DNA of 51,023 nucleotides from a virus. The stretch spans positions 1 to 51,023 of the IMG/VR virus record IMGVR_UViG_3300032360_000013. One strand, 5' to 3'. A program made the position numbers and the translations under genes. Of this stretch, positions 1-51,023 are shown piece by piece (the stretch's first letter is position 1; each line of letters opens with the position of its first letter). Below the pieces are notes generated by a model. That model worked only from the letters and a program-made list of their open reading frames with translations. It was not told the DNA's origin and ran no database searches.

Positions 1-61
1 TGTCGCCCTTCTTAATTTCCTGGATGTCTCCGCCGTATATTCTTTGTCCTTGTATAGCCAT
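1..61 (-). CDS. 5' part of an unknown minus-strand gene, cut by the window edge
   Basis: Reading leftward from the ATG at 61, the frame stays open to the window edge and gives 20 residues beginning MAIQGQRIYGG and ending in a lysine-rich stretch. An AAAGGAAA ribosome-binding sequence lies just upstream (about 65-74), and a good sigma70-type promoter lies further upstream (89-117). The hydrophilic composition is gene-like. The product cannot be named from so few residues. A competing + strand reading covers the same bases (24-227), but it runs into GC-rich repeat DNA and has no promoter of its own. If the window is a circle cut at an arbitrary point, this frame would close after about 44 residues. 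Confidence 0.5.
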   Translation of the reverse strand, partial: MAIQGQRIYGGDIQEIKKGD

Positions 62-88
62 ATTATTTCCTTTCATTGTTGTTATCAT

Positions 89-117
89 GTTATCCCATAT
101 TCACGTATCGATGTCAA
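89..117 (-). promoter_or_regulatory. Sigma70-type promoter for the leftmost minus-strand gene
   Basis: On the minus strand there is a perfect TTGACA (117-112), a 17-bp spacer and GATAAC (94-89), matching TATAAT at 4 of 6 positions. It points at the minus-strand start at 61, about 28 bp downstream of the -10 box. Host RNA polymerase would be expected to read it; the phage encodes no visible polymerase. Confidence 0.55.
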
Positions 118-130
118 ATCTTTTTTTCGC

Positions 131-243
131 GCTTGCGGCTTGTTGCTTGCAGCTTGCGGCTGGGCCCGGACATTCTAGGCTTACCCATACGGACCCGGGC
201 CCGCGTGCCTGGCTTATGCGCAATTAGTTTAACGACCAGGCAC
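131..243. repeat. GC-rich inverted and direct repeats in the left control region
   Basis: This is a GC-rich island in an otherwise AT-rich genome. It contains two perfect 8-bp inverted repeats: GGGCCCGG (162-169) with CCGGGCCC (195-202), and GTGCCTGG (205-212) with CCAGGCAC (236-243). The direct repeat GCTTGCGGCT occurs at 131-140 and 152-161. The 12-mer CAGCTTGCGGCT at 150-161 recurs exactly at 2058-2069 in the gap upstream of the terminase gene. Neither hairpin has a T-run, so these are not obvious terminators. The island lies between divergent promoters and could be a regulatory or replication/packaging site. Confidence 0.6.
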
Positions 244-266
244 AATAATATATATGGGATAATGTG

Positions 267-295
267 TTGACAATTACAAGGGGAAATGGTAAAAG
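267..295 (+). promoter_or_regulatory. Sigma70-type promoter for the 323-1909 operon
   Basis: A perfect TTGACA (267-272) is followed by a 17-bp spacer and TAAAAG (290-295), a 4-of-6 match to TATAAT. The first gene starts at 323 with an AAAGGATAAG ribosome-binding sequence between. It forms a divergent pair with the minus-strand promoter at 89-117. Confidence 0.45.
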
Positions 296-322
296 AATAA
301 TAATTAATAGAAAGGATAAGAT

Positions 323-613
323 ATGGTTAATTTTATAAATATAGGACAAGACGAAAATTTAGAAGATGTGATATCTACAATGAGTGATACTCTTTTAAAT
401 AGTCGTTGGTTTAAAATCACATACTTTCATAAAGGACTAGGCGAGGAAGTTACTCGCTATGGTAGATTTAATGATCAATGTAAAGTATGGGAAACTAAAA
501 AAGGTGAACTTGCAGTAATCTATGAGCAAGTTGATGATTACGGAAATACTGAGGGCTTTAGAACTGCAACTCAGATTGAACACATACACGGAAAAAGAAA
601 GGCGGTTCACTAA
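323..613 (+). CDS. Unknown 96-residue protein, first gene of the left operon
   Basis: I do not recognise this protein. The 96 residues include a beta-rich stretch from about residue 32 to 90 (KITYFHKG, then RYGRFNDQ, then GELAVIYEQVDDYG, then a final TATQIEHI). That pattern resembles small SH3-like barrels seen in phage proteins, but this is only a visual impression. The start at 323 has an AAAGGATAAG ribosome-binding sequence 5 bp upstream and sits downstream of a sigma70-type promoter. The stop overlaps the next start by one base, so the three genes from 323 to 1909 are probably cotranscribed and translationally coupled. Early expression is likely given the host-type promoter. Confidence 0.75.
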   Translation: MVNFINIGQDENLEDVISTMSDTLLNSRWFKITYFHKGLGEEVTRYGRFNDQCKVWETKKGELAVIYEQVDDYGNTEGFRTATQIEHIHGKRKAVH

Positions 614-912
614 TGAAAATGCATTGTAAAGCATGTGGCAAGAAATATTATGTGTCTGAGAATAGTTATAATGGCTATCCTTATGGCTCAGGTTATTGGT
701 CCGATGATATCAACGGGTTTGTAAGAGCTACGGTCCCACCACACCAGCGCGTCTTTCATAGCCGCAACTGTTGGGAGTATTGGACTGCACAAAATATAGA
801 CCAATACATTTTATGGTTGCAAGGCATGGGAAATAATGATAATAATGTTAGACCAACTAATCGAGATAACTCGATTAACGAAACCATAGAAGAAAGGAAT
901 AATTATGGCTAA
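613..912 (+). CDS. Small protein with an N-terminal zinc-binding CxxC
   Basis: The 99-residue product begins with a CKACGKKY motif at residues 5-12, and a further Cys follows near residue 54 (SRNCWEYW). The pattern suggests a partial zinc-ribbon, possibly with His residues (HQRVFH) completing the metal site. The middle is rich in Tyr, Gly and Trp, and the last 25 residues are Asn-rich and probably disordered. The start shares one base with the previous stop, and the last 8 bases overlap the next gene. An alternative ATG two codons downstream (619) cannot be excluded. The function is unknown. Confidence 0.7.
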   Translation: MKMHCKACGKKYYVSENSYNGYPYGSGYWSDDINGFVRATVPPHQRVFHSRNCWEYWTAQNIDQYILWLQGMGNNDNNVRPTNRDNSINETIEERNNYG

Positions 913-1909
913 ATTAAGAATGAATGACGAATATCGGAAGAAGATATTAAACCGATATATCGAACACGCAGAACAAGAGGACACTCAAGAAAAACAAGCA
1001 TATCTTGACGCAAAAGCTAGTGTGCATGATATGTATGAGAGTTCCTTTGAAGTTGCAAAAGAGGTAGTATCAAGATCATATCCTCAAGAAGATGTGGACA
1101 CTTGTACAACACTCAAGAAAAAATACGGACAACCTTTAGATGTTGTAGCAAAAGATAAATGCTTTTATTTCTCTTATGCACACGAAGATCCTGACCAAGA
1201 AGATGACAACGAAATATCCGAACACTTTGACTTTGGGTTGTATGGTAGTTGTACCAATGGCAATTATGATAGCCACGATAGTGGAAGAAGATTTGCTTAT
1301 GCCTACTATCGTGATGAGTTGAAAGCTAAAGACTGCAACCCAGACATCTATCCTCAACAAGAGGGCAATCAAGAAAATCCTCACAAGACTGTTAGTTGTG
1401 AGGAAAACGACAAGGCACTCGGCTACGCAAATTACAATAGATACAATTCTAGTGATGATAATAATGTCGGAATTGTTCAAGGCTTTGATGAACAATTCTA
1501 TCTTGATATTATTGGCACTAGCCATTGTCGTTCAAGAACTATTGCGTGTACTCAGCAAGAGTTTAAAGTCTTTGCAGACTTGAAAAGGCAAAAGGCTATG
1601 ATGATCTCGGCTCACGCAACGTGGATAGATACAATAACTGCACAGAAAAAAGCTATGGCTATGGGTTTAAAAGCCTATCGCTATTTAACTGAGGGTGTTG
1701 AGTTAATGAATGAACTCGGTGTTGATTGTGATGAGGCAGATTTAATTAAGACTAATTCTTCTGGCTTAACAATCTATAACCCTGTTAATCTCGCTAGTAT
1801 GTTAAAAGGAATGAAGAACAAAACTATGACGAGAGAACAAAAGATTGCTGAACGAATGAAGTATGACACAGTAGTTGTTGCTACTGATACTTCATCTTTG
1901 GCTCACTAA
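905..1909 (+). CDS. Unknown 334-residue acidic protein
   Basis: I do not recognise this protein. The N-terminal third is strongly helical and charged (MAKLRMNDEYRKKILNRY, then Glu/Gln-rich). The middle (about 85-200) is rich in Asp, Asn, Tyr and Ser and looks extended. The C-terminal 110 residues are helical, with KRQKAMMISAHATW and a final basic MTREQKIAERMKY stretch. A GAAAGGAA ribosome-binding sequence precedes the ATG, and the gene overlaps the previous one by 8 bp. It is the last gene of the left operon and is followed by a 304-bp non-coding gap. The composition matches its neighbours, so it looks native rather than recently acquired. Confidence 0.75.
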   Translation: MAKLRMNDEYRKKILNRYIEHAEQEDTQEKQAYLDAKASVHDMYESSFEVAKEVVSRSYPQEDVDTCTTLKKKYGQPLDVVAKDKCFYFSYAHEDPDQEDDNEISEHFDFGLYGSCTNGNYDSHDSGRRFAYAYYRDELKAKDCNPDIYPQQEGNQENPHKTVSCEENDKALGYANYNRYNSSDDNNVGIVQGFDEQFYLDIIGTSHCRSRTIACTQQEFKVFADLKRQKAMMISAHATWIDTITAQKKAMAMGLKAYRYLTEGVELMNELGVDCDEADLIKTNSSGLTIYNPVNLASMLKGMKNKTMTREQKIAERMKYDTVVVATDTSSLAH

Positions 1910-2213
1910 TTTGTTAGGCATGGTAGAATATATCTGTAAGTCCTAACATTCTCACCGCTCCCATTTTTTCTAACCAAGATTAACCGCAAGGGAGCGGTGA
2001 CCCGCTTGAAAACTCGCGTACTTTAAAGAAAAAGTAGGACCCGCTTGCGAATTCGCTCAGCTTGCGGCTTCACCCCACCCCACCCCGGATTTGTATATAA
2101 AGGGGTCCCAAATCTTATCCTTATAGTTTGATTTGGACATAGATATGTGTTAATTTCGTTTTCACTTTAATAGAAACTGAAAGTGCAAAAATTTTATATA
2201 ATTTTTTTTCAAA
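1910..2213. other. Non-coding gap upstream of terL with hairpins and GC-rich repeats
   Basis: I see no gene here. Inverted repeats are TGTTAGG (1912-1918) with CCTAACA (1942-1948), CACCGCTCCC (1953-1962) with GGGAGCGGTG (1990-1999), and CCAAATC (2108-2114) with GATTTGG (2130-2136). A direct repeat GACCCGCTTG occurs at 1999-2008 and 2038-2047. The 12-mer CAGCTTGCGGCT at 2058-2069 is identical to 150-161. A C-run (CACCCCACCCCACCCC) spans about 2071-2086. The right end is very AT-rich, with TATAAT at 2197-2202 only 11 bp before the terL ATG. Gaps next to terL often hold packaging or origin sites; that role here is inference. Confidence 0.6.
1953..1999. terminator. Long-loop 10-bp hairpin after the left operon
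   Basis: A perfect 10-bp stem (1953-1962 with 1990-1999) encloses a 27-base loop and lies 43 bp after the stop at 1909. The T-run (TTTTTT) is inside the loop rather than after the stem, so intrinsic termination is uncertain. A protein-binding site or RNA-stability element is the alternative. Confidence 0.3.
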
Positions 2214-3677
2214 ATGCTAACACCCGATCAAATACAAAATCTTCCTGCAGATACTAAAAAAGAATATTTAAAAACAGCTTTATTGCTTAATCAAAAGAAA
2301 AAGGATGAATCAATACGCAAGGACTTTTTATCTTTTGTAAAATATATGTGGCCAGAATTTATTGAAGGTAAACACCACAAAATAATGGCGGAGAAATTTA
2401 ATCGCGTTGCGCGAGGCGATCTCAAACGGGTAATTATCAATATGGCACCAAGACATACTAAGTCTGAATTTGCATCAAACTATTTACCCGCATGGATGAT
2501 CGGGAACCAACCTGATTTAAAAATTATTCAAGCAACTAATAATGCAGAACTTGCAGTGCGTTTTGGTCGTAAAGCAAAAACAGTAATTGATACTCCAGAA
2601 TATCAAAAAATATTTAATACAAGATTAAGAGAAGATTCTAAAGCCGCGGGTAAATGGGAAACTGATCAAGGTGGTGAATATTATGCAGCTGGTGTTGGCG
2701 GATCAATAACTGGTCGTGGTGCTGATCTTTTAATTATTGACGATCCACATTCTGAGCAAGATGCAATGAATCCTGCATCATTTGAAAGAGTATATGAATG
2801 GTATACCTCTGGACCGCGACAAAGGCTTCAACCTGGAGGTCGAATTATAGTAGTTATGACTAGATGGAGTGTTGCAGACCTAACAGGCAAATTAATTAAG
2901 GCTCAAAAAGAACCAAAGTCGGATCAGTGGGAAGTAATCGAATTTCCGGCAATTATGCCTTCTGGAAAACCTGTTTGGCCTGGATATTGGAAGCTAAACG
3001 AGTTAGAAGCGGTCAAAGCTTCGGTATCCCTGCTTAAATGGAATGCGCAATACCAACAAAACCCAACTTCGGAAGAAGGAAGCATAATTAAGCGTGAATG
3101 GTGGAAAAAATGGCCTCATGATAAATTACCGGCACTTCAACATGTAATTCAGAGCTATGATACCGCATTTATGAAAAAAGAGACCGCTGACTATTCTGCG
3201 ATAAGCACTTGGGGCGTATTTGAGCTCGAGGACCGCGGACCGCGGCTCATTCTTCTTGATGTATTAAAAGATCGGTACGAGTTCCCTGAATTACGGAAAA
3301 AGGCTAAAGAACAGTTCGATTACTGGAAACCTGAGTCAGTTATCATTGAAGCTAAAGCATCGGGATTGCCATTGACGTATGAATTAAGAAAAATGGGTAT
3401 ACCAGTTATTAACTTTACACCTAGCCGTGGAAATGATAAACATACACGAGTGAACTCAGTAGCTCCGTTATTCGAGGCAGGAATGGTTTGGTATCCGGAT
3501 CGAAAGTTCGCAGACGAAATGATTGAGGAATGCGCTGCATTCCCTCTAGGTGAACACGATGACTTAGTGGACAGTATGACTCAAGCATTAATGAGATTTA
3601 GACAAGGTGGTTTTGTAGAACACCCCGAAGATTACGAGGACGAGAAACTTCCTGTAACACAAAGGACGTATTATTAA
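2214..3677 (+). CDS. terL: Terminase large subunit
   Basis: The 487-residue product is the ATP-driven packaging motor and head-filling nuclease. The N-terminal ATPase half shows NMAPRHTKSEFAS (about residues 76-88) as the Walker A-like site and LLIIDDPHSEQDA (about 172-184) as Walker B. A coupling motif follows near VVMTRWS (about 217-223). The nuclease half shows SYDTAFMKKETADYSA (about 313-328), the first acidic site of the RNase H-like fold, then VIIEAKASG and a final HDDLVDSMTQ (near 456). No small terminase subunit is recognisable next to it. The ATG lacks a clear ribosome-binding sequence and has TATAAT 11 bp upstream, so a nearly leaderless message is possible. Confidence 0.93.
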   Translation: MLTPDQIQNLPADTKKEYLKTALLLNQKKKDESIRKDFLSFVKYMWPEFIEGKHHKIMAEKFNRVARGDLKRVIINMAPRHTKSEFASNYLPAWMIGNQPDLKIIQATNNAELAVRFGRKAKTVIDTPEYQKIFNTRLREDSKAAGKWETDQGGEYYAAGVGGSITGRGADLLIIDDPHSEQDAMNPASFERVYEWYTSGPRQRLQPGGRIIVVMTRWSVADLTGKLIKAQKEPKSDQWEVIEFPAIMPSGKPVWPGYWKLNELEAVKASVSLLKWNAQYQQNPTSEEGSIIKREWWKKWPHDKLPALQHVIQSYDTAFMKKETADYSAISTWGVFELEDRGPRLILLDVLKDRYEFPELRKKAKEQFDYWKPESVIIEAKASGLPLTYELRKMGIPVINFTPSRGNDKHTRVNSVAPLFEAGMVWYPDRKFADEMIEECAAFPLGEHDDLVDSMTQALMRFRQGGFVEHPEDYEDEKLPVTQRTYY

Positions 3678-6376
3678 TGATAGATGCATTATTAAAAGCA
3701 GCCACACGCGCAGGTTTGGATGAAAACCAAATTATGCAAATTGCAAAAACTAAATATGCAAAGATTGATTTGCGTATGGACCCACAATTCACAAAACGCG
3801 AAACTTTCCAAATTAGTGACGAAATTACAGAACTTACCAAAAAATCAATGTTAGATTTTGGTAATCACAACTTACCACCAAAAATTAAAGATAAATTAGA
3901 AGATTTTGTAGCTAAGGCGATTGCATTTGGCGATGATCAACAAACTTTAAGACACACAAACGCATTTTTGAAATTTGCAGATGATGTTTTTGGTCCAGGT
4001 GGTTCAAGTAATGTTACTAGCATGGTTCCTGATCAATTAGCCAGACAAGCTCATAAACAGTCTGTTCAAGCAGCTGATTCTACTTATGGAGATTTCCCAG
4101 GACGACAAGAAATGATAAAAAAGAATATACAAAGAATGATTCAAGAACGACCTGGTGAAGTGGAAGTTTTAAGAAATTATTTAAACAGCGGGTATGATGG
4201 AACTTATGCTGAATATTTAAAAAATGAAGTAGATTCAGAAAAATGGATGAACTACATGAATGTCTTTCCTGAAGGATATGGTGCTGGAGATTTCGCACTC
4301 GGTGGAAGAGTTGGGTATGCGGGAGGTGGAGCAATTGCTAAATGGATTAAGAACTTACTTGCAGCAGGAGAAGGTAAAGGGGTTGGAAGTTTAATGAAAG
4401 CTAAAACAAGAGAAAGTCTTATACCTCCTGGAAGGATGCAAGAAGCTGGAGTTCATCAAAGAATGATGCAAGAACCAGGCTGGTATAGAGATCGTATTTT
4501 AGGTGAAAGTAAAATGGATGAGGCCATGCTTAATTTAGGAGAAGCAACAAAACATCGTACAGGGTGGCAACCTGATCCACTTAATCCTGTTGTTGCAAAA
4601 AGGCATAGAGAAGCTTTTGCAAGCCCTAAAGAAGAAGGCATTATGCAAGTTTCAAAAATTGATGATGAAGTTCAAGAGATGCTTACTGATATGCGCGCAA
4701 TGAAAGATAAATCTAAAACTATGATGACAGAAGCTGAATTTAAATTAGGTGAAATGAATGCTAAAGATGCATTAGTCGACGATATGGTAAGAGAAATGGA
4801 TGAAGGAGTTCATCCTCGAGTCGCGCTCCAAAGATTTCTAGCCGCGTACAATAAACTAGTTAGACCTCAGCATGCAACGGGAGGCCGTGTTGGAATGTGG
4901 GGTGGTGGACTTTTAAAGAAAATGATGGGAACAGCATTAAATCCTAAACGTGAGAGACAATTATTGGAGCCTAAGTTGAACTTAGGACAAAACCCAGCAG
5001 CGATCGGTGATATGGAACAAATAAAAAATATTATTAGAAACCCAAATACAGAGTTAGAGGCAATTCATGAGTTAGAAGATATGATACAAAATGCTACTCG
5101 TTATACTGATCAACAGAAACAACTTTTTTTAAGATTAATCAAAAAAGAAAAAATAAGAGCAAATGTTCTTTGGGATAATCCAAAAGCGCAAAAAATGGCA
5201 GACGAGGATCCAGAAGGATTCGATGCTTGGTTAGAGCAAATGCTTAGAGAAGATCAAGGTGCTGGAGATTACGCAGCTGGAGGAAGAGTTGGTTTTAAAT
5301 ATGGTGGTATAAAAGGTGGAGATACGGATCTAAAAAATATGACATCAGATGATGTTCGTGGATGGGGATGGAATGATTTTGGAAAACCAGGATATGTGGG
5401 AGAACTCTTTGATCGTCCTATGGATTCAGATTTTCCAGATTTTACCCCAACTCTTATGAGTGGAGTTATAGAAAATCTTGTAGAACAGGAATTCAAAAAA
5501 GGTAGCAAAAAACATTCACCACAGGATCTTGATGACTATGAGTCAATTAAGAAACTTTTTACAAGTAAATTTAAAAACACAGATCCACGTTCAGGAAGAT
5601 CACTAATGCACGACTCAATTGATACTGGTGATTGGGCTCAAAATAGATTTATTTTACCAAGTGGTAGAGGAGAAGAGACCACACATTATATGGATAGACC
5701 ACCAACATTTAAAGATATACAGTTGAAAGGTCCACAAACTTCGAGAATTGATCCTTTTCAAAAAGGTGGAAGAGTTGGTTTACATGAAGGAGGAGTTTTA
5801 GGATCTATGGGAGTTGCAGATGGAAGTTATCAAAAAGCTATACAAGCTGCTCAGCCATTTTCTCAATTCCAAGACCTTTGGAATCAGCCAGGTGAGACTT
5901 CGGTTGACCCAGGTTTTGTAGCCAATCGTACACCAAGATTTACGCAAAATCCAGACCCCACCTCTGGAGACCCAGACCCCAACATGCGCCGAGTACCAAC
6001 TGGACCACCAGGAACCCTGGCTTACCAACTGGTACCAAAGAATAATTTACCCTCATACATGCCTGGTAATGGCGGTGGGCCGTTCAACTCTACTGCAAAT
6101 ATTGCCCCACCTATGTCAGGACCTGGTACGATTGGGTCATGGACTCAACCAGAGTCAAATTCATTTACAGGAGGAGGTAAGGATTCGTTCCAGCATGCTA
6201 TACATTCATTATCTGAAGAACACGACAGTTTAGGACGTGAGATACAGCAAATAGGACAACAACCTCTATCCCAGCAATCACAACAACAAAATTCAATTTC
6301 GCCTAACAACCCATACCAAAATGTGTTATCTGGTTTTGGTGGTGGTATAGGAAATTTATTCGGAGCAAGGAGCTAA
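3677..6376 (+). CDS. Large virion-type protein with four GGRVG motifs
   Basis: This 899-residue protein of unknown function sits between terminase and portal, where a protein of this size is unusual. It carries four copies of GGRVG at residues 209, 402, 535 and 697, each followed within a few residues by GG or GGG. Copies 1 and 3 share the wider frame GAGD-(F/Y)-A-x-GGRVG. Between them lie helical, charged segments that do not look alike. The C-terminal 200 residues are rich in Pro, Gly, Asn and Gln and probably disordered. The ATG shares one base with the terL stop. The same motif in several internal virion proteins suggests a virion or assembly role; this is inference. Confidence 0.85.
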   Translation: MIDALLKAATRAGLDENQIMQIAKTKYAKIDLRMDPQFTKRETFQISDEITELTKKSMLDFGNHNLPPKIKDKLEDFVAKAIAFGDDQQTLRHTNAFLKFADDVFGPGGSSNVTSMVPDQLARQAHKQSVQAADSTYGDFPGRQEMIKKNIQRMIQERPGEVEVLRNYLNSGYDGTYAEYLKNEVDSEKWMNYMNVFPEGYGAGDFALGGRVGYAGGGAIAKWIKNLLAAGEGKGVGSLMKAKTRESLIPPGRMQEAGVHQRMMQEPGWYRDRILGESKMDEAMLNLGEATKHRTGWQPDPLNPVVAKRHREAFASPKEEGIMQVSKIDDEVQEMLTDMRAMKDKSKTMMTEAEFKLGEMNAKDALVDDMVREMDEGVHPRVALQRFLAAYNKLVRPQHATGGRVGMWGGGLLKKMMGTALNPKRERQLLEPKLNLGQNPAAIGDMEQIKNIIRNPNTELEAIHELEDMIQNATRYTDQQKQLFLRLIKKEKIRANVLWDNPKAQKMADEDPEGFDAWLEQMLREDQGAGDYAAGGRVGFKYGGIKGGDTDLKNMTSDDVRGWGWNDFGKPGYVGELFDRPMDSDFPDFTPTLMSGVIENLVEQEFKKGSKKHSPQDLDDYESIKKLFTSKFKNTDPRSGRSLMHDSIDTGDWAQNRFILPSGRGEETTHYMDRPPTFKDIQLKGPQTSRIDPFQKGGRVGLHEGGVLGSMGVADGSYQKAIQAAQPFSQFQDLWNQPGETSVDPGFVANRTPRFTQNPDPTSGDPDPNMRRVPTGPPGTLAYQLVPKNNLPSYMPGNGGGPFNSTANIAPPMSGPGTIGSWTQPESNSFTGGGKDSFQHAIHSLSEEHDSLGREIQQIGQQPLSQQSQQQNSISPNNPYQNVLSGFGGGIGNLFGARS

Positions 6377-6377
6377 T

Positions 6378-8882
6378 ATGGCAATAGATAAAAAAGCAAT
6401 ACCTGATGAACCTATTGATGAATTGAAAGATTCAACAACAGTCTATGATGAAGAGGTAGAACTAGAAGCAGAAGATCCAATAGAACCTAATGTTGATATG
6501 TTAGAGGATGGCGGAGCTGACATAAATTTTGGTCAACCACAACAAGGTCAAGGTCAAGCTGGGCATCAAGAAAACTTATCAGAAGCTCTAGAGGAGACTA
6601 TTCTTAATTCAGTAGCAAGCGATATTCAAGATGCGTATGAAGATTGTAAATCATCAAGAGGCGATTGGGAAGAAACTTATACTAATGGACTGGATTTACT
6701 TGGATTTAACTATAAAGATAGAACTGAGCCATTTCAAGGAGCAAGTGGTGCCACACACCCAGTTTTAGCAGAAGCAGTAACACAGTTTCAAGCTTTAGCT
6801 TATAAAGAGTTAATGCCAGCAGGGGGTCCAGTAAGAACTCAGATTATTGGTATAGAAACTCCTGAAAAAGTAAAACAGGCAAGGCGTGTAAAAGAATTCA
6901 TGAATTATCAATTAATGATAAACATGAAAGAGTACGAGCCTGAATTCGATCAAATGTTATTTAATTTACCTCTATCAGGATCTACATTTAAAAAAGTTTA
7001 TTATGATGCAGTTCTTGGAAGATGTGTTTCTAAATTCGTGCCTGCAGAAGATTTATATGTTCCATATAATTCAACTTCACTAGATGATACTGAATGTATT
7101 ATTCATAAAATAAAAATGACTAAAAACGATTTAAGAACTCAGCAACTTGCTGGTGTATATCGTGATATAGATTTAGGTGATGGTTCTACGTCTGTTACTA
7201 CAAGTTCTATTGAAGAAAAAAAAGATGAATTAGAAGGAATTGATCCTGATAAAAATGAAATATTCACACTACTAGAAGCTCATATACATTTAGAAATAGA
7301 AGGCTTTGAAGATATTAATCCTGAGACTCAAGAGTCTTCTGGAATCAAGTTTCCTTACATAGTAACTTTGGATGAAGGTTCAGGGGAAATCTTAAGCATA
7401 AAAAGAAACTGGTCTGAACAAGATCAGACTAAAAAGCGAAAAGATTATTTTGTCCACTTTAAATTTCTACCAGGACTCGGATTTTACGGGTTCGGCTTAA
7501 TACACATGATCGGCGGCTTGTCGCGAACTGCAACAGCAGCACTAAGACAACTTCTTGACGCCGGCACCTTGTCAAACTTACCAGCCGGATTCAAAATGCG
7601 AGGCATCCGCGTCAGAGACGAAGCTCAACCGTTGCAGCCGGGCGAGTTTCGTGATGTTGATGCACCTGGTGGAAATCTTAAAGATGCATTTATGCCTTTA
7701 CCATTTAAAGGTCCAGATCAGACATTACTTCAGTTAATGGGAACAGTCGTAGCCGCAGGTCAGCGGTTCGCGAGTATAGCTGATCTACAAGTGGGCGATG
7801 GCAACCAATCGGCAGCCGTGGGTACTACTGTTGCGCTCTTGGAACGCGGATCGCGGGTTATGTCTGCGATACACAAAAGAATTTATGCAGCAATGAAATT
7901 TGAGTTCATGTTACTTGAGAAATGTTTTGTTACTTATTTACCTGGAATGTATCCATATGATATTGTAGGGGGACAACAGGAAATATTTAAAACTGATTTT
8001 GATGAAAAAGTTGATATTATTCCTGTAGCAGATCCTAATATATTCTCTCAGACACAAAGAATTGCTATTGCACAAAGTGAATTACAAATTGCAATGTCTA
8101 ATCCTGGACTACATAATGTTTATCATGCATATAGACACATGTATGAAGCATTAGGTGTAAAAGATATTGATCAAGTTTTACCACCTCCACCACCACCACA
8201 AGCAATGGATCCTGGAGCAGAAAATGTCTTAGCTTTGAATGCTAAAAAGATTCAAGCATTTCCTAAACAAGATCATCAGGCACATATGAAAACACACTTA
8301 TTATTTATGGGTACAAATATTAGTCGAAACAATCCACAAGCTTTAGGAATTTTACAACAGAACTGTATGGAGCATATTGTGCTAATGGCACAAGAACATG
8401 TTGAAGTAGAATACAAGGAACAAATGGAAAAGATGCAACAGTTACAACAACAGATACAACCTATGCTACAACAGCAGCAACAAAATCCACAAGCTCAGAT
8501 GCCTCCTCAAGTACAACAGATACAAGAACAGGCAGCAAACTTACAAGTTGCGATTGAGGCACGTAAGGCAACTTTAATTGCAGAGTTTATGGAAGATTAT
8601 GCAAAAGCTGAAAAACAAGTTCTTAACCAAATAGAAGGTGATCCTTTATTACAATTAAAAGATAGAGAACTTGATATTAAAGCACAAGAAGATCAAGATC
8701 AGAAAAAACAAGCAGAAGATAAATTAAATCTAGAACGAGTTAAAATGCTTCAAGCAAAAAATATAGCAGAAGATAAGCTTGAACAAGCTGATGATCATGC
8801 TAAACTTAGGGCTTCTGTTTCTTTAGCTAAAGATGGCATAAAAGAAATGAAGGCTAGTATTATGGAAAAAAGGAGCGACTAA
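6378..8882 (+). CDS. Portal protein, P22 gp1-like
   Basis: The 834-residue product is large for a portal but in the range of P22-type portals. The first 90 residues are acidic and probably disordered. The core begins near the DLLGFNYKDRTEPF and ATHPVLAEAVTQFQA segments (about 110-145), typical of this family, and continues through VPAEDLYVPYNST (about 225). LQVGDGNQSAAVGTTVALLE (about 468-487) lies in the conserved stem/wing part. The C-terminal 200 residues are Gln-rich coiled coil, like the P22 barrel. A portal dodecamer forms the DNA gate at one capsid vertex and binds terminase and the tail adaptor. An AAGGAG site precedes the ATG, two bases after the upstream stop. Confidence 0.87.
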   Translation: MAIDKKAIPDEPIDELKDSTTVYDEEVELEAEDPIEPNVDMLEDGGADINFGQPQQGQGQAGHQENLSEALEETILNSVASDIQDAYEDCKSSRGDWEETYTNGLDLLGFNYKDRTEPFQGASGATHPVLAEAVTQFQALAYKELMPAGGPVRTQIIGIETPEKVKQARRVKEFMNYQLMINMKEYEPEFDQMLFNLPLSGSTFKKVYYDAVLGRCVSKFVPAEDLYVPYNSTSLDDTECIIHKIKMTKNDLRTQQLAGVYRDIDLGDGSTSVTTSSIEEKKDELEGIDPDKNEIFTLLEAHIHLEIEGFEDINPETQESSGIKFPYIVTLDEGSGEILSIKRNWSEQDQTKKRKDYFVHFKFLPGLGFYGFGLIHMIGGLSRTATAALRQLLDAGTLSNLPAGFKMRGIRVRDEAQPLQPGEFRDVDAPGGNLKDAFMPLPFKGPDQTLLQLMGTVVAAGQRFASIADLQVGDGNQSAAVGTTVALLERGSRVMSAIHKRIYAAMKFEFMLLEKCFVTYLPGMYPYDIVGGQQEIFKTDFDEKVDIIPVADPNIFSQTQRIAIAQSELQIAMSNPGLHNVYHAYRHMYEALGVKDIDQVLPPPPPPQAMDPGAENVLALNAKKIQAFPKQDHQAHMKTHLLFMGTNISRNNPQALGILQQNCMEHIVLMAQEHVEVEYKEQMEKMQQLQQQIQPMLQQQQQNPQAQMPPQVQQIQEQAANLQVAIEARKATLIAEFMEDYAKAEKQVLNQIEGDPLLQLKDRELDIKAQEDQDQKKQAEDKLNLERVKMLQAKNIAEDKLEQADDHAKLRASVSLAKDGIKEMKASIMEKRSD

Positions 8883-10684
8883 TGAGTATATGGGCGGATA
8901 AAGTTGGAATGCCAGATTTTTCTGGAATGAGACCGGCTTCCGGTGCATGGCAAGATGTAGGAGCAGCTCGAGAAAGAAGTGAAGGTATATATGACAATAT
9001 AAGAAATGCTGGAGGCACAGAAGGCTTCGACTGGTCCGGTGCAATAGACGAATTAGGAAACACTTTAAACCCTAAAGAAGAAAAAGCAGATAATGCAGAT
9101 GACATAGATACATTACTTGAGACATTAGCAGCCGCAACTGGCACAACAGACAACCAAAAAGCTGATGTACAAGAAGGACCGGGACCTGAAGATGTTGCAG
9201 CTGAAGTTGAAGCAGCTATTTCAAACAGACAACCAGGTGTAGAACCTTGGTATAGTGAGATGACTTTAAAAGATGAAGGTGAAGGCGGTTATACAGATAA
9301 ATCTGTTGGTGAAGGAGCTATCCAACAAGCTTTTTTAGTTACAGGGTCGCCTGGATTAGCTGTTGCATTAGGAGATGGTGTACAAAAGATTAGGAGATGG
9401 AAGGGGGATGCGGCTGCTAAGAGCGTAACACAGATGTTTAAAGATGCAGCTAAGAATCCAGCTCTTAAAAAACAGATATTGAAAAAATTAGCTGTAAAAG
9501 GAGGGGCAGCTCTTTTAAGTGGCCCAGTAGGTTTGGCTTTATTTGCAGCAGACATGGGTTATATGGGAGCTAAATGGGGTAGTTCTGTTCTTGCTGAAAA
9601 AGGATACATTGAGGATGACTATATAGAAAATTTTGAAGAAATGGTTGGTGGAGGACTTAGAAAAGCTTGGGATTGGACTGGCTTTGGAGAAGCAGGAGAC
9701 ACAGGAATAAACGAAAGCAAACTCAAAAGAGCTTACGGTGGAAGAGTAGGTCTACAAGGTGGTGGGACACCTTGGACGCAAACGATGACTCCGGAGTATG
9801 CTAATCAATATTACAGTCAATTTAGTGGACCTAATTATGATTGGGATTCTATGGTCGGGGCAACTGCAGGGACAGAAGGTACAGCAGGTACAGGGGTTGC
9901 AGAGATCGAGAATACAGCAGTAGGAGGTAGTGGTGGGACTAAACCACTTCCACAAGGTGGACTTGCACAACAGCTAGGCAGAGGACCAGAAGACAGAGGG
10001 ACTTGGGAACAAAGGTTTGGTCTTGAGAATCAATATAATCGTCCCGGAGTTCATCAAGGTGTTGCTTATAAAGACGAAGATGGAATATTAAAAGCAGACC
10101 ATGTTCCAGCAAATATGCAAAATACATTGCAATATGGTATGATGCCGGGTGATGCAGCACCTGCAGTTATTCAAGGTGCATATGATATGTACCAAGCAGT
10201 ACCTAAGACACTTGATCTAGTACAACAGACACTAGGTGCATTTAATCCATTGAATTGGAATGAAGATAATCCATTTACTAATTTTACTAATTACCAACAA
10301 GAGCAGAAACAAAAGAAAGCAGATGAAGCACAAGCAATCCAGGATGCTTTACAAATTCAAACTACACCTAATGAACAAGATGATATAATGAGAAATGCTT
10401 TTGAAAGACAGCAACTAGAAAAAGACAAGCTGGCCCAGGATCAATTAACAGCCGATGAAAACCAAATATTCGCAGACCAACAATTAGCAAGCTCATTAGC
10501 GACACAACAAGCAGCAGATGAACGACTAGCTCTTGATGATTTTCGAGCTCCAAAACCAAAGAAAAAACAAGAAGGACCAAAAAAAGCCAAAGACGGACCA
10601 AAATTCGGAGGAAAATTCGGAAAAGGAAATAAAACAGGTTCAGGTGGAGGATATGGACATCATTCCGGAGGACATCATTGGTAA
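8882..10684 (+). CDS. Virion-type protein with one GGRVG motif and a His-rich end
   Basis: The function of this 600-residue protein is unknown. Residues 1-140 are acidic. A helical, partly hydrophobic segment (about 195-240, including GGAALLSGPVGLALFAADMG) could contact membrane. A single AYGGRVGLQGGG motif begins at residue 284, with GGRVG at 286. From about 480 to 560 there is a long Gln/Ala/Asp/Glu-rich coiled-coil-like stretch, and the last 30 residues are Gly-, Lys- and His-rich (GHHSGGHHW). The start overlaps the portal stop by one base and has an AAAAGGAG site. The location between portal and the small genes, together with the shared motif, suggests a structural or ejected protein. Nothing enzymatic is visible. 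Confidence 0.82.
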   Translation: MSIWADKVGMPDFSGMRPASGAWQDVGAARERSEGIYDNIRNAGGTEGFDWSGAIDELGNTLNPKEEKADNADDIDTLLETLAAATGTTDNQKADVQEGPGPEDVAAEVEAAISNRQPGVEPWYSEMTLKDEGEGGYTDKSVGEGAIQQAFLVTGSPGLAVALGDGVQKIRRWKGDAAAKSVTQMFKDAAKNPALKKQILKKLAVKGGAALLSGPVGLALFAADMGYMGAKWGSSVLAEKGYIEDDYIENFEEMVGGGLRKAWDWTGFGEAGDTGINESKLKRAYGGRVGLQGGGTPWTQTMTPEYANQYYSQFSGPNYDWDSMVGATAGTEGTAGTGVAEIENTAVGGSGGTKPLPQGGLAQQLGRGPEDRGTWEQRFGLENQYNRPGVHQGVAYKDEDGILKADHVPANMQNTLQYGMMPGDAAPAVIQGAYDMYQAVPKTLDLVQQTLGAFNPLNWNEDNPFTNFTNYQQEQKQKKADEAQAIQDALQIQTTPNEQDDIMRNAFERQQLEKDKLAQDQLTADENQIFADQQLASSLATQQAADERLALDDFRAPKPKKKQEGPKKAKDGPKFGGKFGKGNKTGSGGGYGHHSGGHHW

Positions 10685-10687
10685 AAC

Positions 10688-10855
10688 ATGAGTAAAAAAG
10701 AAGATAAAATTTCTTTTGTTATGAAGGAGTTTAAAAAAGGAAAACTAAAATCTGGTAAATCCAACAAAAAAGTGGTAAGTAAAAAGCAAGCAATCGCTAT
10801 CGCACTTAGTGAGGCGGGCGCTTCTAAGAAGAAGAAAAAAAACAAAAGGAGTTAA
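10688..10855 (+). CDS. Small basic protein, DUF6496-like
   Basis: This short gene encodes 55 residues. The sequence reads MSKKEDKISFVMKEFKKGKL, then a KSGKSNKKVVSKKQAIAIAL core and a Lys-rich tail. The pattern of a helical MKEF-KKGKL-SG followed by SKKQAIAIALSEAG matches the small DUF6496-type proteins common in phages and bacteria, whose function is unknown. The start lies 3 bp after the previous stop. The next gene begins 3 bp after its stop and uses an AAAGGAG site inside this gene's end. The highly basic character suggests nucleic-acid contact; that is inference. Confidence 0.75.
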   Translation: MSKKEDKISFVMKEFKKGKLKSGKSNKKVVSKKQAIAIALSEAGASKKKKKNKRS

Positions 10856-10858
10856 CAC

Positions 10859-10966
10859 ATGGAAATGCTAACTAATCTAAAAGAGAAATGGGATTCAATC
10901 CCTAAGAACTGGAAAATCGGCGTTGCCGTAGCCGTTGTTATAGTCATCGCACTAAGTCTCGCATAA
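10859..10966 (+). CDS. 35-residue single-span membrane protein
   Basis: The product has a charged amphipathic N-terminus (MEMLTNLKEKWDSIPKNW) followed by one clear membrane segment, KIGVAVAVVIVIALSLA, ending at the C-terminus. The AAAGGAG sequence 8 bp upstream supports the ATG at 10859. It is followed 4 bp later by another membrane protein gene. A holin-accessory or pinholin-like role would fit the neighbouring holin candidate, but there is no direct evidence. Confidence 0.65.
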   Translation: MEMLTNLKEKWDSIPKNWKIGVAVAVVIVIALSLA

Positions 10967-10970
10967 TCAA

Positions 10971-11363
10971 ATGTTTCAACTGTTACTTAAACCATTACTC
11001 GGCGTAGCCGGTGACATGATTAAAGGCGTAGTTGCAACTAAAAAAGCTAAATCCGAAGCAAAGCTAACTGAGATAAAAGCTGCTACAGCATTAAAAGAAC
11101 AACAAATAGCAGGCAAAGTATCTTGGGAAGCGTCAGCTGTGGACCAAATGAAGGGGTCGTGGAAAGACGAGGTCAGTTTAGTTGTCCTACTTTTTCCGGC
11201 CGTTTTAGTCTTCGTGCCCGGTTGTCAAGAATACATCAAAAGTGGCTTTATCGCTCTGCAAGAATTACCGACGTATTACCAGCATTTATTATACATCGCC
11301 ATTTCTGCGAGTTTTGGTATCAAGGGCGCAGGTCAAGCCGTTAAAATGTTCAAAAAGAAATAA
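10971..11363 (+). CDS. Putative holin-like membrane protein
   Basis: The 130-residue product has an amphipathic N-terminus (LLLKPLLGVAGDMIKGVV), a charged Lys/Glu helical region to about residue 58, then two hydrophobic segments: EVSLVVLLFPAVLVFVPGC (about 68-86) and HLLYIAISASFGIKGA (about 104-119). This matches the layout of three-span phage holins of the gene-transfer-agent type, which permeabilise the inner membrane to release endolysin. It lies within the head module rather than beside the M15 peptidase at 39473, so the lysis role is tentative. It follows directly on two small genes in a tight cluster. Confidence 0.55.
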   Translation: MFQLLLKPLLGVAGDMIKGVVATKKAKSEAKLTEIKAATALKEQQIAGKVSWEASAVDQMKGSWKDEVSLVVLLFPAVLVFVPGCQEYIKSGFIALQELPTYYQHLLYIAISASFGIKGAGQAVKMFKKK

Positions 11364-11391
11364 TTGACTTAATTTTACATTGGGGGGAAGT

Positions 11392-11568
11392 ATGGGGGAA
11401 GATAAACCCAAGAACGCACTAGATGAGTTTTGGGAAAAATTAGGAGACAAGGCAAAAAAATATGTCAGAAGCTACAACAGATCCGATAAACGTAATATAC
11501 AGACTAAGAAAGAGCATGCAGGCTCAAATGGACGCTCTAATTCAGACTCTAGCAAACGGCGGGGTTGA
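11392..11568 (+). CDS. Small charged protein overlapping the next gene
   Basis: The frame encodes 58 residues, starting MGEDKPKNALDEFWEKL and becoming basic and Ser/Asn-rich. The ATG at 11392 has a strong GGGGGGAAG site just upstream, which favours it over a TTG 12 bp earlier. The first 23 codons are in non-overlapped DNA and look gene-like. The remaining part overlaps the 11462-11704 gene in another frame for 107 bp, which is much longer than other overlaps here. The C-terminal half may therefore be only a by-product of coding in the other frame. Confidence 0.45.
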   Translation: MGEDKPKNALDEFWEKLGDKAKKYVRSYNRSDKRNIQTKKEHAGSNGRSNSDSSKRRG

Positions 11569-11704
11569 CAGTATAGACGAATATAAATATATAATAGGAA
11601 AGATTCACGGAATCGATTTAATAACTCAGGAACTCTCTAACCTGCTAGAACCAAAGGAGCCAAATAAAGATGACCCAGGAAACGTCACACGCATTAGAAG
11701 ATAA
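11462..11704 (+). CDS. Conserved-looking 80-residue helical protein
   Basis: The protein begins MSEATTDPINVIYRLRK and continues as a helix-rich sequence with ANGGVDSIDEYKYIIGKIHG (about 29-48) and a short charged tail. It resembles small proteins found next to head genes of marine phages, where a helical hairpin around a GGVDS-type turn is typical; I cannot assign a function. There is no strong ribosome-binding sequence before the ATG, so translation may depend on the overlapping upstream frame. It overlaps the GroES-like gene by 35 bp. Confidence 0.65.
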   Translation: MSEATTDPINVIYRLRKSMQAQMDALIQTLANGGVDSIDEYKYIIGKIHGIDLITQELSNLLEPKEPNKDDPGNVTRIRR

Positions 11705-12110
11705 GTACGATGCAGAAGAAGATGCAAAAAAGATTGCAGAACACGAAGCTACAGAAGAACCTTCCAAAACAAATTTAGAAAAGCTCCCACAGCCCACAGG
11801 CTGGAGATTATTAGTTATGCCCTTTCGTGTTAAAGAGAAGAGCGAAGGTGGAATTATTATTGCACAAGAAGCATTAGATAGAGCGCGGGCCGCGGTCCAA
11901 GTTGGATACGTCTTGAAGCTCGGACCGTTATGTTATGGAGATAAAGAGAGATATCCTACAGGTCCATGGTGCAAGGAAAAAGATTGGGTGATCTTTGCAA
12001 GGTATTCAGGATCACGAATGGAAATTGAAGGTGGAGAGATAAGAATGTTAAACGATGATGAAATTCTTGGGACCATAAAGGATCCTAAAGATTTGATTCA
12101 CGCAATGTAA
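11670..12110 (+). CDS. GroES-like co-chaperonin
   Basis: The 146-residue protein has a helical acidic N-terminal extension of about 40 residues, then a GroES-type beta barrel. This starts at PTGWRLLVMPFRVKEKSEGG (about 41-60), with the mobile-loop region at GGIIIAQEALDRA, and later shows VLKLGPLCYG, WVIFARYSGSRMEI and a final LNDDEILGTIKD. Phage co-chaperonins cap host GroEL so that the capsid protein can fold, as T4 gp31 does. The location just before scaffold and capsid genes fits. The ATG has an AAAGGAG site and overlaps the preceding gene by 35 bp. Confidence 0.85.
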   Translation: MTQETSHALEDKYDAEEDAKKIAEHEATEEPSKTNLEKLPQPTGWRLLVMPFRVKEKSEGGIIIAQEALDRARAAVQVGYVLKLGPLCYGDKERYPTGPWCKEKDWVIFARYSGSRMEIEGGEIRMLNDDEILGTIKDPKDLIHAM

Positions 12111-12128
12111 TCATAGGAGGATTATACT

Positions 12129-13133
12129 ATGCTAGATGAAAAAATTGACGTTGGCGAAGCTGACGAACAAGAAACGGAGATTGATTTAGAGGCACCACCG
12201 GCGCCGGAACAATCTTTAGAAGAGGAGGAAGTACATGTTGAACAAACTACAGAAGACGATACTAAGTCCGAAGACGCACCTGAGGAACCTGCTGAGCAGT
12301 CGGATGTTCAAGAAGGCGAACAAAAAAAAGAACTCGACGAATATAGTGAAGGCGTTAATAAAAGGATTGCGAAACTAACACGTAAAATGCGCGAAGCCGA
12401 AAGGCAAAAAGAAGAAGCTATTCAGTATGCAAAAAATATACGGGATCAGGCTATACAAACTAGAAATCAATATAATTCTCTAGGATCAGATTATGCTAAG
12501 GAATTAGCTGATAAGATCGCTACAGGTAAACTTGCTGCAAGAGCTGCTTTAAAAGAAGCTACTGAAGCAGGTGATGTTGATAGACAAGTTTCTGCCCAAG
12601 AAGCTATAGCAAAATTAGCTATGGAAGAGGAGAGATTAGGTAGGGTTAAAGCACACAACCAATCTAATGCTCCTAGACAAACCCCTCCACAAAACTATGC
12701 TCAAATGGCTCAAGACATGCCGACGCAGAATGAAATATATAATGCTGCGCAGGCAATTGATCCTAAAGCAGAGACGTGGTCAGCTAAAAATTCTTGGTTT
12801 GGTACTGATAATGCTATGACTTACACTGCATTTGATATACATCGAAGACTTGTGGAAGATGAAGGATTTGATCCTACATCTACTGAATATTATTCTGAAG
12901 TAGATAAGAGAATAAGACTTGAATTTCCCCACAAATTTGATACAACTAGGGATACTGCAGCTGGAGGTGGACAAGTTCCAACTCAAACTGTAGCAAGTGC
13001 AAGACGTCCGGCCTCAAAGGGACGCAGAAAAACCGTGAGACTCACACCATCACAGGTAGCAATTTCTAAAAGACTAGGTGTGCCACTTGAAGAGTATGCA
13101 AAACAATTAATCGCTAAGGAGGACACAGCATGA
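12129..13133 (+). CDS. Capsid scaffolding protein
   Basis: The 334-residue product sits just before the capsid genes, as scaffolds usually do. The first 75 residues are extremely acidic and disordered. Residues about 75-200 form a long charged coiled coil (NKRIAKLTRKMREAERQKEE and on). A C-terminal basic patch (RRPASKGRRKTVRLT, about 295-309) and a final helix resemble the coat-binding end of P22-type scaffolds. Scaffold copolymerises with coat protein to form the procapsid and then leaves. A CATAGGAGG site precedes the ATG, and the stop overlaps the next start by 4 bp. The assignment rests on composition and position. Confidence 0.75.
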   Translation: MLDEKIDVGEADEQETEIDLEAPPAPEQSLEEEEVHVEQTTEDDTKSEDAPEEPAEQSDVQEGEQKKELDEYSEGVNKRIAKLTRKMREAERQKEEAIQYAKNIRDQAIQTRNQYNSLGSDYAKELADKIATGKLAARAALKEATEAGDVDRQVSAQEAIAKLAMEEERLGRVKAHNQSNAPRQTPPQNYAQMAQDMPTQNEIYNAAQAIDPKAETWSAKNSWFGTDNAMTYTAFDIHRRLVEDEGFDPTSTEYYSEVDKRIRLEFPHKFDTTRDTAAGGGQVPTQTVASARRPASKGRRKTVRLTPSQVAISKRLGVPLEEYAKQLIAKEDTA

Positions 13134-13594
13134 CAAAAGATAAATCTAAAAAGACTTCCCGCGCGAGTACAACTAGGGTTAAAGACGAAAAACCAAAAGT
13201 TTGGACTCCTCCATCATCACTTGATGCACCACCTGCGCCAGATGGTTATAGACATAGATGGCTACGTGCCGAAAGTATGGGCTTTGATGATACAAAGAAC
13301 ATAACCGGCAAAATCAGATCTGGATGGGAGTTAGTGAGAGCTGACGAATATCCTGATGAAGATTATCCATCAGTGACTACCGGAAAATACGCAGGAGTGA
13401 TCGGAGTTGGTGGCCTTGTGCTGGCAAGGATAACCGAAGAGCTCGCAAAGTCGCGTGAAGAGTATTTTAAGCAGAAAACTGCAGATCGCAATGAGGCTTT
13501 AGAAAACGATGTCTTAAAGGAACAGCATCCAAGTATGCCGATCAATCAAGAACGGCAGACTCGTGTAACTTTTGGTGGCTCAAATAAAACTTAG
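13130..13594 (+). CDS. Conserved head-module protein of unknown function
   Basis: The 154-residue product has a basic N-terminus (MTKDKSKKTSRASTTR). A compact central domain contains GYRHRWLRAESMGFDD (about 39-54) and SGWELVRADEYPDEDYP (about 64-80), then a glycine-rich VIGVGGLVLARI segment. A charged helix and tail finish it. The AP-(D)GYRHRWLR pattern is familiar from proteins between scaffold and capsid genes of marine phages, but its role is not known to me. It overlaps the scaffold gene by 4 bp with an AAGGAGG site, so translational coupling is likely. Confidence 0.72.
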   Translation: MTKDKSKKTSRASTTRVKDEKPKVWTPPSSLDAPPAPDGYRHRWLRAESMGFDDTKNITGKIRSGWELVRADEYPDEDYPSVTTGKYAGVIGVGGLVLARITEELAKSREEYFKQKTADRNEALENDVLKEQHPSMPINQERQTRVTFGGSNKT

Positions 13595-13643
13595 TCTTAT
13601 TTAACCATCGATTTAAATAACAACCTTTAAGGAGGATAACAAT

Positions 13644-14195
13644 ATGGCAAACTTAGATGCCGCATTTGGTTTAAACCCGTTAGGTAAAATCGGCGGAGGC
13701 ACAGCCTCTGCAGCAAACAGCTATATAACGATAGCAGCATACGGAGTTGCGTTATTTCAAGGAGATCCGGTAACGGTCCTTGAAGCAACTGGAGATGTAC
13801 GTTACTTCACCGCATCAGGTGGAGGAACAGATGCTACAAACTGTGTAGGTGTTTTCTGGGGATGTAACTACGACGATGCTACAACAGGAAAACCAATTTT
13901 CTCAAACCAAAAAGCCGCTAGTCTTTTGACTACATGTTTCGTGTACGACGACCCTTACCAGGTGTTCGAAGTACAAGGTTCTGGTGCATCAGCTCAAACT
14001 GATCTCAGTAAAACGTGTGACTTGTCAGCAGACACCGGCGATACAACTACTGGTGTTTCAAAAGTTGAAACTGTTACTTGGGGTTCTGATGCTAATGTAC
14101 GTTGTGTAGGCTTTTCTAAAAAAGTCGGACGCAACGATATTGGCGAAGATAACCTTGTGTATGAAGTTTTAATTAATGAACATAAGTATAAATAA
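13644..14195 (+). CDS. Putative capsid decoration or head structural protein
   Basis: The 183-residue product is beta-rich and Gly/Thr-rich, starting MANLDAAFGLNPLGKIGGG. It has repeated short strands and no enzymatic motif. It directly precedes the major capsid gene and has its own strong AAGGAGGA site, as expected for an abundant structural protein. The position and size suggest a head decoration or cement protein. A minor capsid protein is the alternative. The function is inferred only from context. Confidence 0.7.
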   Translation: MANLDAAFGLNPLGKIGGGTASAANSYITIAAYGVALFQGDPVTVLEATGDVRYFTASGGGTDATNCVGVFWGCNYDDATTGKPIFSNQKAASLLTTCFVYDDPYQVFEVQGSGASAQTDLSKTCDLSADTGDTTTGVSKVETVTWGSDANVRCVGFSKKVGRNDIGEDNLVYEVLINEHKYK

Positions 14196-14214
14196 TAGCA
14201 GGAGGACATAAATT

Positions 14215-15123
14215 ATGGCTATATCAAGACAACAACTAGCAAAAGAGCTAGAGCCAGGTCTGAATGCATTATTTGGACTTGAGTACAAACAATACGAAAA
14301 TCAAAATAAAGAGATTTTCGACACAGAAAACAGTGACAGAGCTTTTGAAGAAGAAGTAATGTTATCTGGTTTCGACAAAGCAGCCGTTAAGTCAGAAGGC
14401 GCTGGTGTTACTTATGATACCGCACAAGAAACTTATACTGCAAGATACCAACATGAGACAGTCGCTCTCGCATTCTCACTAACTGAGGAAAATGTTGAAG
14501 ATAACTTGTATGATAAGATTTCTACGCGTTATACTAAGGCACTTGCACGTTCTATGGCTCAAACGAAGCAAACCAAAGGCGCGAATGTATTAAATCTTGC
14601 ATTCACAGCCGCTACAGTAGGTGGAGACAACGAATCTTTAATCGGAAACGCTCACCCTACACTTGCAGGGAATCTTAGCAACACACCGACAACTCAATCT
14701 GACTTGTCTGAAACATCCCTGGAGCAAGCAATGATTGACATTGGCAATTTCAAAGACGAAAGAGGTCTTAAAATTGCTGCTAGAGGAATGAAATTAATCA
14801 TTCCTGCTGACGGTCAATTCACTGCAGAGAGGATTACAAAATCCGCTCAACGTGTTGGAACAGCTGATAATGATATCAACGCTCTTAAATCTATGGGGAT
14901 GATTCCTCAAGGTTTTGTAGTTAATAACTACATTAATGATGGCGATCAATGGTTCATTAAAACTGATGTTCCTAATGGAATGAAACACTTTACAAGAGCA
15001 GCTCTTAAAACTGCTATGGAAGGTGACTTCGAAACAGGCAACATGAGATACAAAGCCAGAGAAAGATACAGCTTCGGCTGGTCTGACTGGCGTGGTGTCT
15101 ATGGCTCTGACGGAACTGGTTAA
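14215..15123 (+). CDS. Major capsid protein
   Basis: The 302-residue protein has the size and position of a major coat protein: after scaffold and followed by a strong terminator. The N-terminal helix contains KELEPGLNALFGLEY, and the EDNLYDKISTRYTKALARSM and NLAFTA segments are typical of an HK97-fold spine helix region. The C-terminal part has ERITKSAQRVGTADNDINAL and YKARERYSFGWSDWRGVYG, a pattern common to capsid proteins that end in a conserved F-G-W-x-D-(W/P)-R stretch. The GCAGGAGG site is strong. No N-terminal cleaved delta domain is evident, which is consistent with a separate scaffold. Confidence 0.88.
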   Translation: MAISRQQLAKELEPGLNALFGLEYKQYENQNKEIFDTENSDRAFEEEVMLSGFDKAAVKSEGAGVTYDTAQETYTARYQHETVALAFSLTEENVEDNLYDKISTRYTKALARSMAQTKQTKGANVLNLAFTAATVGGDNESLIGNAHPTLAGNLSNTPTTQSDLSETSLEQAMIDIGNFKDERGLKIAARGMKLIIPADGQFTAERITKSAQRVGTADNDINALKSMGMIPQGFVVNNYINDGDQWFIKTDVPNGMKHFTRAALKTAMEGDFETGNMRYKARERYSFGWSDWRGVYGSDGTG

Positions 15124-15152
15124 GAACTGTTAGATTATACCTAAATTAAGGA

Positions 15153-15177
15153 GGGCGGCTTAGGCCGCCCTTTTTAT
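15153..15177 (+). terminator. Intrinsic terminator after the major capsid gene
   Basis: A perfect 7-bp GC stem, GGGCGGC (15153-15159) and GCCGCCC (15164-15170), closes a TTAG tetraloop and is followed by TTTTTATTT. It lies 30 bp after the capsid stop and probably ends most transcripts of the head module. Confidence 0.85.
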
Positions 15178-15295
15178 TTGCATTTACTAATTTAAGAGAG
15201 TATATTCAAAATACTGCACATCAAAAATAAGTTAGTATAGACGCGTGCAGTAGACAAACTCTTAGGACTATACTAGCGCAAATAGGAGAAAAATT

Positions 15296-15802
15296 ATGGC
15301 TAATACAACATTTAGCGGTCCGGTAAGATCGGAAAACGGCTTTGTAGACATTATAAAAAATGCATCTGGCAAAGTTATTACTAATATGAAATTAGAAGTA
15401 TATGAGGCAACAGTCTCTGTTATTAGTGGTGCTACAACTGGAAAAGAGGCGGCAATTGCGATGCCTACTAACTTTGTTCCAATGGCATGCACAGTAGTAG
15501 TTACAGAAGCTTCAACAAATGCAGTTAATCTTGACGACGTAGGATCAGATGCTGATACAGACGGTTACTTAGATGGAATCGGAAGTACATGCGCAGTCAA
15601 TTCTACAGGGTTTAAAGGATTCTGGATTTTGAATGGTGCTTTAGGATTTATTGATCTTGGTGCAGGAGTTGCTGCAACAAGTTCTACACCAGATGAAGTT
15701 GAAGTAGTTTTAAGTGGTGATCCAGGAGCTGGCGCAGCCGGTGGATCTACTACACTAAAACTAAAATTCTTCGGAATCTCTAGTACTTCAGATACTGAAT
15801 AA
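15296..15802 (+). CDS. Beta-rich virion protein of unknown function
   Basis: The 168-residue product (MANTTFSGPVRSENGF start) is rich in Gly, Ala, Ser, Thr and Val, with alternating strands and no charged enzymatic clusters. The pattern F-SGPV-RSENGF is common in small structural proteins beside capsid genes in marine phages. It has an AATAGGAG site and is isolated between two hairpins (15153-15177 and 15812-15831), so it may be transcribed as a single high-level unit. The 118 bp before it must hold its promoter if it is separate; I see TATACT at 15269-15274 but no matching -35 box. A decoration or tail-interface role is possible. Confidence 0.72.
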   Translation: MANTTFSGPVRSENGFVDIIKNASGKVITNMKLEVYEATVSVISGATTGKEAAIAMPTNFVPMACTVVVTEASTNAVNLDDVGSDADTDGYLDGIGSTCAVNSTGFKGFWILNGALGFIDLGAGVAATSSTPDEVEVVLSGDPGAGAAGGSTTLKLKFFGISSTSDTE

Positions 15803-15811
15803 TTAATTAAC

Positions 15812-15831
15812 AGTGGGGCTTCGGCCCCACT
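15812..15831 (+). terminator. UUCG-tetraloop hairpin after the 15296-15802 gene
   Basis: A perfect 8-bp stem AGTGGGGC / GCCCCACT encloses TTCG, giving a very stable C(UUCG)G RNA tetraloop. It begins 9 bp after the stop. The trailing AATTTA is only weakly U-rich, so it may work as a partial terminator or an mRNA 3'-end stabiliser. Confidence 0.65.
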
Positions 15832-15850
15832 AATTTAGGAGGAAAATATT

Positions 15851-16132
15851 ATGGGTGGAAGCACTTTTACAAGTGACCAAAGAACAGCACATACTGCAAC
15901 TACAGCAACCTTGCATACTGGCTCTTGCCGAGTAACTTCTATACAGGCAAAAGGAGTCGCAAGTTCTACTTTGGTTTTGTATGATGCAACTTCGGCAACC
16001 GGTACTTCGCACACTTTCATATTTGGAACTGATGGACTTTCAATATTCGTTCCAGGTAGTGGTATCAGATTTAAAACAGGAGTACACGCCGTTCTAACTG
16101 CTACAACAGGTGTTACTATTACATTTAACTAG
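15851..16132 (+). CDS. Small beta-rich structural protein
   Basis: The 93-residue product (MGGSTFTSDQRTAHTATT start) is built of Thr-, Ser- and Val-rich strands and has almost no helix-forming stretches. SKEWed composition and position between capsid and adaptor genes suggest a small virion component. A TAGGAGG site precedes the ATG. I recognise no family. The next gene starts 10 bp after its stop with its own AGGAGG site. Confidence 0.68.
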   Translation: MGGSTFTSDQRTAHTATTATLHTGSCRVTSIQAKGVASSTLVLYDATSATGTSHTFIFGTDGLSIFVPGSGIRFKTGVHAVLTATTGVTITFN

Positions 16133-16142
16133 GAGGTAGTTT

Positions 16143-16889
16143 ATGGCAACGTCCGGAACAACTACATTCGAGAGCACTTTTGCAATTGATGATATTATAC
16201 AGGAAGCCTATGATCGTATAGGTCTTCATGCTGTAAGTGGTTACCAATTAAAATCAGCAAGACGTTCATTAAATATAATGTTTCAAGAGTGGGGCAATAG
16301 AGGCTTACACTATTGGGAAATGGGAAATACCAATATTGATCTTGTTGAAGGGCAGGCCGAGTATATTTTCTATAGAGGAGTTGGTGATGGTACGAGTGTG
16401 ACGACTGTACCTGTTAATGGCATCTATGGATTAGATGATGTATTAGAAGCTACTTATAGAAGAGACTATAATACAGTTAATCAATCAGATTCTGCATTAA
16501 CAAAAATTAATAGATCAACTTATTCTGGTCTTTCTAATAAACTAACTAAATCTCAACCTTCACAATATTATGTTCAACGTTTTATTGATAGAACTGCAAT
16601 TACTTTATACCCAACTCCTGACGCTACTGCGGCAACTAATTATATAGGCCTCTATTATGTTAAAAGAATTCAGGATGTAGGTAACTACACTAACACAGCT
16701 GACTCACCTTATCGTTTCGTCCCTGCAATGGTATCAGGTTTAGCTTTCTATCTTTGTCAAAAAGAAAAACCAGAATTATGTCAAGCGATGAAGTTATATT
16801 ATGAAGATGAATTAAATAGAGCTCTTGTTGAAGATGGCTCTTCAACTAGTACTTACATTTCACCACAGGCGTATTATCCAAATGTCTAA
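16143..16889 (+). CDS. Head-completion/tail adaptor protein, P22 gp4-like
   Basis: The 248-residue product has the hallmarks of the P22 gp4 family. There is an N-terminal helical bundle (FAIDDIIQEAYDRIGLH, about 10-26; KSARRSLNIMFQEWGNRG, about 37-54), then a strand-rich domain (NIDLVEGQAEYIF). A PSQYYVQRF...LYPTPDA stretch follows (about 140-160) and a C-terminal helix ends it. This family binds under the portal and begins the tail of short-tailed phages. An AGGAGG site precedes the ATG. The 3' end overlaps the next gene by 8 bp. Confidence 0.82.
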   Translation: MATSGTTTFESTFAIDDIIQEAYDRIGLHAVSGYQLKSARRSLNIMFQEWGNRGLHYWEMGNTNIDLVEGQAEYIFYRGVGDGTSVTTVPVNGIYGLDDVLEATYRRDYNTVNQSDSALTKINRSTYSGLSNKLTKSQPSQYYVQRFIDRTAITLYPTPDATAATNYIGLYYVKRIQDVGNYTNTADSPYRFVPAMVSGLAFYLCQKEKPELCQAMKLYYEDELNRALVEDGSSTSTYISPQAYYPNV

Positions 16890-17904
16890 TTTTTCTACAG
16901 GTAAATATGCAATAGCTATCTCCGACAGGAGTGGTCTGCAATTTCCATATAGAGAAATGGTTAGAGAATGGAATGGCGCGTGGGTTCATACAAGTGAATA
17001 TGAACCAAAATCACCTCTGTTAGAACCAAGAGTTATTAGAGGCGACGCACAAGGACTACGACATGCAAGACCAGGAAGAGTAGAGCCACCTGTAGCGCAT
17101 ATGTTAGATGAGAACGCAATGAGTGCAGGTGTAACAGATTCAATACTTGTAAATGTTTTTGATCCAGGACATGGATATAGTACAGGAGACAGACGTAGAT
17201 TTAGAGATTGTGAATCTCACTTTCCAGAATATCCACAAGTTTCTCATATTGAAGATCATGATATAAATTATGCAGATGGTCATATACTAACTAAAATTGA
17301 TGATGATAATTTTTCATTTAGTCCTAATGATATTCTTGAAGAATGGTTAACAGAAAACTGTAATCCTGGAACTACAACTGTTTATGTTGATGTGGATGGA
17401 ACACTAGCAGAATGGTATCAAGCTGTAGCAACTTTTTTAGGATATAATCCAGACTGGTACGATATGACACCTGCACAAGAATTAGCTGCAATAGCCGCTG
17501 ATCCAAGTTATTTTTTAAACTTAGGAGTAAGAGCTGAGGCAAATGCTTTAGTAGATCTAGTTATGTCAAAAAATACTACTTGGAATGTTTTAACAACAAC
17601 TACGGGTTCTGTTGCAGGCGATGCTCAAAAACTTTCTTGGGTTACTACTCATTTTGGTACACCTGGATCTAGTGTTGGTCGTGCACCTGCATCGGGATCA
17701 ACTCCTGGTGATATAGATTATGCACCTCAGTATAATAAAGGCGGATATGGTGGAGCAAATAAAATGTTAATTGATGATAGAACTGATTATATTAACCAAT
17801 TTGAAACTGCTGGAGGCAAAGGGTTTAAATATTTTGAAAGTGGTGGTATAAGAAAATTTGGAGGAGGAGCTATGTCCGTAGGACCGCTTACAATATTACC
17901 ATGA
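16882..17904 (+). CDS. Tail-region structural protein with an embedded HAD phosphatase-like domain
   Basis: The 340-residue protein begins MSNFSTGKYAIAISDRSG; the PYREMVREWNGAWVH and EPKSPLLEPR segments are typical of a structural protein near tail genes of marine phages. From about residue 165 to 305 it carries a HAD-superfamily domain. Motif I is DVDGT (170-174), a hydrophobic strand ends in TTTTG (about 238-242), a motif III-type Lys is at 250, and motif IV is IDDR (297-300). The spacing resembles deoxyribonucleotidase-type HADs. The C-terminus returns to a Gly-rich tail. The ATG at 16882 overlaps the gp4-like gene by 8 bp; an upstream in-frame ATG at 16825 would lie entirely inside that gene. 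Catalytic activity is inferred from intact motifs only. Confidence 0.8.
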   Translation: MSNFSTGKYAIAISDRSGLQFPYREMVREWNGAWVHTSEYEPKSPLLEPRVIRGDAQGLRHARPGRVEPPVAHMLDENAMSAGVTDSILVNVFDPGHGYSTGDRRRFRDCESHFPEYPQVSHIEDHDINYADGHILTKIDDDNFSFSPNDILEEWLTENCNPGTTTVYVDVDGTLAEWYQAVATFLGYNPDWYDMTPAQELAAIAADPSYFLNLGVRAEANALVDLVMSKNTTWNVLTTTTGSVAGDAQKLSWVTTHFGTPGSSVGRAPASGSTPGDIDYAPQYNKGGYGGANKMLIDDRTDYINQFETAGGKGFKYFESGGIRKFGGGAMSVGPLTILP

Positions 17905-18599
17905 CCACATACGCAGAATTAGTGACACAGATTAGAGATTATACGGAAACAGATGATGCTGTTCTTACAGACACTATTGTTGATGATTTTATAGAACATG
18001 CTGAATTACGGATATTTAAAGACGTAGATTTAGATTGTTATAAAGATGTTATGAATGGTGCAACAGCGGCTGATAATAGATGGGTACCTTTACCTGGGCA
18101 GACAGCTTCAGTTATCACACCTAAATTAACAGATTATGCTACTATTAGATATGTTACTATTTATGTAGACGCAGGAACTAAAGCAAGATCTGAAATGATT
18201 AGAGTAGATGCTGATTTTATGAATGAGTATTATAATACGCCAGACACTGGCTCTACCGCTATGCCAAAATATTATGCACAATGGGATGAGGGCACATTAG
18301 TACTTGCACCAACCCCGAACGCAATATATAAATTTGAAGTAGGATTTACAAGATTACCTACAGGGTTATCAGGAGGTAATACTGAGACTTGGGTAAGTGT
18401 AAATGCTCCTAGAACAATTTTATATTCTAGTTTATGTGAGGCTTTTAAGTTCTTGAAAGCTCCGCAAGATCAACAAGTATATGAACAGTCTTATAGAGAG
18501 TCTGTTACAGCGCTTGCACAAGAACAAATGGGTAAAAAACGTAGGGATGAGTATAGGGATGGAGTTATTAGAATTCCAATTCCTTCTGCAAATCCATAA
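17901..18599 (+). CDS. Phage adaptor protein (tail connector)
   Basis: The 232-residue protein starts MTTYAELVTQIRDYTETDD and continues with DDFIEHAELRIFKDVDLD (about 29-46), the helical pattern of SU10/P22-type adaptor proteins. LPGQ, RYVTIYV, PKYYAQWDEGTLVLAPTP (about 124-141) and a C-terminal helix with EAFKFLKAPQDQQVYEQSYR follow. This order is the signature of the connector that links portal to nozzle. Its start overlaps the HAD-fusion stop by 4 bp (ATGA). Confidence 0.82.
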   Translation: MTTYAELVTQIRDYTETDDAVLTDTIVDDFIEHAELRIFKDVDLDCYKDVMNGATAADNRWVPLPGQTASVITPKLTDYATIRYVTIYVDAGTKARSEMIRVDADFMNEYYNTPDTGSTAMPKYYAQWDEGTLVLAPTPNAIYKFEVGFTRLPTGLSGGNTETWVSVNAPRTILYSSLCEAFKFLKAPQDQQVYEQSYRESVTALAQEQMGKKRRDEYRDGVIRIPIPSANP

Positions 18600-18612
18600 T
18601 TAGGAGAATACT

Positions 18613-19059
18613 ATGGCAATAGCACAAGCAGTTGCAAATGTTTTTAAAATGAATTTATTGAAGGGTGACCATGATTTTAATGGTGGCGCTACATATAAAA
18701 TAGCTCTGTATACTTCTTCGGCTACTATGGGAGCTACTACTACACATTACGTCGTCACAAATGAAATAAGTAATACGTCAGGATCAGCGTATACTGCTGG
18801 GGGTGCTACATTAGCAAATCCTACAGTAACAGGTGGATCAGGTGTTACGCCAGCATATGTTGATTTTGATGATGCTTCTTGGACAAGTGCTTCATTCACA
18901 GCGAATGGTGCATTAATTTATCGTTCAGATAATAATTTGTCTAATACAGATGCAGTGTGTATTTTAGCTTTTGGCGGAGATTTTACAGCTAGTAATGGAA
19001 CATTTACAATTCAGTTCCCAACAGCGGGTGGTGGATCAGAGATAATTAGGTTAGGTTAG
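18613..19059 (+). CDS. Small tail/fibre-associated structural protein
   Basis: The 148-residue product starts with a short helix (MAIAQAVANVFKMNLLKGDHDF). It then becomes a beta sandwich-like sequence with YKIALYTSSATMGATTTHY, NEISNTSGSAYTAGGATLAN and a VDFDDASWTSASFTANGALIYR stretch split by loops. This arrangement is widespread in phage structural genes next to fibre genes; its exact role is not established as far as I know. A TTAGGAG site precedes the ATG. Confidence 0.75.
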   Translation: MAIAQAVANVFKMNLLKGDHDFNGGATYKIALYTSSATMGATTTHYVVTNEISNTSGSAYTAGGATLANPTVTGGSGVTPAYVDFDDASWTSASFTANGALIYRSDNNLSNTDAVCILAFGGDFTASNGTFTIQFPTAGGGSEIIRLG

Positions 19060-19068
19060 GAGGTTTAA

Positions 19069-20214
19069 ATGGCTTTTGTCATCAACGATAGAGTCAAGGA
19101 AACAACTGCAACTACTGGTACAGGAACAGTTAATCTAGCAGGAGCACTTACTGGTTTTGAAACTTTTGTTGCAGGCATTGGAACTACTAATACAACTTAT
19201 TATTGTATAGTTCTTCCGGGCTCTACAGAGTTTGAAGTTGGTGTAGGTGCTGTAACGGACGCTTCTCCTGATACTCTTTCTAGAACCGCAGTTATTTCAA
19301 GTTCAAATAGTGATTCCTTAGTTGACTTTTCAGCAGGTACCAAAGATGTATTTTGTACACAGCCTGCAGCGAAAGCTATACTTGTAGGGGACAACGGAAA
19401 TGTTGCTACACCTAACGTAGATGTTGCTGGAGCAATAACAGTCACTGGAAATGTCGATGGAAGAAATATTTCTGTTGATGGAACAAAATTAGATGGTGTC
19501 GAAGCTAGTGCCGATGTAACAGATGCAGTTAATGTAGGCGCAGCAATAACAGGATTTGCAACTGATTCAGATGCAGTAGCAACGGATTTAGTTCCTTACT
19601 ACGATGTAGACGAAGGAGCTTGGAATAAATCAACCATAACTAATTTAGCTTTAGTAGGACCTACGGGACCTACGGGACCGCCAGGACCGCCAGGACCTTC
19701 GGGACCGCCAGGACCTACGGGACCAACAGGGCCAACAGGACCGCCAGGACCTACGGGACCACCAGGACCTTCGGGACCGCCAGGACCTACGGGACCAACA
19801 GGGCCAACAGGACCGCCAGGACCAACAGGACCTACAGGATCATTTGCACCAGGAAATCCTATTGCTGCGGGGACCATTACGGCGACGGGCAACATCACAG
19901 CTTATTATTCTGACCCACGTTTAAAAGATTTTGAAGGGGTAATTGGATCTGCTTTAGATAAGTTAAAGAAAATTAGTGGTTACTATTATAAAGAAAATAA
20001 AATAGCTAAGTCATTTGGTTTTGAAAATGAACGAAGACAAGTTGGAGTTAATGCTGATGAAATTGAATTAGTTTTACCAGAGGCTGTAACCTCTGCACCG
20101 TTTGATTCTATGTATAAGGCAGTATGGTATGATAGAATAATACCTTTATTAATAGAAGCTATTAAAGAATTAGATACAAAACCTTGCAACTGTAAATGTA
20201 AAAAGGATAAATAA
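19069..20214 (+). CDS. Tail fibre with collagen-like repeats and S74-type chaperone end
   Basis: The 381-residue fibre has three parts. Residues 1-105 form a common phage fibre N-terminal domain ([20 protein letters not shown] start, later [13 protein letters not shown]). Residues about 197-260 are uninterrupted Gly-Pro-x collagen-like triplets such as [16 protein letters not shown]. From about 280, [13 protein letters not shown] to the end matches the intramolecular chaperone (peptidase S74) family that helps trimerise fibres and may cleave itself off. The last residues contain CNCKCKK, a small Cys cluster. An AGGAGG site precedes the ATG, and the stop overlaps the next start by one base. 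Confidence 0.85.
19693..19823 (+). repeat. 72-bp tandem duplication inside collagen-like repeat DNA
   Basis: Bases 19693-19751 are repeated identically at 19765-19823, a 59-bp identity at a 72-bp period (24 codons). The unit starts GGACCTTCGGGACCGCCAGG. Such repeats can expand or contract by slippage or recombination and so change fibre length in steps of 24 residues. Confidence 0.9.
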
Positions 20215-20987
20215 TGGCATACGCAGCTAACCCTTTTGCAACAACGTCTTTTGCAGGTCAGCCCCTTGTAGCTATTTCAGTAAGTGGTTTCGCTTTAACT
20301 GCTACCGCAGGTTCTCCTCATGAGATTACCGGTGATGCAAACCATGCTACTCCTTTAGGTGTAGCAATGACACTTACTTTAGGCTCAGAAACAGGGCATA
20401 TAATTAAGATTCCTACTGGGGAATCTTTAACTTCTTCTATAGGTTTTGTACCCAATGATAATCTTGTTGTATCTTCTATCTCAACAGCAACTGGATTCTC
20501 ACTAAGTACTACTTTAGGCTCTGTATCTATACTGGCAACTATAGGAGTAGATGTAACAGGGGAAGCTTTAACTTTATCTCTTGGTGACGAATCAATTATT
20601 ACAACAGCAACAGCTACCCCAACTGGGGTACTAGCTACTTTAACTCCAGGTAGTCCAACACTTTCCGGAACATCTTTAATAATCCCAACTGGTGTAACTC
20701 CTACTTTGACCTTGGGTTCTATACAGATAAATATCAATAATACAGTATACCCTGTAGGGGTATCTTTGACTCTTGAAGCTCTTCCAGTTTCTTTATTTAC
20801 TGGATGGAATGATATAACAACGCCTGATGTAGGGGACTGGACTAGTATTGATGAAGGTTCAGGCTCGACATGGACTGATATAAATGCTACAACAAGTGGA
20901 ACTTGGACTAATGTCGATGATTCCGGCAATAGTACTACCTGGACTAATGTGAGTACAGGAACCGATAATGATTGGACGGAGATTTAA
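20214..20987 (+). CDS. Repeat-rich fibre or adhesin-like protein
   Basis: The 257-residue product has no family I recognise but shows two repeat types. Residues about 45-190 contain about seven units of an x-TGV-x(2)-TLTLGS pattern (LGVAMTLTLGS, TGFSLSTTLGS, TGEALTLSLGD, TGVLATLTPGS, TGVTPTLTLGS). Residues about 195-257 contain six units centred on W-(T/N)-(D/S/N)-(I/V): WNDI, WTSI, WTDI, WTNV, WTNV and the terminal WTEI. The beta-repeat character and its place among fibre genes suggest a surface role. It starts on the last base of the preceding fibre stop. Confidence 0.75.
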   Translation: MAYAANPFATTSFAGQPLVAISVSGFALTATAGSPHEITGDANHATPLGVAMTLTLGSETGHIIKIPTGESLTSSIGFVPNDNLVVSSISTATGFSLSTTLGSVSILATIGVDVTGEALTLSLGDESIITTATATPTGVLATLTPGSPTLSGTSLIIPTGVTPTLTLGSIQININNTVYPVGVSLTLEALPVSLFTGWNDITTPDVGDWTSIDEGSGSTWTDINATTSGTWTNVDDSGNSTTWTNVSTGTDNDWTEI

Positions 20988-20990
20988 TAG

Positions 20991-21716
20991 ATGTCAACCT
21001 ATTCAACAAGATTAAAAATAGAACTTATTGGGAGTGGAGAACAATCTAATTCCTGGGGTACTACAACAAATAATACACTTTCTAGATCTATAGAAGAAGC
21101 AATTACAGGTGTTCTCGCAATAGATTTAAACGGTGAATCATCACCAAAGACTTTAACAACTGGCGATGGTCCAGTTGTAGCAGCTACTAACCAAGCTCGG
21201 TCCGCGGCAATTAGATTCCATAACTTCACAACAGCTTTCGTTATTAACGTACCAGCTCTTGAAAAGATTTATTATATTATTAATGATGGTACAGGCGCAG
21301 GGTCTATTACAATGGATGTTGGCGGAACGGGGTCCTCGGCTAATCAACAGGTTATATCTCCTGGGCAGAAAATGTTTTTGGCAACTAATGGTACTACTTG
21401 GTATCCATTAGAAACTTCATCTTCAACTTGGAGAACAATTACTGCAGCAACAGATAATGTTTATGCTGGTGAAAAAATCTTAGTTGATACATCTTCAAAT
21501 GTAATTACTTTAACTTTACCTGCAACTCCACCTACTGGATCTGAAATTAGGTTTTTAGATTTAGCAGATAATTTTGATACTAATGCATTAACACTTGACC
21601 CTGGTGGTGGGAAAGTTTTTGGTGCAGCTTCTACTGGAACAATTTCAACTGAAGGTGCAGCATTTGCATTAGTATATACAGGAGCTAGTCACGGTTGGAA
21701 ACTAACGGAGAAATAA
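20991..21716 (+). CDS. Tail fibre/spike-type protein
   Basis: The 241-residue protein starts MSTYSTRLKIELIGSGEQSN, then SWGTTTNNTLSRSIEEAITG. This N-terminal pattern, (L/I)ELI-x-x-GEQ-x-x-(S/T)WG-x-TTN, is a common module in phage tail-fibre genes. The remainder is beta-rich with a VYAGEKILVDTSSNVITLTLPATP-type strand pattern (about 158-181) often seen before a trimeric tip. No chaperone domain is present. It begins 3 bp after the preceding stop. The role is probably receptor binding or fibre extension. Confidence 0.75.
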   Translation: MSTYSTRLKIELIGSGEQSNSWGTTTNNTLSRSIEEAITGVLAIDLNGESSPKTLTTGDGPVVAATNQARSAAIRFHNFTTAFVINVPALEKIYYIINDGTGAGSITMDVGGTGSSANQQVISPGQKMFLATNGTTWYPLETSSSTWRTITAATDNVYAGEKILVDTSSNVITLTLPATPPTGSEIRFLDLADNFDTNALTLDPGGGKVFGAASTGTISTEGAAFALVYTGASHGWKLTEK

Positions 21717-21717
21717 C

Positions 21718-22158
21718 ATGGCAACATATGAAACCGCTAAATATGGAGTCATACCAATTGGTTCAACTCAAGTAGCTGACGGCTCTGTAACTAATACAGA
21801 GTTTCAATATATCAATACATTATCATCAAACGCACAAACTCAGCTTGCTGCTAGAGCAGCCTTAGCCGGCGCAACTTTTACTGGTGGTGTTCGTGTTAAT
21901 GATTCATTAAATTTAAATATAGGAAGTTCTACAGATTTAGTTTTATCTCACAATGCAACTGATTCTAAAATTAATAATACAACAGGGGAATTAGTTATTG
22001 GTGGGAACACTATTAAAATTAAAAACCAAGCTGAAAGTACAACCTATCTATCTACTGATTCTACAAATGGAGTTAAGATGCCAGCTCTACCAACTTCAGA
22101 TCCTGGTGTTGCTGGAGCTCTTTGGCGAGATGGAACAACTGTGAAAGTGAGTATATAA
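21718..22158 (+). CDS. Short fibre protein, paralogue of the next gene
   Basis: The 146-residue protein shares its N-terminus with the next gene: both start MATYE-(T/S), and both have VADGSV-x-(N/D)-TE-(F/Y)-QYIN-(T/S)-L-x-SNAQTQ. After that the two diverge. The sequence continues with a beta-helical-looking repeat region (LNLNIGSSTDLVLSHN, then INNTTGELVIGGNTIKI) typical of fibre shafts. It ends with a PALPTSDPGVAGALWRDGTT-type tip motif also common in phage fibres. There is no S74 domain here. Its stop overlaps the next start by one base. Confidence 0.75.
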   Translation: MATYETAKYGVIPIGSTQVADGSVTNTEFQYINTLSSNAQTQLAARAALAGATFTGGVRVNDSLNLNIGSSTDLVLSHNATDSKINNTTGELVIGGNTIKIKNQAESTTYLSTDSTNGVKMPALPTSDPGVAGALWRDGTTVKVSI

Positions 22159-22940
22159 TGGCAACATACGAATCAATAAAATATGCACACTCAGGAGCAG
22201 GATTAACAGGAATAGCCGCTACGGCTGTTGCTGATGGCTCTGTTTCTGATACAGAATATCAATACATAAATAGTTTAGGTTCAAACGCACAAACTCAGAT
22301 TACTGCAAATGTTCCAAAAGCAGGTGCAACAATGACAGGTACTCTTGTGTTTCCTGATACTGAAGGAATAACTGTGGGTGCAGGAACCGATATGAAACTT
22401 TATTCTAATGGGACTAACGGACGTTGTGAAGTGGCGTCAGCTTTCACAGTTGGAAATATTGGAAGCACTGAATATTGTATGACAGGCGCTGTAAATGCAC
22501 AAGTTGATTTGTACTATGATAATAATATTAAGTTATCAACAAATACAAATGGTATTCATATTGATGAAGCTTTAGGTGTTGGTACAACGCCTTCTTCTAC
22601 TACCGGTGAAATTAGAGCAACTAATGAAATTACTGCTTATTATTCTTCTGATGCTTCTTTGAAAGAAAATGTAAAAACAATTGAAAATGCACTTGATAAA
22701 GTAAACGCGCTCCGTGGTGTAGAGTTTGACTGGACGGATGAACACATAGCAGCTCGTGGTGGTGAAGATGGGTACTTTGTTAGGAAGCACGATACGGGAC
22801 TCGTAGCTCAAAATGTTAAAGAAGTTGTCCCTGAAGTCGTTGCAAAAAGAAACGATGGTACCCTTGGTGTGAAATATGAAAAATTAATTGGATTGCTCGT
22901 TCAAGCAATTAATGAGTTATCCACCAAGGTGAAAAAATGA
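22158..22940 (+). CDS. Tail fibre with C-terminal S74-type chaperone domain
   Basis: The 260-residue product shares about 50 N-terminal residues with the upstream gene. From about residue 163 it has the intramolecular chaperone (peptidase S74) signature: SDASLKENVKTIENALDKV, then VEFDWTDE, TGLVAQNVKEVVPEVV and KYEKLIGLLVQAINEL. The ATG at 22158 overlaps the previous stop by one base and is preferred over an in-frame ATG at 22122 inside the upstream gene, because it matches the paralogue's start. The shaft between is beta-rich. The duplicated N-termini suggest both assemble at equivalent sites or as one mixed fibre. Confidence 0.82.
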   Translation: MATYESIKYAHSGAGLTGIAATAVADGSVSDTEYQYINSLGSNAQTQITANVPKAGATMTGTLVFPDTEGITVGAGTDMKLYSNGTNGRCEVASAFTVGNIGSTEYCMTGAVNAQVDLYYDNNIKLSTNTNGIHIDEALGVGTTPSSTTGEIRATNEITAYYSSDASLKENVKTIENALDKVNALRGVEFDWTDEHIAARGGEDGYFVRKHDTGLVAQNVKEVVPEVVAKRNDGTLGVKYEKLIGLLVQAINELSTKVKK

Positions 22941-24607
22941 CAGTTACATCATCCGGCGCAATAACATTTTCTAATATTATGACTGAGTTCAATTCACCTG
23001 GTGGTGCTAGTAATATTAAACTCAGCGATTATGCTGCAAGGTATCCTGATGCAAATGATGGTCCTATGACAACCTCAATTTATGTAGCATGGGATGGATA
23101 TAGACTTACATTTAATCTTGTAGCTCCTGCAACTGACACTGGGGGTTATGCTATAGCAGGGAAATTGAGAATACGTTTTCTACTTGATAGTACTGTAACT
23201 AGACCTGTTTATATAGCAACTACAAAAAATAATAGTGGAGCTGACTTATGTTCCTCTGGTGTTTCAAACAATAGTTCAGCTTATAATGCCGCTTCAACTT
23301 ATCATAGCGGAAGTTATACCCACATAGTTGTAGATTTGGGGACAGCTGCTGGTGGTACGGCGGAAGATTACAGTAAAAAAATTTATATAAATACAAATAT
23401 ACAACAAACAGCCGGTGGAGGGGGAGCGAATGTTAGTACATTTTATGCTGCTATGCCTGATTCTAATCGTTACGTAACATATAACAGACCCTATGTTGAT
23501 TATGCTTTTAATTCTGCTCTAGTATCAAGTGGTGAAAGTCAGAAATTGGGGGGTTGGACCCCATATGTAAACTTTCTGTTAGGCAATGAACCTGGAATAC
23601 TAAAAGATGGTCAAAATCTAATTTGGTCATTTACCTGCGAGGCTCTTCCAAGTGTGTATGCTGGTGGTTCTGTATGCTATCCTTATCTAAATTTCTTTTA
23701 CCCAGTAACTTGGACTGGTACAGGTTTAGCTCAAGGCTTTACTCCTGGCTCTAGTGGTTATTTAGGCTGGGATACTTATGGTGGATCAGGAACTAACTAT
23801 ATTGGAGGATCGGGGGCACAATCAAATACTGGTACAGGTGTTGCCAACGTTTGTCGTGCTGGTCCGGCTAACCCAACCCTGCTGGGTGGATCTTTATCCG
23901 GAGTTTCTGGATTTACTGGTACGTGGGGAGGATCAGGAGCTAGTATTGAATATACACTAACTAATAATACTGGAAATGATTATGTTATAACTAGTGGTAC
24001 TAATGCTGGTGGTTATAAGTCACCCTTTAATTTCCAATATTATAATTCTGCAAATGCATCATCATATACTCTTAATACTAGTGGGTGGGGAGACGTCCAA
24101 GCACATGTACAACACTATGGACAAAGTTATTATCCGCGTTTTCGTTCTGCGAGGAAAAATAATACAGATGTTGGTCTGCCTGACTTGGACATAGCTTTTT
24201 ATTGTGCTGATGGAGCTGATAGAGCAGAGATTATAACTATGATAAAGGACTATATAAATACAGCTGGCGGAACTGGTGCTAGCAGACTATACCCCGGTAC
24301 ACAATTAGGATCTGCAACTGGAACAGCTTGGTATTTTTATGATGCCAGTGAACCTACCACGGGAACATTAAGAATAAGATACGCAGCGGGAGTTGGAGGA
24401 ACATTTGAAACTGGGGCTAACCCCGATGTGGTCGAGGTAAATGTAACTCCAGGCTATCAGCCCTTCACTTATAACGTACCCCCAACAGCAAGCTATTCAG
24501 TGGGGACTTATGATTTAACTGATAATGCGGCGGTTAAACAATCTCATGGTAATATGACAATGTCTAGTTATTATGGTACTCGAAATTTAGGAACGGATGG
24601 TGGATAA
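22937..24607 (+). CDS. Large tail spike/fibre-type protein
   Basis: The 556-residue product begins MTVTSSGAITFSNIMTEF and follows with SNIKLSDYAARYPD, matching a short module common at the N-terminus of phage fibre proteins (SSG-x-I-x-F-(S)-(D/N)-(I/V)). A related pattern appears again at the C-terminus (GTYDLTDNAAVK, then NMTMSSYYG), so the protein is bracketed by similar modules. The centre is Gly-, Ser-, Tyr- and Asn-rich beta sequence with no enzyme motif I can name. A tail spike or host-range fibre is likely. It overlaps the previous gene by 4 bp and the next by 1 bp. Confidence 0.72.
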   Translation: MTVTSSGAITFSNIMTEFNSPGGASNIKLSDYAARYPDANDGPMTTSIYVAWDGYRLTFNLVAPATDTGGYAIAGKLRIRFLLDSTVTRPVYIATTKNNSGADLCSSGVSNNSSAYNAASTYHSGSYTHIVVDLGTAAGGTAEDYSKKIYINTNIQQTAGGGGANVSTFYAAMPDSNRYVTYNRPYVDYAFNSALVSSGESQKLGGWTPYVNFLLGNEPGILKDGQNLIWSFTCEALPSVYAGGSVCYPYLNFFYPVTWTGTGLAQGFTPGSSGYLGWDTYGGSGTNYIGGSGAQSNTGTGVANVCRAGPANPTLLGGSLSGVSGFTGTWGGSGASIEYTLTNNTGNDYVITSGTNAGGYKSPFNFQYYNSANASSYTLNTSGWGDVQAHVQHYGQSYYPRFRSARKNNTDVGLPDLDIAFYCADGADRAEIITMIKDYINTAGGTGASRLYPGTQLGSATGTAWYFYDASEPTTGTLRIRYAAGVGGTFETGANPDVVEVNVTPGYQPFTYNVPPTASYSVGTYDLTDNAAVKQSHGNMTMSSYYGTRNLGTDGG

Positions 24608-24762
24608 TGGATGATATAAAACACTTCATAGGACTCCAAAAAGATGATGAAGTTCCACCTTTAACTATTATTTTACCACCAGTTATTGATTCTAAAGAAG
24701 AAGCACTGGACACACTATTAATGGAAAAACAAACAAGTAACGAGCATTCAAATGTTAAGTAA
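24607..24762 (+). CDS. 51-residue unknown protein
   Basis: The ORF starts on the last base of the previous stop (TAATG) and overlaps the next gene by 11 bp. The product begins MDDIKHFIGLQKDDEVPP, then has LTIILPPVIDSKEEALD and a short charged end. The spacing and tight overlaps support a real gene. A proline-bounded hydrophobic strand (TIILPPVI) is the only visible feature. The function is unknown. Confidence 0.6.
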   Translation: MDDIKHFIGLQKDDEVPPLTIILPPVIDSKEEALDTLLMEKQTSNEHSNVK

Positions 24763-26584
24763 AGTTAATATACAACCGGGAATAGATAAACAAATCACTA
24801 CTTATGGAGCAGAGGGTAGATGGATTGATGCTAAAAATGTACGCTTTAGAACACAACTACCAGAAAAGGTAGGAGGATGGTCTAAGTTAGTTGCTACTAG
24901 AATTATAGGAGTTGCTCGTGCTATGAAAGCTTGGTATTCAACAGCTGGTGTAAGATATTTAGCCATTGGAACAGAAAGAAAACTCTATGTTTATTCTGAG
25001 GGAGTTATAACTGATATTACTCCCGTTAGAGCAACTGCAACTTTAAATGGCTGTTTTACTTCTACCGGAAATACCATAGTTACCGTTGTTCATACTTCTC
25101 ATGGAGCATTAGAAGGAGACTTTGTAACTTATTCAGGAGCTGCAGTTGTTGGGGGTCAAGATTTAAATAATGAATATCAAATTACAACCATTATTGATGC
25201 TAATAGCTATACAATCACACACAGTACAAATGTAACTGCAGCCTCTGGAGGAGGAGGTGCAACTGTTGCAACTTCTTATCAAATCAATGTAGGATCAGCG
25301 ACGAGTAGTTATAGTTTTGGTTGGGGTACTGGAGCATGGAATTCTCACACCTGGAACACTGCTCGTACTTCTTCAGCAATATTTCTAGAAGCAACTTATT
25401 GGGTGTTTGATACATATGGAGAAGATTTAATAGCAATGAGAAATAATGGTTCCATTTATAACTGGGATTTATCTGGTGGAGTATCTTCACCTGCCGCTGT
25501 TGTTGCTAATGCTCCTACAGCTAATAGGTTTGTAGTTATTTCTTCCGACCAACATATGCTTGCATTTGGTACGGAGTTAACAATAGCAACTCCCGGGTCA
25601 CAAGATAATATGATGGTAAGATGGTCTAATATGGATGAAATAACAAACTGGGCATTTTCTTCTCTTCAAGAAACTAGCGCTGGTTATGATAAAGTCCAAG
25701 ATGGTTCTAAGATTGTAGCAGCTACAAGATCTCGTGGAGGTATTCTTGTTTGGACAGATACGGCTCTTAATACTTTAACCTCAATTGGAGGCCAGTATGT
25801 TTTTAGTTTACAACAAGTGGGTTCTTCTTGCGGTGCAATTTCTCCATTTTGTTTTGCAGAAGTGAATGGTGTTTCTTTTTGGATGTCTCAAACAGCTTTC
25901 TATATGTTTGATGGTTCTGTTAAGAAACTAGAATGTTCTGTACAAGATTTTGTGTTTGGTGATATTAGTCCTTCTGCACAAGTTCAAACGTTTTGTGGTC
26001 TTAATGTAGACTTTAATGAAGTTACTTGGTTTTATCCAAGTGAAAGTTCTGAGTACTTAGATAAAAGTGTTACATATAATTATTTAGAAAAAGTTTGGTA
26101 TACTAATACTGGTTTTACTAGATCGGCATGGACAGATAGAGGAGTTTTTGCAAATCCTTATGGTGCTGACTATTCTACAGTATTAGTGGGAGACAATGAA
26201 ACTATTTTAGGTTTAACTGCTGGTAGTTCTTATATCTATGTACACGAAGATGGAGTTAATGATGATGGTGCTGCCATGGATTCATATATAACTTCTGGAG
26301 ATATCGATATTGAAGATGGAGATCAAGTTTATCATGTGAGTAGAGTTATTCCTGACTTTAAAGTGTTAACTGGGGATCAGATGCAAGTCACTACTACTTT
26401 TGCTAATTATCCAGCTTCTACAAACACTAGATCTTTTTCCTCAACTATTAGTTCCGCTTCTAAATTTTTCTCTGTAAGAGGAAGAGGTAGACAAGCTAAT
26501 CTTAAAATAGCCAGTAATGCTTTAGATGCCGATTGGAGATTTGGAACAATTAGATATGATATTAAACCGGATGGAATGAGATAA
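24752..26584 (+). CDS. Packaged-DNA stabilisation protein, P22 gp10-like (tail needle base)
   Basis: The 610-residue protein starts MLSKVNIQPGIDKQITTYGA. The KNVRFRTQLPEKVGGWSKL stretch (about 28-46) is the N-terminal signature of P22 gp10-type proteins that close the tail nozzle after DNA packaging. The rest is repeated beta strands resembling propeller blades (LAIGTERKLYVYSEG, then VISSDQHMLAFG, then WTDTALNTLTSIGGQYVFS), with a final RGRGRQANLKIASN stretch. It follows the fibre genes and precedes the internal virion proteins, consistent with nozzle assembly. The ATG overlaps the preceding small gene by 11 bp. Confidence 0.82.
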   Translation: MLSKVNIQPGIDKQITTYGAEGRWIDAKNVRFRTQLPEKVGGWSKLVATRIIGVARAMKAWYSTAGVRYLAIGTERKLYVYSEGVITDITPVRATATLNGCFTSTGNTIVTVVHTSHGALEGDFVTYSGAAVVGGQDLNNEYQITTIIDANSYTITHSTNVTAASGGGGATVATSYQINVGSATSSYSFGWGTGAWNSHTWNTARTSSAIFLEATYWVFDTYGEDLIAMRNNGSIYNWDLSGGVSSPAAVVANAPTANRFVVISSDQHMLAFGTELTIATPGSQDNMMVRWSNMDEITNWAFSSLQETSAGYDKVQDGSKIVAATRSRGGILVWTDTALNTLTSIGGQYVFSLQQVGSSCGAISPFCFAEVNGVSFWMSQTAFYMFDGSVKKLECSVQDFVFGDISPSAQVQTFCGLNVDFNEVTWFYPSESSEYLDKSVTYNYLEKVWYTNTGFTRSAWTDRGVFANPYGADYSTVLVGDNETILGLTAGSSYIYVHEDGVNDDGAAMDSYITSGDIDIEDGDQVYHVSRVIPDFKVLTGDQMQVTTTFANYPASTNTRSFSSTISSASKFFSVRGRGRQANLKIASNALDADWRFGTIRYDIKPDGMR

Positions 26585-26751
26585 TGGCTAAAATTAGAGT
26601 CGTACGACTTCCTTTACCTTCTGATGAATTTAACAGAGAACAGCAAGATGTATTGATTAAAGAATTGGAAAGTATAATAAATCAATTAAACTTTTCTTTT
26701 CAAGATGATTTAAGACAACAATCATCAACTAGGAGTTGGTTCGGAATATAA
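26584..26751 (+). CDS. 55-residue unknown protein between the nozzle gene and a small structural gene
   Basis: The short ORF starts on the final base of the preceding stop and ends on the first base of the next ATG, giving a compact TAATG-type chain. The product begins MAKIRVVRLPLPSDEFNR, continues with a helical EQQDVLIKELESIINQLN segment and ends SWFGI. This looks like a small helical adaptor or assembly factor. No family is recognised. Confidence 0.65.
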   Translation: MAKIRVVRLPLPSDEFNREQQDVLIKELESIINQLNFSFQDDLRQQSSTRSWFGI

Positions 26752-27107
26752 TGGCAGATCAATATTTAAATAAGAGTGTAGATTTAACAACTACTGGAGT
26801 GACTCCAATATATACTGTGCCTACTGCTCAGATAGCTAGTCCACCTCAACCACCTACAACAGGTATTATTAAGTCATTACTAGTCTGTAATGATTCAGCT
26901 GGAGCAGTTACAATAGATTTTAAAATATCAGATAAGAGCTTGGGCCCTGCTGATATTATGTTATATAAAGCTAAGTCAATAGCTGCAAACACTACAACCG
27001 AGCTTTTGACTCAACCTTTAGTTCTTGAAGATGGCGATGTACTAAGTGCACAAGCTGCCGGTGGCAACGCATTACATGTTATATGTTCTTTACTGGAGAT
27101 TACATAA
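26751..27107 (+). CDS. Small beta-rich virion protein
   Basis: The 118-residue product starts MADQYLNKSVDLTTTGVTP and is built from strands such as IIKSLLVCNDS, AVTIDFKIS and DVLSAQAAGGNALHVICSLLEI. This is a pattern common in phage decoration or tail-associated proteins. The ATG at 26751 is chosen because it overlaps the previous stop; an in-frame ATG at 26736 lies inside the previous gene. The stop overlaps the next ATG by one base. Confidence 0.72.
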   Translation: MADQYLNKSVDLTTTGVTPIYTVPTAQIASPPQPPTTGIIKSLLVCNDSAGAVTIDFKISDKSLGPADIMLYKAKSIAANTTTELLTQPLVLEDGDVLSAQAAGGNALHVICSLLEIT

Positions 27108-27349
27108 TGACAAAAATACAAGATTCTAAGGTTATAAGTACTACAATGGTTGAAGGAGTCGAGGTGCCTGTAATACAACCAGAGGTTCATCACAGAATTT
27201 ATTGCAAAAATTGTGATAATGAGGTAGATTCAGATGAACAAGCGACCGGTAATTGTTCAGATTGTGGAAAACCATGGAGTGAACAAAAGGTCAAAGATAT
27301 ACAGGTAAAAGTCGTGCAGTTACCAATAGGATCCGGTAGCGGCGAATAA
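27107..27349 (+). CDS. Zinc-ribbon protein
   Basis: The 80-residue product has two CxxC knuckles: CKNCDNE (about 33-39) and CSDCGKPW (about 50-57), separated by a short acidic loop. This forms a complete four-Cys zinc ribbon. The N-terminal 30 residues and the C-terminal 20 are probably extended. Such ribbons bind nucleic acid or another protein. The gene lies in the late region just upstream of the HlyC-like gene, so a regulatory or assembly role is possible. The ATG at 27107 overlaps the preceding stop by one base; an earlier in-frame ATG at 27083 would lie inside the previous gene. Confidence 0.72.
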   Translation: MTKIQDSKVISTTMVEGVEVPVIQPEVHHRIYCKNCDNEVDSDEQATGNCSDCGKPWSEQKVKDIQVKVVQLPIGSGSGE

Positions 27350-27376
27350 ACAAGACTAACCACCTTGCGGTGAAAT

Positions 27377-27793
27377 ATGGATGAGCTTTTTGACATCATC
27401 GAATTGTATAAGTTCGAATACCCGTTATGGTTTGATAATAGTCTTAAAGAAATCTTCACACATATTTATCCCTCATTAGTTTTAGGACAATATAAACTCC
27501 ACACAGACGACGATGGAATTTATGGGTTTCGAAACTGGGCTTTCTTAAGTAAGGAAGTTGAACAAAAATATTTAGAAACTAGGGAACTAGATATTACTGA
27601 ATGGAATACTGGCGATAGGGCATGGGTTATTGATACAGTCTTTAAAAGGAAACATAACGAAGCTATGACATTTTATAAAACATTCTTCACACATTTATTA
27701 GGAGTTGGTAAACCAGTTCAATGGTTAAGGATATCTCCAAACGGATTAATAAGACATCACATGAAAATTACAACTAAGGAACATATGGCATAA
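27377..27793 (+). CDS. HlyC-type toxin-activating lysine acyltransferase-like protein
   Basis: The 138-residue product matches the RTX toxin-activating acyltransferase (HlyC) family in its core: YPSLVLGQYKLHTDD (about 31-45), RNWAFLSKEVEQKYLE (52-67) and EWNTGDRAWVIDTV (75-88). The W-(N/T)-(S/T)-GD-R-x-W-x-ID block is the family hallmark. Asp86 aligns with the catalytic Asp of HlyC. The expected catalytic His near the N-terminus is not obvious; His29 lies close but offset, so activity is uncertain. HlyC enzymes transfer fatty acyl groups from acyl-ACP to protein lysines. Here it sits next to internal virion proteins, which suggests a phage protein target. The start has only a weak ribosome-binding sequence. 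Confidence 0.75.
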   Translation: MDELFDIIELYKFEYPLWFDNSLKEIFTHIYPSLVLGQYKLHTDDDGIYGFRNWAFLSKEVEQKYLETRELDITEWNTGDRAWVIDTVFKRKHNEAMTFYKTFFTHLLGVGKPVQWLRISPNGLIRHHMKITTKEHMA

Positions 27794-29079
27794 TGGGGTC
27801 GGTTGGTAAAAAATTAGGAAAAGTATTTAAAAAAGTAGCAAAGGCCGGTAAACAAATATTACCGTTAGCATTGCCTGTAATTGCGATGATGGCTGGTGGT
27901 CCAATGATGGCTAATGCTATGGGTGGTACTATGGGTGCTACTGGTGGTGGTGGCATAATGTCAAGCTTGCTTGGAAAAGCAGCAGTGGCTGGAACTACAC
28001 TTCCAGGAATGGCTGGAGGATTTATTCCAGCCTCAGCAGGTCTTTTTGGTACTGCCGGTAAATTAGCATTAGGCAAAGGAACTTTAGCAAAGGGCATAGG
28101 AGCATTCTTAAAAAATCCTCAATCATTACTAGGATCACAAAAAGGATTAATGGCCTTAGGAGCTTTAGGAGGAGGCTTATTGGGTTCTAAACAAGAAGAA
28201 CGAGGAGGAGGTAAAGGACCTAATATGGCACAACCTATGTATAACTCTTGGGCAAGAGATGCTAGGAATGCTGGATATTCTCTGGATGAATTTAATGATA
28301 TGTATGCACCTTATGGAGAACTGTACGGAGGAGACTACACTACTAAGTCCCCTTCAGATTATGGCGTATCAACAGGAGTACGTGATCAATTCCCTGGAAC
28401 TAATTATCCGCATAGAACTTATACGTATGCAAACGGCGGTCGTATAGGTTTAGCTGGCGGAGGAGGAGCATATGAAAGCTGGAAAGATTTTGTTGAACCT
28501 CTAATGATAGAGTTTCCAGAACTAGAAGGTATGAGTAACGAAGAGCAAGTCGAATTTTTAAGAGGCAAAGGAATGATTAGAGATGATGCTTATGCAACTG
28601 GAGGTCGTACAGGATACAATCAAGGTGATCTAGTACAAATGGCATCAGCGCCCGATCCAATGGCAGAACGTATGGATACTTTGGAAAACATGGCACTAGA
28701 GCATTATGGTAAATCTCTAGATCAGTTATCACCAAAAGAAATTGAAATACTAGAATTTAATTTAAATGAAATGAATCAAAATGATTTCTTCAATACCGGT
28801 GGTCGTGTACACAAGAATATTGGAGGTATTATGAATGCTCCTGCTCTCACTACACCAGGACAACCAATGATGCCACCTCAAGGAACACAATGGGACGGTA
28901 GAGCAGGTGGATTTATGCCAATGGGTGCAAAGCCAAGAGCTGATGATGTTCCAGCAATGTTATCAAAAGATGAGTTTGTAATGACCCGCGATGCTGTTAA
29001 AAATATGGGTAATGGTGACGCTAATTTAGGCGCACAAAGAATGTATGATTTAATGAATAACTTGGAGGCTCGAGTATAA
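27793..29079 (+). CDS. Internal virion-type protein with three GGR motifs
   Basis: The 428-residue product has a basic start (MGSVGKKLGKVFKKVAKAGK) followed by a hydrophobic Gly/Ala/Met-rich stretch (about 21-135) that could interact with membranes. Three motif copies follow: NGGRIGLAGGG (GGR at 215), TGGRTGYNQG (270) and TGGRVHKNIGG (336), separated by acidic helices. The C-terminus carries a conserved DDVPAMLSKDEFVMTRDAV block (about 384-402) and a final LNNLEARV-like helix, widespread in phage ejection or tape-like proteins. It starts on the last base of the HlyC-like gene's stop, so the two may be coupled. Confidence 0.8.
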   Translation: MGSVGKKLGKVFKKVAKAGKQILPLALPVIAMMAGGPMMANAMGGTMGATGGGGIMSSLLGKAAVAGTTLPGMAGGFIPASAGLFGTAGKLALGKGTLAKGIGAFLKNPQSLLGSQKGLMALGALGGGLLGSKQEERGGGKGPNMAQPMYNSWARDARNAGYSLDEFNDMYAPYGELYGGDYTTKSPSDYGVSTGVRDQFPGTNYPHRTYTYANGGRIGLAGGGGAYESWKDFVEPLMIEFPELEGMSNEEQVEFLRGKGMIRDDAYATGGRTGYNQGDLVQMASAPDPMAERMDTLENMALEHYGKSLDQLSPKEIEILEFNLNEMNQNDFFNTGGRVHKNIGGIMNAPALTTPGQPMMPPQGTQWDGRAGGFMPMGAKPRADDVPAMLSKDEFVMTRDAVKNMGNGDANLGAQRMYDLMNNLEARV

Positions 29080-30278
29080 TGGCGTCAGAATTTGACCAGA
29101 GAACCACCCAAGTCCAAATGTCCTCTCCAGCAGTGGAGAAGATGCTTGGTCTATATCAACCAAAATTAACAGGAATACTAGGCGGTAATATACAAACAGC
29201 AGGATTTGCTCCTAGTGTAGCAGCACAAAACCAAGCACAACAACAAGCAATGAAAACAGCCCTTGGTCAACAAGGGTTCACGTACGATCCAGCCACAGGC
29301 GGGGTCGGCGGACAGGGGATAGGGGCTTTCCAACCATATTTAGATCAAGCGACATCAGCCGCAAATCAGATTCAAGGTGCCGGTGCAGGAGCATTAACAA
29401 ATGCTCAAGCAGCAATTAACCAAATGCAAGGGTTAGCAGGAGCTCAAGCGATATCAGGGGCTGCAACTCCATATCAACAACAAGCTGTAGCTGACCTTGC
29501 AGGAGCACAAGGATTACAGGGCCCCGGAGCGGGGACCGGGCTTGGTTCTATGGCTTCTTACATGGCTCCTCAACAACAAGCTTATATAGATGCCGAGTTA
29601 GCTCAATATGATCAAGGCGCAGCTCAGGGTATACAAGACTTGAGATTGAATCAGGGTCAACAAGGTGTGTATGGAAGCAGTAGAGCTGCAGCAGCTCAAG
29701 CACAAGCAGCTACACAAAATCAATTAAATAGAGGTTTATTATCTGGAAGATTAAATAGAGAAGCTTACATGGATGCGGCTCAAAGAAGACAACAAGATAT
29801 ACAAAACAGAATGGGAACTGCTGGTCAGTTTGGAAGTTTAGGACAACAGGCCGCTGGATACACAGGTCAAGATTTATCTGCACTGCAAACAGCAGGTACT
29901 TCTCAAGGACAATTATCACAATCACAAATGTCTCCTTACCAAAATGCATTGGCTGCTCAAACTCAAATGTCTCAATTAGTTCCTAAGTTAGGAGCTCAAC
30001 AGTTTGGTGTACTTCAAGCGTTCGGAGATCAAAATCAGAAATATTCACAAGCAGGTATTGATGCACTTGCTCAGAAAAATAAACTTGCTCAGTATGCACC
30101 TTATGAACAACTTGGATTTGTTGGACAACAAATTTCAGGATTAATGGGTGGGTATGGAACAGGTACTTCTATTGGAACAACAGCTGGACCACAACCATCA
30201 AGAGGCGAAAATATTATGGGTATGGCTCAAACAGGAGCTGGAATACTTGGAAGCTTAGGCGGATTATTTGGGAGTTAA
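29079..30278 (+). CDS. Gln/Ala-rich internal virion protein
   Basis: The 399-residue product is dominated by Gln, Ala and Gly with long helical stretches (NQAQQQAMKTALGQQ, then QAQAATQNQLNRG and AAQRRQQDIQNRMG). It has no enzyme motifs. The start is MASEFDQRTTQVQMSSPAVE, and the end is a Gly-rich hydrophobic TGAGILGSLGGLFGS. Such composition is typical of phage internal core or DNA-ejection proteins, which pass through the tail and form a channel in the host envelope. It overlaps the preceding gene by one base. Confidence 0.75.
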   Translation: MASEFDQRTTQVQMSSPAVEKMLGLYQPKLTGILGGNIQTAGFAPSVAAQNQAQQQAMKTALGQQGFTYDPATGGVGGQGIGAFQPYLDQATSAANQIQGAGAGALTNAQAAINQMQGLAGAQAISGAATPYQQQAVADLAGAQGLQGPGAGTGLGSMASYMAPQQQAYIDAELAQYDQGAAQGIQDLRLNQGQQGVYGSSRAAAAQAQAATQNQLNRGLLSGRLNREAYMDAAQRRQQDIQNRMGTAGQFGSLGQQAAGYTGQDLSALQTAGTSQGQLSQSQMSPYQNALAAQTQMSQLVPKLGAQQFGVLQAFGDQNQKYSQAGIDALAQKNKLAQYAPYEQLGFVGQQISGLMGGYGTGTSIGTTAGPQPSRGENIMGMAQTGAGILGSLGGLFGS

Positions 30279-30307
30279 TATGAACAAATTTATAGGAGGA
30301 TTTTAAA

Positions 30308-32404
30308 ATGCCTGGAGGACCTCTATGGTCTCAATTGAACTATGGTTCTAGGGAAGCATACGAAGCAGATAGAAAACTTGCGCTGGACCTGCAAGGTAAA
30401 GGTGATCAGTTTGTAGCAACTGCTCCTGGTGCTCCAGTTCGTCAGTCGCAGCTTGGATCATGGATGCAACATAATGTTAACAGTCCTGATTATTGGCAAA
30501 AGCAACTTAAATCAGGCGCGCTTGATCCTGAAGTTGGTCTTATGTCAAGCAAGTATGCAGGGGCAAAATTTGATGATCCTAAATGGATGAATGAAGTTAC
30601 AGGTTTTCATGGCGGAAGTCAGATTACAAAAGATCTTTTAAGAGGAGTATTTGATCAACGTGCAGAATCAGGAGACCTAGGTTTTTTTGAAGGTGATACA
30701 CCTGCTGCTAGAAAATTTCACGCAGTTTCCAAAGGTGCCGGTGTAGATTATAACGACTGGTTAGAAGGTAGTCCAATGATGGAAAATAAGGCTATGAATG
30801 AAGCAAAAGCAACACAACAGCTCCAGTTTGAAGATTGGAAAGATCAACAGTTTCCACTCTCTACAGGTATAGGTTCAGGTGGAACAGGAACTTACAACGT
30901 TGGCCAAGGAGGCTATACAAATACTGGTGGCTTAGGTGGAAGTGGTACTGGTGGCTTAGGTGGAAGTGGTGCTGGTGGAGCATTAGGTGGAGGCGGATGG
31001 CAACCGTTTATGACTGACGATGAAGCTGGTCAATATTATGGTCAATACGCACACGGCGGCCCAGTTGCTTTAAGAAGAAAAATGTTTTCAATGGGTGGCG
31101 GTGTAGATAAATCTCATGGTGTTGGATTAACATCAGGTTTAACTAGAACTGTTCCACCACAACGTGGACCTATGCCACAAGGATTTAGAACAGGGGGTCA
31201 TGTTGTACCGCAAAGAGTTGGATATCAACCAGCTAATCACCCTCATAGACAAGGGAACAGAGAAGGACACTCGGGATCTGTGTGGAAAGCTATTGGAAAA
31301 GGTATACTGGAATCAATTAACCCAAAGATATGGAAAGAAGTACCAGGAGGTGCTGTAGATGAGGCTGCAGAAGCTGCTGGAAAAGGGTCTAAAGCGGTTG
31401 ATGAATGGGCTGCTGAGGCAGATAAATTTGTTCCTGGAGGAGCAGGACCTAAAATAACTAAAGAAGTTTTTGAGTCTCTACCACCTAGCTTAAAAAGAAA
31501 ACTATTAAGAGCTGGAATGGTAGGAGGAACTTATGGAGGAATAACTTCTGCTCTTTTACCAAAAACAGATATTGAAAATGCAGAGTCTGATGCACAAAAA
31601 GCATTAGGTGTTGGAAGAGAAGCTCTGGAGTGGCTTTCTACAATAAGTCCTGTAGGTCAAGTTGGTAATATTGCTTCTAATATATATCAGGCTTTTAAGC
31701 CTTCAGGGGAAGCAGATTATACCTTAACCCCAGCTGGGGCTATTAGAAATGCCATGGGAACAACAGGAGCTGAAATAGTAGCAGACGCAGAAACAGCAGA
31801 TATAGGTGGCGACGGGGTTACGGATTTAGCAGAAGAAATATCTCAAGAGGAGATGATCAAAGCTGAGTACCAACAAAAAGTAGATTTATTTAAAGACCTT
31901 CTCGGACAAGGTAATGAAGGAGAAAATAATTGGTCTACTGTAAGTGATGCATTAGTGAGAAGTGGTTCAGCACTGACATCTGGTAAAGGATGGGGCGATG
32001 CTCTGAGTGCATTCCACGAACCAATCTCAGCAGAACTGGCAATGAGAAGACAAAGACATGAAAATATAAATCAAGCTGCAGCCACTCAAGCTATGTCAGA
32101 AATGTTCACAGGCGACCAAACCGATCGAGCTGCGGACTTAACAGCATGGGCTAGTGGAGATTATGATTTAACACACACAAGAGTTAAAATGGACGAAGCT
32201 ATGGCAAAAGGTATTACCGCTACGGTTCCACTTGATGATGGTGGTAAATGGGATCAAGAAGCAACTGCGGCTCAACCAGGAACAGTATTTTTAAATCCGC
32301 TAAAACAGGCAGGAAACAAATTCTTCGTAGCTGTTAATAAATCAGGGGTAATAGAAAGTTTCGATGATATAGATGAGGCACTGAAATTTGCTGAGTCCAA
32401 ATAG
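30308..32404 (+). CDS. Large internal virion-type protein with glycine repeats
   Basis: The 698-residue product starts MPGGPLWSQLNYGSREAYE, a conserved-looking helical N-terminus. Residues about 190-232 are Gly/Ser/Thr-rich tandem repeats (TGGLGGSG units). Divergent motif copies follow: HGGPVALRRKMFSMGGGV (GGP at 250) and TGGHVVPQRVGYQ (296), flanking the segment GLTSGLTRTVPPQRGPMPQG. This (L)TRTV-x-P-x-(R/K)-GPM-x-(Q)-G pattern occurs in marine phage proteins. The second half is helical, ending in a compact domain with KFFVAVNKSGVIESFDD. An ATAGGAGG site precedes the ATG. The role is presumed ejection or core. Confidence 0.78.
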   Translation: MPGGPLWSQLNYGSREAYEADRKLALDLQGKGDQFVATAPGAPVRQSQLGSWMQHNVNSPDYWQKQLKSGALDPEVGLMSSKYAGAKFDDPKWMNEVTGFHGGSQITKDLLRGVFDQRAESGDLGFFEGDTPAARKFHAVSKGAGVDYNDWLEGSPMMENKAMNEAKATQQLQFEDWKDQQFPLSTGIGSGGTGTYNVGQGGYTNTGGLGGSGTGGLGGSGAGGALGGGGWQPFMTDDEAGQYYGQYAHGGPVALRRKMFSMGGGVDKSHGVGLTSGLTRTVPPQRGPMPQGFRTGGHVVPQRVGYQPANHPHRQGNREGHSGSVWKAIGKGILESINPKIWKEVPGGAVDEAAEAAGKGSKAVDEWAAEADKFVPGGAGPKITKEVFESLPPSLKRKLLRAGMVGGTYGGITSALLPKTDIENAESDAQKALGVGREALEWLSTISPVGQVGNIASNIYQAFKPSGEADYTLTPAGAIRNAMGTTGAEIVADAETADIGGDGVTDLAEEISQEEMIKAEYQQKVDLFKDLLGQGNEGENNWSTVSDALVRSGSALTSGKGWGDALSAFHEPISAELAMRRQRHENINQAAATQAMSEMFTGDQTDRAADLTAWASGDYDLTHTRVKMDEAMAKGITATVPLDDGGKWDQEATAAQPGTVFLNPLKQAGNKFFVAVNKSGVIESFDDIDEALKFAESK
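30923..30970 (+). repeat. 24-bp tandem repeat encoding TGGLGGSG
   Basis: Two identical 24-bp units (30923-30946 and 30947-30970) are followed by a degenerate third copy. They encode glycine-rich octapeptides within the 30308-32404 gene, probably a flexible linker whose length can vary by slippage. Confidence 0.85.
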
Positions 32405-32413
32405 GAGGGCTAC

Positions 32414-35400
32414 ATGTCATTACTTAAAATAGGTTTAGGGGGATTAATCTTAGCAGCTAGAAAAGATGCTAAATATATTCCTAAAATAATAAGTACATTA
32501 AAAGACAAAGGTATAAAAGATTTAAATATAAATTTAAAACCCACCGAGTTATCTAAGATATTAGGTATAGATAATAAAATATTAAATGCTAGCATTAGAA
32601 AAGCAGTTAATAGAGCTCATATCAAAGACGCGGGAGAACACGCCGAACTTTCTCCAGAACTGTATAGCTTTGGCAAAAGATTAATAAGAGGAGACAGGCA
32701 ACATGGCGGTAAAAAAGGATTAAAATTAGGGCAAGGACAAGGCTACAGTATAAATTTAAAAAGTTTTTTAGACGAAATACAAACCTCAGCAACAATACAA
32801 GGAAAAAATCTTGATTCAGCAACATCTGTTAGCAAAGTACAAACTGGTTTTAAAAAGAAAATAGAGGAGTATGCCAAAAAAAGATTTGATTCTAGCGTAA
32901 ATGAGTTAGATGAAGTAGCGAAGGCAAAAGTATTAAAAGGAATATCAGATTTTGATCCTAAAAAAGGTAAAGGTGCAGCAGCTGCTATACAGAAATCAAA
33001 AGAAAATTTGCGTGACCTAAAAAATGCAAAATTACCAAAAGGAACTCCAGCCTTAGAAAGATTTGAAGTTGATCATATTAAAGGGCAAACAGAATTCTTG
33101 AGAAGACTAGGTCTTGGAGAAAAAGATTTTAATAAATTTTTAGCTGCAAAAGGCAAATCACTAGATAATTTATCTCTTAAAGATTTAGATATAGAATTTG
33201 ATGCTTTTATTAAAGAGTTAGAAACCGGAAAAGATGGGCTTTTAAATTTTAATAATCTAGACCAACTTTATGGGAGTGGAAATTTACAGGTCGTTAAAAG
33301 AAAATATCACGCACCTTCTAAATCTGGAGGAATGAGAGCTGGTAAAGGTTACGCGTTTGATGATCCCACCCATAGTATTCAAGGAAGACTTGCAACCTAT
33401 AAAAGACTAAATGATGAATATCTAGATCTTGTAGCTTTTCAAAACAAAGAACTTCCCAGAACATCAGCAAATTTAAATCAATTAAAAAACGCACACAGTG
33501 ATTATAAAAGAACAAGCACAATATTTGATAGTTGGGGTAACTTTGATAAACAAGTTGATAAAAGAATAACCGACATTGAAAATAGTTTAGGAACTGATTA
33601 CTTAGGACATAAATATGACCAAGTTATTGCAGGTGTTTATGAAGGTGCAGCTGCAAAATCAAAACAGTTTGGTTATAAAATCCCTACAGTTTCTGATAAT
33701 CCAAATATTCCTAACTGGCTCCTTGATGATTATAATGTTTCTTATAAAGCTGGTGGAGGCCGTGTAGAATATGAAAATGGCACCGGCCCTAAAGGAGTAC
33801 AACCAGTAGCGAGTCCATCACAATCGTTTGATCAAGAAGTTAAAACAATGATGCAAAATTCAGGGCTAGACATTGGTGATTCTGTTCTTGAAGTTATGAA
33901 AGATAGAAAGTCTAGGAAGGGATTTAAGTTGGGTGGCATGGTTGGTGATGTAAAACTAGGACCAAGTATGACTAGTCAGCTAGATTCAACAAATAAAGTA
34001 GGTGCCGCTGAAGCACTGTTAGCTGGTATTGGTGCAGGTTTACTTGATATTCCAAAAGGTGCTTTTACATTAGGTGCTGCTTTAATGGATATTGGAGCAG
34101 GTACACACAACGCAGCTAAAGTAGAAGATTGGTTTGACGGTTTAAATGACTGGGATGAAAAAGCAGAACAACATTGGCTAGGAACTATGTCTAGAATAGC
34201 TGTAAACTTAGGTGTTCCTGGAGCTTATGGTTGGAAAGCTGGAGAGAAGCTAGCTTCTAAAGCACTTCTAGCAAAGAGAAATGGAAACTATTTTAGACTA
34301 AATGATCCTGAACTAGCGAAAAGATTTGGTACTGCACTCAATGGTAAAGGTAGATTAATGGCAACATTTGGTGCAGCCGGTGGGGCCGGTGTAACTGATG
34401 CAATATTTGTAGGGGACCCTGAAAGTATGGGTACTTTTGGAGATATGGCTTCCTGGGGGCCAACTCAATTAGAACCTAACGATGAGAAGATGGCTTCAAG
34501 AGAAATTGTAAATAGAATGAAATTTGGTTTAGACGGATCTTTAATGATAGGCCTTGTCGGAGGTACGGGGTCAGCGATTAAAACATTATATAGAAGACGT
34601 AACGAACTATCTTCTAATAACGACAAGATAGATAAATTCTTTTCAGCATTCAGACCTAGAGGCAGAAAGTCCCAAGAGTATTTTGATATGGAGAGAAGGA
34701 ATATTGGAGCGCGGGCCACGGATATAAACTGGGCGGGTGAACAATCTCGTAAATTAGATAAACACATTGATGCCATATTTCCATTTGTAAAAAATCCATT
34801 TAACAAACTAGGTAACAAAGGTAGAACAGAGTTTATGAAGGATCTCAACGATACTCTCCTTTCCGGTTCCCCCATTATGAATTCTATTGGTAAGGTTGAC
34901 TTTGGTCCTATGGACAGAGATAAATTAAATAAGATTATTAAACTTATGAAAGACAAAGGAGCTAAGCAATCTGACGTAGATGGTGTATTAGATTCCTTTG
35001 AACAAATGAGATTAGGTTGGGGACATATATTTAGTCGTCTTGGTTATTCTATGGATGATGAAGTACGTAAAGGATTTGCTCCTCTGTTTGGTGATAAATT
35101 TAGAGATTACTTAGGATCAACTTATGAATTATTACAGAATAAATCTTTAATTCCTCTATTTAACTATGCTCCTACAGAAGAAGTTGTAGAAAAAACAATT
35201 AAACTGTTTCAGGAATCAGCAAAGGAAGCAGGCAGGCCTATCACAAGAGAACAAGCTGAAATGTATGCAAACCAGATTGTAGAAACAGCTAAGTTACCTC
35301 CTAATCTAGCTACATCAAAAGAAAAAACAACTGGCGTGTTTTTTAATGCTCCTGACTTTTTTGCAAACAGGACAGTTCTTACTGAGATAGATGCAGCTGC

Positions 35401-37801
35401 TCCTACTATTGCCTTAAGAAATTTAAAAAAAGAACCAAGAGAAATAATAGAACAGTTATTAGGTAAAGTTGAAGATCCTATGCAAACAATGCTAACGGGA
35501 ACTAATAGATTATCTCTAATTGGTAGACGTAATCAATTCTATAATGAGTTATTAAAATCTGACGAAGCCTTAATAGCTGAACGCGCTACTTTTTCAAAAG
35601 CTAATCCTGGAGTTAAAACTCCAGATACAATGAAAGGCTTCTTTAGAGAGACAGATACAGAGGCTATAAACGCATTCGGACAAAATATTAAACAGATTGA
35701 GATTGATGCAAGCAGAACTGTCGAAGCTGGAATTACTAATCCTTTGAATGGTAAGTGGGCTGAGAAAGGTGTAGCAGAAGCTATTGAAGAATCAGCAATG
35801 GTATCTAGAGATAAGTCTACTCTCAACCAGCTGTATCACAGCTTCCTTTTATATCCTAAGGCAACATCACAAATGGCTAAGACAATTCTAAGCCCAGTTA
35901 CTCATGTCAGGAACTTTATATCTGCTGGAGCATTTGCTTCATCTAATGGTTTATTTTTACAGAACCCTGCTGAGATTGCAAAAGCTATGAAAGATGCATA
36001 CAAAGCACTACAAATTCCTGGCTCACGTATGGCTAATGATGAGTATAGAAAACTATTAAGATTAGGTGTTGTGAATAGTAATGTTCGTCTAGGGGATTTA
36101 ACTAAATTACTTAAAGACACTAACTTTGGTGAGTCTATTAATTCAAGAAGAGCACTACGCGGTTTAATGAGACCTCTTTCTAAAATTAAAAAATGGACAG
36201 AGGATATGTATACAGCTGAGGATGACTTTTGGAAAATTACTTCTTACGCATTAGAAAGAAGCCAGTTAGATAAAGCCTATAAAAAGTATGGTATAACCAG
36301 AACTATTGATCAAATAGATGAAGAGGCTGCTGATCTTGTTAGAAACCAAATACCAAATTATGATATGGTAAATGATTTTATTAGGGCTACAAGAAAACTT
36401 CCTCTAGGAAATTTTGTTTCGTTTCCTGCTGAAATAATGAGAACCACAGCAAACATTCTACAAAGAGCAATAAAAGAAATAAAACTTACCCACACACTAG
36501 ATGATGGTCGTATTGTACATCCACTTAGAGGGATAGGAATGAAGCGAGCTCTTGGTTTAGGTACTACTGTTGTAGCTGTTCCATACGGAACAGTAGAAGC
36601 AGCTAAAGCAATCTATGATGTAACAGAAGATGAGATGCAGGCTCTTAGAAGATTTGTTCCTGACTGGTCTAAAAATTCAACACTAGTTCCAATACGTGGT
36701 GAAGATGGAGAACTAAAATACATAGATTTTTCTCATGCTAATGCATACGACACAATGATTAGACCTATTACTGCTATGATTACAGGGGTTCAACGTGGGA
36801 TGAGTGAAGGAGACCTGGGCCAAGAAATTATGAAATCTATGTGGGAAGGTACTGCTGAAACTTTATCTCCGTTCGTTAGTGAATCAATTTGGACATCAGC
36901 AATATCAGATATATTCTTAAGACAAGGTCGTACTAGAGAAGGAAATAGATTATGGACTGAACAAACTCCTTGGGGAGAGAGAATGAATAAAGCTGTAATG
37001 CACGCTCTTAAAACTCAATTCCCTGGATCCATAGAACAATTAAAACGACTAGACTTAGCCATTGAGCCTGTGGATATATTTATGAAAGGTAAGTATGATA
37101 AGTATGGGCAGGCGTTTGAATTAGGTGATGAACTAGCAGGGCTTGCTGGTCTAAGAGCTGTTAAAGTTGATCCTATTAGAGCTATGAAGTTTAAAATTGC
37201 AGACTTTAGGATGGGTGTTAACAATGCAAGACGTGAATTTACATCACCATTACTTAGAGGTGGTCCAGTAACTCCTGAGCAGATAGTAGATAGATATAAA
37301 GTAGCTAGTGATGCTTTGTACAAAGTACAGGAAAAAATGTTTAGAGATTACTATGCAGCTAGAACATTAGGCACAAGTATAAGAGAGTTAGATATTGAGT
37401 TTGCTGATAGAGTATCTAATACACAATTAAATTCTATTAAAAAAGGAGAGTTTAAACCTTTCATACCATCAGAAAATATTGAACTATCATTCAGAAATAA
37501 TGCTAGAGCTGTTGGCCAACCTGATCCATACAGGGCAGCTAGAAATTTAATTAGAAAGCTAATTAGATTATATGACGGAATGCCTCTTGGTTTAAAACTA
37601 CCTAATCTAGACAATCCTTTTAAAACTTCTGGACTAAACTTACCAATAACTAATTCACCAATTCTACAACAAGGTTTAACTAATTCACCTGTAACTCCTC
37701 CGTTAGTTAATGTAATGCCTCAGAGCCAGCAGTTACAACAAACAGCCGCGGCCGGACAGAAAGTATTTGGACCTAACGATACAGTATTTGGAGCAGCATA
37801 A
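32414..37801 (+). CDS. Giant internal virion protein with an HNH-like segment and a GGR motif
   Basis: At 1795 residues this is the largest gene. Residues 1-200 are basic and helical. A segment near 215-300 reads FEVDHIKGQ (Asp220-His221), then LYGSGNLQVV (Asn290) and KRKYHAPSK (His299), resembling a spread-out HNH nuclease fold. AGGGRVEYENGTG (448) and LGGMVGDVK (507) are motif relatives. A Gly/Ala-rich hydrophobic region (about 530-570, including EALLAGIGAGLLDIPKG) may insert into membrane. The C-terminal 900 residues, with SPVTHVRNFISAGAFASSNG and a long helical body, resemble large ejection proteins of marine short-tailed phages. An AGGAGGG site precedes the ATG. The role is probably genome delivery; the nuclease is speculative. 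Confidence 0.82.
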   Translation: MSLLKIGLGGLILAARKDAKYIPKIISTLKDKGIKDLNINLKPTELSKILGIDNKILNASIRKAVNRAHIKDAGEHAELSPELYSFGKRLIRGDRQHGGKKGLKLGQGQGYSINLKSFLDEIQTSATIQGKNLDSATSVSKVQTGFKKKIEEYAKKRFDSSVNELDEVAKAKVLKGISDFDPKKGKGAAAAIQKSKENLRDLKNAKLPKGTPALERFEVDHIKGQTEFLRRLGLGEKDFNKFLAAKGKSLDNLSLKDLDIEFDAFIKELETGKDGLLNFNNLDQLYGSGNLQVVKRKYHAPSKSGGMRAGKGYAFDDPTHSIQGRLATYKRLNDEYLDLVAFQNKELPRTSANLNQLKNAHSDYKRTSTIFDSWGNFDKQVDKRITDIENSLGTDYLGHKYDQVIAGVYEGAAAKSKQFGYKIPTVSDNPNIPNWLLDDYNVSYKAGGGRVEYENGTGPKGVQPVASPSQSFDQEVKTMMQNSGLDIGDSVLEVMKDRKSRKGFKLGGMVGDVKLGPSMTSQLDSTNKVGAAEALLAGIGAGLLDIPKGAFTLGAALMDIGAGTHNAAKVEDWFDGLNDWDEKAEQHWLGTMSRIAVNLGVPGAYGWKAGEKLASKALLAKRNGNYFRLNDPELAKRFGTALNGKGRLMATFGAAGGAGVTDAIFVGDPESMGTFGDMASWGPTQLEPNDEKMASREIVNRMKFGLDGSLMIGLVGGTGSAIKTLYRRRNELSSNNDKIDKFFSAFRPRGRKSQEYFDMERRNIGARATDINWAGEQSRKLDKHIDAIFPFVKNPFNKLGNKGRTEFMKDLNDTLLSGSPIMNSIGKVDFGPMDRDKLNKIIKLMKDKGAKQSDVDGVLDSFEQMRLGWGHIFSRLGYSMDDEVRKGFAPLFGDKFRDYLGSTYELLQNKSLIPLFNYAPTEEVVEKTIKLFQESAKEAGRPITREQAEMYANQIVETAKLPPNLATSKEKTTGVFFNAPDFFANRTVLTEIDAAAPTIALRNLKKEPREIIEQLLGKVEDPMQTMLTGTNRLSLIGRRNQFYNELLKSDEALIAERATFSKANPGVKTPDTMKGFFRETDTEAINAFGQNIKQIEIDASRTVEAGITNPLNGKWAEKGVAEAIEESAMVSRDKSTLNQLYHSFLLYPKATSQMAKTILSPVTHVRNFISAGAFASSNGLFLQNPAEIAKAMKDAYKALQIPGSRMANDEYRKLLRLGVVNSNVRLGDLTKLLKDTNFGESINSRRALRGLMRPLSKIKKWTEDMYTAEDDFWKITSYALERSQLDKAYKKYGITRTIDQIDEEAADLVRNQIPNYDMVNDFIRATRKLPLGNFVSFPAEIMRTTANILQRAIKEIKLTHTLDDGRIVHPLRGIGMKRALGLGTTVVAVPYGTVEAAKAIYDVTEDEMQALRRFVPDWSKNSTLVPIRGEDGELKYIDFSHANAYDTMIRPITAMITGVQRGMSEGDLGQEIMKSMWEGTAETLSPFVSESIWTSAISDIFLRQGRTREGNRLWTEQTPWGERMNKAVMHALKTQFPGSIEQLKRLDLAIEPVDIFMKGKYDKYGQAFELGDELAGLAGLRAVKVDPIRAMKFKIADFRMGVNNARREFTSPLLRGGPVTPEQIVDRYKVASDALYKVQEKMFRDYYAARTLGTSIRELDIEFADRVSNTQLNSIKKGEFKPFIPSENIELSFRNNARAVGQPDPYRAARNLIRKLIRLYDGMPLGLKLPNLDNPFKTSGLNLPITNSPILQQGLTNSPVTPPLVNVMPQSQQLQQTAAAGQKVFGPNDTVFGAA

Positions 37802-38388
37802 TGTGGGGGACAGCAGCTAAAGGACTAGCTAGTTTAGTAAACAAACTCGCCAGACGGGCGATGAAAAAATATGATGTCCCTGCACCTAAAGGTAAAACAG
37901 CTGCTTATCGTGGTGAATATCTACCTCATAATAAAGATTTTACTCAAGGGATAGGTTCAAAGCGCCCAGGACAATGGCATAGTAATGATCCTCTGGATTC
38001 AGAAATGGTCATGGATACTTATGCAGACATGATTAAAGGAGTACCTGTTATTAGAAAAGGCATAATGTCTAATAAAGATTTTATAAGAGGAGCTGGAAAA
38101 GGTGCTAAACAAAACTACATGCTAGGAGAAGCAATGGATCCAGGAGCAAGTCTTTTTTCTGAAATGAAAGAGGCAATGAAATTTGCAAAGGAAGGACTTC
38201 CAGGGGTACCTTTCTTGAGATCAGCTGGAGCAGAGCCGGGTAAAGTTATAAGTGGCATAGCCCCTCTATTTACTGAGAAACAATTACCTTTTTTATTAGA
38301 AAGACTTAAAGACCCTGCGATGCGCAAGATAATACTGAAGCTTTTATTTGGAGCAACTTCTGGATTAAAAGCAGGAGGTATAGTATAA
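37801..38388 (+). CDS. Unknown protein, possibly ADP-ribosyltransferase-like
   Basis: The 195-residue product has a basic amphipathic N-terminus (WGTAAKGLASLVNKLARRAM). A segment AAYRGEYLPHNKDF (about 34-47) is followed by PGQWHSNDPLDSE and TYAD (about 56-76). The order YRG ... W-(H)-S-x-DP ... TYA resembles the first two core strands of some ADP-ribosyltransferase folds, but the catalytic Glu region is not evident, so this is a weak hint. The C-terminus is a helical pair ending LKAGGIV. It starts on the last base of the giant gene's stop and is probably a further internal virion component. Confidence 0.65.
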   Translation: MWGTAAKGLASLVNKLARRAMKKYDVPAPKGKTAAYRGEYLPHNKDFTQGIGSKRPGQWHSNDPLDSEMVMDTYADMIKGVPVIRKGIMSNKDFIRGAGKGAKQNYMLGEAMDPGASLFSEMKEAMKFAKEGLPGVPFLRSAGAEPGKVISGIAPLFTEKQLPFLLERLKDPAMRKIILKLLFGATSGLKAGGIV

Positions 38389-38619
38389 ATGACTATGGAA
38401 CCTAAAACACAACGCGAACATATTATTGCCTTAAATGGACATATTACTGGTGTCAAACGTGAGATAAAAAATATTAAAGAAAATCATCTCAAACACATGG
38501 GGTGTGAAATCGATAGATTGGGTGGTAAGGTAGATAAAATCTATTGGGTTGTATTGACTACGGTGGGGGCCGTTGGTTTAATAATTATAGAAGCACTGAT
38601 GAATAGGATAGGAATGTAA
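38389..38619 (+). CDS. Coiled-coil plus membrane-span protein, holin/XhlA-like
   Basis: The 76-residue product has a charged coiled coil (HITGVKREIKNIKENHLKHM, about 18-37), then DRLGGKVDKIYW and a single membrane segment VVLTTVGAVGLIIIEALM (about 54-71). This layout matches haemolysin XhlA-type and related accessory holin proteins. It lies two genes upstream of the M15 peptidase, which fits a lysis cassette. The ribosome-binding sequence GGAGG is in the end of the preceding gene. An alternative ATG two codons downstream exists. The stop overlaps the next start by one base. Confidence 0.68.
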   Translation: MTMEPKTQREHIIALNGHITGVKREIKNIKENHLKHMGCEIDRLGGKVDKIYWVVLTTVGAVGLIIIEALMNRIGM

Positions 38620-39473
38620 TGACGTTTGGAGAAGCATTTAAGAAAGCAAGAAAAGAACAAGGAGCAGGAGGAACTTTTACCTGGGAAGGCAAGAAGTATT
38701 CTACTAATACAGCTGAGGATAAAGCTAAAGTTACTAAAAATAATGTAGAAAAGAAAACAGAGGAAAAGAAAAAAGAGAAAAAGAAAACAGAGAAAAAAGA
38801 AGAAAAGAAAACAGATGTTAAACCAGTAAAAAAACCCGAGAAGAAAAAAGAAACTGTAGTAACTCCGGTAAAGAAACCTGAGAAAAAGTTTGTAGATAAA
38901 ATAGTTGATACTTTTACAAAGGAAAGAGATTTAGTACCTGACAACATTGAATACTTTTTAAAAGATTTAGTTGGAATTAAAGGTGATTATACAGAAGAAG
39001 ATTTTGGGGACACAACCCTTGACGCAACAAAAACAGCAGTAATGAATGCAATTAAAAAAAATCAAGACTATATTGGTTATGGTGATTATGATGATATACA
39101 AGGTAGTACATATAAAGATTCAATTTTTGATACAATTAGTAACCCTAACAAGATAGCAAAAACTTTAATAGGAGCTGCTAACTTCGACGTAGAAGATGGT
39201 AATTTAATGCTTAGAGATTCTTACGACTTTAATGATGCAGCTGCTAATCAGGATCTTGGTTTTGTAGATAAATTAAAAGGTATCAAAGAAGAAACATTTA
39301 GTGATGAAGGTTTTAGTCCTTACAGAGGACTTAGAGCTATAGGTAAATACTTTGGATCAGGAGAAGGTGGAGGATCAAATATAAATTTAAATTTAGGTCC
39401 TGCTTCAGATTATTATAACCAAGACCAACTAGCCGGTATCATGTCAACACAAGCAGCAAAGGATAAATCATAA
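38619..39473 (+). CDS. Unknown protein with a Lys/Glu/Pro-rich linker
   Basis: The 284-residue product begins MTFGEAFKKARKEQGAGGTF, then TWEGKKYSTNTAED, an N-terminal module familiar in marine phage genes before lysis genes. Residues about 45-92 are almost wholly Lys, Glu, Thr, Val and Pro (for example KPVKKPEKKKETVVTPVKKP), an extended charged linker reminiscent of periplasm-spanning regions. The C-terminal 190 residues form an acidic, mixed domain with YIGYGDYDDIQGSTYKDS, ending in a Gly/Asn-rich tail. The function is unknown. It is sandwiched between the holin-like gene and the M15 peptidase with one-base overlaps. Confidence 0.75.
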   Translation: MTFGEAFKKARKEQGAGGTFTWEGKKYSTNTAEDKAKVTKNNVEKKTEEKKKEKKKTEKKEEKKTDVKPVKKPEKKKETVVTPVKKPEKKFVDKIVDTFTKERDLVPDNIEYFLKDLVGIKGDYTEEDFGDTTLDATKTAVMNAIKKNQDYIGYGDYDDIQGSTYKDSIFDTISNPNKIAKTLIGAANFDVEDGNLMLRDSYDFNDAAANQDLGFVDKLKGIKEETFSDEGFSPYRGLRAIGKYFGSGEGGGSNINLNLGPASDYYNQDQLAGIMSTQAAKDKS

Positions 39474-39940
39474 TGAATCTATCAAAAAACTTTACACTAT
39501 CAGAACTAACAAAATCTCAAACAGCGGTACGCAAAGGAATTAATAACGAACCGAGTACCGCGGACATCAATAATCTTATTCACCTAGCGGAGACTATCCT
39601 ACAACCAGTGCGTGAACACTTTGGTAAACCGGTTATGATATCCTCAGGCTATAGAAGCCCAGCGTTGTGCGAGGCTATTGGTTCTTCGACTAAGTCACAA
39701 CATGCCCGGGGTGAGGCAGCAGACTTCGAGATACATTCAGTTGACAACAAGGAACTCGCAGCGTGGATTAAAAAAAACTGTGAATTTGATCAGTTGATCT
39801 TAGAATATTATGATGGGATAGATCCCAACTCTGGTTGGATTCATTGCTCAGTGAAAACAGCACCAGAAATACCGCGCAAGCAAGTACTACAAGCGAAGAA
39901 GATAGAAGGACGAACAGCATACGAACCGATACTTCTTTAG
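39473..39940 (+). CDS. M15-family peptidase endolysin (D-Ala-D-Ala carboxypeptidase-like)
   Basis: The 155-residue protein is a complete peptidase M15 domain. MISSGYRSPALCEAIG (about 55-70) is the conserved lead-in. The zinc ligands are His77 and Asp84 in SQHARGEAADF and His124 in GWIHCSV. This family cuts peptide links in peptidoglycan and commonly serves as phage endolysin. No signal peptide or cell-wall binding domain is present, so release would need a holin. The start overlaps the preceding stop by one base. Its last 4 bp overlap the convergent helicase gene. Confidence 0.88.
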   Translation: MNLSKNFTLSELTKSQTAVRKGINNEPSTADINNLIHLAETILQPVREHFGKPVMISSGYRSPALCEAIGSSTKSQHARGEAADFEIHSVDNKELAAWIKKNCEFDQLILEYYDGIDPNSGWIHCSVKTAPEIPRKQVLQAKKIEGRTAYEPILL

Positions 39941-41382
39941 ATCCAATTTTTAAGATCTTCCCCCATGATTTCATTTGCAATATTAATTTTATTTCGTAGT
40001 GATTTGACGATACGTTCATCTATAGTACCTTCTGCTATCAAGTCAACATAGGTAACATTATTTTTTTGACCAATTCGGTGTGCCCGATCCTCAGATTGCA
40101 ATCTTTTTTCTAGATCATAACTGTTAGAATAATAAATTACTGTGCTCGCAGCGGTAAGAGTAATTCCATACCCTCCAGTTTGAGTGTTCCCTACAAAATA
40201 GCGCGTAGGGCCATTTTTTTGCTGAAACTGAGCAATGTTATCCTGGCGGTACCTTTGGTCCACTCCACCGTGATATTCGACTGTAGAGGCCTCTCCGTAA
40301 GCTTTTTTCAGAGAATTTGTAATATTTTTTATATCTTCCCTATAGTTAGCCCAGATTATTACTTTGCCATCAGTTTCTTCTAAAATACTCATTAGCTCAT
40401 CCAATCTGTTATTCTTTAGGTGAGTAATACTATCATCGTCTGCTTTAAAATGACCACATGTTACTTGATGAAGTCTCATTAGTTGAGTAATTACATTCAT
40501 GGTTGACATCACCTTGCCATTCAATAATGCAAGAGCATCCCGTTTCAATTGTGCATAAATTTTTATCTGTTCATCAGTTAGCTGCACATATCTTTTAGTA
40601 AATACTTTCTCTGGTAAATCTAAACACTCTTCTTTTAGTACACGATAAGAAAACTTATCTAATAATGTTGTGAGCTCTCCAAGGTTTCTATAGCTACCAA
40701 CAAGCTGCACTCTACGGCCACCGAAATTTCTTTCTATCATATTAGCGTACTTCGTACGGAAAGAATAATAAGATGACTGCTGTAGATGGTGTTCGTCCAG
40801 GAACTCACACTGACTATATAAATCTAGTGGAGATTTAGTAACGGGAGAGCCGGTTAATATTCTACGATACTTGGCAAGATTTCCTATTTTTAAAATGTTT
40901 TTTGTGCGTTTTGCTGTCGGATTCTTGATCGTCGTAGATTCATCGATTCCTATTAAAGCTCTTCCAATAAATATGTTAAGGAAACTGTGAGCAAAGTCCA
41001 GTCCTTTTGTTGTAGAAAATGCTTCTACATTCATTATCAATATCTTAAGATCACCTTTATCATCGAACAATGTATCAAGCTCGTACTGTTTTTTCTTTGT
41101 CAAATTTGCTTCCCATAAAACCTTAGTGTATTCAACATGTTCAGGCATGTGTGCAGGGAACTCTATCTCATCCCAGTTTTTGTACACTCCTTTGGGTGCA
41201 ACGATTAGCGCACCGCGGACCGCGCCTCTGTCATATAGCATAGCGATGTTATCAACGAGGACCTTGGACTTACCAGTACCCATCTCCATGAATAAAGCAT
41301 ACGTTGTCTGAGCCCAGGACTTTTCTAAGGCTTTGATTTGATGTGCATAAGGCTTAGTTTTAAACCTATAATCTTTTATCAT
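39937..41382 (-). CDS. SNF2-family helicase/translocase
   Basis: The 481-residue product shows superfamily 2, SNF2-type motifs: PYAHQIKALE (about 11-20, Q-motif region), EMGTGKSK (33-40, Walker A), VAPKGVYKNW (61-70, motif Ia), IDEST (146-150, DExx box), LTGSP (about 176-180, motif III) and the motif VI block SEDRAHRIGQ (about 436-445). Such ATPases move along duplex DNA. It is the only long gene on the minus strand, reading into the lysis genes from a divergent promoter. It probably acts in replication, recombination or early takeover. The start at 41382 is the first ATG after the promoter. Confidence 0.9.
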   Translation of the reverse strand: MIKDYRFKTKPYAHQIKALEKSWAQTTYALFMEMGTGKSKVLVDNIAMLYDRGAVRGALIVAPKGVYKNWDEIEFPAHMPEHVEYTKVLWEANLTKKKQYELDTLFDDKGDLKILIMNVEAFSTTKGLDFAHSFLNIFIGRALIGIDESTTIKNPTAKRTKNILKIGNLAKYRRILTGSPVTKSPLDLYSQCEFLDEHHLQQSSYYSFRTKYANMIERNFGGRRVQLVGSYRNLGELTTLLDKFSYRVLKEECLDLPEKVFTKRYVQLTDEQIKIYAQLKRDALALLNGKVMSTMNVITQLMRLHQVTCGHFKADDDSITHLKNNRLDELMSILEETDGKVIIWANYREDIKNITNSLKKAYGEASTVEYHGGVDQRYRQDNIAQFQQKNGPTRYFVGNTQTGGYGITLTAASTVIYYSNSYDLEKRLQSEDRAHRIGQKNNVTYVDLIAEGTIDERIVKSLRNKINIANEIMGEDLKNWI

Positions 41383-41402
41383 AATTTATTTTACTTTCTT
41401 AG

Positions 41403-41431
41403 TTGACAAATATATATTGATTCATTATATA
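41403..41431 (+). promoter_or_regulatory. Rightward sigma70-type promoter for the replication operon
   Basis: A perfect TTGACA (41403-41408) is followed by a 17-bp spacer and TATATA (41426-41431), 24 bp before the ATG at 41456. With the leftward promoter it forms a near two-fold symmetric element, the outer arms being the two TTGACA boxes. Confidence 0.68.
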
Positions 41432-41439
41432 AATGTCAA
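41411..41439 (-). promoter_or_regulatory. Leftward sigma70-type promoter for the SNF2 helicase gene
   Basis: On the minus strand there is TTGACA (41439-41434), a 17-bp spacer and TATATA (41416-41411), 28 bp from the helicase start. It is completely interleaved with the rightward promoter, so the two cannot be bound by RNA polymerase at the same time. Confidence 0.65.
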
Positions 41440-41455
41440 TAAAGAAAGTTGAATT

Positions 41456-41914
41456 ATGAGAAATAAATTATTTGAACTATACAGGCCTAAACAATTGGTG
41501 GAATTTCTAGACTTTATTAAAGAATACCCCGATGAAAAATTGGTCTATGTTTTACAACATCCACCACAAAATATTAATATATTGGCTGCATCAGACTATG
41601 GCTATCTGGTTATTTGTTTACCGGAGCTATCACAACTACAATTTAGTCCCGCACCTTTTATTCATAAGATGCGTAAGAACTTACGAGATTTCAAACCAAA
41701 AGATTTCATACTATGTACAGGAGATCCAGCTATCATTGGATTATCTACTGCTATTGTAAGTGATGTTACAGGAGGAGTATTTAATTTATTAAAATGGGAT
41801 AGACAAGAAAGAAGATACTATCCTCTTACTTTTGATTTGTATAATAAAATAAAAATCGACGATGAACCAACAGGAGGAAGAATAGGAATGTCTAGAGGAG
41901 GCGTGATAAAATGA
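41456..41914 (+). CDS. Conserved marine-phage protein ending in a GGRIG motif
   Basis: The 152-residue product starts MRNKLFELYRPKQLVEFLDF. It contains KLVYVLQHPPQNINILAASD (about 28-47) and DFILCTGDPAIIGLSTAI (about 82-99), then FNLLKWDRQERRYYPLTF. I recall similar proteins (RPK start, CxGDPA-IGL, FNLLKWD) in other marine phages, always without assigned function. The last 15 residues are PTGGRIGMSRGGVIK, a clear copy of the motif found in the virion proteins (GGR at 140). This copy is the only one in the replication operon and is C-terminal. It is the first gene after the rightward promoter and overlaps the next gene by 4 bp. Confidence 0.8.
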   Translation: MRNKLFELYRPKQLVEFLDFIKEYPDEKLVYVLQHPPQNINILAASDYGYLVICLPELSQLQFSPAPFIHKMRKNLRDFKPKDFILCTGDPAIIGLSTAIVSDVTGGVFNLLKWDRQERRYYPLTFDLYNKIKIDDEPTGGRIGMSRGGVIK

Positions 41915-42471
41915 CTACACTAACACTACAAGATCTTGAAAGAGATCAACAAGAACTAATAGAGAAAACAGATATTCAGCAACTATCGAGCTACTGTTTA
42001 GAACTCCAAGCTTTAGAAGATGATATAGCTTCTAAAGAAGAGGAGCTAAAGAAACAAAAAGAACAAGCCGATAAGATTGCATCAGAGATTATACCTACCT
42101 TGCTCGCAGAGCAGGGGTTAAAATCTTTGAAATTAGCTGACGGGAGCGCTATAGAGGTTGGAAAATCTTATAGCTGTACGGTTAAAAAAGATAACCTAGA
42201 GTCAGCTTATAAATGGCTTCGAGATAACGGACTAGGAGACATCATTAAAAATGAGGTCTTCGTTACGTTCGGTAAAGGCGAAGATAACAAGGCGGAGCAA
42301 TTGCTCAACCTTGCAGTGCAAGAAGGGTTTGAGCCTCAACAAAAATCAAAAGTTGAGCCGATGACTTTAAAGGCACTCTATAGGGAGCGTATCGAGGCCG
42401 GCCTCGATATGCCCTCTGATTCTTTTCATTTATTTGTTAAGGATAAAACTAAAATTAGCCGGAAATCATGA
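41911..42471 (+). CDS. Conserved phage protein with coiled-coil N-terminus
   Basis: The 186-residue product has a long charged N-terminal coiled coil (LEDDIASKEEELKKQKEQAD, about 31-50). A compact domain follows with EIIPTLLAEQGLKSLKLADG (about 58-77), KSYSCTVKKDNLESAYKWL and a DNGLGDIIKNEVFVTFGKG stretch (about 109-127). The I-P-x-L-(M/L)-x-E-x-GLKSL-x-L-x-DG pattern recurs in phage proteins located beside single-stranded DNA-binding genes; its job is not known. The C-terminal PMTLKALYRERIEAGLDMP is also typical. It overlaps its neighbours by 4 bp. Confidence 0.78.
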   Translation: MTTLTLQDLERDQQELIEKTDIQQLSSYCLELQALEDDIASKEEELKKQKEQADKIASEIIPTLLAEQGLKSLKLADGSAIEVGKSYSCTVKKDNLESAYKWLRDNGLGDIIKNEVFVTFGKGEDNKAEQLLNLAVQEGFEPQQKSKVEPMTLKALYRERIEAGLDMPSDSFHLFVKDKTKISRKS

Positions 42472-42488
42472 ACCAAGGAGGACGAACC

Positions 42489-43265
42489 ATGAATCAAGTA
42501 ACGAAAAAAGAGAAAACAGACGTAGCTCTAGCGAGTATGTTTGAAGGAGACAAGCAGGCTGGCACGGAAGAAATGGGTAGTGAAGATTATGCTATGCCAT
42601 TTCTAAGAGTGTTAGGCCAGCTATCACCCGAGATAAATAAACGGGATGCCAAATATGTGGAAGGCGCTGAACCAGGTATGATATTTAATACCGTGACTAA
42701 GCAGACATATGATGGTGAGAAAGGACTTAATGTAATTCCTTGCGGATACAAAAGGGATTATGTTGAGTGGACTGAGAGAGGCGAAGGCTCTTCAGCCCCA
42801 GTTGCTACTCACTCAGCGAGTAGTGGCATAATTAAGCAAGCAACAAGAGATGGAGCTAACAAAGAGAGATTACCAAATGGTAATTATCTTGAGAACACTG
42901 CTTCTTATTTTGTTATTGCGGAGGATGGATCCAAAGCATTGATAACCATGAAATCTACTCAATTAAAAGTGAGTAGAAACTGGAACTCTATGATGGATAA
43001 CATAAGTATGAAAGGTAGTGATGGTAACACATTTACCCCTCCTATCTTTAGTCATGTGTATAACCTTAGCACTGTTCAACAATCAAATGACAAGGGAACT
43101 TGGTTTGGTTGGAGTGTTAAAAAGGTAGGTCCTATAACAGATAAATCTGTTTATGAAACCTGCAAAGAGTTTCACTCAGCGGTTGGTAGCCTAAGGGTGA
43201 ATCACGGTGGAGCGGACAAGAAGTTAGAGTCTAATGAAAAATTAGATGATAACGTACCGTTCTAA
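42489..43265 (+). CDS. Putative single-stranded DNA-binding protein
   Basis: The 258-residue protein lies in the replication operon. Its core contains YAMPFLRVLGQLSPEIN (about 34-50), a GEKGLNVIPCGYKRDYVEW strand pair, and KALITMKSTQLKVSRNWNSM (about 148-167). The C-terminus ends LDDNVPF, the acidic Pro-Phe tip that bacterial SSB proteins use to recruit partners. I therefore call it an SSB-like protein, although the core is not the classic SSB sequence. The ATG at 42489 is preferred over one at 42468 because AAGGAGGA lies between the two. The gene is followed by a hairpin. Confidence 0.72.
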   Translation: MNQVTKKEKTDVALASMFEGDKQAGTEEMGSEDYAMPFLRVLGQLSPEINKRDAKYVEGAEPGMIFNTVTKQTYDGEKGLNVIPCGYKRDYVEWTERGEGSSAPVATHSASSGIIKQATRDGANKERLPNGNYLENTASYFVIAEDGSKALITMKSTQLKVSRNWNSMMDNISMKGSDGNTFTPPIFSHVYNLSTVQQSNDKGTWFGWSVKKVGPITDKSVYETCKEFHSAVGSLRVNHGGADKKLESNEKLDDNVPF

Positions 43266-43279
43266 ATAACTGTGAAGTG

Positions 43280-43313
43280 GGGCCTATCAGGATTCTCCCC
43301 CATTGATAGGCCC
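43280..43313 (+). terminator. 10-bp hairpin after the SSB-like gene
   Basis: A perfect stem GGGCCTATCA (43280-43289) and TGATAGGCCC (43304-43313) encloses a 14-base C-rich loop, 14 bp after the stop. No T-run follows, so it may attenuate transcription or protect the mRNA upstream rather than terminate fully. Confidence 0.5.
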
Positions 43314-43340
43314 TATTAATATACAAGAAAGGAACTAGAA

Positions 43341-43481
43341 ATGGAAAAGAAATATTGTGAAACCTGTGGTGGTTCTTTTACACCTAGCCAGTGGCAAAAA
43401 ACAAAAAGATTTTGTTCTGGACCTTGTACTAATGGATGGTATAACAAGACTAATAGTAAATACAGAAAGAAGAAGAAATGA
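43341..43481 (+). CDS. 46-residue zinc-finger protein
   Basis: The product starts MEKKYCETCGGSFTPSQW and has CETC (6-9) and CSGPC (about 25-29), a four-Cys zinc site, then a very basic Lys-rich end (SKYRKKKK). An AGAAAGGAA site precedes the ATG, and the stop overlaps the primase start (ATGA). It probably binds nucleic acid. The small size and operon position suggest a replication accessory factor; that is inference. Confidence 0.7.
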   Translation: MEKKYCETCGGSFTPSQWQKTKRFCSGPCTNGWYNKTNSKYRKKKK

Positions 43482-45016
43482 AATTTCGACAAATCTTTGA
43501 AGGGAATAATAGTGTACGTGGTGTAATGACTCTTGGAACTCCGGCCGCGGCAGGTGAGAAACAAGAAGTTAAATGTTATATGCCAAGCGCCCCAGTCACA
43601 CAGCAAATGTGGGACGAACATATAGAAGGTAAAGAACCTTCATTAGGTATAGTTCCTATCAACGAACAAAGTTTATGCAAGTGGGGCTGCATTGATATAG
43701 ATGTGTATGACACTATCAATCACTTAACTTTAATGAGACATATTAAAGGCAAAGGGTATCCTTTAATTACATGTAGATCTAAGTCTGGTGGTGCACACTT
43801 ATTTTTATTTTGTAAGGAATTCCTTCCTGCAAAAATCATGAAACATAAACTAGAAGAGATTGCAGAAGACCTTGGTTATGGTGATTCAGAAGTATTTCCT
43901 AAGCAAACTGAATTATTAATGGATCAGGGTGACAAAGGAAGTTTTTTAAACCTTCCTTATCATGGAGGAGATACAAGTACTCGCTATGCTTTTACGTCAG
44001 GTGGGGAGTATGCTACTTTAGAACAGTTCTATTCTATGTATGATGAATGGGCACAAACAAAAGAAGAAATTGAATCTATAAAAATAAAACCTCAACCAAA
44101 AGAAGAGCAGGCATTTCCAGATGGTCCTCCTTGTTTAAATAAATTAGCAAAGGAAGGGTTTACTCAAGGCTCTAGAAACAATGCTTTATATAATATTGGT
44201 GTTTATAGAAAGAAAGCAAATCCAGATAACTGGGAAAAGATGATGGATGCAGATAATAATAAATATATTGTTCCTCCATTACCATCTAAGGAGGTTGTTA
44301 CTTTGCAGAAGTCTTTAGAAAAGAAAGACTATAAATACAAATGTAAAGAGGCCCCAATACAACCTGTATGTGAAGCCCATAAATGTAGTAAGTGTCCGTT
44401 TGGAGTAGGTTATGGTGAATCAGATATACAACTACCAGAATTTAAAGACTTAACTAAAATATGTTCTGATCCTCCACTATATTTTTTAAATGTAGATAGT
44501 AAGAGAATAAAACTTACAGGTGAGCAGCTTCTGGAACCTAGATTATTTAAACTAGAAGTATTTAAACAAGCTAACATTGCAATAGCTAAGATGCCTCCGA
44601 TGGAGAAATGGATATCTGATTATGTTACTCCTCTCTCTGCTCCAGGTGCTATCAGAGAAGTAAAAGCCATAGAATCTATGACCCCCGCTTTCCAATTAAG
44701 AGAGCTTTTATTTGAGTTTACAAGAAATATTTCTACTGGGAATGAGTTAGATGATATTGCAAATCACGTTTCATATACTGATGAGAAGGAGGGTATAACA
44801 TATTTTTTAGCTAAAGACTTTACTGATTTTATTAAAAGGAATGGTTGGACTGAAGGTAAGAATGCTACTTCAAATATATTAGCTACTCTAGATATATATA
44901 AAGATGAGGACAGGATACAGGTAAGAACCAGTAAGAGGACTGTGCTAATGATTAAGGCATTTAAAAAGCTAGAAATAAAATCTAGTAAAATGAGCTATGA
45001 TGACAGCCCTTTCTAA
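43478..45016 (+). CDS. Archaeo-eukaryotic-type primase
   Basis: The 512-residue product is a primase of the AEP superfamily. The catalytic acidic pair is Asp73 and Asp75 in GCIDIDVYD, and the SKSGGAHLFLF stretch (101-111) provides the conserved Ser-x-His strand (His107). PKQTELLMDQGDKGSFLNLP (about 141-160) is typical of phage members. A Cys cluster at 289, 298, 303 and 306 (KCKE...VCEAHKCSKC) is a probable zinc site. The C-terminal 180 residues are a helical domain of unknown role. The protein ends SYDDSPF, an acidic Pro-Phe tip similar to the upstream SSB-like protein. It makes primers for the family A polymerase. It overlaps the preceding gene by 4 bp. Confidence 0.85.
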   Translation: MKFRQIFEGNNSVRGVMTLGTPAAAGEKQEVKCYMPSAPVTQQMWDEHIEGKEPSLGIVPINEQSLCKWGCIDIDVYDTINHLTLMRHIKGKGYPLITCRSKSGGAHLFLFCKEFLPAKIMKHKLEEIAEDLGYGDSEVFPKQTELLMDQGDKGSFLNLPYHGGDTSTRYAFTSGGEYATLEQFYSMYDEWAQTKEEIESIKIKPQPKEEQAFPDGPPCLNKLAKEGFTQGSRNNALYNIGVYRKKANPDNWEKMMDADNNKYIVPPLPSKEVVTLQKSLEKKDYKYKCKEAPIQPVCEAHKCSKCPFGVGYGESDIQLPEFKDLTKICSDPPLYFLNVDSKRIKLTGEQLLEPRLFKLEVFKQANIAIAKMPPMEKWISDYVTPLSAPGAIREVKAIESMTPAFQLRELLFEFTRNISTGNELDDIANHVSYTDEKEGITYFLAKDFTDFIKRNGWTEGKNATSNILATLDIYKDEDRIQVRTSKRTVLMIKAFKKLEIKSSKMSYDDSPF

Positions 45017-45212
45017 CCAGTACGTTCACATAGCTAAAATTAGAGACTGGATGAATGATCGAGGAATTCCGAGAGGATTTGAACAAGACACTCTTCGAAA
45101 GAAAATTCGGCACGGCACATTCAAAGTCCCATATATTCGTATAGGAAATACACCATACTTTTTAGAACAAGGATTAATTGATTGGTTAAGAAAAAACACA
45201 ACTACAGCCTAA
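44997..45212 (+). CDS. Small helix-turn-helix protein, excisionase-like
   Basis: The 71-residue product reads as a winged-helix or MerR-like DNA-binding domain: VHIAKIRDWMNDRGIPRGFEQ (split by a turn), then LRKKIRHGTFKVPYIRIGN and FLEQGLIDWLRKN. Short proteins of this type act as excisionases or repressors. The first 20 bp overlap the primase end. A perfect 17-bp palindrome lies 60 bp after its stop (45273-45289), upstream of the helicase gene, and could be its operator. There is no integrase in the window, so a regulatory role is more likely than excision. Confidence 0.7.
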   Translation: MMTALSNQYVHIAKIRDWMNDRGIPRGFEQDTLRKKIRHGTFKVPYIRIGNTPYFLEQGLIDWLRKNTTTA

Positions 45213-45272
45213 TAAATACAACTATTAACCTACAAATACAGAGGTGTGTTAAATAATATTCTATGGATATGG

Positions 45273-45289
45273 CATATATAGCATATATG
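45273..45289. promoter_or_regulatory. 17-bp palindrome, candidate operator
   Basis: CATATATAGCATATATG has perfect 7-bp arms around a 3-bp AGC spacer. The same bases also contain a direct repeat of GCATATAT at 9-bp spacing. It lies in the 176-bp gap between the HTH gene and the UvrD-like helicase gene, 32 bp upstream of a TTGACA box, the position expected of an operator. AT-rich DNA yields chance palindromes, so confidence is moderate. Confidence 0.45.
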
Positions 45290-45321
45290 ATTAAATGAGC
45301 CCACATGAGACAATTTTTGTT

Positions 45322-45351
45322 TTGACATTTGTTGTAATTTATACTTATGTG
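45322..45351 (+). promoter_or_regulatory. Possible promoter for the UvrD-like helicase and polymerase genes
   Basis: A perfect TTGACA (45322-45327) is followed by weak -10 candidates: TATGTG at 45346-45351 with an 18-bp spacer, or TATACT at 45340-45345, which is too close. The helicase start lies 37 bp further on. The poor -10 match suggests activator dependence or a wrong call. Confidence 0.35.
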
Positions 45352-45388
45352 TATCTATTAACGTAACAATATATGAAAGAAGATCACT

Positions 45389-46963
45389 ATGAATAAATTA
45401 TGGATAGGCCCTCCGGGCACCGGTAAAACTTATACTTTAATTGAACAAGTTAAAAGATGTATAGCTGAGGGAATACACCCAAGAGATATAGCTTATATTT
45501 CTTTTACTAAAGTTGCTGCGAACGAAGCTAAAGGAAGAGCCATCGAAGCTTTTCCTGAGTTTGCAAACGTTCCTGATGCTTTTGAAAATTTTAGAACACT
45601 ACACTCTCTAGCATTAGCAGAGTGTCCAGCAATAAAAAATAATATTATGGAGTCCAGTGATTACTCAGAGCTCGGTAGAAAAATTCCTTTTTCTATTAGT
45701 ATTAAAATGAATCATTGGGAGGACCCATTTGATAACGAGGGTAAATTATTAAACACAAAGAACCCTTATTTATTTCTAGTAAATAAAGCTGTCTGTCACA
45801 AACTAACAATAGAACAAGCTTTTAATAACCAACGTGATTCTAGATTAAGAAAAAACATTGCTTACTTACTGGACCAAGAACTTACAAAATTTAAAAAAGA
45901 AAAAGGACTGTATGATTATAACGATTTCTTATTAGAGTTTGCACAAAAAGAAACTGTTCCTTCATTTAAAGTTTTAATCGTAGATGAAGCACAAGACTTA
46001 AGTTTAATACAATGGGATTGTATAGAAAGACTAATAGAAAATGCCGGCGAAGTACATATAGCAGGTGACGATGACCAAGCTATTTATGTTTGGTCAGGAG
46101 CTGATGTAGACAAGTTTAGATCCTTTGATAAACGAAAAGATTTTAAAAGAGAAGATTTAACACAGTCTTTTAGAGTTCCTAGAAAGATGCATACACTAGC
46201 GGAGAGAATTATTTCTAATGATGATGAGAGAATACCTAAAACTTATTTACCAGCAGATGAAGAAGGTACCATAAACAGAGCTTATACCTTAGGAGGTATC
46301 ATGCCATCAGTGGCTACCCACATGGAAGCGAACAGAGGTATGACCTTGTTAGTTTTGGCTGCTACTAATAGCACTTTAAAAGAGGCCGTTAGTGAATTTA
46401 AAAAAGCAGGTATAAAGTATGATAGTCGAACTTCTAAACCAATGAATGCGGAGAAGATTAATGCTATCGATGATTGGGCAAGATTTAGAGAAGGGTACAC
46501 ACTTACAGGTGATAAAATAAAAAATATTTATGGTTATCTAAAGACTAATGTTAAACATGGATACAAGTCAGGTAAGAAAGCACCGGAGGATTTAAAAAGT
46601 TATACTTTAAAAGAATGTATGGATAAGTTTGGTTTATTAACTGATGCTCCTTGGGATGAGTCTTTTTTAAAACTACCAGATGAAGAGGTTCAATATATAA
46701 AAAATATCTTAGACTCTGGCAAGAAACTTACTGATCCCTCTCAAGTTAGAATTGCTACTATTAGTTCTATTAAAGGAGCTGAAGCAGACGTAGTAATTCT
46801 TTACGTAGACATTTCATGGGGAGAAAAGCACTATGGAGGCAATGAGTCCCATAGAAAGTTTTATGTTGCAGTAACTAGAGCTAGAAAGCAGTTAATTATA
46901 ATAGAACCTAGAAAATACAATCTAGCTTATAATCTACAAGTTCATGATTTGTTATCTACATGA
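45389..46963 (+). CDS. UvrD/PcrA-like superfamily 1 DNA helicase
   Basis: The 524-residue protein has a full SF1A motif set: GPPGTGKT (7-14, Walker A), ISFTKVAANEAKGR (37-50, motif Ia), FRTLHSLA (68-75), VDEAQD (198-203, motif II), GDDDQAIYVW (226-235, motif III), LTQSFRVPRKM (motif IV), TISSIKGAEADVV (near 455, motif V) and VAVTRARKQ (near 500, motif VI). It is shorter than cellular UvrD, with reduced 1B and 2B domains, as in other phage helicases. It unwinds DNA during replication or repair. The stop overlaps the next ATG by 4 bp. Translation starts after GAAAGAAGA. Confidence 0.92.
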   Translation: MNKLWIGPPGTGKTYTLIEQVKRCIAEGIHPRDIAYISFTKVAANEAKGRAIEAFPEFANVPDAFENFRTLHSLALAECPAIKNNIMESSDYSELGRKIPFSISIKMNHWEDPFDNEGKLLNTKNPYLFLVNKAVCHKLTIEQAFNNQRDSRLRKNIAYLLDQELTKFKKEKGLYDYNDFLLEFAQKETVPSFKVLIVDEAQDLSLIQWDCIERLIENAGEVHIAGDDDQAIYVWSGADVDKFRSFDKRKDFKREDLTQSFRVPRKMHTLAERIISNDDERIPKTYLPADEEGTINRAYTLGGIMPSVATHMEANRGMTLLVLAATNSTLKEAVSEFKKAGIKYDSRTSKPMNAEKINAIDDWARFREGYTLTGDKIKNIYGYLKTNVKHGYKSGKKAPEDLKSYTLKECMDKFGLLTDAPWDESFLKLPDEEVQYIKNILDSGKKLTDPSQVRIATISSIKGAEADVVILYVDISWGEKHYGGNESHRKFYVAVTRARKQLIIIEPRKYNLAYNLQVHDLLST

Positions 46964-47181
46964 AGAAGAAACACGATCCAGTAAACTATCCATCACACTA
47001 TAATAAAGGTGATATCCAATGCATTGATGCTATCAAGTCATGCCAAGGGTATGGCTTTCGATACTACTTACAGGGATCGGCGTTGAAATATATTTGGCGC
47101 CACGAGTATAAGAAAAAACCCATTGAAGATTTAGATAAAGCTATTTGGTTTTTAAATAAACTAAAGGAGCAGTATAAATGA
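46960..47181 (+). CDS. DUF3310-family small protein
   Basis: The 73-residue product matches the DUF3310 pattern: DPVNYPSHYNKGDIQCIDAI (about 6-25), then YYLQGSALKYIWRHEYKKKP (about 35-54) and DLDKAIWFLNKL. The spaced DPV-x-(H/Y)-P-xHY, K-G, LKY-x-(W)R and DL-x-KA-x-W-(F/Y)-L residues are the family's hallmarks. The family is common in phage replication and nucleotide regions and has a reported link to nucleotide kinase-like annotation, but its function is not firmly known. It overlaps both neighbours by 4 bp, so it is part of the replication operon. Confidence 0.87.
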   Translation: MKKKHDPVNYPSHYNKGDIQCIDAIKSCQGYGFRYYLQGSALKYIWRHEYKKKPIEDLDKAIWFLNKLKEQYK

Positions 47182-49037
47182 TAACAGGGGATATGTTCGC
47201 CACGAAAACAGAGTGGACTGTGCCGCAACAATTACCGGACCTAACTGGAGCTACTAAGATAGCGATCGACTTAGAAACAAAAGACCCAAACTTAACTACG
47301 CTAGGACCAGGAGCCATCAGAGGTGATGGAGAAATTATTGGCATAGCTGTAGCTGTTGATGGGTGGAAAGGTTATCTTCCTATTGCCCATGCTGGAGGTA
47401 ATCTCGATGCGGGATTAGTTTGGAGATGGTTCGAGAAGAATGTAGTCAACACAGAAGCCATTAAGATATTTCATAATGCAATGTACGACGTATCGTGGAT
47501 CGCGGCCCGCGGCTTTAAGATGAAAGGTAAAATAGTAGATACTATGATTGCCTCTTCATTAGTAAATGAGAATAGATTTAGATACACTTTAGACTCACTA
47601 GCAAAAGATTATTTAGATGTAGGTAAAGATGAAGCTATTCTTAGACAGTATGCAAGTGAGGCTGGTATTAATGCTAAGTCTGATATGTGGCAAATGCCTG
47701 CAATGTATGTAGGTGAGTATGCTGAGAGAGATGCGGAAGCAACTTTAAAACTTTGGGATGCTCTACAAAAAGAAATAAAAGAACAAGACTTAAACGAGAT
47801 TCTAGAATTAGAAACTAATTTGTTTCCTATGTTAGTTGATATGACATTTAAAGGTGTACGTGTTGATCTAGAAAAAGCAGCAAAAATTAAAAAGGATTTT
47901 CAAAATAGAGAAGAAAAAATATTACACAATATAAAAAAAGAAACAGGTATAGACATAGATATATGGGCAGCTTCTTCAATACAAGAGATGTGTGATAAAT
48001 TAAAGATAGAGTATGATAAGACCCCAACGGGGCAACCTAGTTTTACCAAAAACTTTATGAAGCATCATAATAATGATCTAATAGAGAGTATATCTGTAGC
48101 TAGAGAATACAATAAAGCACATTCAACTTTTATAGACTCTATAACTAAACATTCACACAACGGACGTATTCATGCAAATATTAATCAACTAAGATCTGAT
48201 CAAGGTGGGACTGTCACCGGTAGATTTAGTTATGCTAATCCTAACTTACAACAGATACCAGCGAAGCATAAAATAATAGGTCCTATGATTAGATCTATAT
48301 TTCTTCCAGAAGAAGGTTGCAAGTGGGGTTGCTTTGACTACGCTCAACAAGAGCCTAGAATTTTGGTGCACTTTGCAAACGCATACCCTATACCCGGTGC
48401 AGATCGAATAGTAGAAAAATATCACGCAGGAGAAGCAGACTTCCACCAGATGGTAGCTGACATGGCTGGTATTGATCGTAAGCAAGCAAAGACAATTAAT
48501 CTGGGTATGATGTATGGTATGGGTAAAAATAAACTAATGGGTGAACTGGGTAACACTAAAGAAGAGGCAGAAAATATATGGAACACATATAAACAGATGG
48601 CTCCGTTTGTACACGAGTTAAGTAAAGTAGTTCAACAAAGAGCCAATCATAAAGGAAAGATAAGAACCATAGGTGGTCGTATATGTCACTTCGATATGTG
48701 GGAACCACATGGATTTAATGTAGATAAACCTCTACCATATGAAGATGCTATAAACGAATATAATGGTAAGGGGATGATTAAACGCGCGTTCACGTACAAA
48801 GCTTTGAACAAGTTGATCCAAGGATCAGCTGCGGACATGACAAAAAAAGCTATGTTGGCCTTGTACAGAGAGGGGGTGATTCCCCATATACAAATACATG
48901 ACGAGCTTGATATATCAGTGGAGAATATGGAACAGGCGAAAACAATTTGCAAAGTTATGGAGTCGGCGATAGAATTGCAGGTGCCTAACAAAGTAGACTA
49001 TGAAGAAGGAGACACCTGGGGTGACATACAGCAGTAA
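47178..49037 (+). CDS. polA: Family A DNA polymerase with 3'-5' exonuclease
   Basis: The 619-residue enzyme has a proofreading domain (Exo I DLE at 31-33, Exo II HNAMYD at 99-104, Exo III YAERD at 181-185) and a polymerase domain. Motif A is FDYAQQEPR (386-394). The motif B/O-helix is RKQAKTINLGMMYG (434-447), and motif C is HDE (574-576). There is no 5'-3' exonuclease domain, as usual in phages. The residue equivalent to E. coli Phe762 is Leu442, by spacing from Arg434 and Lys438. Marine viral studies have linked this position to replication style. The gene is the main replicase, and an AAAGGAG site precedes the ATG. Confidence 0.93.
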   Translation: MITGDMFATKTEWTVPQQLPDLTGATKIAIDLETKDPNLTTLGPGAIRGDGEIIGIAVAVDGWKGYLPIAHAGGNLDAGLVWRWFEKNVVNTEAIKIFHNAMYDVSWIAARGFKMKGKIVDTMIASSLVNENRFRYTLDSLAKDYLDVGKDEAILRQYASEAGINAKSDMWQMPAMYVGEYAERDAEATLKLWDALQKEIKEQDLNEILELETNLFPMLVDMTFKGVRVDLEKAAKIKKDFQNREEKILHNIKKETGIDIDIWAASSIQEMCDKLKIEYDKTPTGQPSFTKNFMKHHNNDLIESISVAREYNKAHSTFIDSITKHSHNGRIHANINQLRSDQGGTVTGRFSYANPNLQQIPAKHKIIGPMIRSIFLPEEGCKWGCFDYAQQEPRILVHFANAYPIPGADRIVEKYHAGEADFHQMVADMAGIDRKQAKTINLGMMYGMGKNKLMGELGNTKEEAENIWNTYKQMAPFVHELSKVVQQRANHKGKIRTIGGRICHFDMWEPHGFNVDKPLPYEDAINEYNGKGMIKRAFTYKALNKLIQGSAADMTKKAMLALYREGVIPHIQIHDELDISVENMEQAKTICKVMESAIELQVPNKVDYEEGDTWGDIQQ

Positions 49038-49230
49038 CGATCCAGTAGAGATTACACTAGGAGTATGTGAACAGTGTAGAGCTTACGTTCCTTTTATACG
49101 TTTAATAACAGGGCATGAAACAAGTAGAGTTTATCAATGTATGACGTGCAAAGCTCATCACACTCAATACCTAAACGGAAAAGTTGTGTTTAATTACATA
49201 GAAGATTCCCTAACTTTAAACAGAAATTAG
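49000..49230 (+). CDS. Small zinc-ribbon protein overlapping polA
   Basis: The frame encodes up to 76 residues with CEQC (about 23-26) and CMTC (about 47-50), a four-Cys zinc ribbon, followed by a HHTQYLNGKVVF strand. Two starts are possible: ATG at 49000, overlapping polA by 38 bp, or GTG at 49021, which has an AAGGAG sequence 9 bp upstream. The GTG start gives 69 residues and fits the ribosome-binding sequence better. It is the last gene of the polymerase operon and is followed by a hairpin and a new promoter. Confidence 0.7.
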   Translation: MKKETPGVTYSSNDPVEITLGVCEQCRAYVPFIRLITGHETSRVYQCMTCKAHHTQYLNGKVVFNYIEDSLTLNRN

Positions 49231-49253
49231 CCCGGAAAATCAACAAAAAATGC

Positions 49254-49275
49254 CGGCAGCTCAAAAAAGCTACCG
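49254..49275 (+). terminator. Imperfect hairpin after the polymerase operon
   Basis: An 8-bp stem with one mismatch (CGGCAGCT 49254-49261, AGCTACCG 49268-49275) closes a CAAAAA loop. No T-run follows directly; the nearest is TTTTT at 49295-49299. Termination is possible but weak. Confidence 0.35.
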
Positions 49276-49322
49276 ACATATGAAGGTGAGAAGATTTTTC
49301 TATAATAAATTAAAATAAACTA

Positions 49323-49350
49323 TTGTCAAATCTAATATTTGCTCTATAAA
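49323..49350 (+). promoter_or_regulatory. Sigma70-type promoter for the right-end accessory genes
   Basis: TTGTCA (49323-49328), a 16-bp spacer and TATAAA (49345-49350) lie 35 bp before the RHH gene, which has a strong AAAGGAGGA ribosome-binding sequence. Each box has one mismatch to consensus. Confidence 0.5.
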
Positions 49351-49384
49351 GTCCCATAGAATATGATAATTAAAGGAGGACAAA

Positions 49385-49564
49385 ATGCCAGATATCAGTC
49401 GATTTAAATCAGTAAGTGTATCAACCGGTACACATATGAAACTAGTAGATTTAGCTCATAATCGTTTTGAAGTACCAGTAAGTGTACAAAAAGTGATAGA
49501 GTTTTTATTAGAAAAAGAAATGAGGAAAAAACATGGTAGATCTAACGGGCGAGCACGACGTTAA
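49385..49564 (+). CDS. Ribbon-helix-helix-like regulator, 59 residues
   Basis: The product starts MPDISRFKSVSVSTGTHMKL, then LVDLAHNRFEVPVSVQKVIE and FLLEKEMRKKHG, with a basic tail. A short strand (KSVSVST), a helix, a turn around EVPVS and a second helix match the ribbon-helix-helix DNA-binding fold of CopG/MetJ-type regulators. Such proteins dimerise and bind operators. It is the first gene after a sigma70-type promoter and has AAAGGAGGA upstream, so it may repress its own cassette. The end overlaps the next gene by 32 bp. Confidence 0.68.
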   Translation: MPDISRFKSVSVSTGTHMKLVDLAHNRFEVPVSVQKVIEFLLEKEMRKKHGRSNGRARR

Positions 49565-49775
49565 AGCTATTTGCCCACGTTGTAATGGGAATGGTTTTAT
49601 TAGATTCTTTGATCATTTAGTAAAATATCCATCCCGCTGGGAAAAAGGGACAGTTTCAAAAGATTGTCCACAATGTTCATCCCAAGGTTGGGTAACACTT
49701 CCAGCGTATCAATGCCGTGAAAACGTAGAAGGCGGCATTGAAGCACGGGGTAAAAAATCAGGTGAATGTATATGA
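49533..49775 (+). CDS. DnaJ-type zinc-finger protein
   Basis: The 80-residue product has paired CPRCNGNGFI (14-23) and CPQCSSQGWV (about 45-54) knuckles, the CxxCxGxG-type zinc site of DnaJ central domains, with no J domain. A further Cys lies in YQCRENV. Proteins of this type in phages may bind unfolded proteins or RNA. The start overlaps the upstream gene by 32 bp and lies after GAGGAAAA. It overlaps the HNH gene by 4 bp. Confidence 0.72.
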   Translation: MVDLTGEHDVKAICPRCNGNGFIRFFDHLVKYPSRWEKGTVSKDCPQCSSQGWVTLPAYQCRENVEGGIEARGKKSGECI

Positions 49776-50161
49776 ATAAATATCAAAGATATTTACAAAC
49801 TGAAAAGGGTAAAATTACCAACCGCAAGACTTCAGCTAAATATGATTCAACACCAGAGGGGAAAGAAAATAAAAGGTTGCGCCAAGCTAAATGGGCAGCA
49901 AGCCCTAATGGTGTAGCTACTAATAGAGCGCGCGCTGCAATTAATAAAATAAACAGATTGCGTAGAACATTAAAGCTAACAAAAGAAGAAAAAGATGAGA
50001 TAAAAGAATTTTATAAAAATACTCCCCTGGGCATGGAAGTAGATCATGATCTGCCTCTACAGGGTAAAAATGTCTCTGGTTTACATGTTATTGGAAACCT
50101 ACAATATCTATCACCCCTCGATAATAAAAAGAAAAGTAATAATGAGTTGCAAAGAAGCTAA
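49772..50161 (+). CDS. HNH endonuclease-like protein
   Basis: The 129-residue product has a basic DNA-binding N-terminus (RYLQTEKGKITNRK, then many Lys/Arg to about residue 75). Its HNH core is EVDHDLPLQGKNVSGLHVIG, followed by NLQYLSPLDNKKKSN. The Asp-His pair, the LHV His and the Asn and Lys of the closing N-x-x-K-(S/G)-N are present, so the site looks intact. Phage HNH enzymes may be homing nucleases or take part in packaging. Here, away from terL and in an accessory block, homing or host-DNA attack seems more likely. The ATG at 49772 overlaps the preceding stop; a second in-frame ATG is at 49766. Confidence 0.82.
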   Translation: MNKYQRYLQTEKGKITNRKTSAKYDSTPEGKENKRLRQAKWAASPNGVATNRARAAINKINRLRRTLKLTKEEKDEIKEFYKNTPLGMEVDHDLPLQGKNVSGLHVIGNLQYLSPLDNKKKSNNELQRS

Positions 50162-50693
50162 ACTTATAAAAAAGAAAGTAGAAAATTTTATTTCACCGGA
50201 GCTGGCTGAAATATTTGATACTTATGCTTATGTGTTATCGGAAAAAGATAAAATAGAAATAGAGACAATAAACGGACCAAACGAGTTTGTAACTAAATAC
50301 GAACCTGGAATTGGTTTTTGTGTTGACATAAGAGCTAATGATTCTTTAGGAGGAGCTTATTTAAAATTTTGTCATAAAAAAATGGAAAAAATTACAGAGT
50401 GTAAATTGATACCGTTTAGATCTTTTTATAGAATATATGGCACCGGGTGTGTATTACCTCCTCATATAGACTCAGAAGACCTACAATATTCAGCTACAAT
50501 TAATATGGGTACTAACGGACCTAAGGATTATTGTTGGCCTATTTATGTTGAAGAAGATGGAGAAAGAGAAAGTATTTTATTACATCCTGGGGATGCTTTA
50601 ATTTATAGTGGCTCTAGAATACGCCATGGAAGAGATAAATTTATAGGCCTATACCAGACCCAATTATTTTTACATTACAAGGAGAAAGCATAA
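50142..50693 (+). CDS. 2OG-Fe(II) oxygenase-like protein
   Basis: The 183-residue product shows the iron-binding triad of the double-stranded beta-helix dioxygenases. PPHIDSEDLQYSATINMG (about 119-136) provides His-x-Asp, and RIRHGRDKF provides the distal His after LLHPGDALIYSGS (about 157-169). SFYRIYGTGCVL precedes it. Phage members can hydroxylate proteins or modify bases; the substrate is unknown. The ATG at 50142 is preferred because the upstream in-frame ATG at 50046 lies inside the HNH gene, which this gene overlaps by 20 bp. Confidence 0.8.
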   Translation: MSCKEAKLIKKKVENFISPELAEIFDTYAYVLSEKDKIEIETINGPNEFVTKYEPGIGFCVDIRANDSLGGAYLKFCHKKMEKITECKLIPFRSFYRIYGTGCVLPPHIDSEDLQYSATINMGTNGPKDYCWPIYVEEDGERESILLHPGDALIYSGSRIRHGRDKFIGLYQTQLFLHYKEKA

Positions 50694-50845
50694 TGATAGA
50701 TAATTTATTTTTAAAGTGTGTTTATATACTAGAAACAATAGGGTACCATACCGGTATGGGTTATGAATTAGCAAATATTGTTATATTTGTAATCTTACAA
50801 CCTGCTTTAATTATACTATTTTTTGTGCTTTGGAGACTTAAATGA
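50693..50845 (+). CDS. 50-residue single-span membrane protein
   Basis: The product starts MIDNLFLKCVYILETIGYHT, then has a clear membrane segment, NIVIFVILQPALIILFFVLW, and ends RLK, which suggests the C-terminus in the cytoplasm. It starts on the last base of the preceding stop and overlaps the next gene by 4 bp, with AAGGAGAAAG upstream. The function is unknown. Small membrane proteins of this kind can be accessory lysis or superinfection-exclusion factors. Confidence 0.65.
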   Translation: MIDNLFLKCVYILETIGYHTGMGYELANIVIFVILQPALIILFFVLWRLK

Positions 50846-51012
50846 GTGACTATTTATTATTTTTAAATAGAATAGAGCGCCTGCGTCGAATGGTAACAAC
50901 AGCTCCTGAAGGCGCTAAGCCTATATGGCAAAAACACTTAGATGCTTTATTAGATATAAGATCGGAGGTGGCACATGAAAGACTTCAAAGTAACGCTCGG
51001 AGCATATGCTAG
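50842..51012 (+). CDS. 56-residue unknown helical protein
   Basis: The product begins MSDYLLFLNRIERLRRMVTT, then KPIWQKHLDALLDIRSEVAH and a short basic end. It is mostly helical and positively charged and resembles a small helical hairpin. The ATGA overlap with the preceding stop supports the start. The 3' end overlaps the next frame by 38 bp, an overlap length also seen elsewhere in this genome. I recognise no family. Confidence 0.6.
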   Translation: MSDYLLFLNRIERLRRMVTTAPEGAKPIWQKHLDALLDIRSEVAHERLQSNARSIC

Positions 51013-51023
51013 TGGCGTAATTG
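50975..51023 (+). CDS. 5' part of an unknown gene cut by the right edge
   Basis: An ATG at 50975 with a strong GGAGG sequence 5 bp upstream opens 16 residues (MKDFKVTLGAYASGVI) before the window ends. The sequence looks like the first beta strand of a small protein. If the window ends were joined, the frame would remain open to 227 and give a hydrophobic 91-residue product, but it would run antisense to the minus-strand start at 61 and through GC-rich repeats, so I regard that reading as unproven. Confidence 0.5.
   Translation, partial: MKDFKVTLGAYASGVI

Follow-up and report, generated by a model that had tools for sequence, protein, structure and literature searches.

A nucleotidase-like HAD domain nested in a connector-region structural protein of marine phages

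Enzymes on phage particles are usually tail depolymerases, esterases or lysozymes. In phage SU10, the adaptor ring links the portal with the nozzle and bears the long fibres (PMC9509320). HTVC023P-type pelagiphages were surveyed for auxiliary genes, and a 5'-deoxynucleotidase gene was reported near thymidylate synthase in some Clade II genomes (PMC9599517). The main text of that survey makes no mention of a HAD-like, haloacid, phosphatase or structural protein. The roseophages CRP-901/902 were described with a tail adaptor gene (PMC10149686). CRP-902 has a homologue of the protein studied here, and this homologue is without a HAD domain. No description of a HAD domain in a connector protein was found in the open-access literature searched, in which the architecture reported below appears to be undescribed.

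The stretch analysed is the viral record IMGVR_UViG_3300032360_000013 (51,023 nt), hereafter the window, and the gene of interest encodes a protein of 340 aa. A DNA polymerase A, helicases and a primase-like protein are likewise encoded in the window. A GroES-like co-chaperonin (11670-12110; phrog_3188, E 1.7e-17) is located between the portal and head genes, and a tail-fibre protein (19069-20214) has a collagen-like stretch and a C-terminal domain in common with long tail fibres. Further along, an SNF2-type helicase gene (39937-41382) is the only large minus-strand gene of the window. It is followed by three consecutive genes (41456-43265) matching the Pfam families of cyanophage Pam3 gp32, gp33 and gp34, and by a gene whose product matches, above threshold, the archaeo-eukaryotic primase domain of the TOTE conflict system (43478-45016, E 2.5e-10).

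Gene neighbourhood and domain layout

The gene lies between two connector genes, as the initial annotation had stated, and the overlaps of 8 bp upstream and 4 bp downstream are exact. The downstream product matches SU10_adaptor directly. The upstream product itself has no Pfam match, and its assignment comes from its Pam1-annotated relative, which matches SU10_adaptor (E 8.5e-13). Moreover, the portal gene (6378-8882) matches SU10_portal. The arrangement is highly regular: among the loci with room to tell, the upstream adaptor adjoins in 48/48 HAD-bearing and 162/173 HAD-less loci, and the downstream adaptor in 45/45 and 191/191, respectively. Judged by this gene order, the 340-aa protein is most likely part of either the connector or the structure that attaches its fibres.

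Comparison with PHROGs divides the protein into two parts (Table 1). Residues 1-147 match phrog_28581 (E 3.7e-37), a family of unknown function with a profile of 165 positions and no HAD domain. Both the N-domain likeness and the place between two adaptor genes thus agree with phrog_28581. Residues 164-317 match phrog_2643, annotated as 5'-3' deoxyribonucleotidase (E 2.3e-13), and also phrog_420. The HAD domain is matched directly by no Pfam or NCBIfam model.

Table 1 Features of the HAD-bearing gene and its neighbours (window coordinates)
Feature	Position	Strand	Remarks
Upstream connector gene, SU10/Pam1-type adaptor	16143..16889	+	39% identical to annotated Pam1 adaptor
HAD-bearing connector-region structural protein	16882..17904	+	340 aa; ATG start; 50 distinct full-length homologues of the same architecture
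N-terminal part, residues 1-68	16882..17085	+	conserved AISDRSG..FPY.EM..EWNG..VH.SE.E.K.PQL; resembles a degenerate Cys knuckle
Small beta barrel, first part, residues 69-149	17086..17328	+	endosialidase-barrel / E1-FCCH-like
Inserted HAD phosphatase domain, residues 150-322	17329..17847	+	NT5C / 5'(3')-deoxyribonucleotidase-like; missing from HAD-less homologues
Homologue of the recombining cassette, about residues 165-293	17374..17760	+	HAD core, motif I to just before motif IV
Motif I DVDGT (D170 nucleophile, D172)	17389..17403	+	both Asp invariant, n=50 distinct homologues
Motif II Thr239	17596..17598	+	Thr in 40, Ser in 10
Lys250	17629..17631	+	invariant; helix after S2; aligns with the conserved K..W of standalone nucleotidases
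Lys286	17737..17739	+	invariant; between S3 and S4; motif III position by topology
Motif IV IDDR (D298, D299)	17770..17781	+	invariant
Resumed structural C-terminus, residues 323-340, ..GGGAMSVGPLTILP + stop	17848..17904	+	last barrel strand
Downstream connector gene, SU10-type adaptor	17901..18599	+	Pfam SU10_adaptor E 3.9e-23

A scan of viral contigs yielded 325 relatives of the 340-aa protein, the best 80 of which were used for comparison. Among these, the HAD-less relatives (187-280 aa) have the N-terminal ~110 and the last ~15 residues in common with it. In the joint alignment, HAD-less homologues cover residues 1-137 and 326-340, with only scattered letters in between. Since they align only at both ends, the HAD domain is nested in the loop before the last barrel strand. 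Residues 323-340 (GGGAMSVGPLTILP) were aligned with the C-terminus of the HAD-less homologues (GGGFPLSVGPVTI.., GGGFPxSVGPVT), and the Gly-rich end is therefore the structural domain resumed. The initial annotation was thus right in calling the HAD domain embedded, but the order it gave, a HAD domain followed by a Gly-rich tail, has to be replaced by a nested arrangement.

The barrel interrupted by the insert weakly resembles the phage endosialidase barrel and the E1 FCCH fold, on three concordant lines: a match to the endosialidase 4hiz in the PDB (E 0.008), matches of Pfam End_beta_barrel to 3/18 HAD-less relatives (best E 0.0074), and a Foldseek match to the E1 half-domain 2v31 (E 0.0096). 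No solved relative of the N-domain was found. Its SDRSG (window 16882-17000) resembles a degenerate version of the CDYCG of phage DSL-LC04 (L085 4001-4396), and a zinc knuckle may possibly have been lost.

Other modules are found in HAD-less relatives. In L041, L053, L057, L083 and others, a different, beta-rich-looking insert (..ETIKYTxNNTGTGxLSGLTRG..) is present slightly earlier in the same region, which indicates that the insert region accepts modules. No other enzyme was seen in the insertion slot among the longest of 253 distinct full-length members, whose inserts look non-enzymatic. A HAD-less member of 301 aa (L186 2501-3403) has a C-terminal cupredoxin-like stretch (Pfam SoxE, E 4e-4, just under the cut-off).

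Catalytic positions and closest HAD family

HAD superfamily motifs I, II, III and IV were all found in the insert, and the motif set is far above chance. DVDGT at 170-174, a Thr after a hydrophobic strand (T239 in NVLTTTTG), K250 and IDDR at 297-300, all listed in the initial annotation, are present in the translated ORF. The catalytic positions were claimed to be intact, and the Asp and Lys sites are invariant across 50 distinct homologues. D170, D172, G173, K250, K286, K294, D298 and D299 occur in 50/50 distinct full-length proteins, whose HAD identity goes down to 54%. In the secondary structure of the model, strand 235-239 ends at T239 and strand 294-298 at motif IV.

The assignment of the lysine needs a qualification. 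In the HAD topology, motif III is upstream of strand S4. K286 lies just before this strand and would therefore represent motif III. In the alignment with human mitochondrial deoxyribonucleotidase (mdN), K250 is paired with the Lys in K..W and K286 with the Lys in RDK. The proposal of Lys250 as the HAD lysine is backed by its conservation (50/50), but K286, a second invariant Lys, fits the motif III position by topology at least as well.

The link to a HAD family was made through free phage proteins, several of them annotated as 5'-3' deoxyribonucleotidase or 5' nucleotidase, which gave weak matches to the HAD-family consensus. Six of these relatives were taken for profile work, and five of the six passed the cut-off of Pfam NT5C (PF06941). 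Among PDB entries, their profile matches the mitochondrial and cytosolic deoxyribonucleotidases of humans (1mh9, E 2.9e-11). This profile and the embedded HAD domain, in turn, match each other at 99.2% probability (hhalign, E 3.7e-19), which is not the case for the N-domain. Searched alone against the PDB, the HAD profile gave chance-level matches only, and the family link came via the standalone relatives. None of 12 HAD-bearing members matches Pfam NT5C at its curated score, and the insert is therefore termed NT5C-like rather than filed as NT5C.

An AlphaFold2 model was built from an alignment of 63 sequences, 15 of them standalone nucleotidases. Its mean pLDDT is 76.8, with residues 69-340 mostly good and residues 1-68 poor. 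Helices 178-230 form a predicted small helical cap between motifs I and II. The best PDB match of the model is the deoxyribonucleotidase-like 3BWV (E 4e-4, TM 0.63 by target length); next in rank are class B phosphatases (AphA), the phosphatase of T4 Pnkp and human mdN. Named 5'(3')-deoxyribonucleotidases account for two of the top six BFVD matches. The fold match is supportive rather than independent, because the model alignment included standalone nucleotidases. Judging from profiles and predicted fold, the embedded HAD domain is closest to the phage 5'(3')-deoxyribonucleotidases of NT5C type. A T4 Pnkp-type 3' phosphatase was considered and rejected, as Pnkp ranks below 3BWV and AphA in the PDB and below the nucleotidases in BFVD. 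The peptide GSSVGRAPA was also considered as a translated tRNA; ARAGORN found no tRNA in the window, and the stretch is a variable loop of the HAD domain.

Distribution of the HAD domain and exchange of its core

Scanning viral contigs with the HAD profile yielded 108 contigs with relatives and 50 distinct full-length HAD-bearing proteins of 334-347 aa. A tree of the N-domain was built from 254 rows and 118 columns with the HAD columns left out. Many of its forks are unresolved, and the HAD label changes once on it (SH-aLRT 91), with 203 homologues lacking the domain. The simplest reading of the tree is a single gain of the HAD domain in one marine phage lineage, to which the insert is confined. 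In ten HAD-bearing records, no second, separate HAD gene was found, and the domain was absent from ten HAD-less records, including HTVC027P, CRP-902, 023Pt_psg01 and DSL-LC04; many of the contigs in both sets are fragments. A search for a cellular origin with the HAD profile in prokaryote genomes (one per species, 84,980 species) gave no relative. No relative with the HAD part as a separate gene was seen, and the nucleophile Asp is kept in 50/50 proteins, so that neither of the two findings named beforehand as speaking against the fusion was made. The HAD domain is old and under constraint. The median pairwise dN/dS is 0.209 for the HAD domain and 0.192 for the N-domain, rough figures because synonymous sites are near saturation in many pairs.

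A new finding is that the HAD core behaves as an exchangeable cassette. Phages that are near-identical on both sides (97-100%) have HAD cores only 60-70% alike. For instance, L139 and L156 are 96-100% identical as far as about gene nt 480 (residue 160); identity drops to 46-80% for residues 165-293 or so and is back at 98-100% from about motif IV onward. The same pattern is seen in L133/L156, and a similar one, on a less identical background, in L116/L126. In L005 and L009, identity is 100% from 1.5 kb upstream as far as residue ~160; beyond this point the two differ, and they are still apart downstream. In all seven loci, the exchanged segment corresponds to gene nt ~480-880.

Pairwise identity correlations, calculated for 39 loci with complete neighbours, agree with this picture. 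Identity of the upstream adaptor correlates with that of the N-domain (0.84) and of the downstream adaptor (0.79), and identity of the C-terminal end correlates with that of the N-domain (0.79) and of the downstream adaptor (0.57). Correlations of the flanks among themselves thus span 0.57-0.84, compared with 0.32-0.37 between the HAD core and any flanking part. Among 38 pairs with N-domains at least 93% identical, the HAD core is at most 70% identical in 17, the downstream adaptor in 1 and the upstream adaptor in 0; these counts describe a pattern and not a significance test, because the pairs are not mutually independent.

The breakpoints are near catalytic motifs I and IV, where conserved DNA could provide crossover points. 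Phage mosaicism in general does not by itself explain an exchange concentrated in one segment. The exchange of the core points to a module that is exposed and selected for variation, and less to a housekeeping enzyme for an invariant metabolite. It also suggests that the precise version of the enzyme is important to the phage.

Proposed function and comparison with known systems

With moderate confidence, the HAD domain is regarded as an active phosphatase displayed on the neck of the virion, where gene order and homology would place it. The gene product would be a minor structural protein of the head-tail connector, with the conserved N-terminal segment as an anchor, followed by the beta barrel. 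A complete NT5C-type HAD domain was inserted in the loop before the last barrel strand in one marine lineage. An enzyme placed in this loop would project from the neck, and each subunit of the connector ring would contribute one copy, presumably a dozen or so in all. The domain is most likely a Mg-dependent phosphatase, in which D170 would attack the phosphomonoester with D172 as acid/base, T239 and the lysines would hold the phosphate, and D298/D299 would hold Mg. By family relationship, the substrate would be a 5'- or 3'-(deoxy)nucleoside monophosphate, and deoxynucleoside monophosphates would fit the closest family. The target may be a phosphate group of the host surface or envelope, or cell-surface nucleotides during adsorption and entry. 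Given its exchange among near-identical phages, the core probably encounters something that varies outside the phage, which is the least certain part of the proposal. A more far-reaching version can be put forward only tentatively. A surface-displayed active nucleotidase/phosphatase would have its specificity-bearing core under diversifying exchange, because it would act on a variable host target at adsorption or entry, such as a strain-specific surface phosphate or a nucleotide of host defence. If true, virions would carry a class of enzyme other than the depolymerases and lysozymes known so far.

The division of the protein by PHROGs and the two ends common to HAD-less homologues speak for the neck-displayed phosphatase. 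On the other side, the first 68 residues of the model are of low confidence, its alignment contained standalone nucleotidases, and retention of an active site does not prevent a domain from acting as a binder. In the latter case, the HAD domain would be a structural or binding module whose pocket is kept for a phosphorylated ligand (surface glycan, nucleotide or lipid head group), serving adhesion or decoration with turnover irrelevant. Its position in a loop of a structural protein, the other, non-enzymatic-looking inserts of relatives in the same region and the exchange of cores in the manner of adhesin tips would agree with such a role. It is nonetheless doubtful, as D170, D172 and D298/D299 are invariant in 50 proteins and the whole catalytic set is unexpected for a pure binder. 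The initial annotation was correct in placing an enzyme-type domain in a structural connector-region protein, here of a single lineage; a decoration domain, which it also suggested, may be an alternative.

An enzyme on an invariant metabolite would have no obvious need for allele exchange, and this weighs against the neck-displayed phosphatase if its substrate is constant, as well as against a role inside the cell. The protein, made late, could as free subunits or on assembling heads dephosphorylate dNMPs from degraded host DNA, which would then leave the cell or stop competing, as may hold for free phage nucleotidases. This is rather unlikely, even though the closest relatives are free phage 5'-deoxyribonucleotidases and related pelagiphages encode a 5'-deoxynucleotidase as a gene of its own close to thymidylate synthase (PMC9599517). 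As part of a structural gene, the domain is bound to late expression and a low copy number, and the cassette exchange would have no reason. Furthermore, no TS, ThyX, RNR or HD-type nucleotidase (HD_3) was found in the HAD-bearing group, whose records are incomplete, and the idea of a nucleotide-synthesis or hypermodification cluster with the HAD domain was dropped. It is very improbable that the domain acts in the connector on the ends of nucleic acids, for example those of DNA passing through the neck, or on some other phosphomonoester. The T4 Pnkp phosphatase domain among the Foldseek matches (E 0.004) and the nearby portal would suit such a role, but sequence profiles and the best fold match favour nucleotidases over Pnkp, and an outward-facing insertion would not see the channel. 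An assembly chimera, in which a free HAD gene was erroneously joined to the structural gene, or a pseudogene in decay can be practically dismissed in view of the 108 contigs, the 50 full-length proteins of 334-347 aa, the constrained dN/dS (~0.2) and the lack of a free copy in ten HAD-bearing records.

If the preferred reading of a neck-displayed phosphatase is right, this nucleotidase-type HAD domain, with its invariant active site and its place inside a connector protein, would represent a novel type of virion cargo. The lineage is marine, uncultured and represented by more than 100 contigs. The cassette exchange gives a direct handle on the function of the domain, and the loop before the last barrel strand is marked as a natural insertion site of the connector protein.

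Parts of this arrangement are familiar from known systems. The flanking adaptors and the portal are like those of the SU10/Pam1-type connector (SU10_adaptor and SU10_portal matches). In the sections of PMC9509320 that describe it, the SU10 tail consists of portal, one adaptor, nozzle, needle and fibres, with no counterpart of the present protein named. The phrog_28581 protein of HTVC023P-type pelagiphages and CRP-901-type roseophages has the same N-domain, C-terminal end and adaptor-flanked place, but all isolates of these types that were found are without the HAD domain. Human mitochondrial 5'(3')-deoxyribonucleotidase (1MH9) and S. epidermidis 3BWV have the same fold and catalytic positions at about 20% identity; they are free cellular enzymes, whereas the domain described here is a connector insert. 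Standalone phage 5'(3')-deoxyribonucleotidases (phrog_2643/NT5C; Vibrio phage EniLVp02, Methylophilales phage Melnitz-3, Xanthomonas phage XacN1) have the same HAD core with motifs I-IV and, as here, a small cap between motifs I and II and a size of ~160-180 aa. Those enzymes are free small proteins of large phages, in contrast to the present domain, which is nested in a connector protein.
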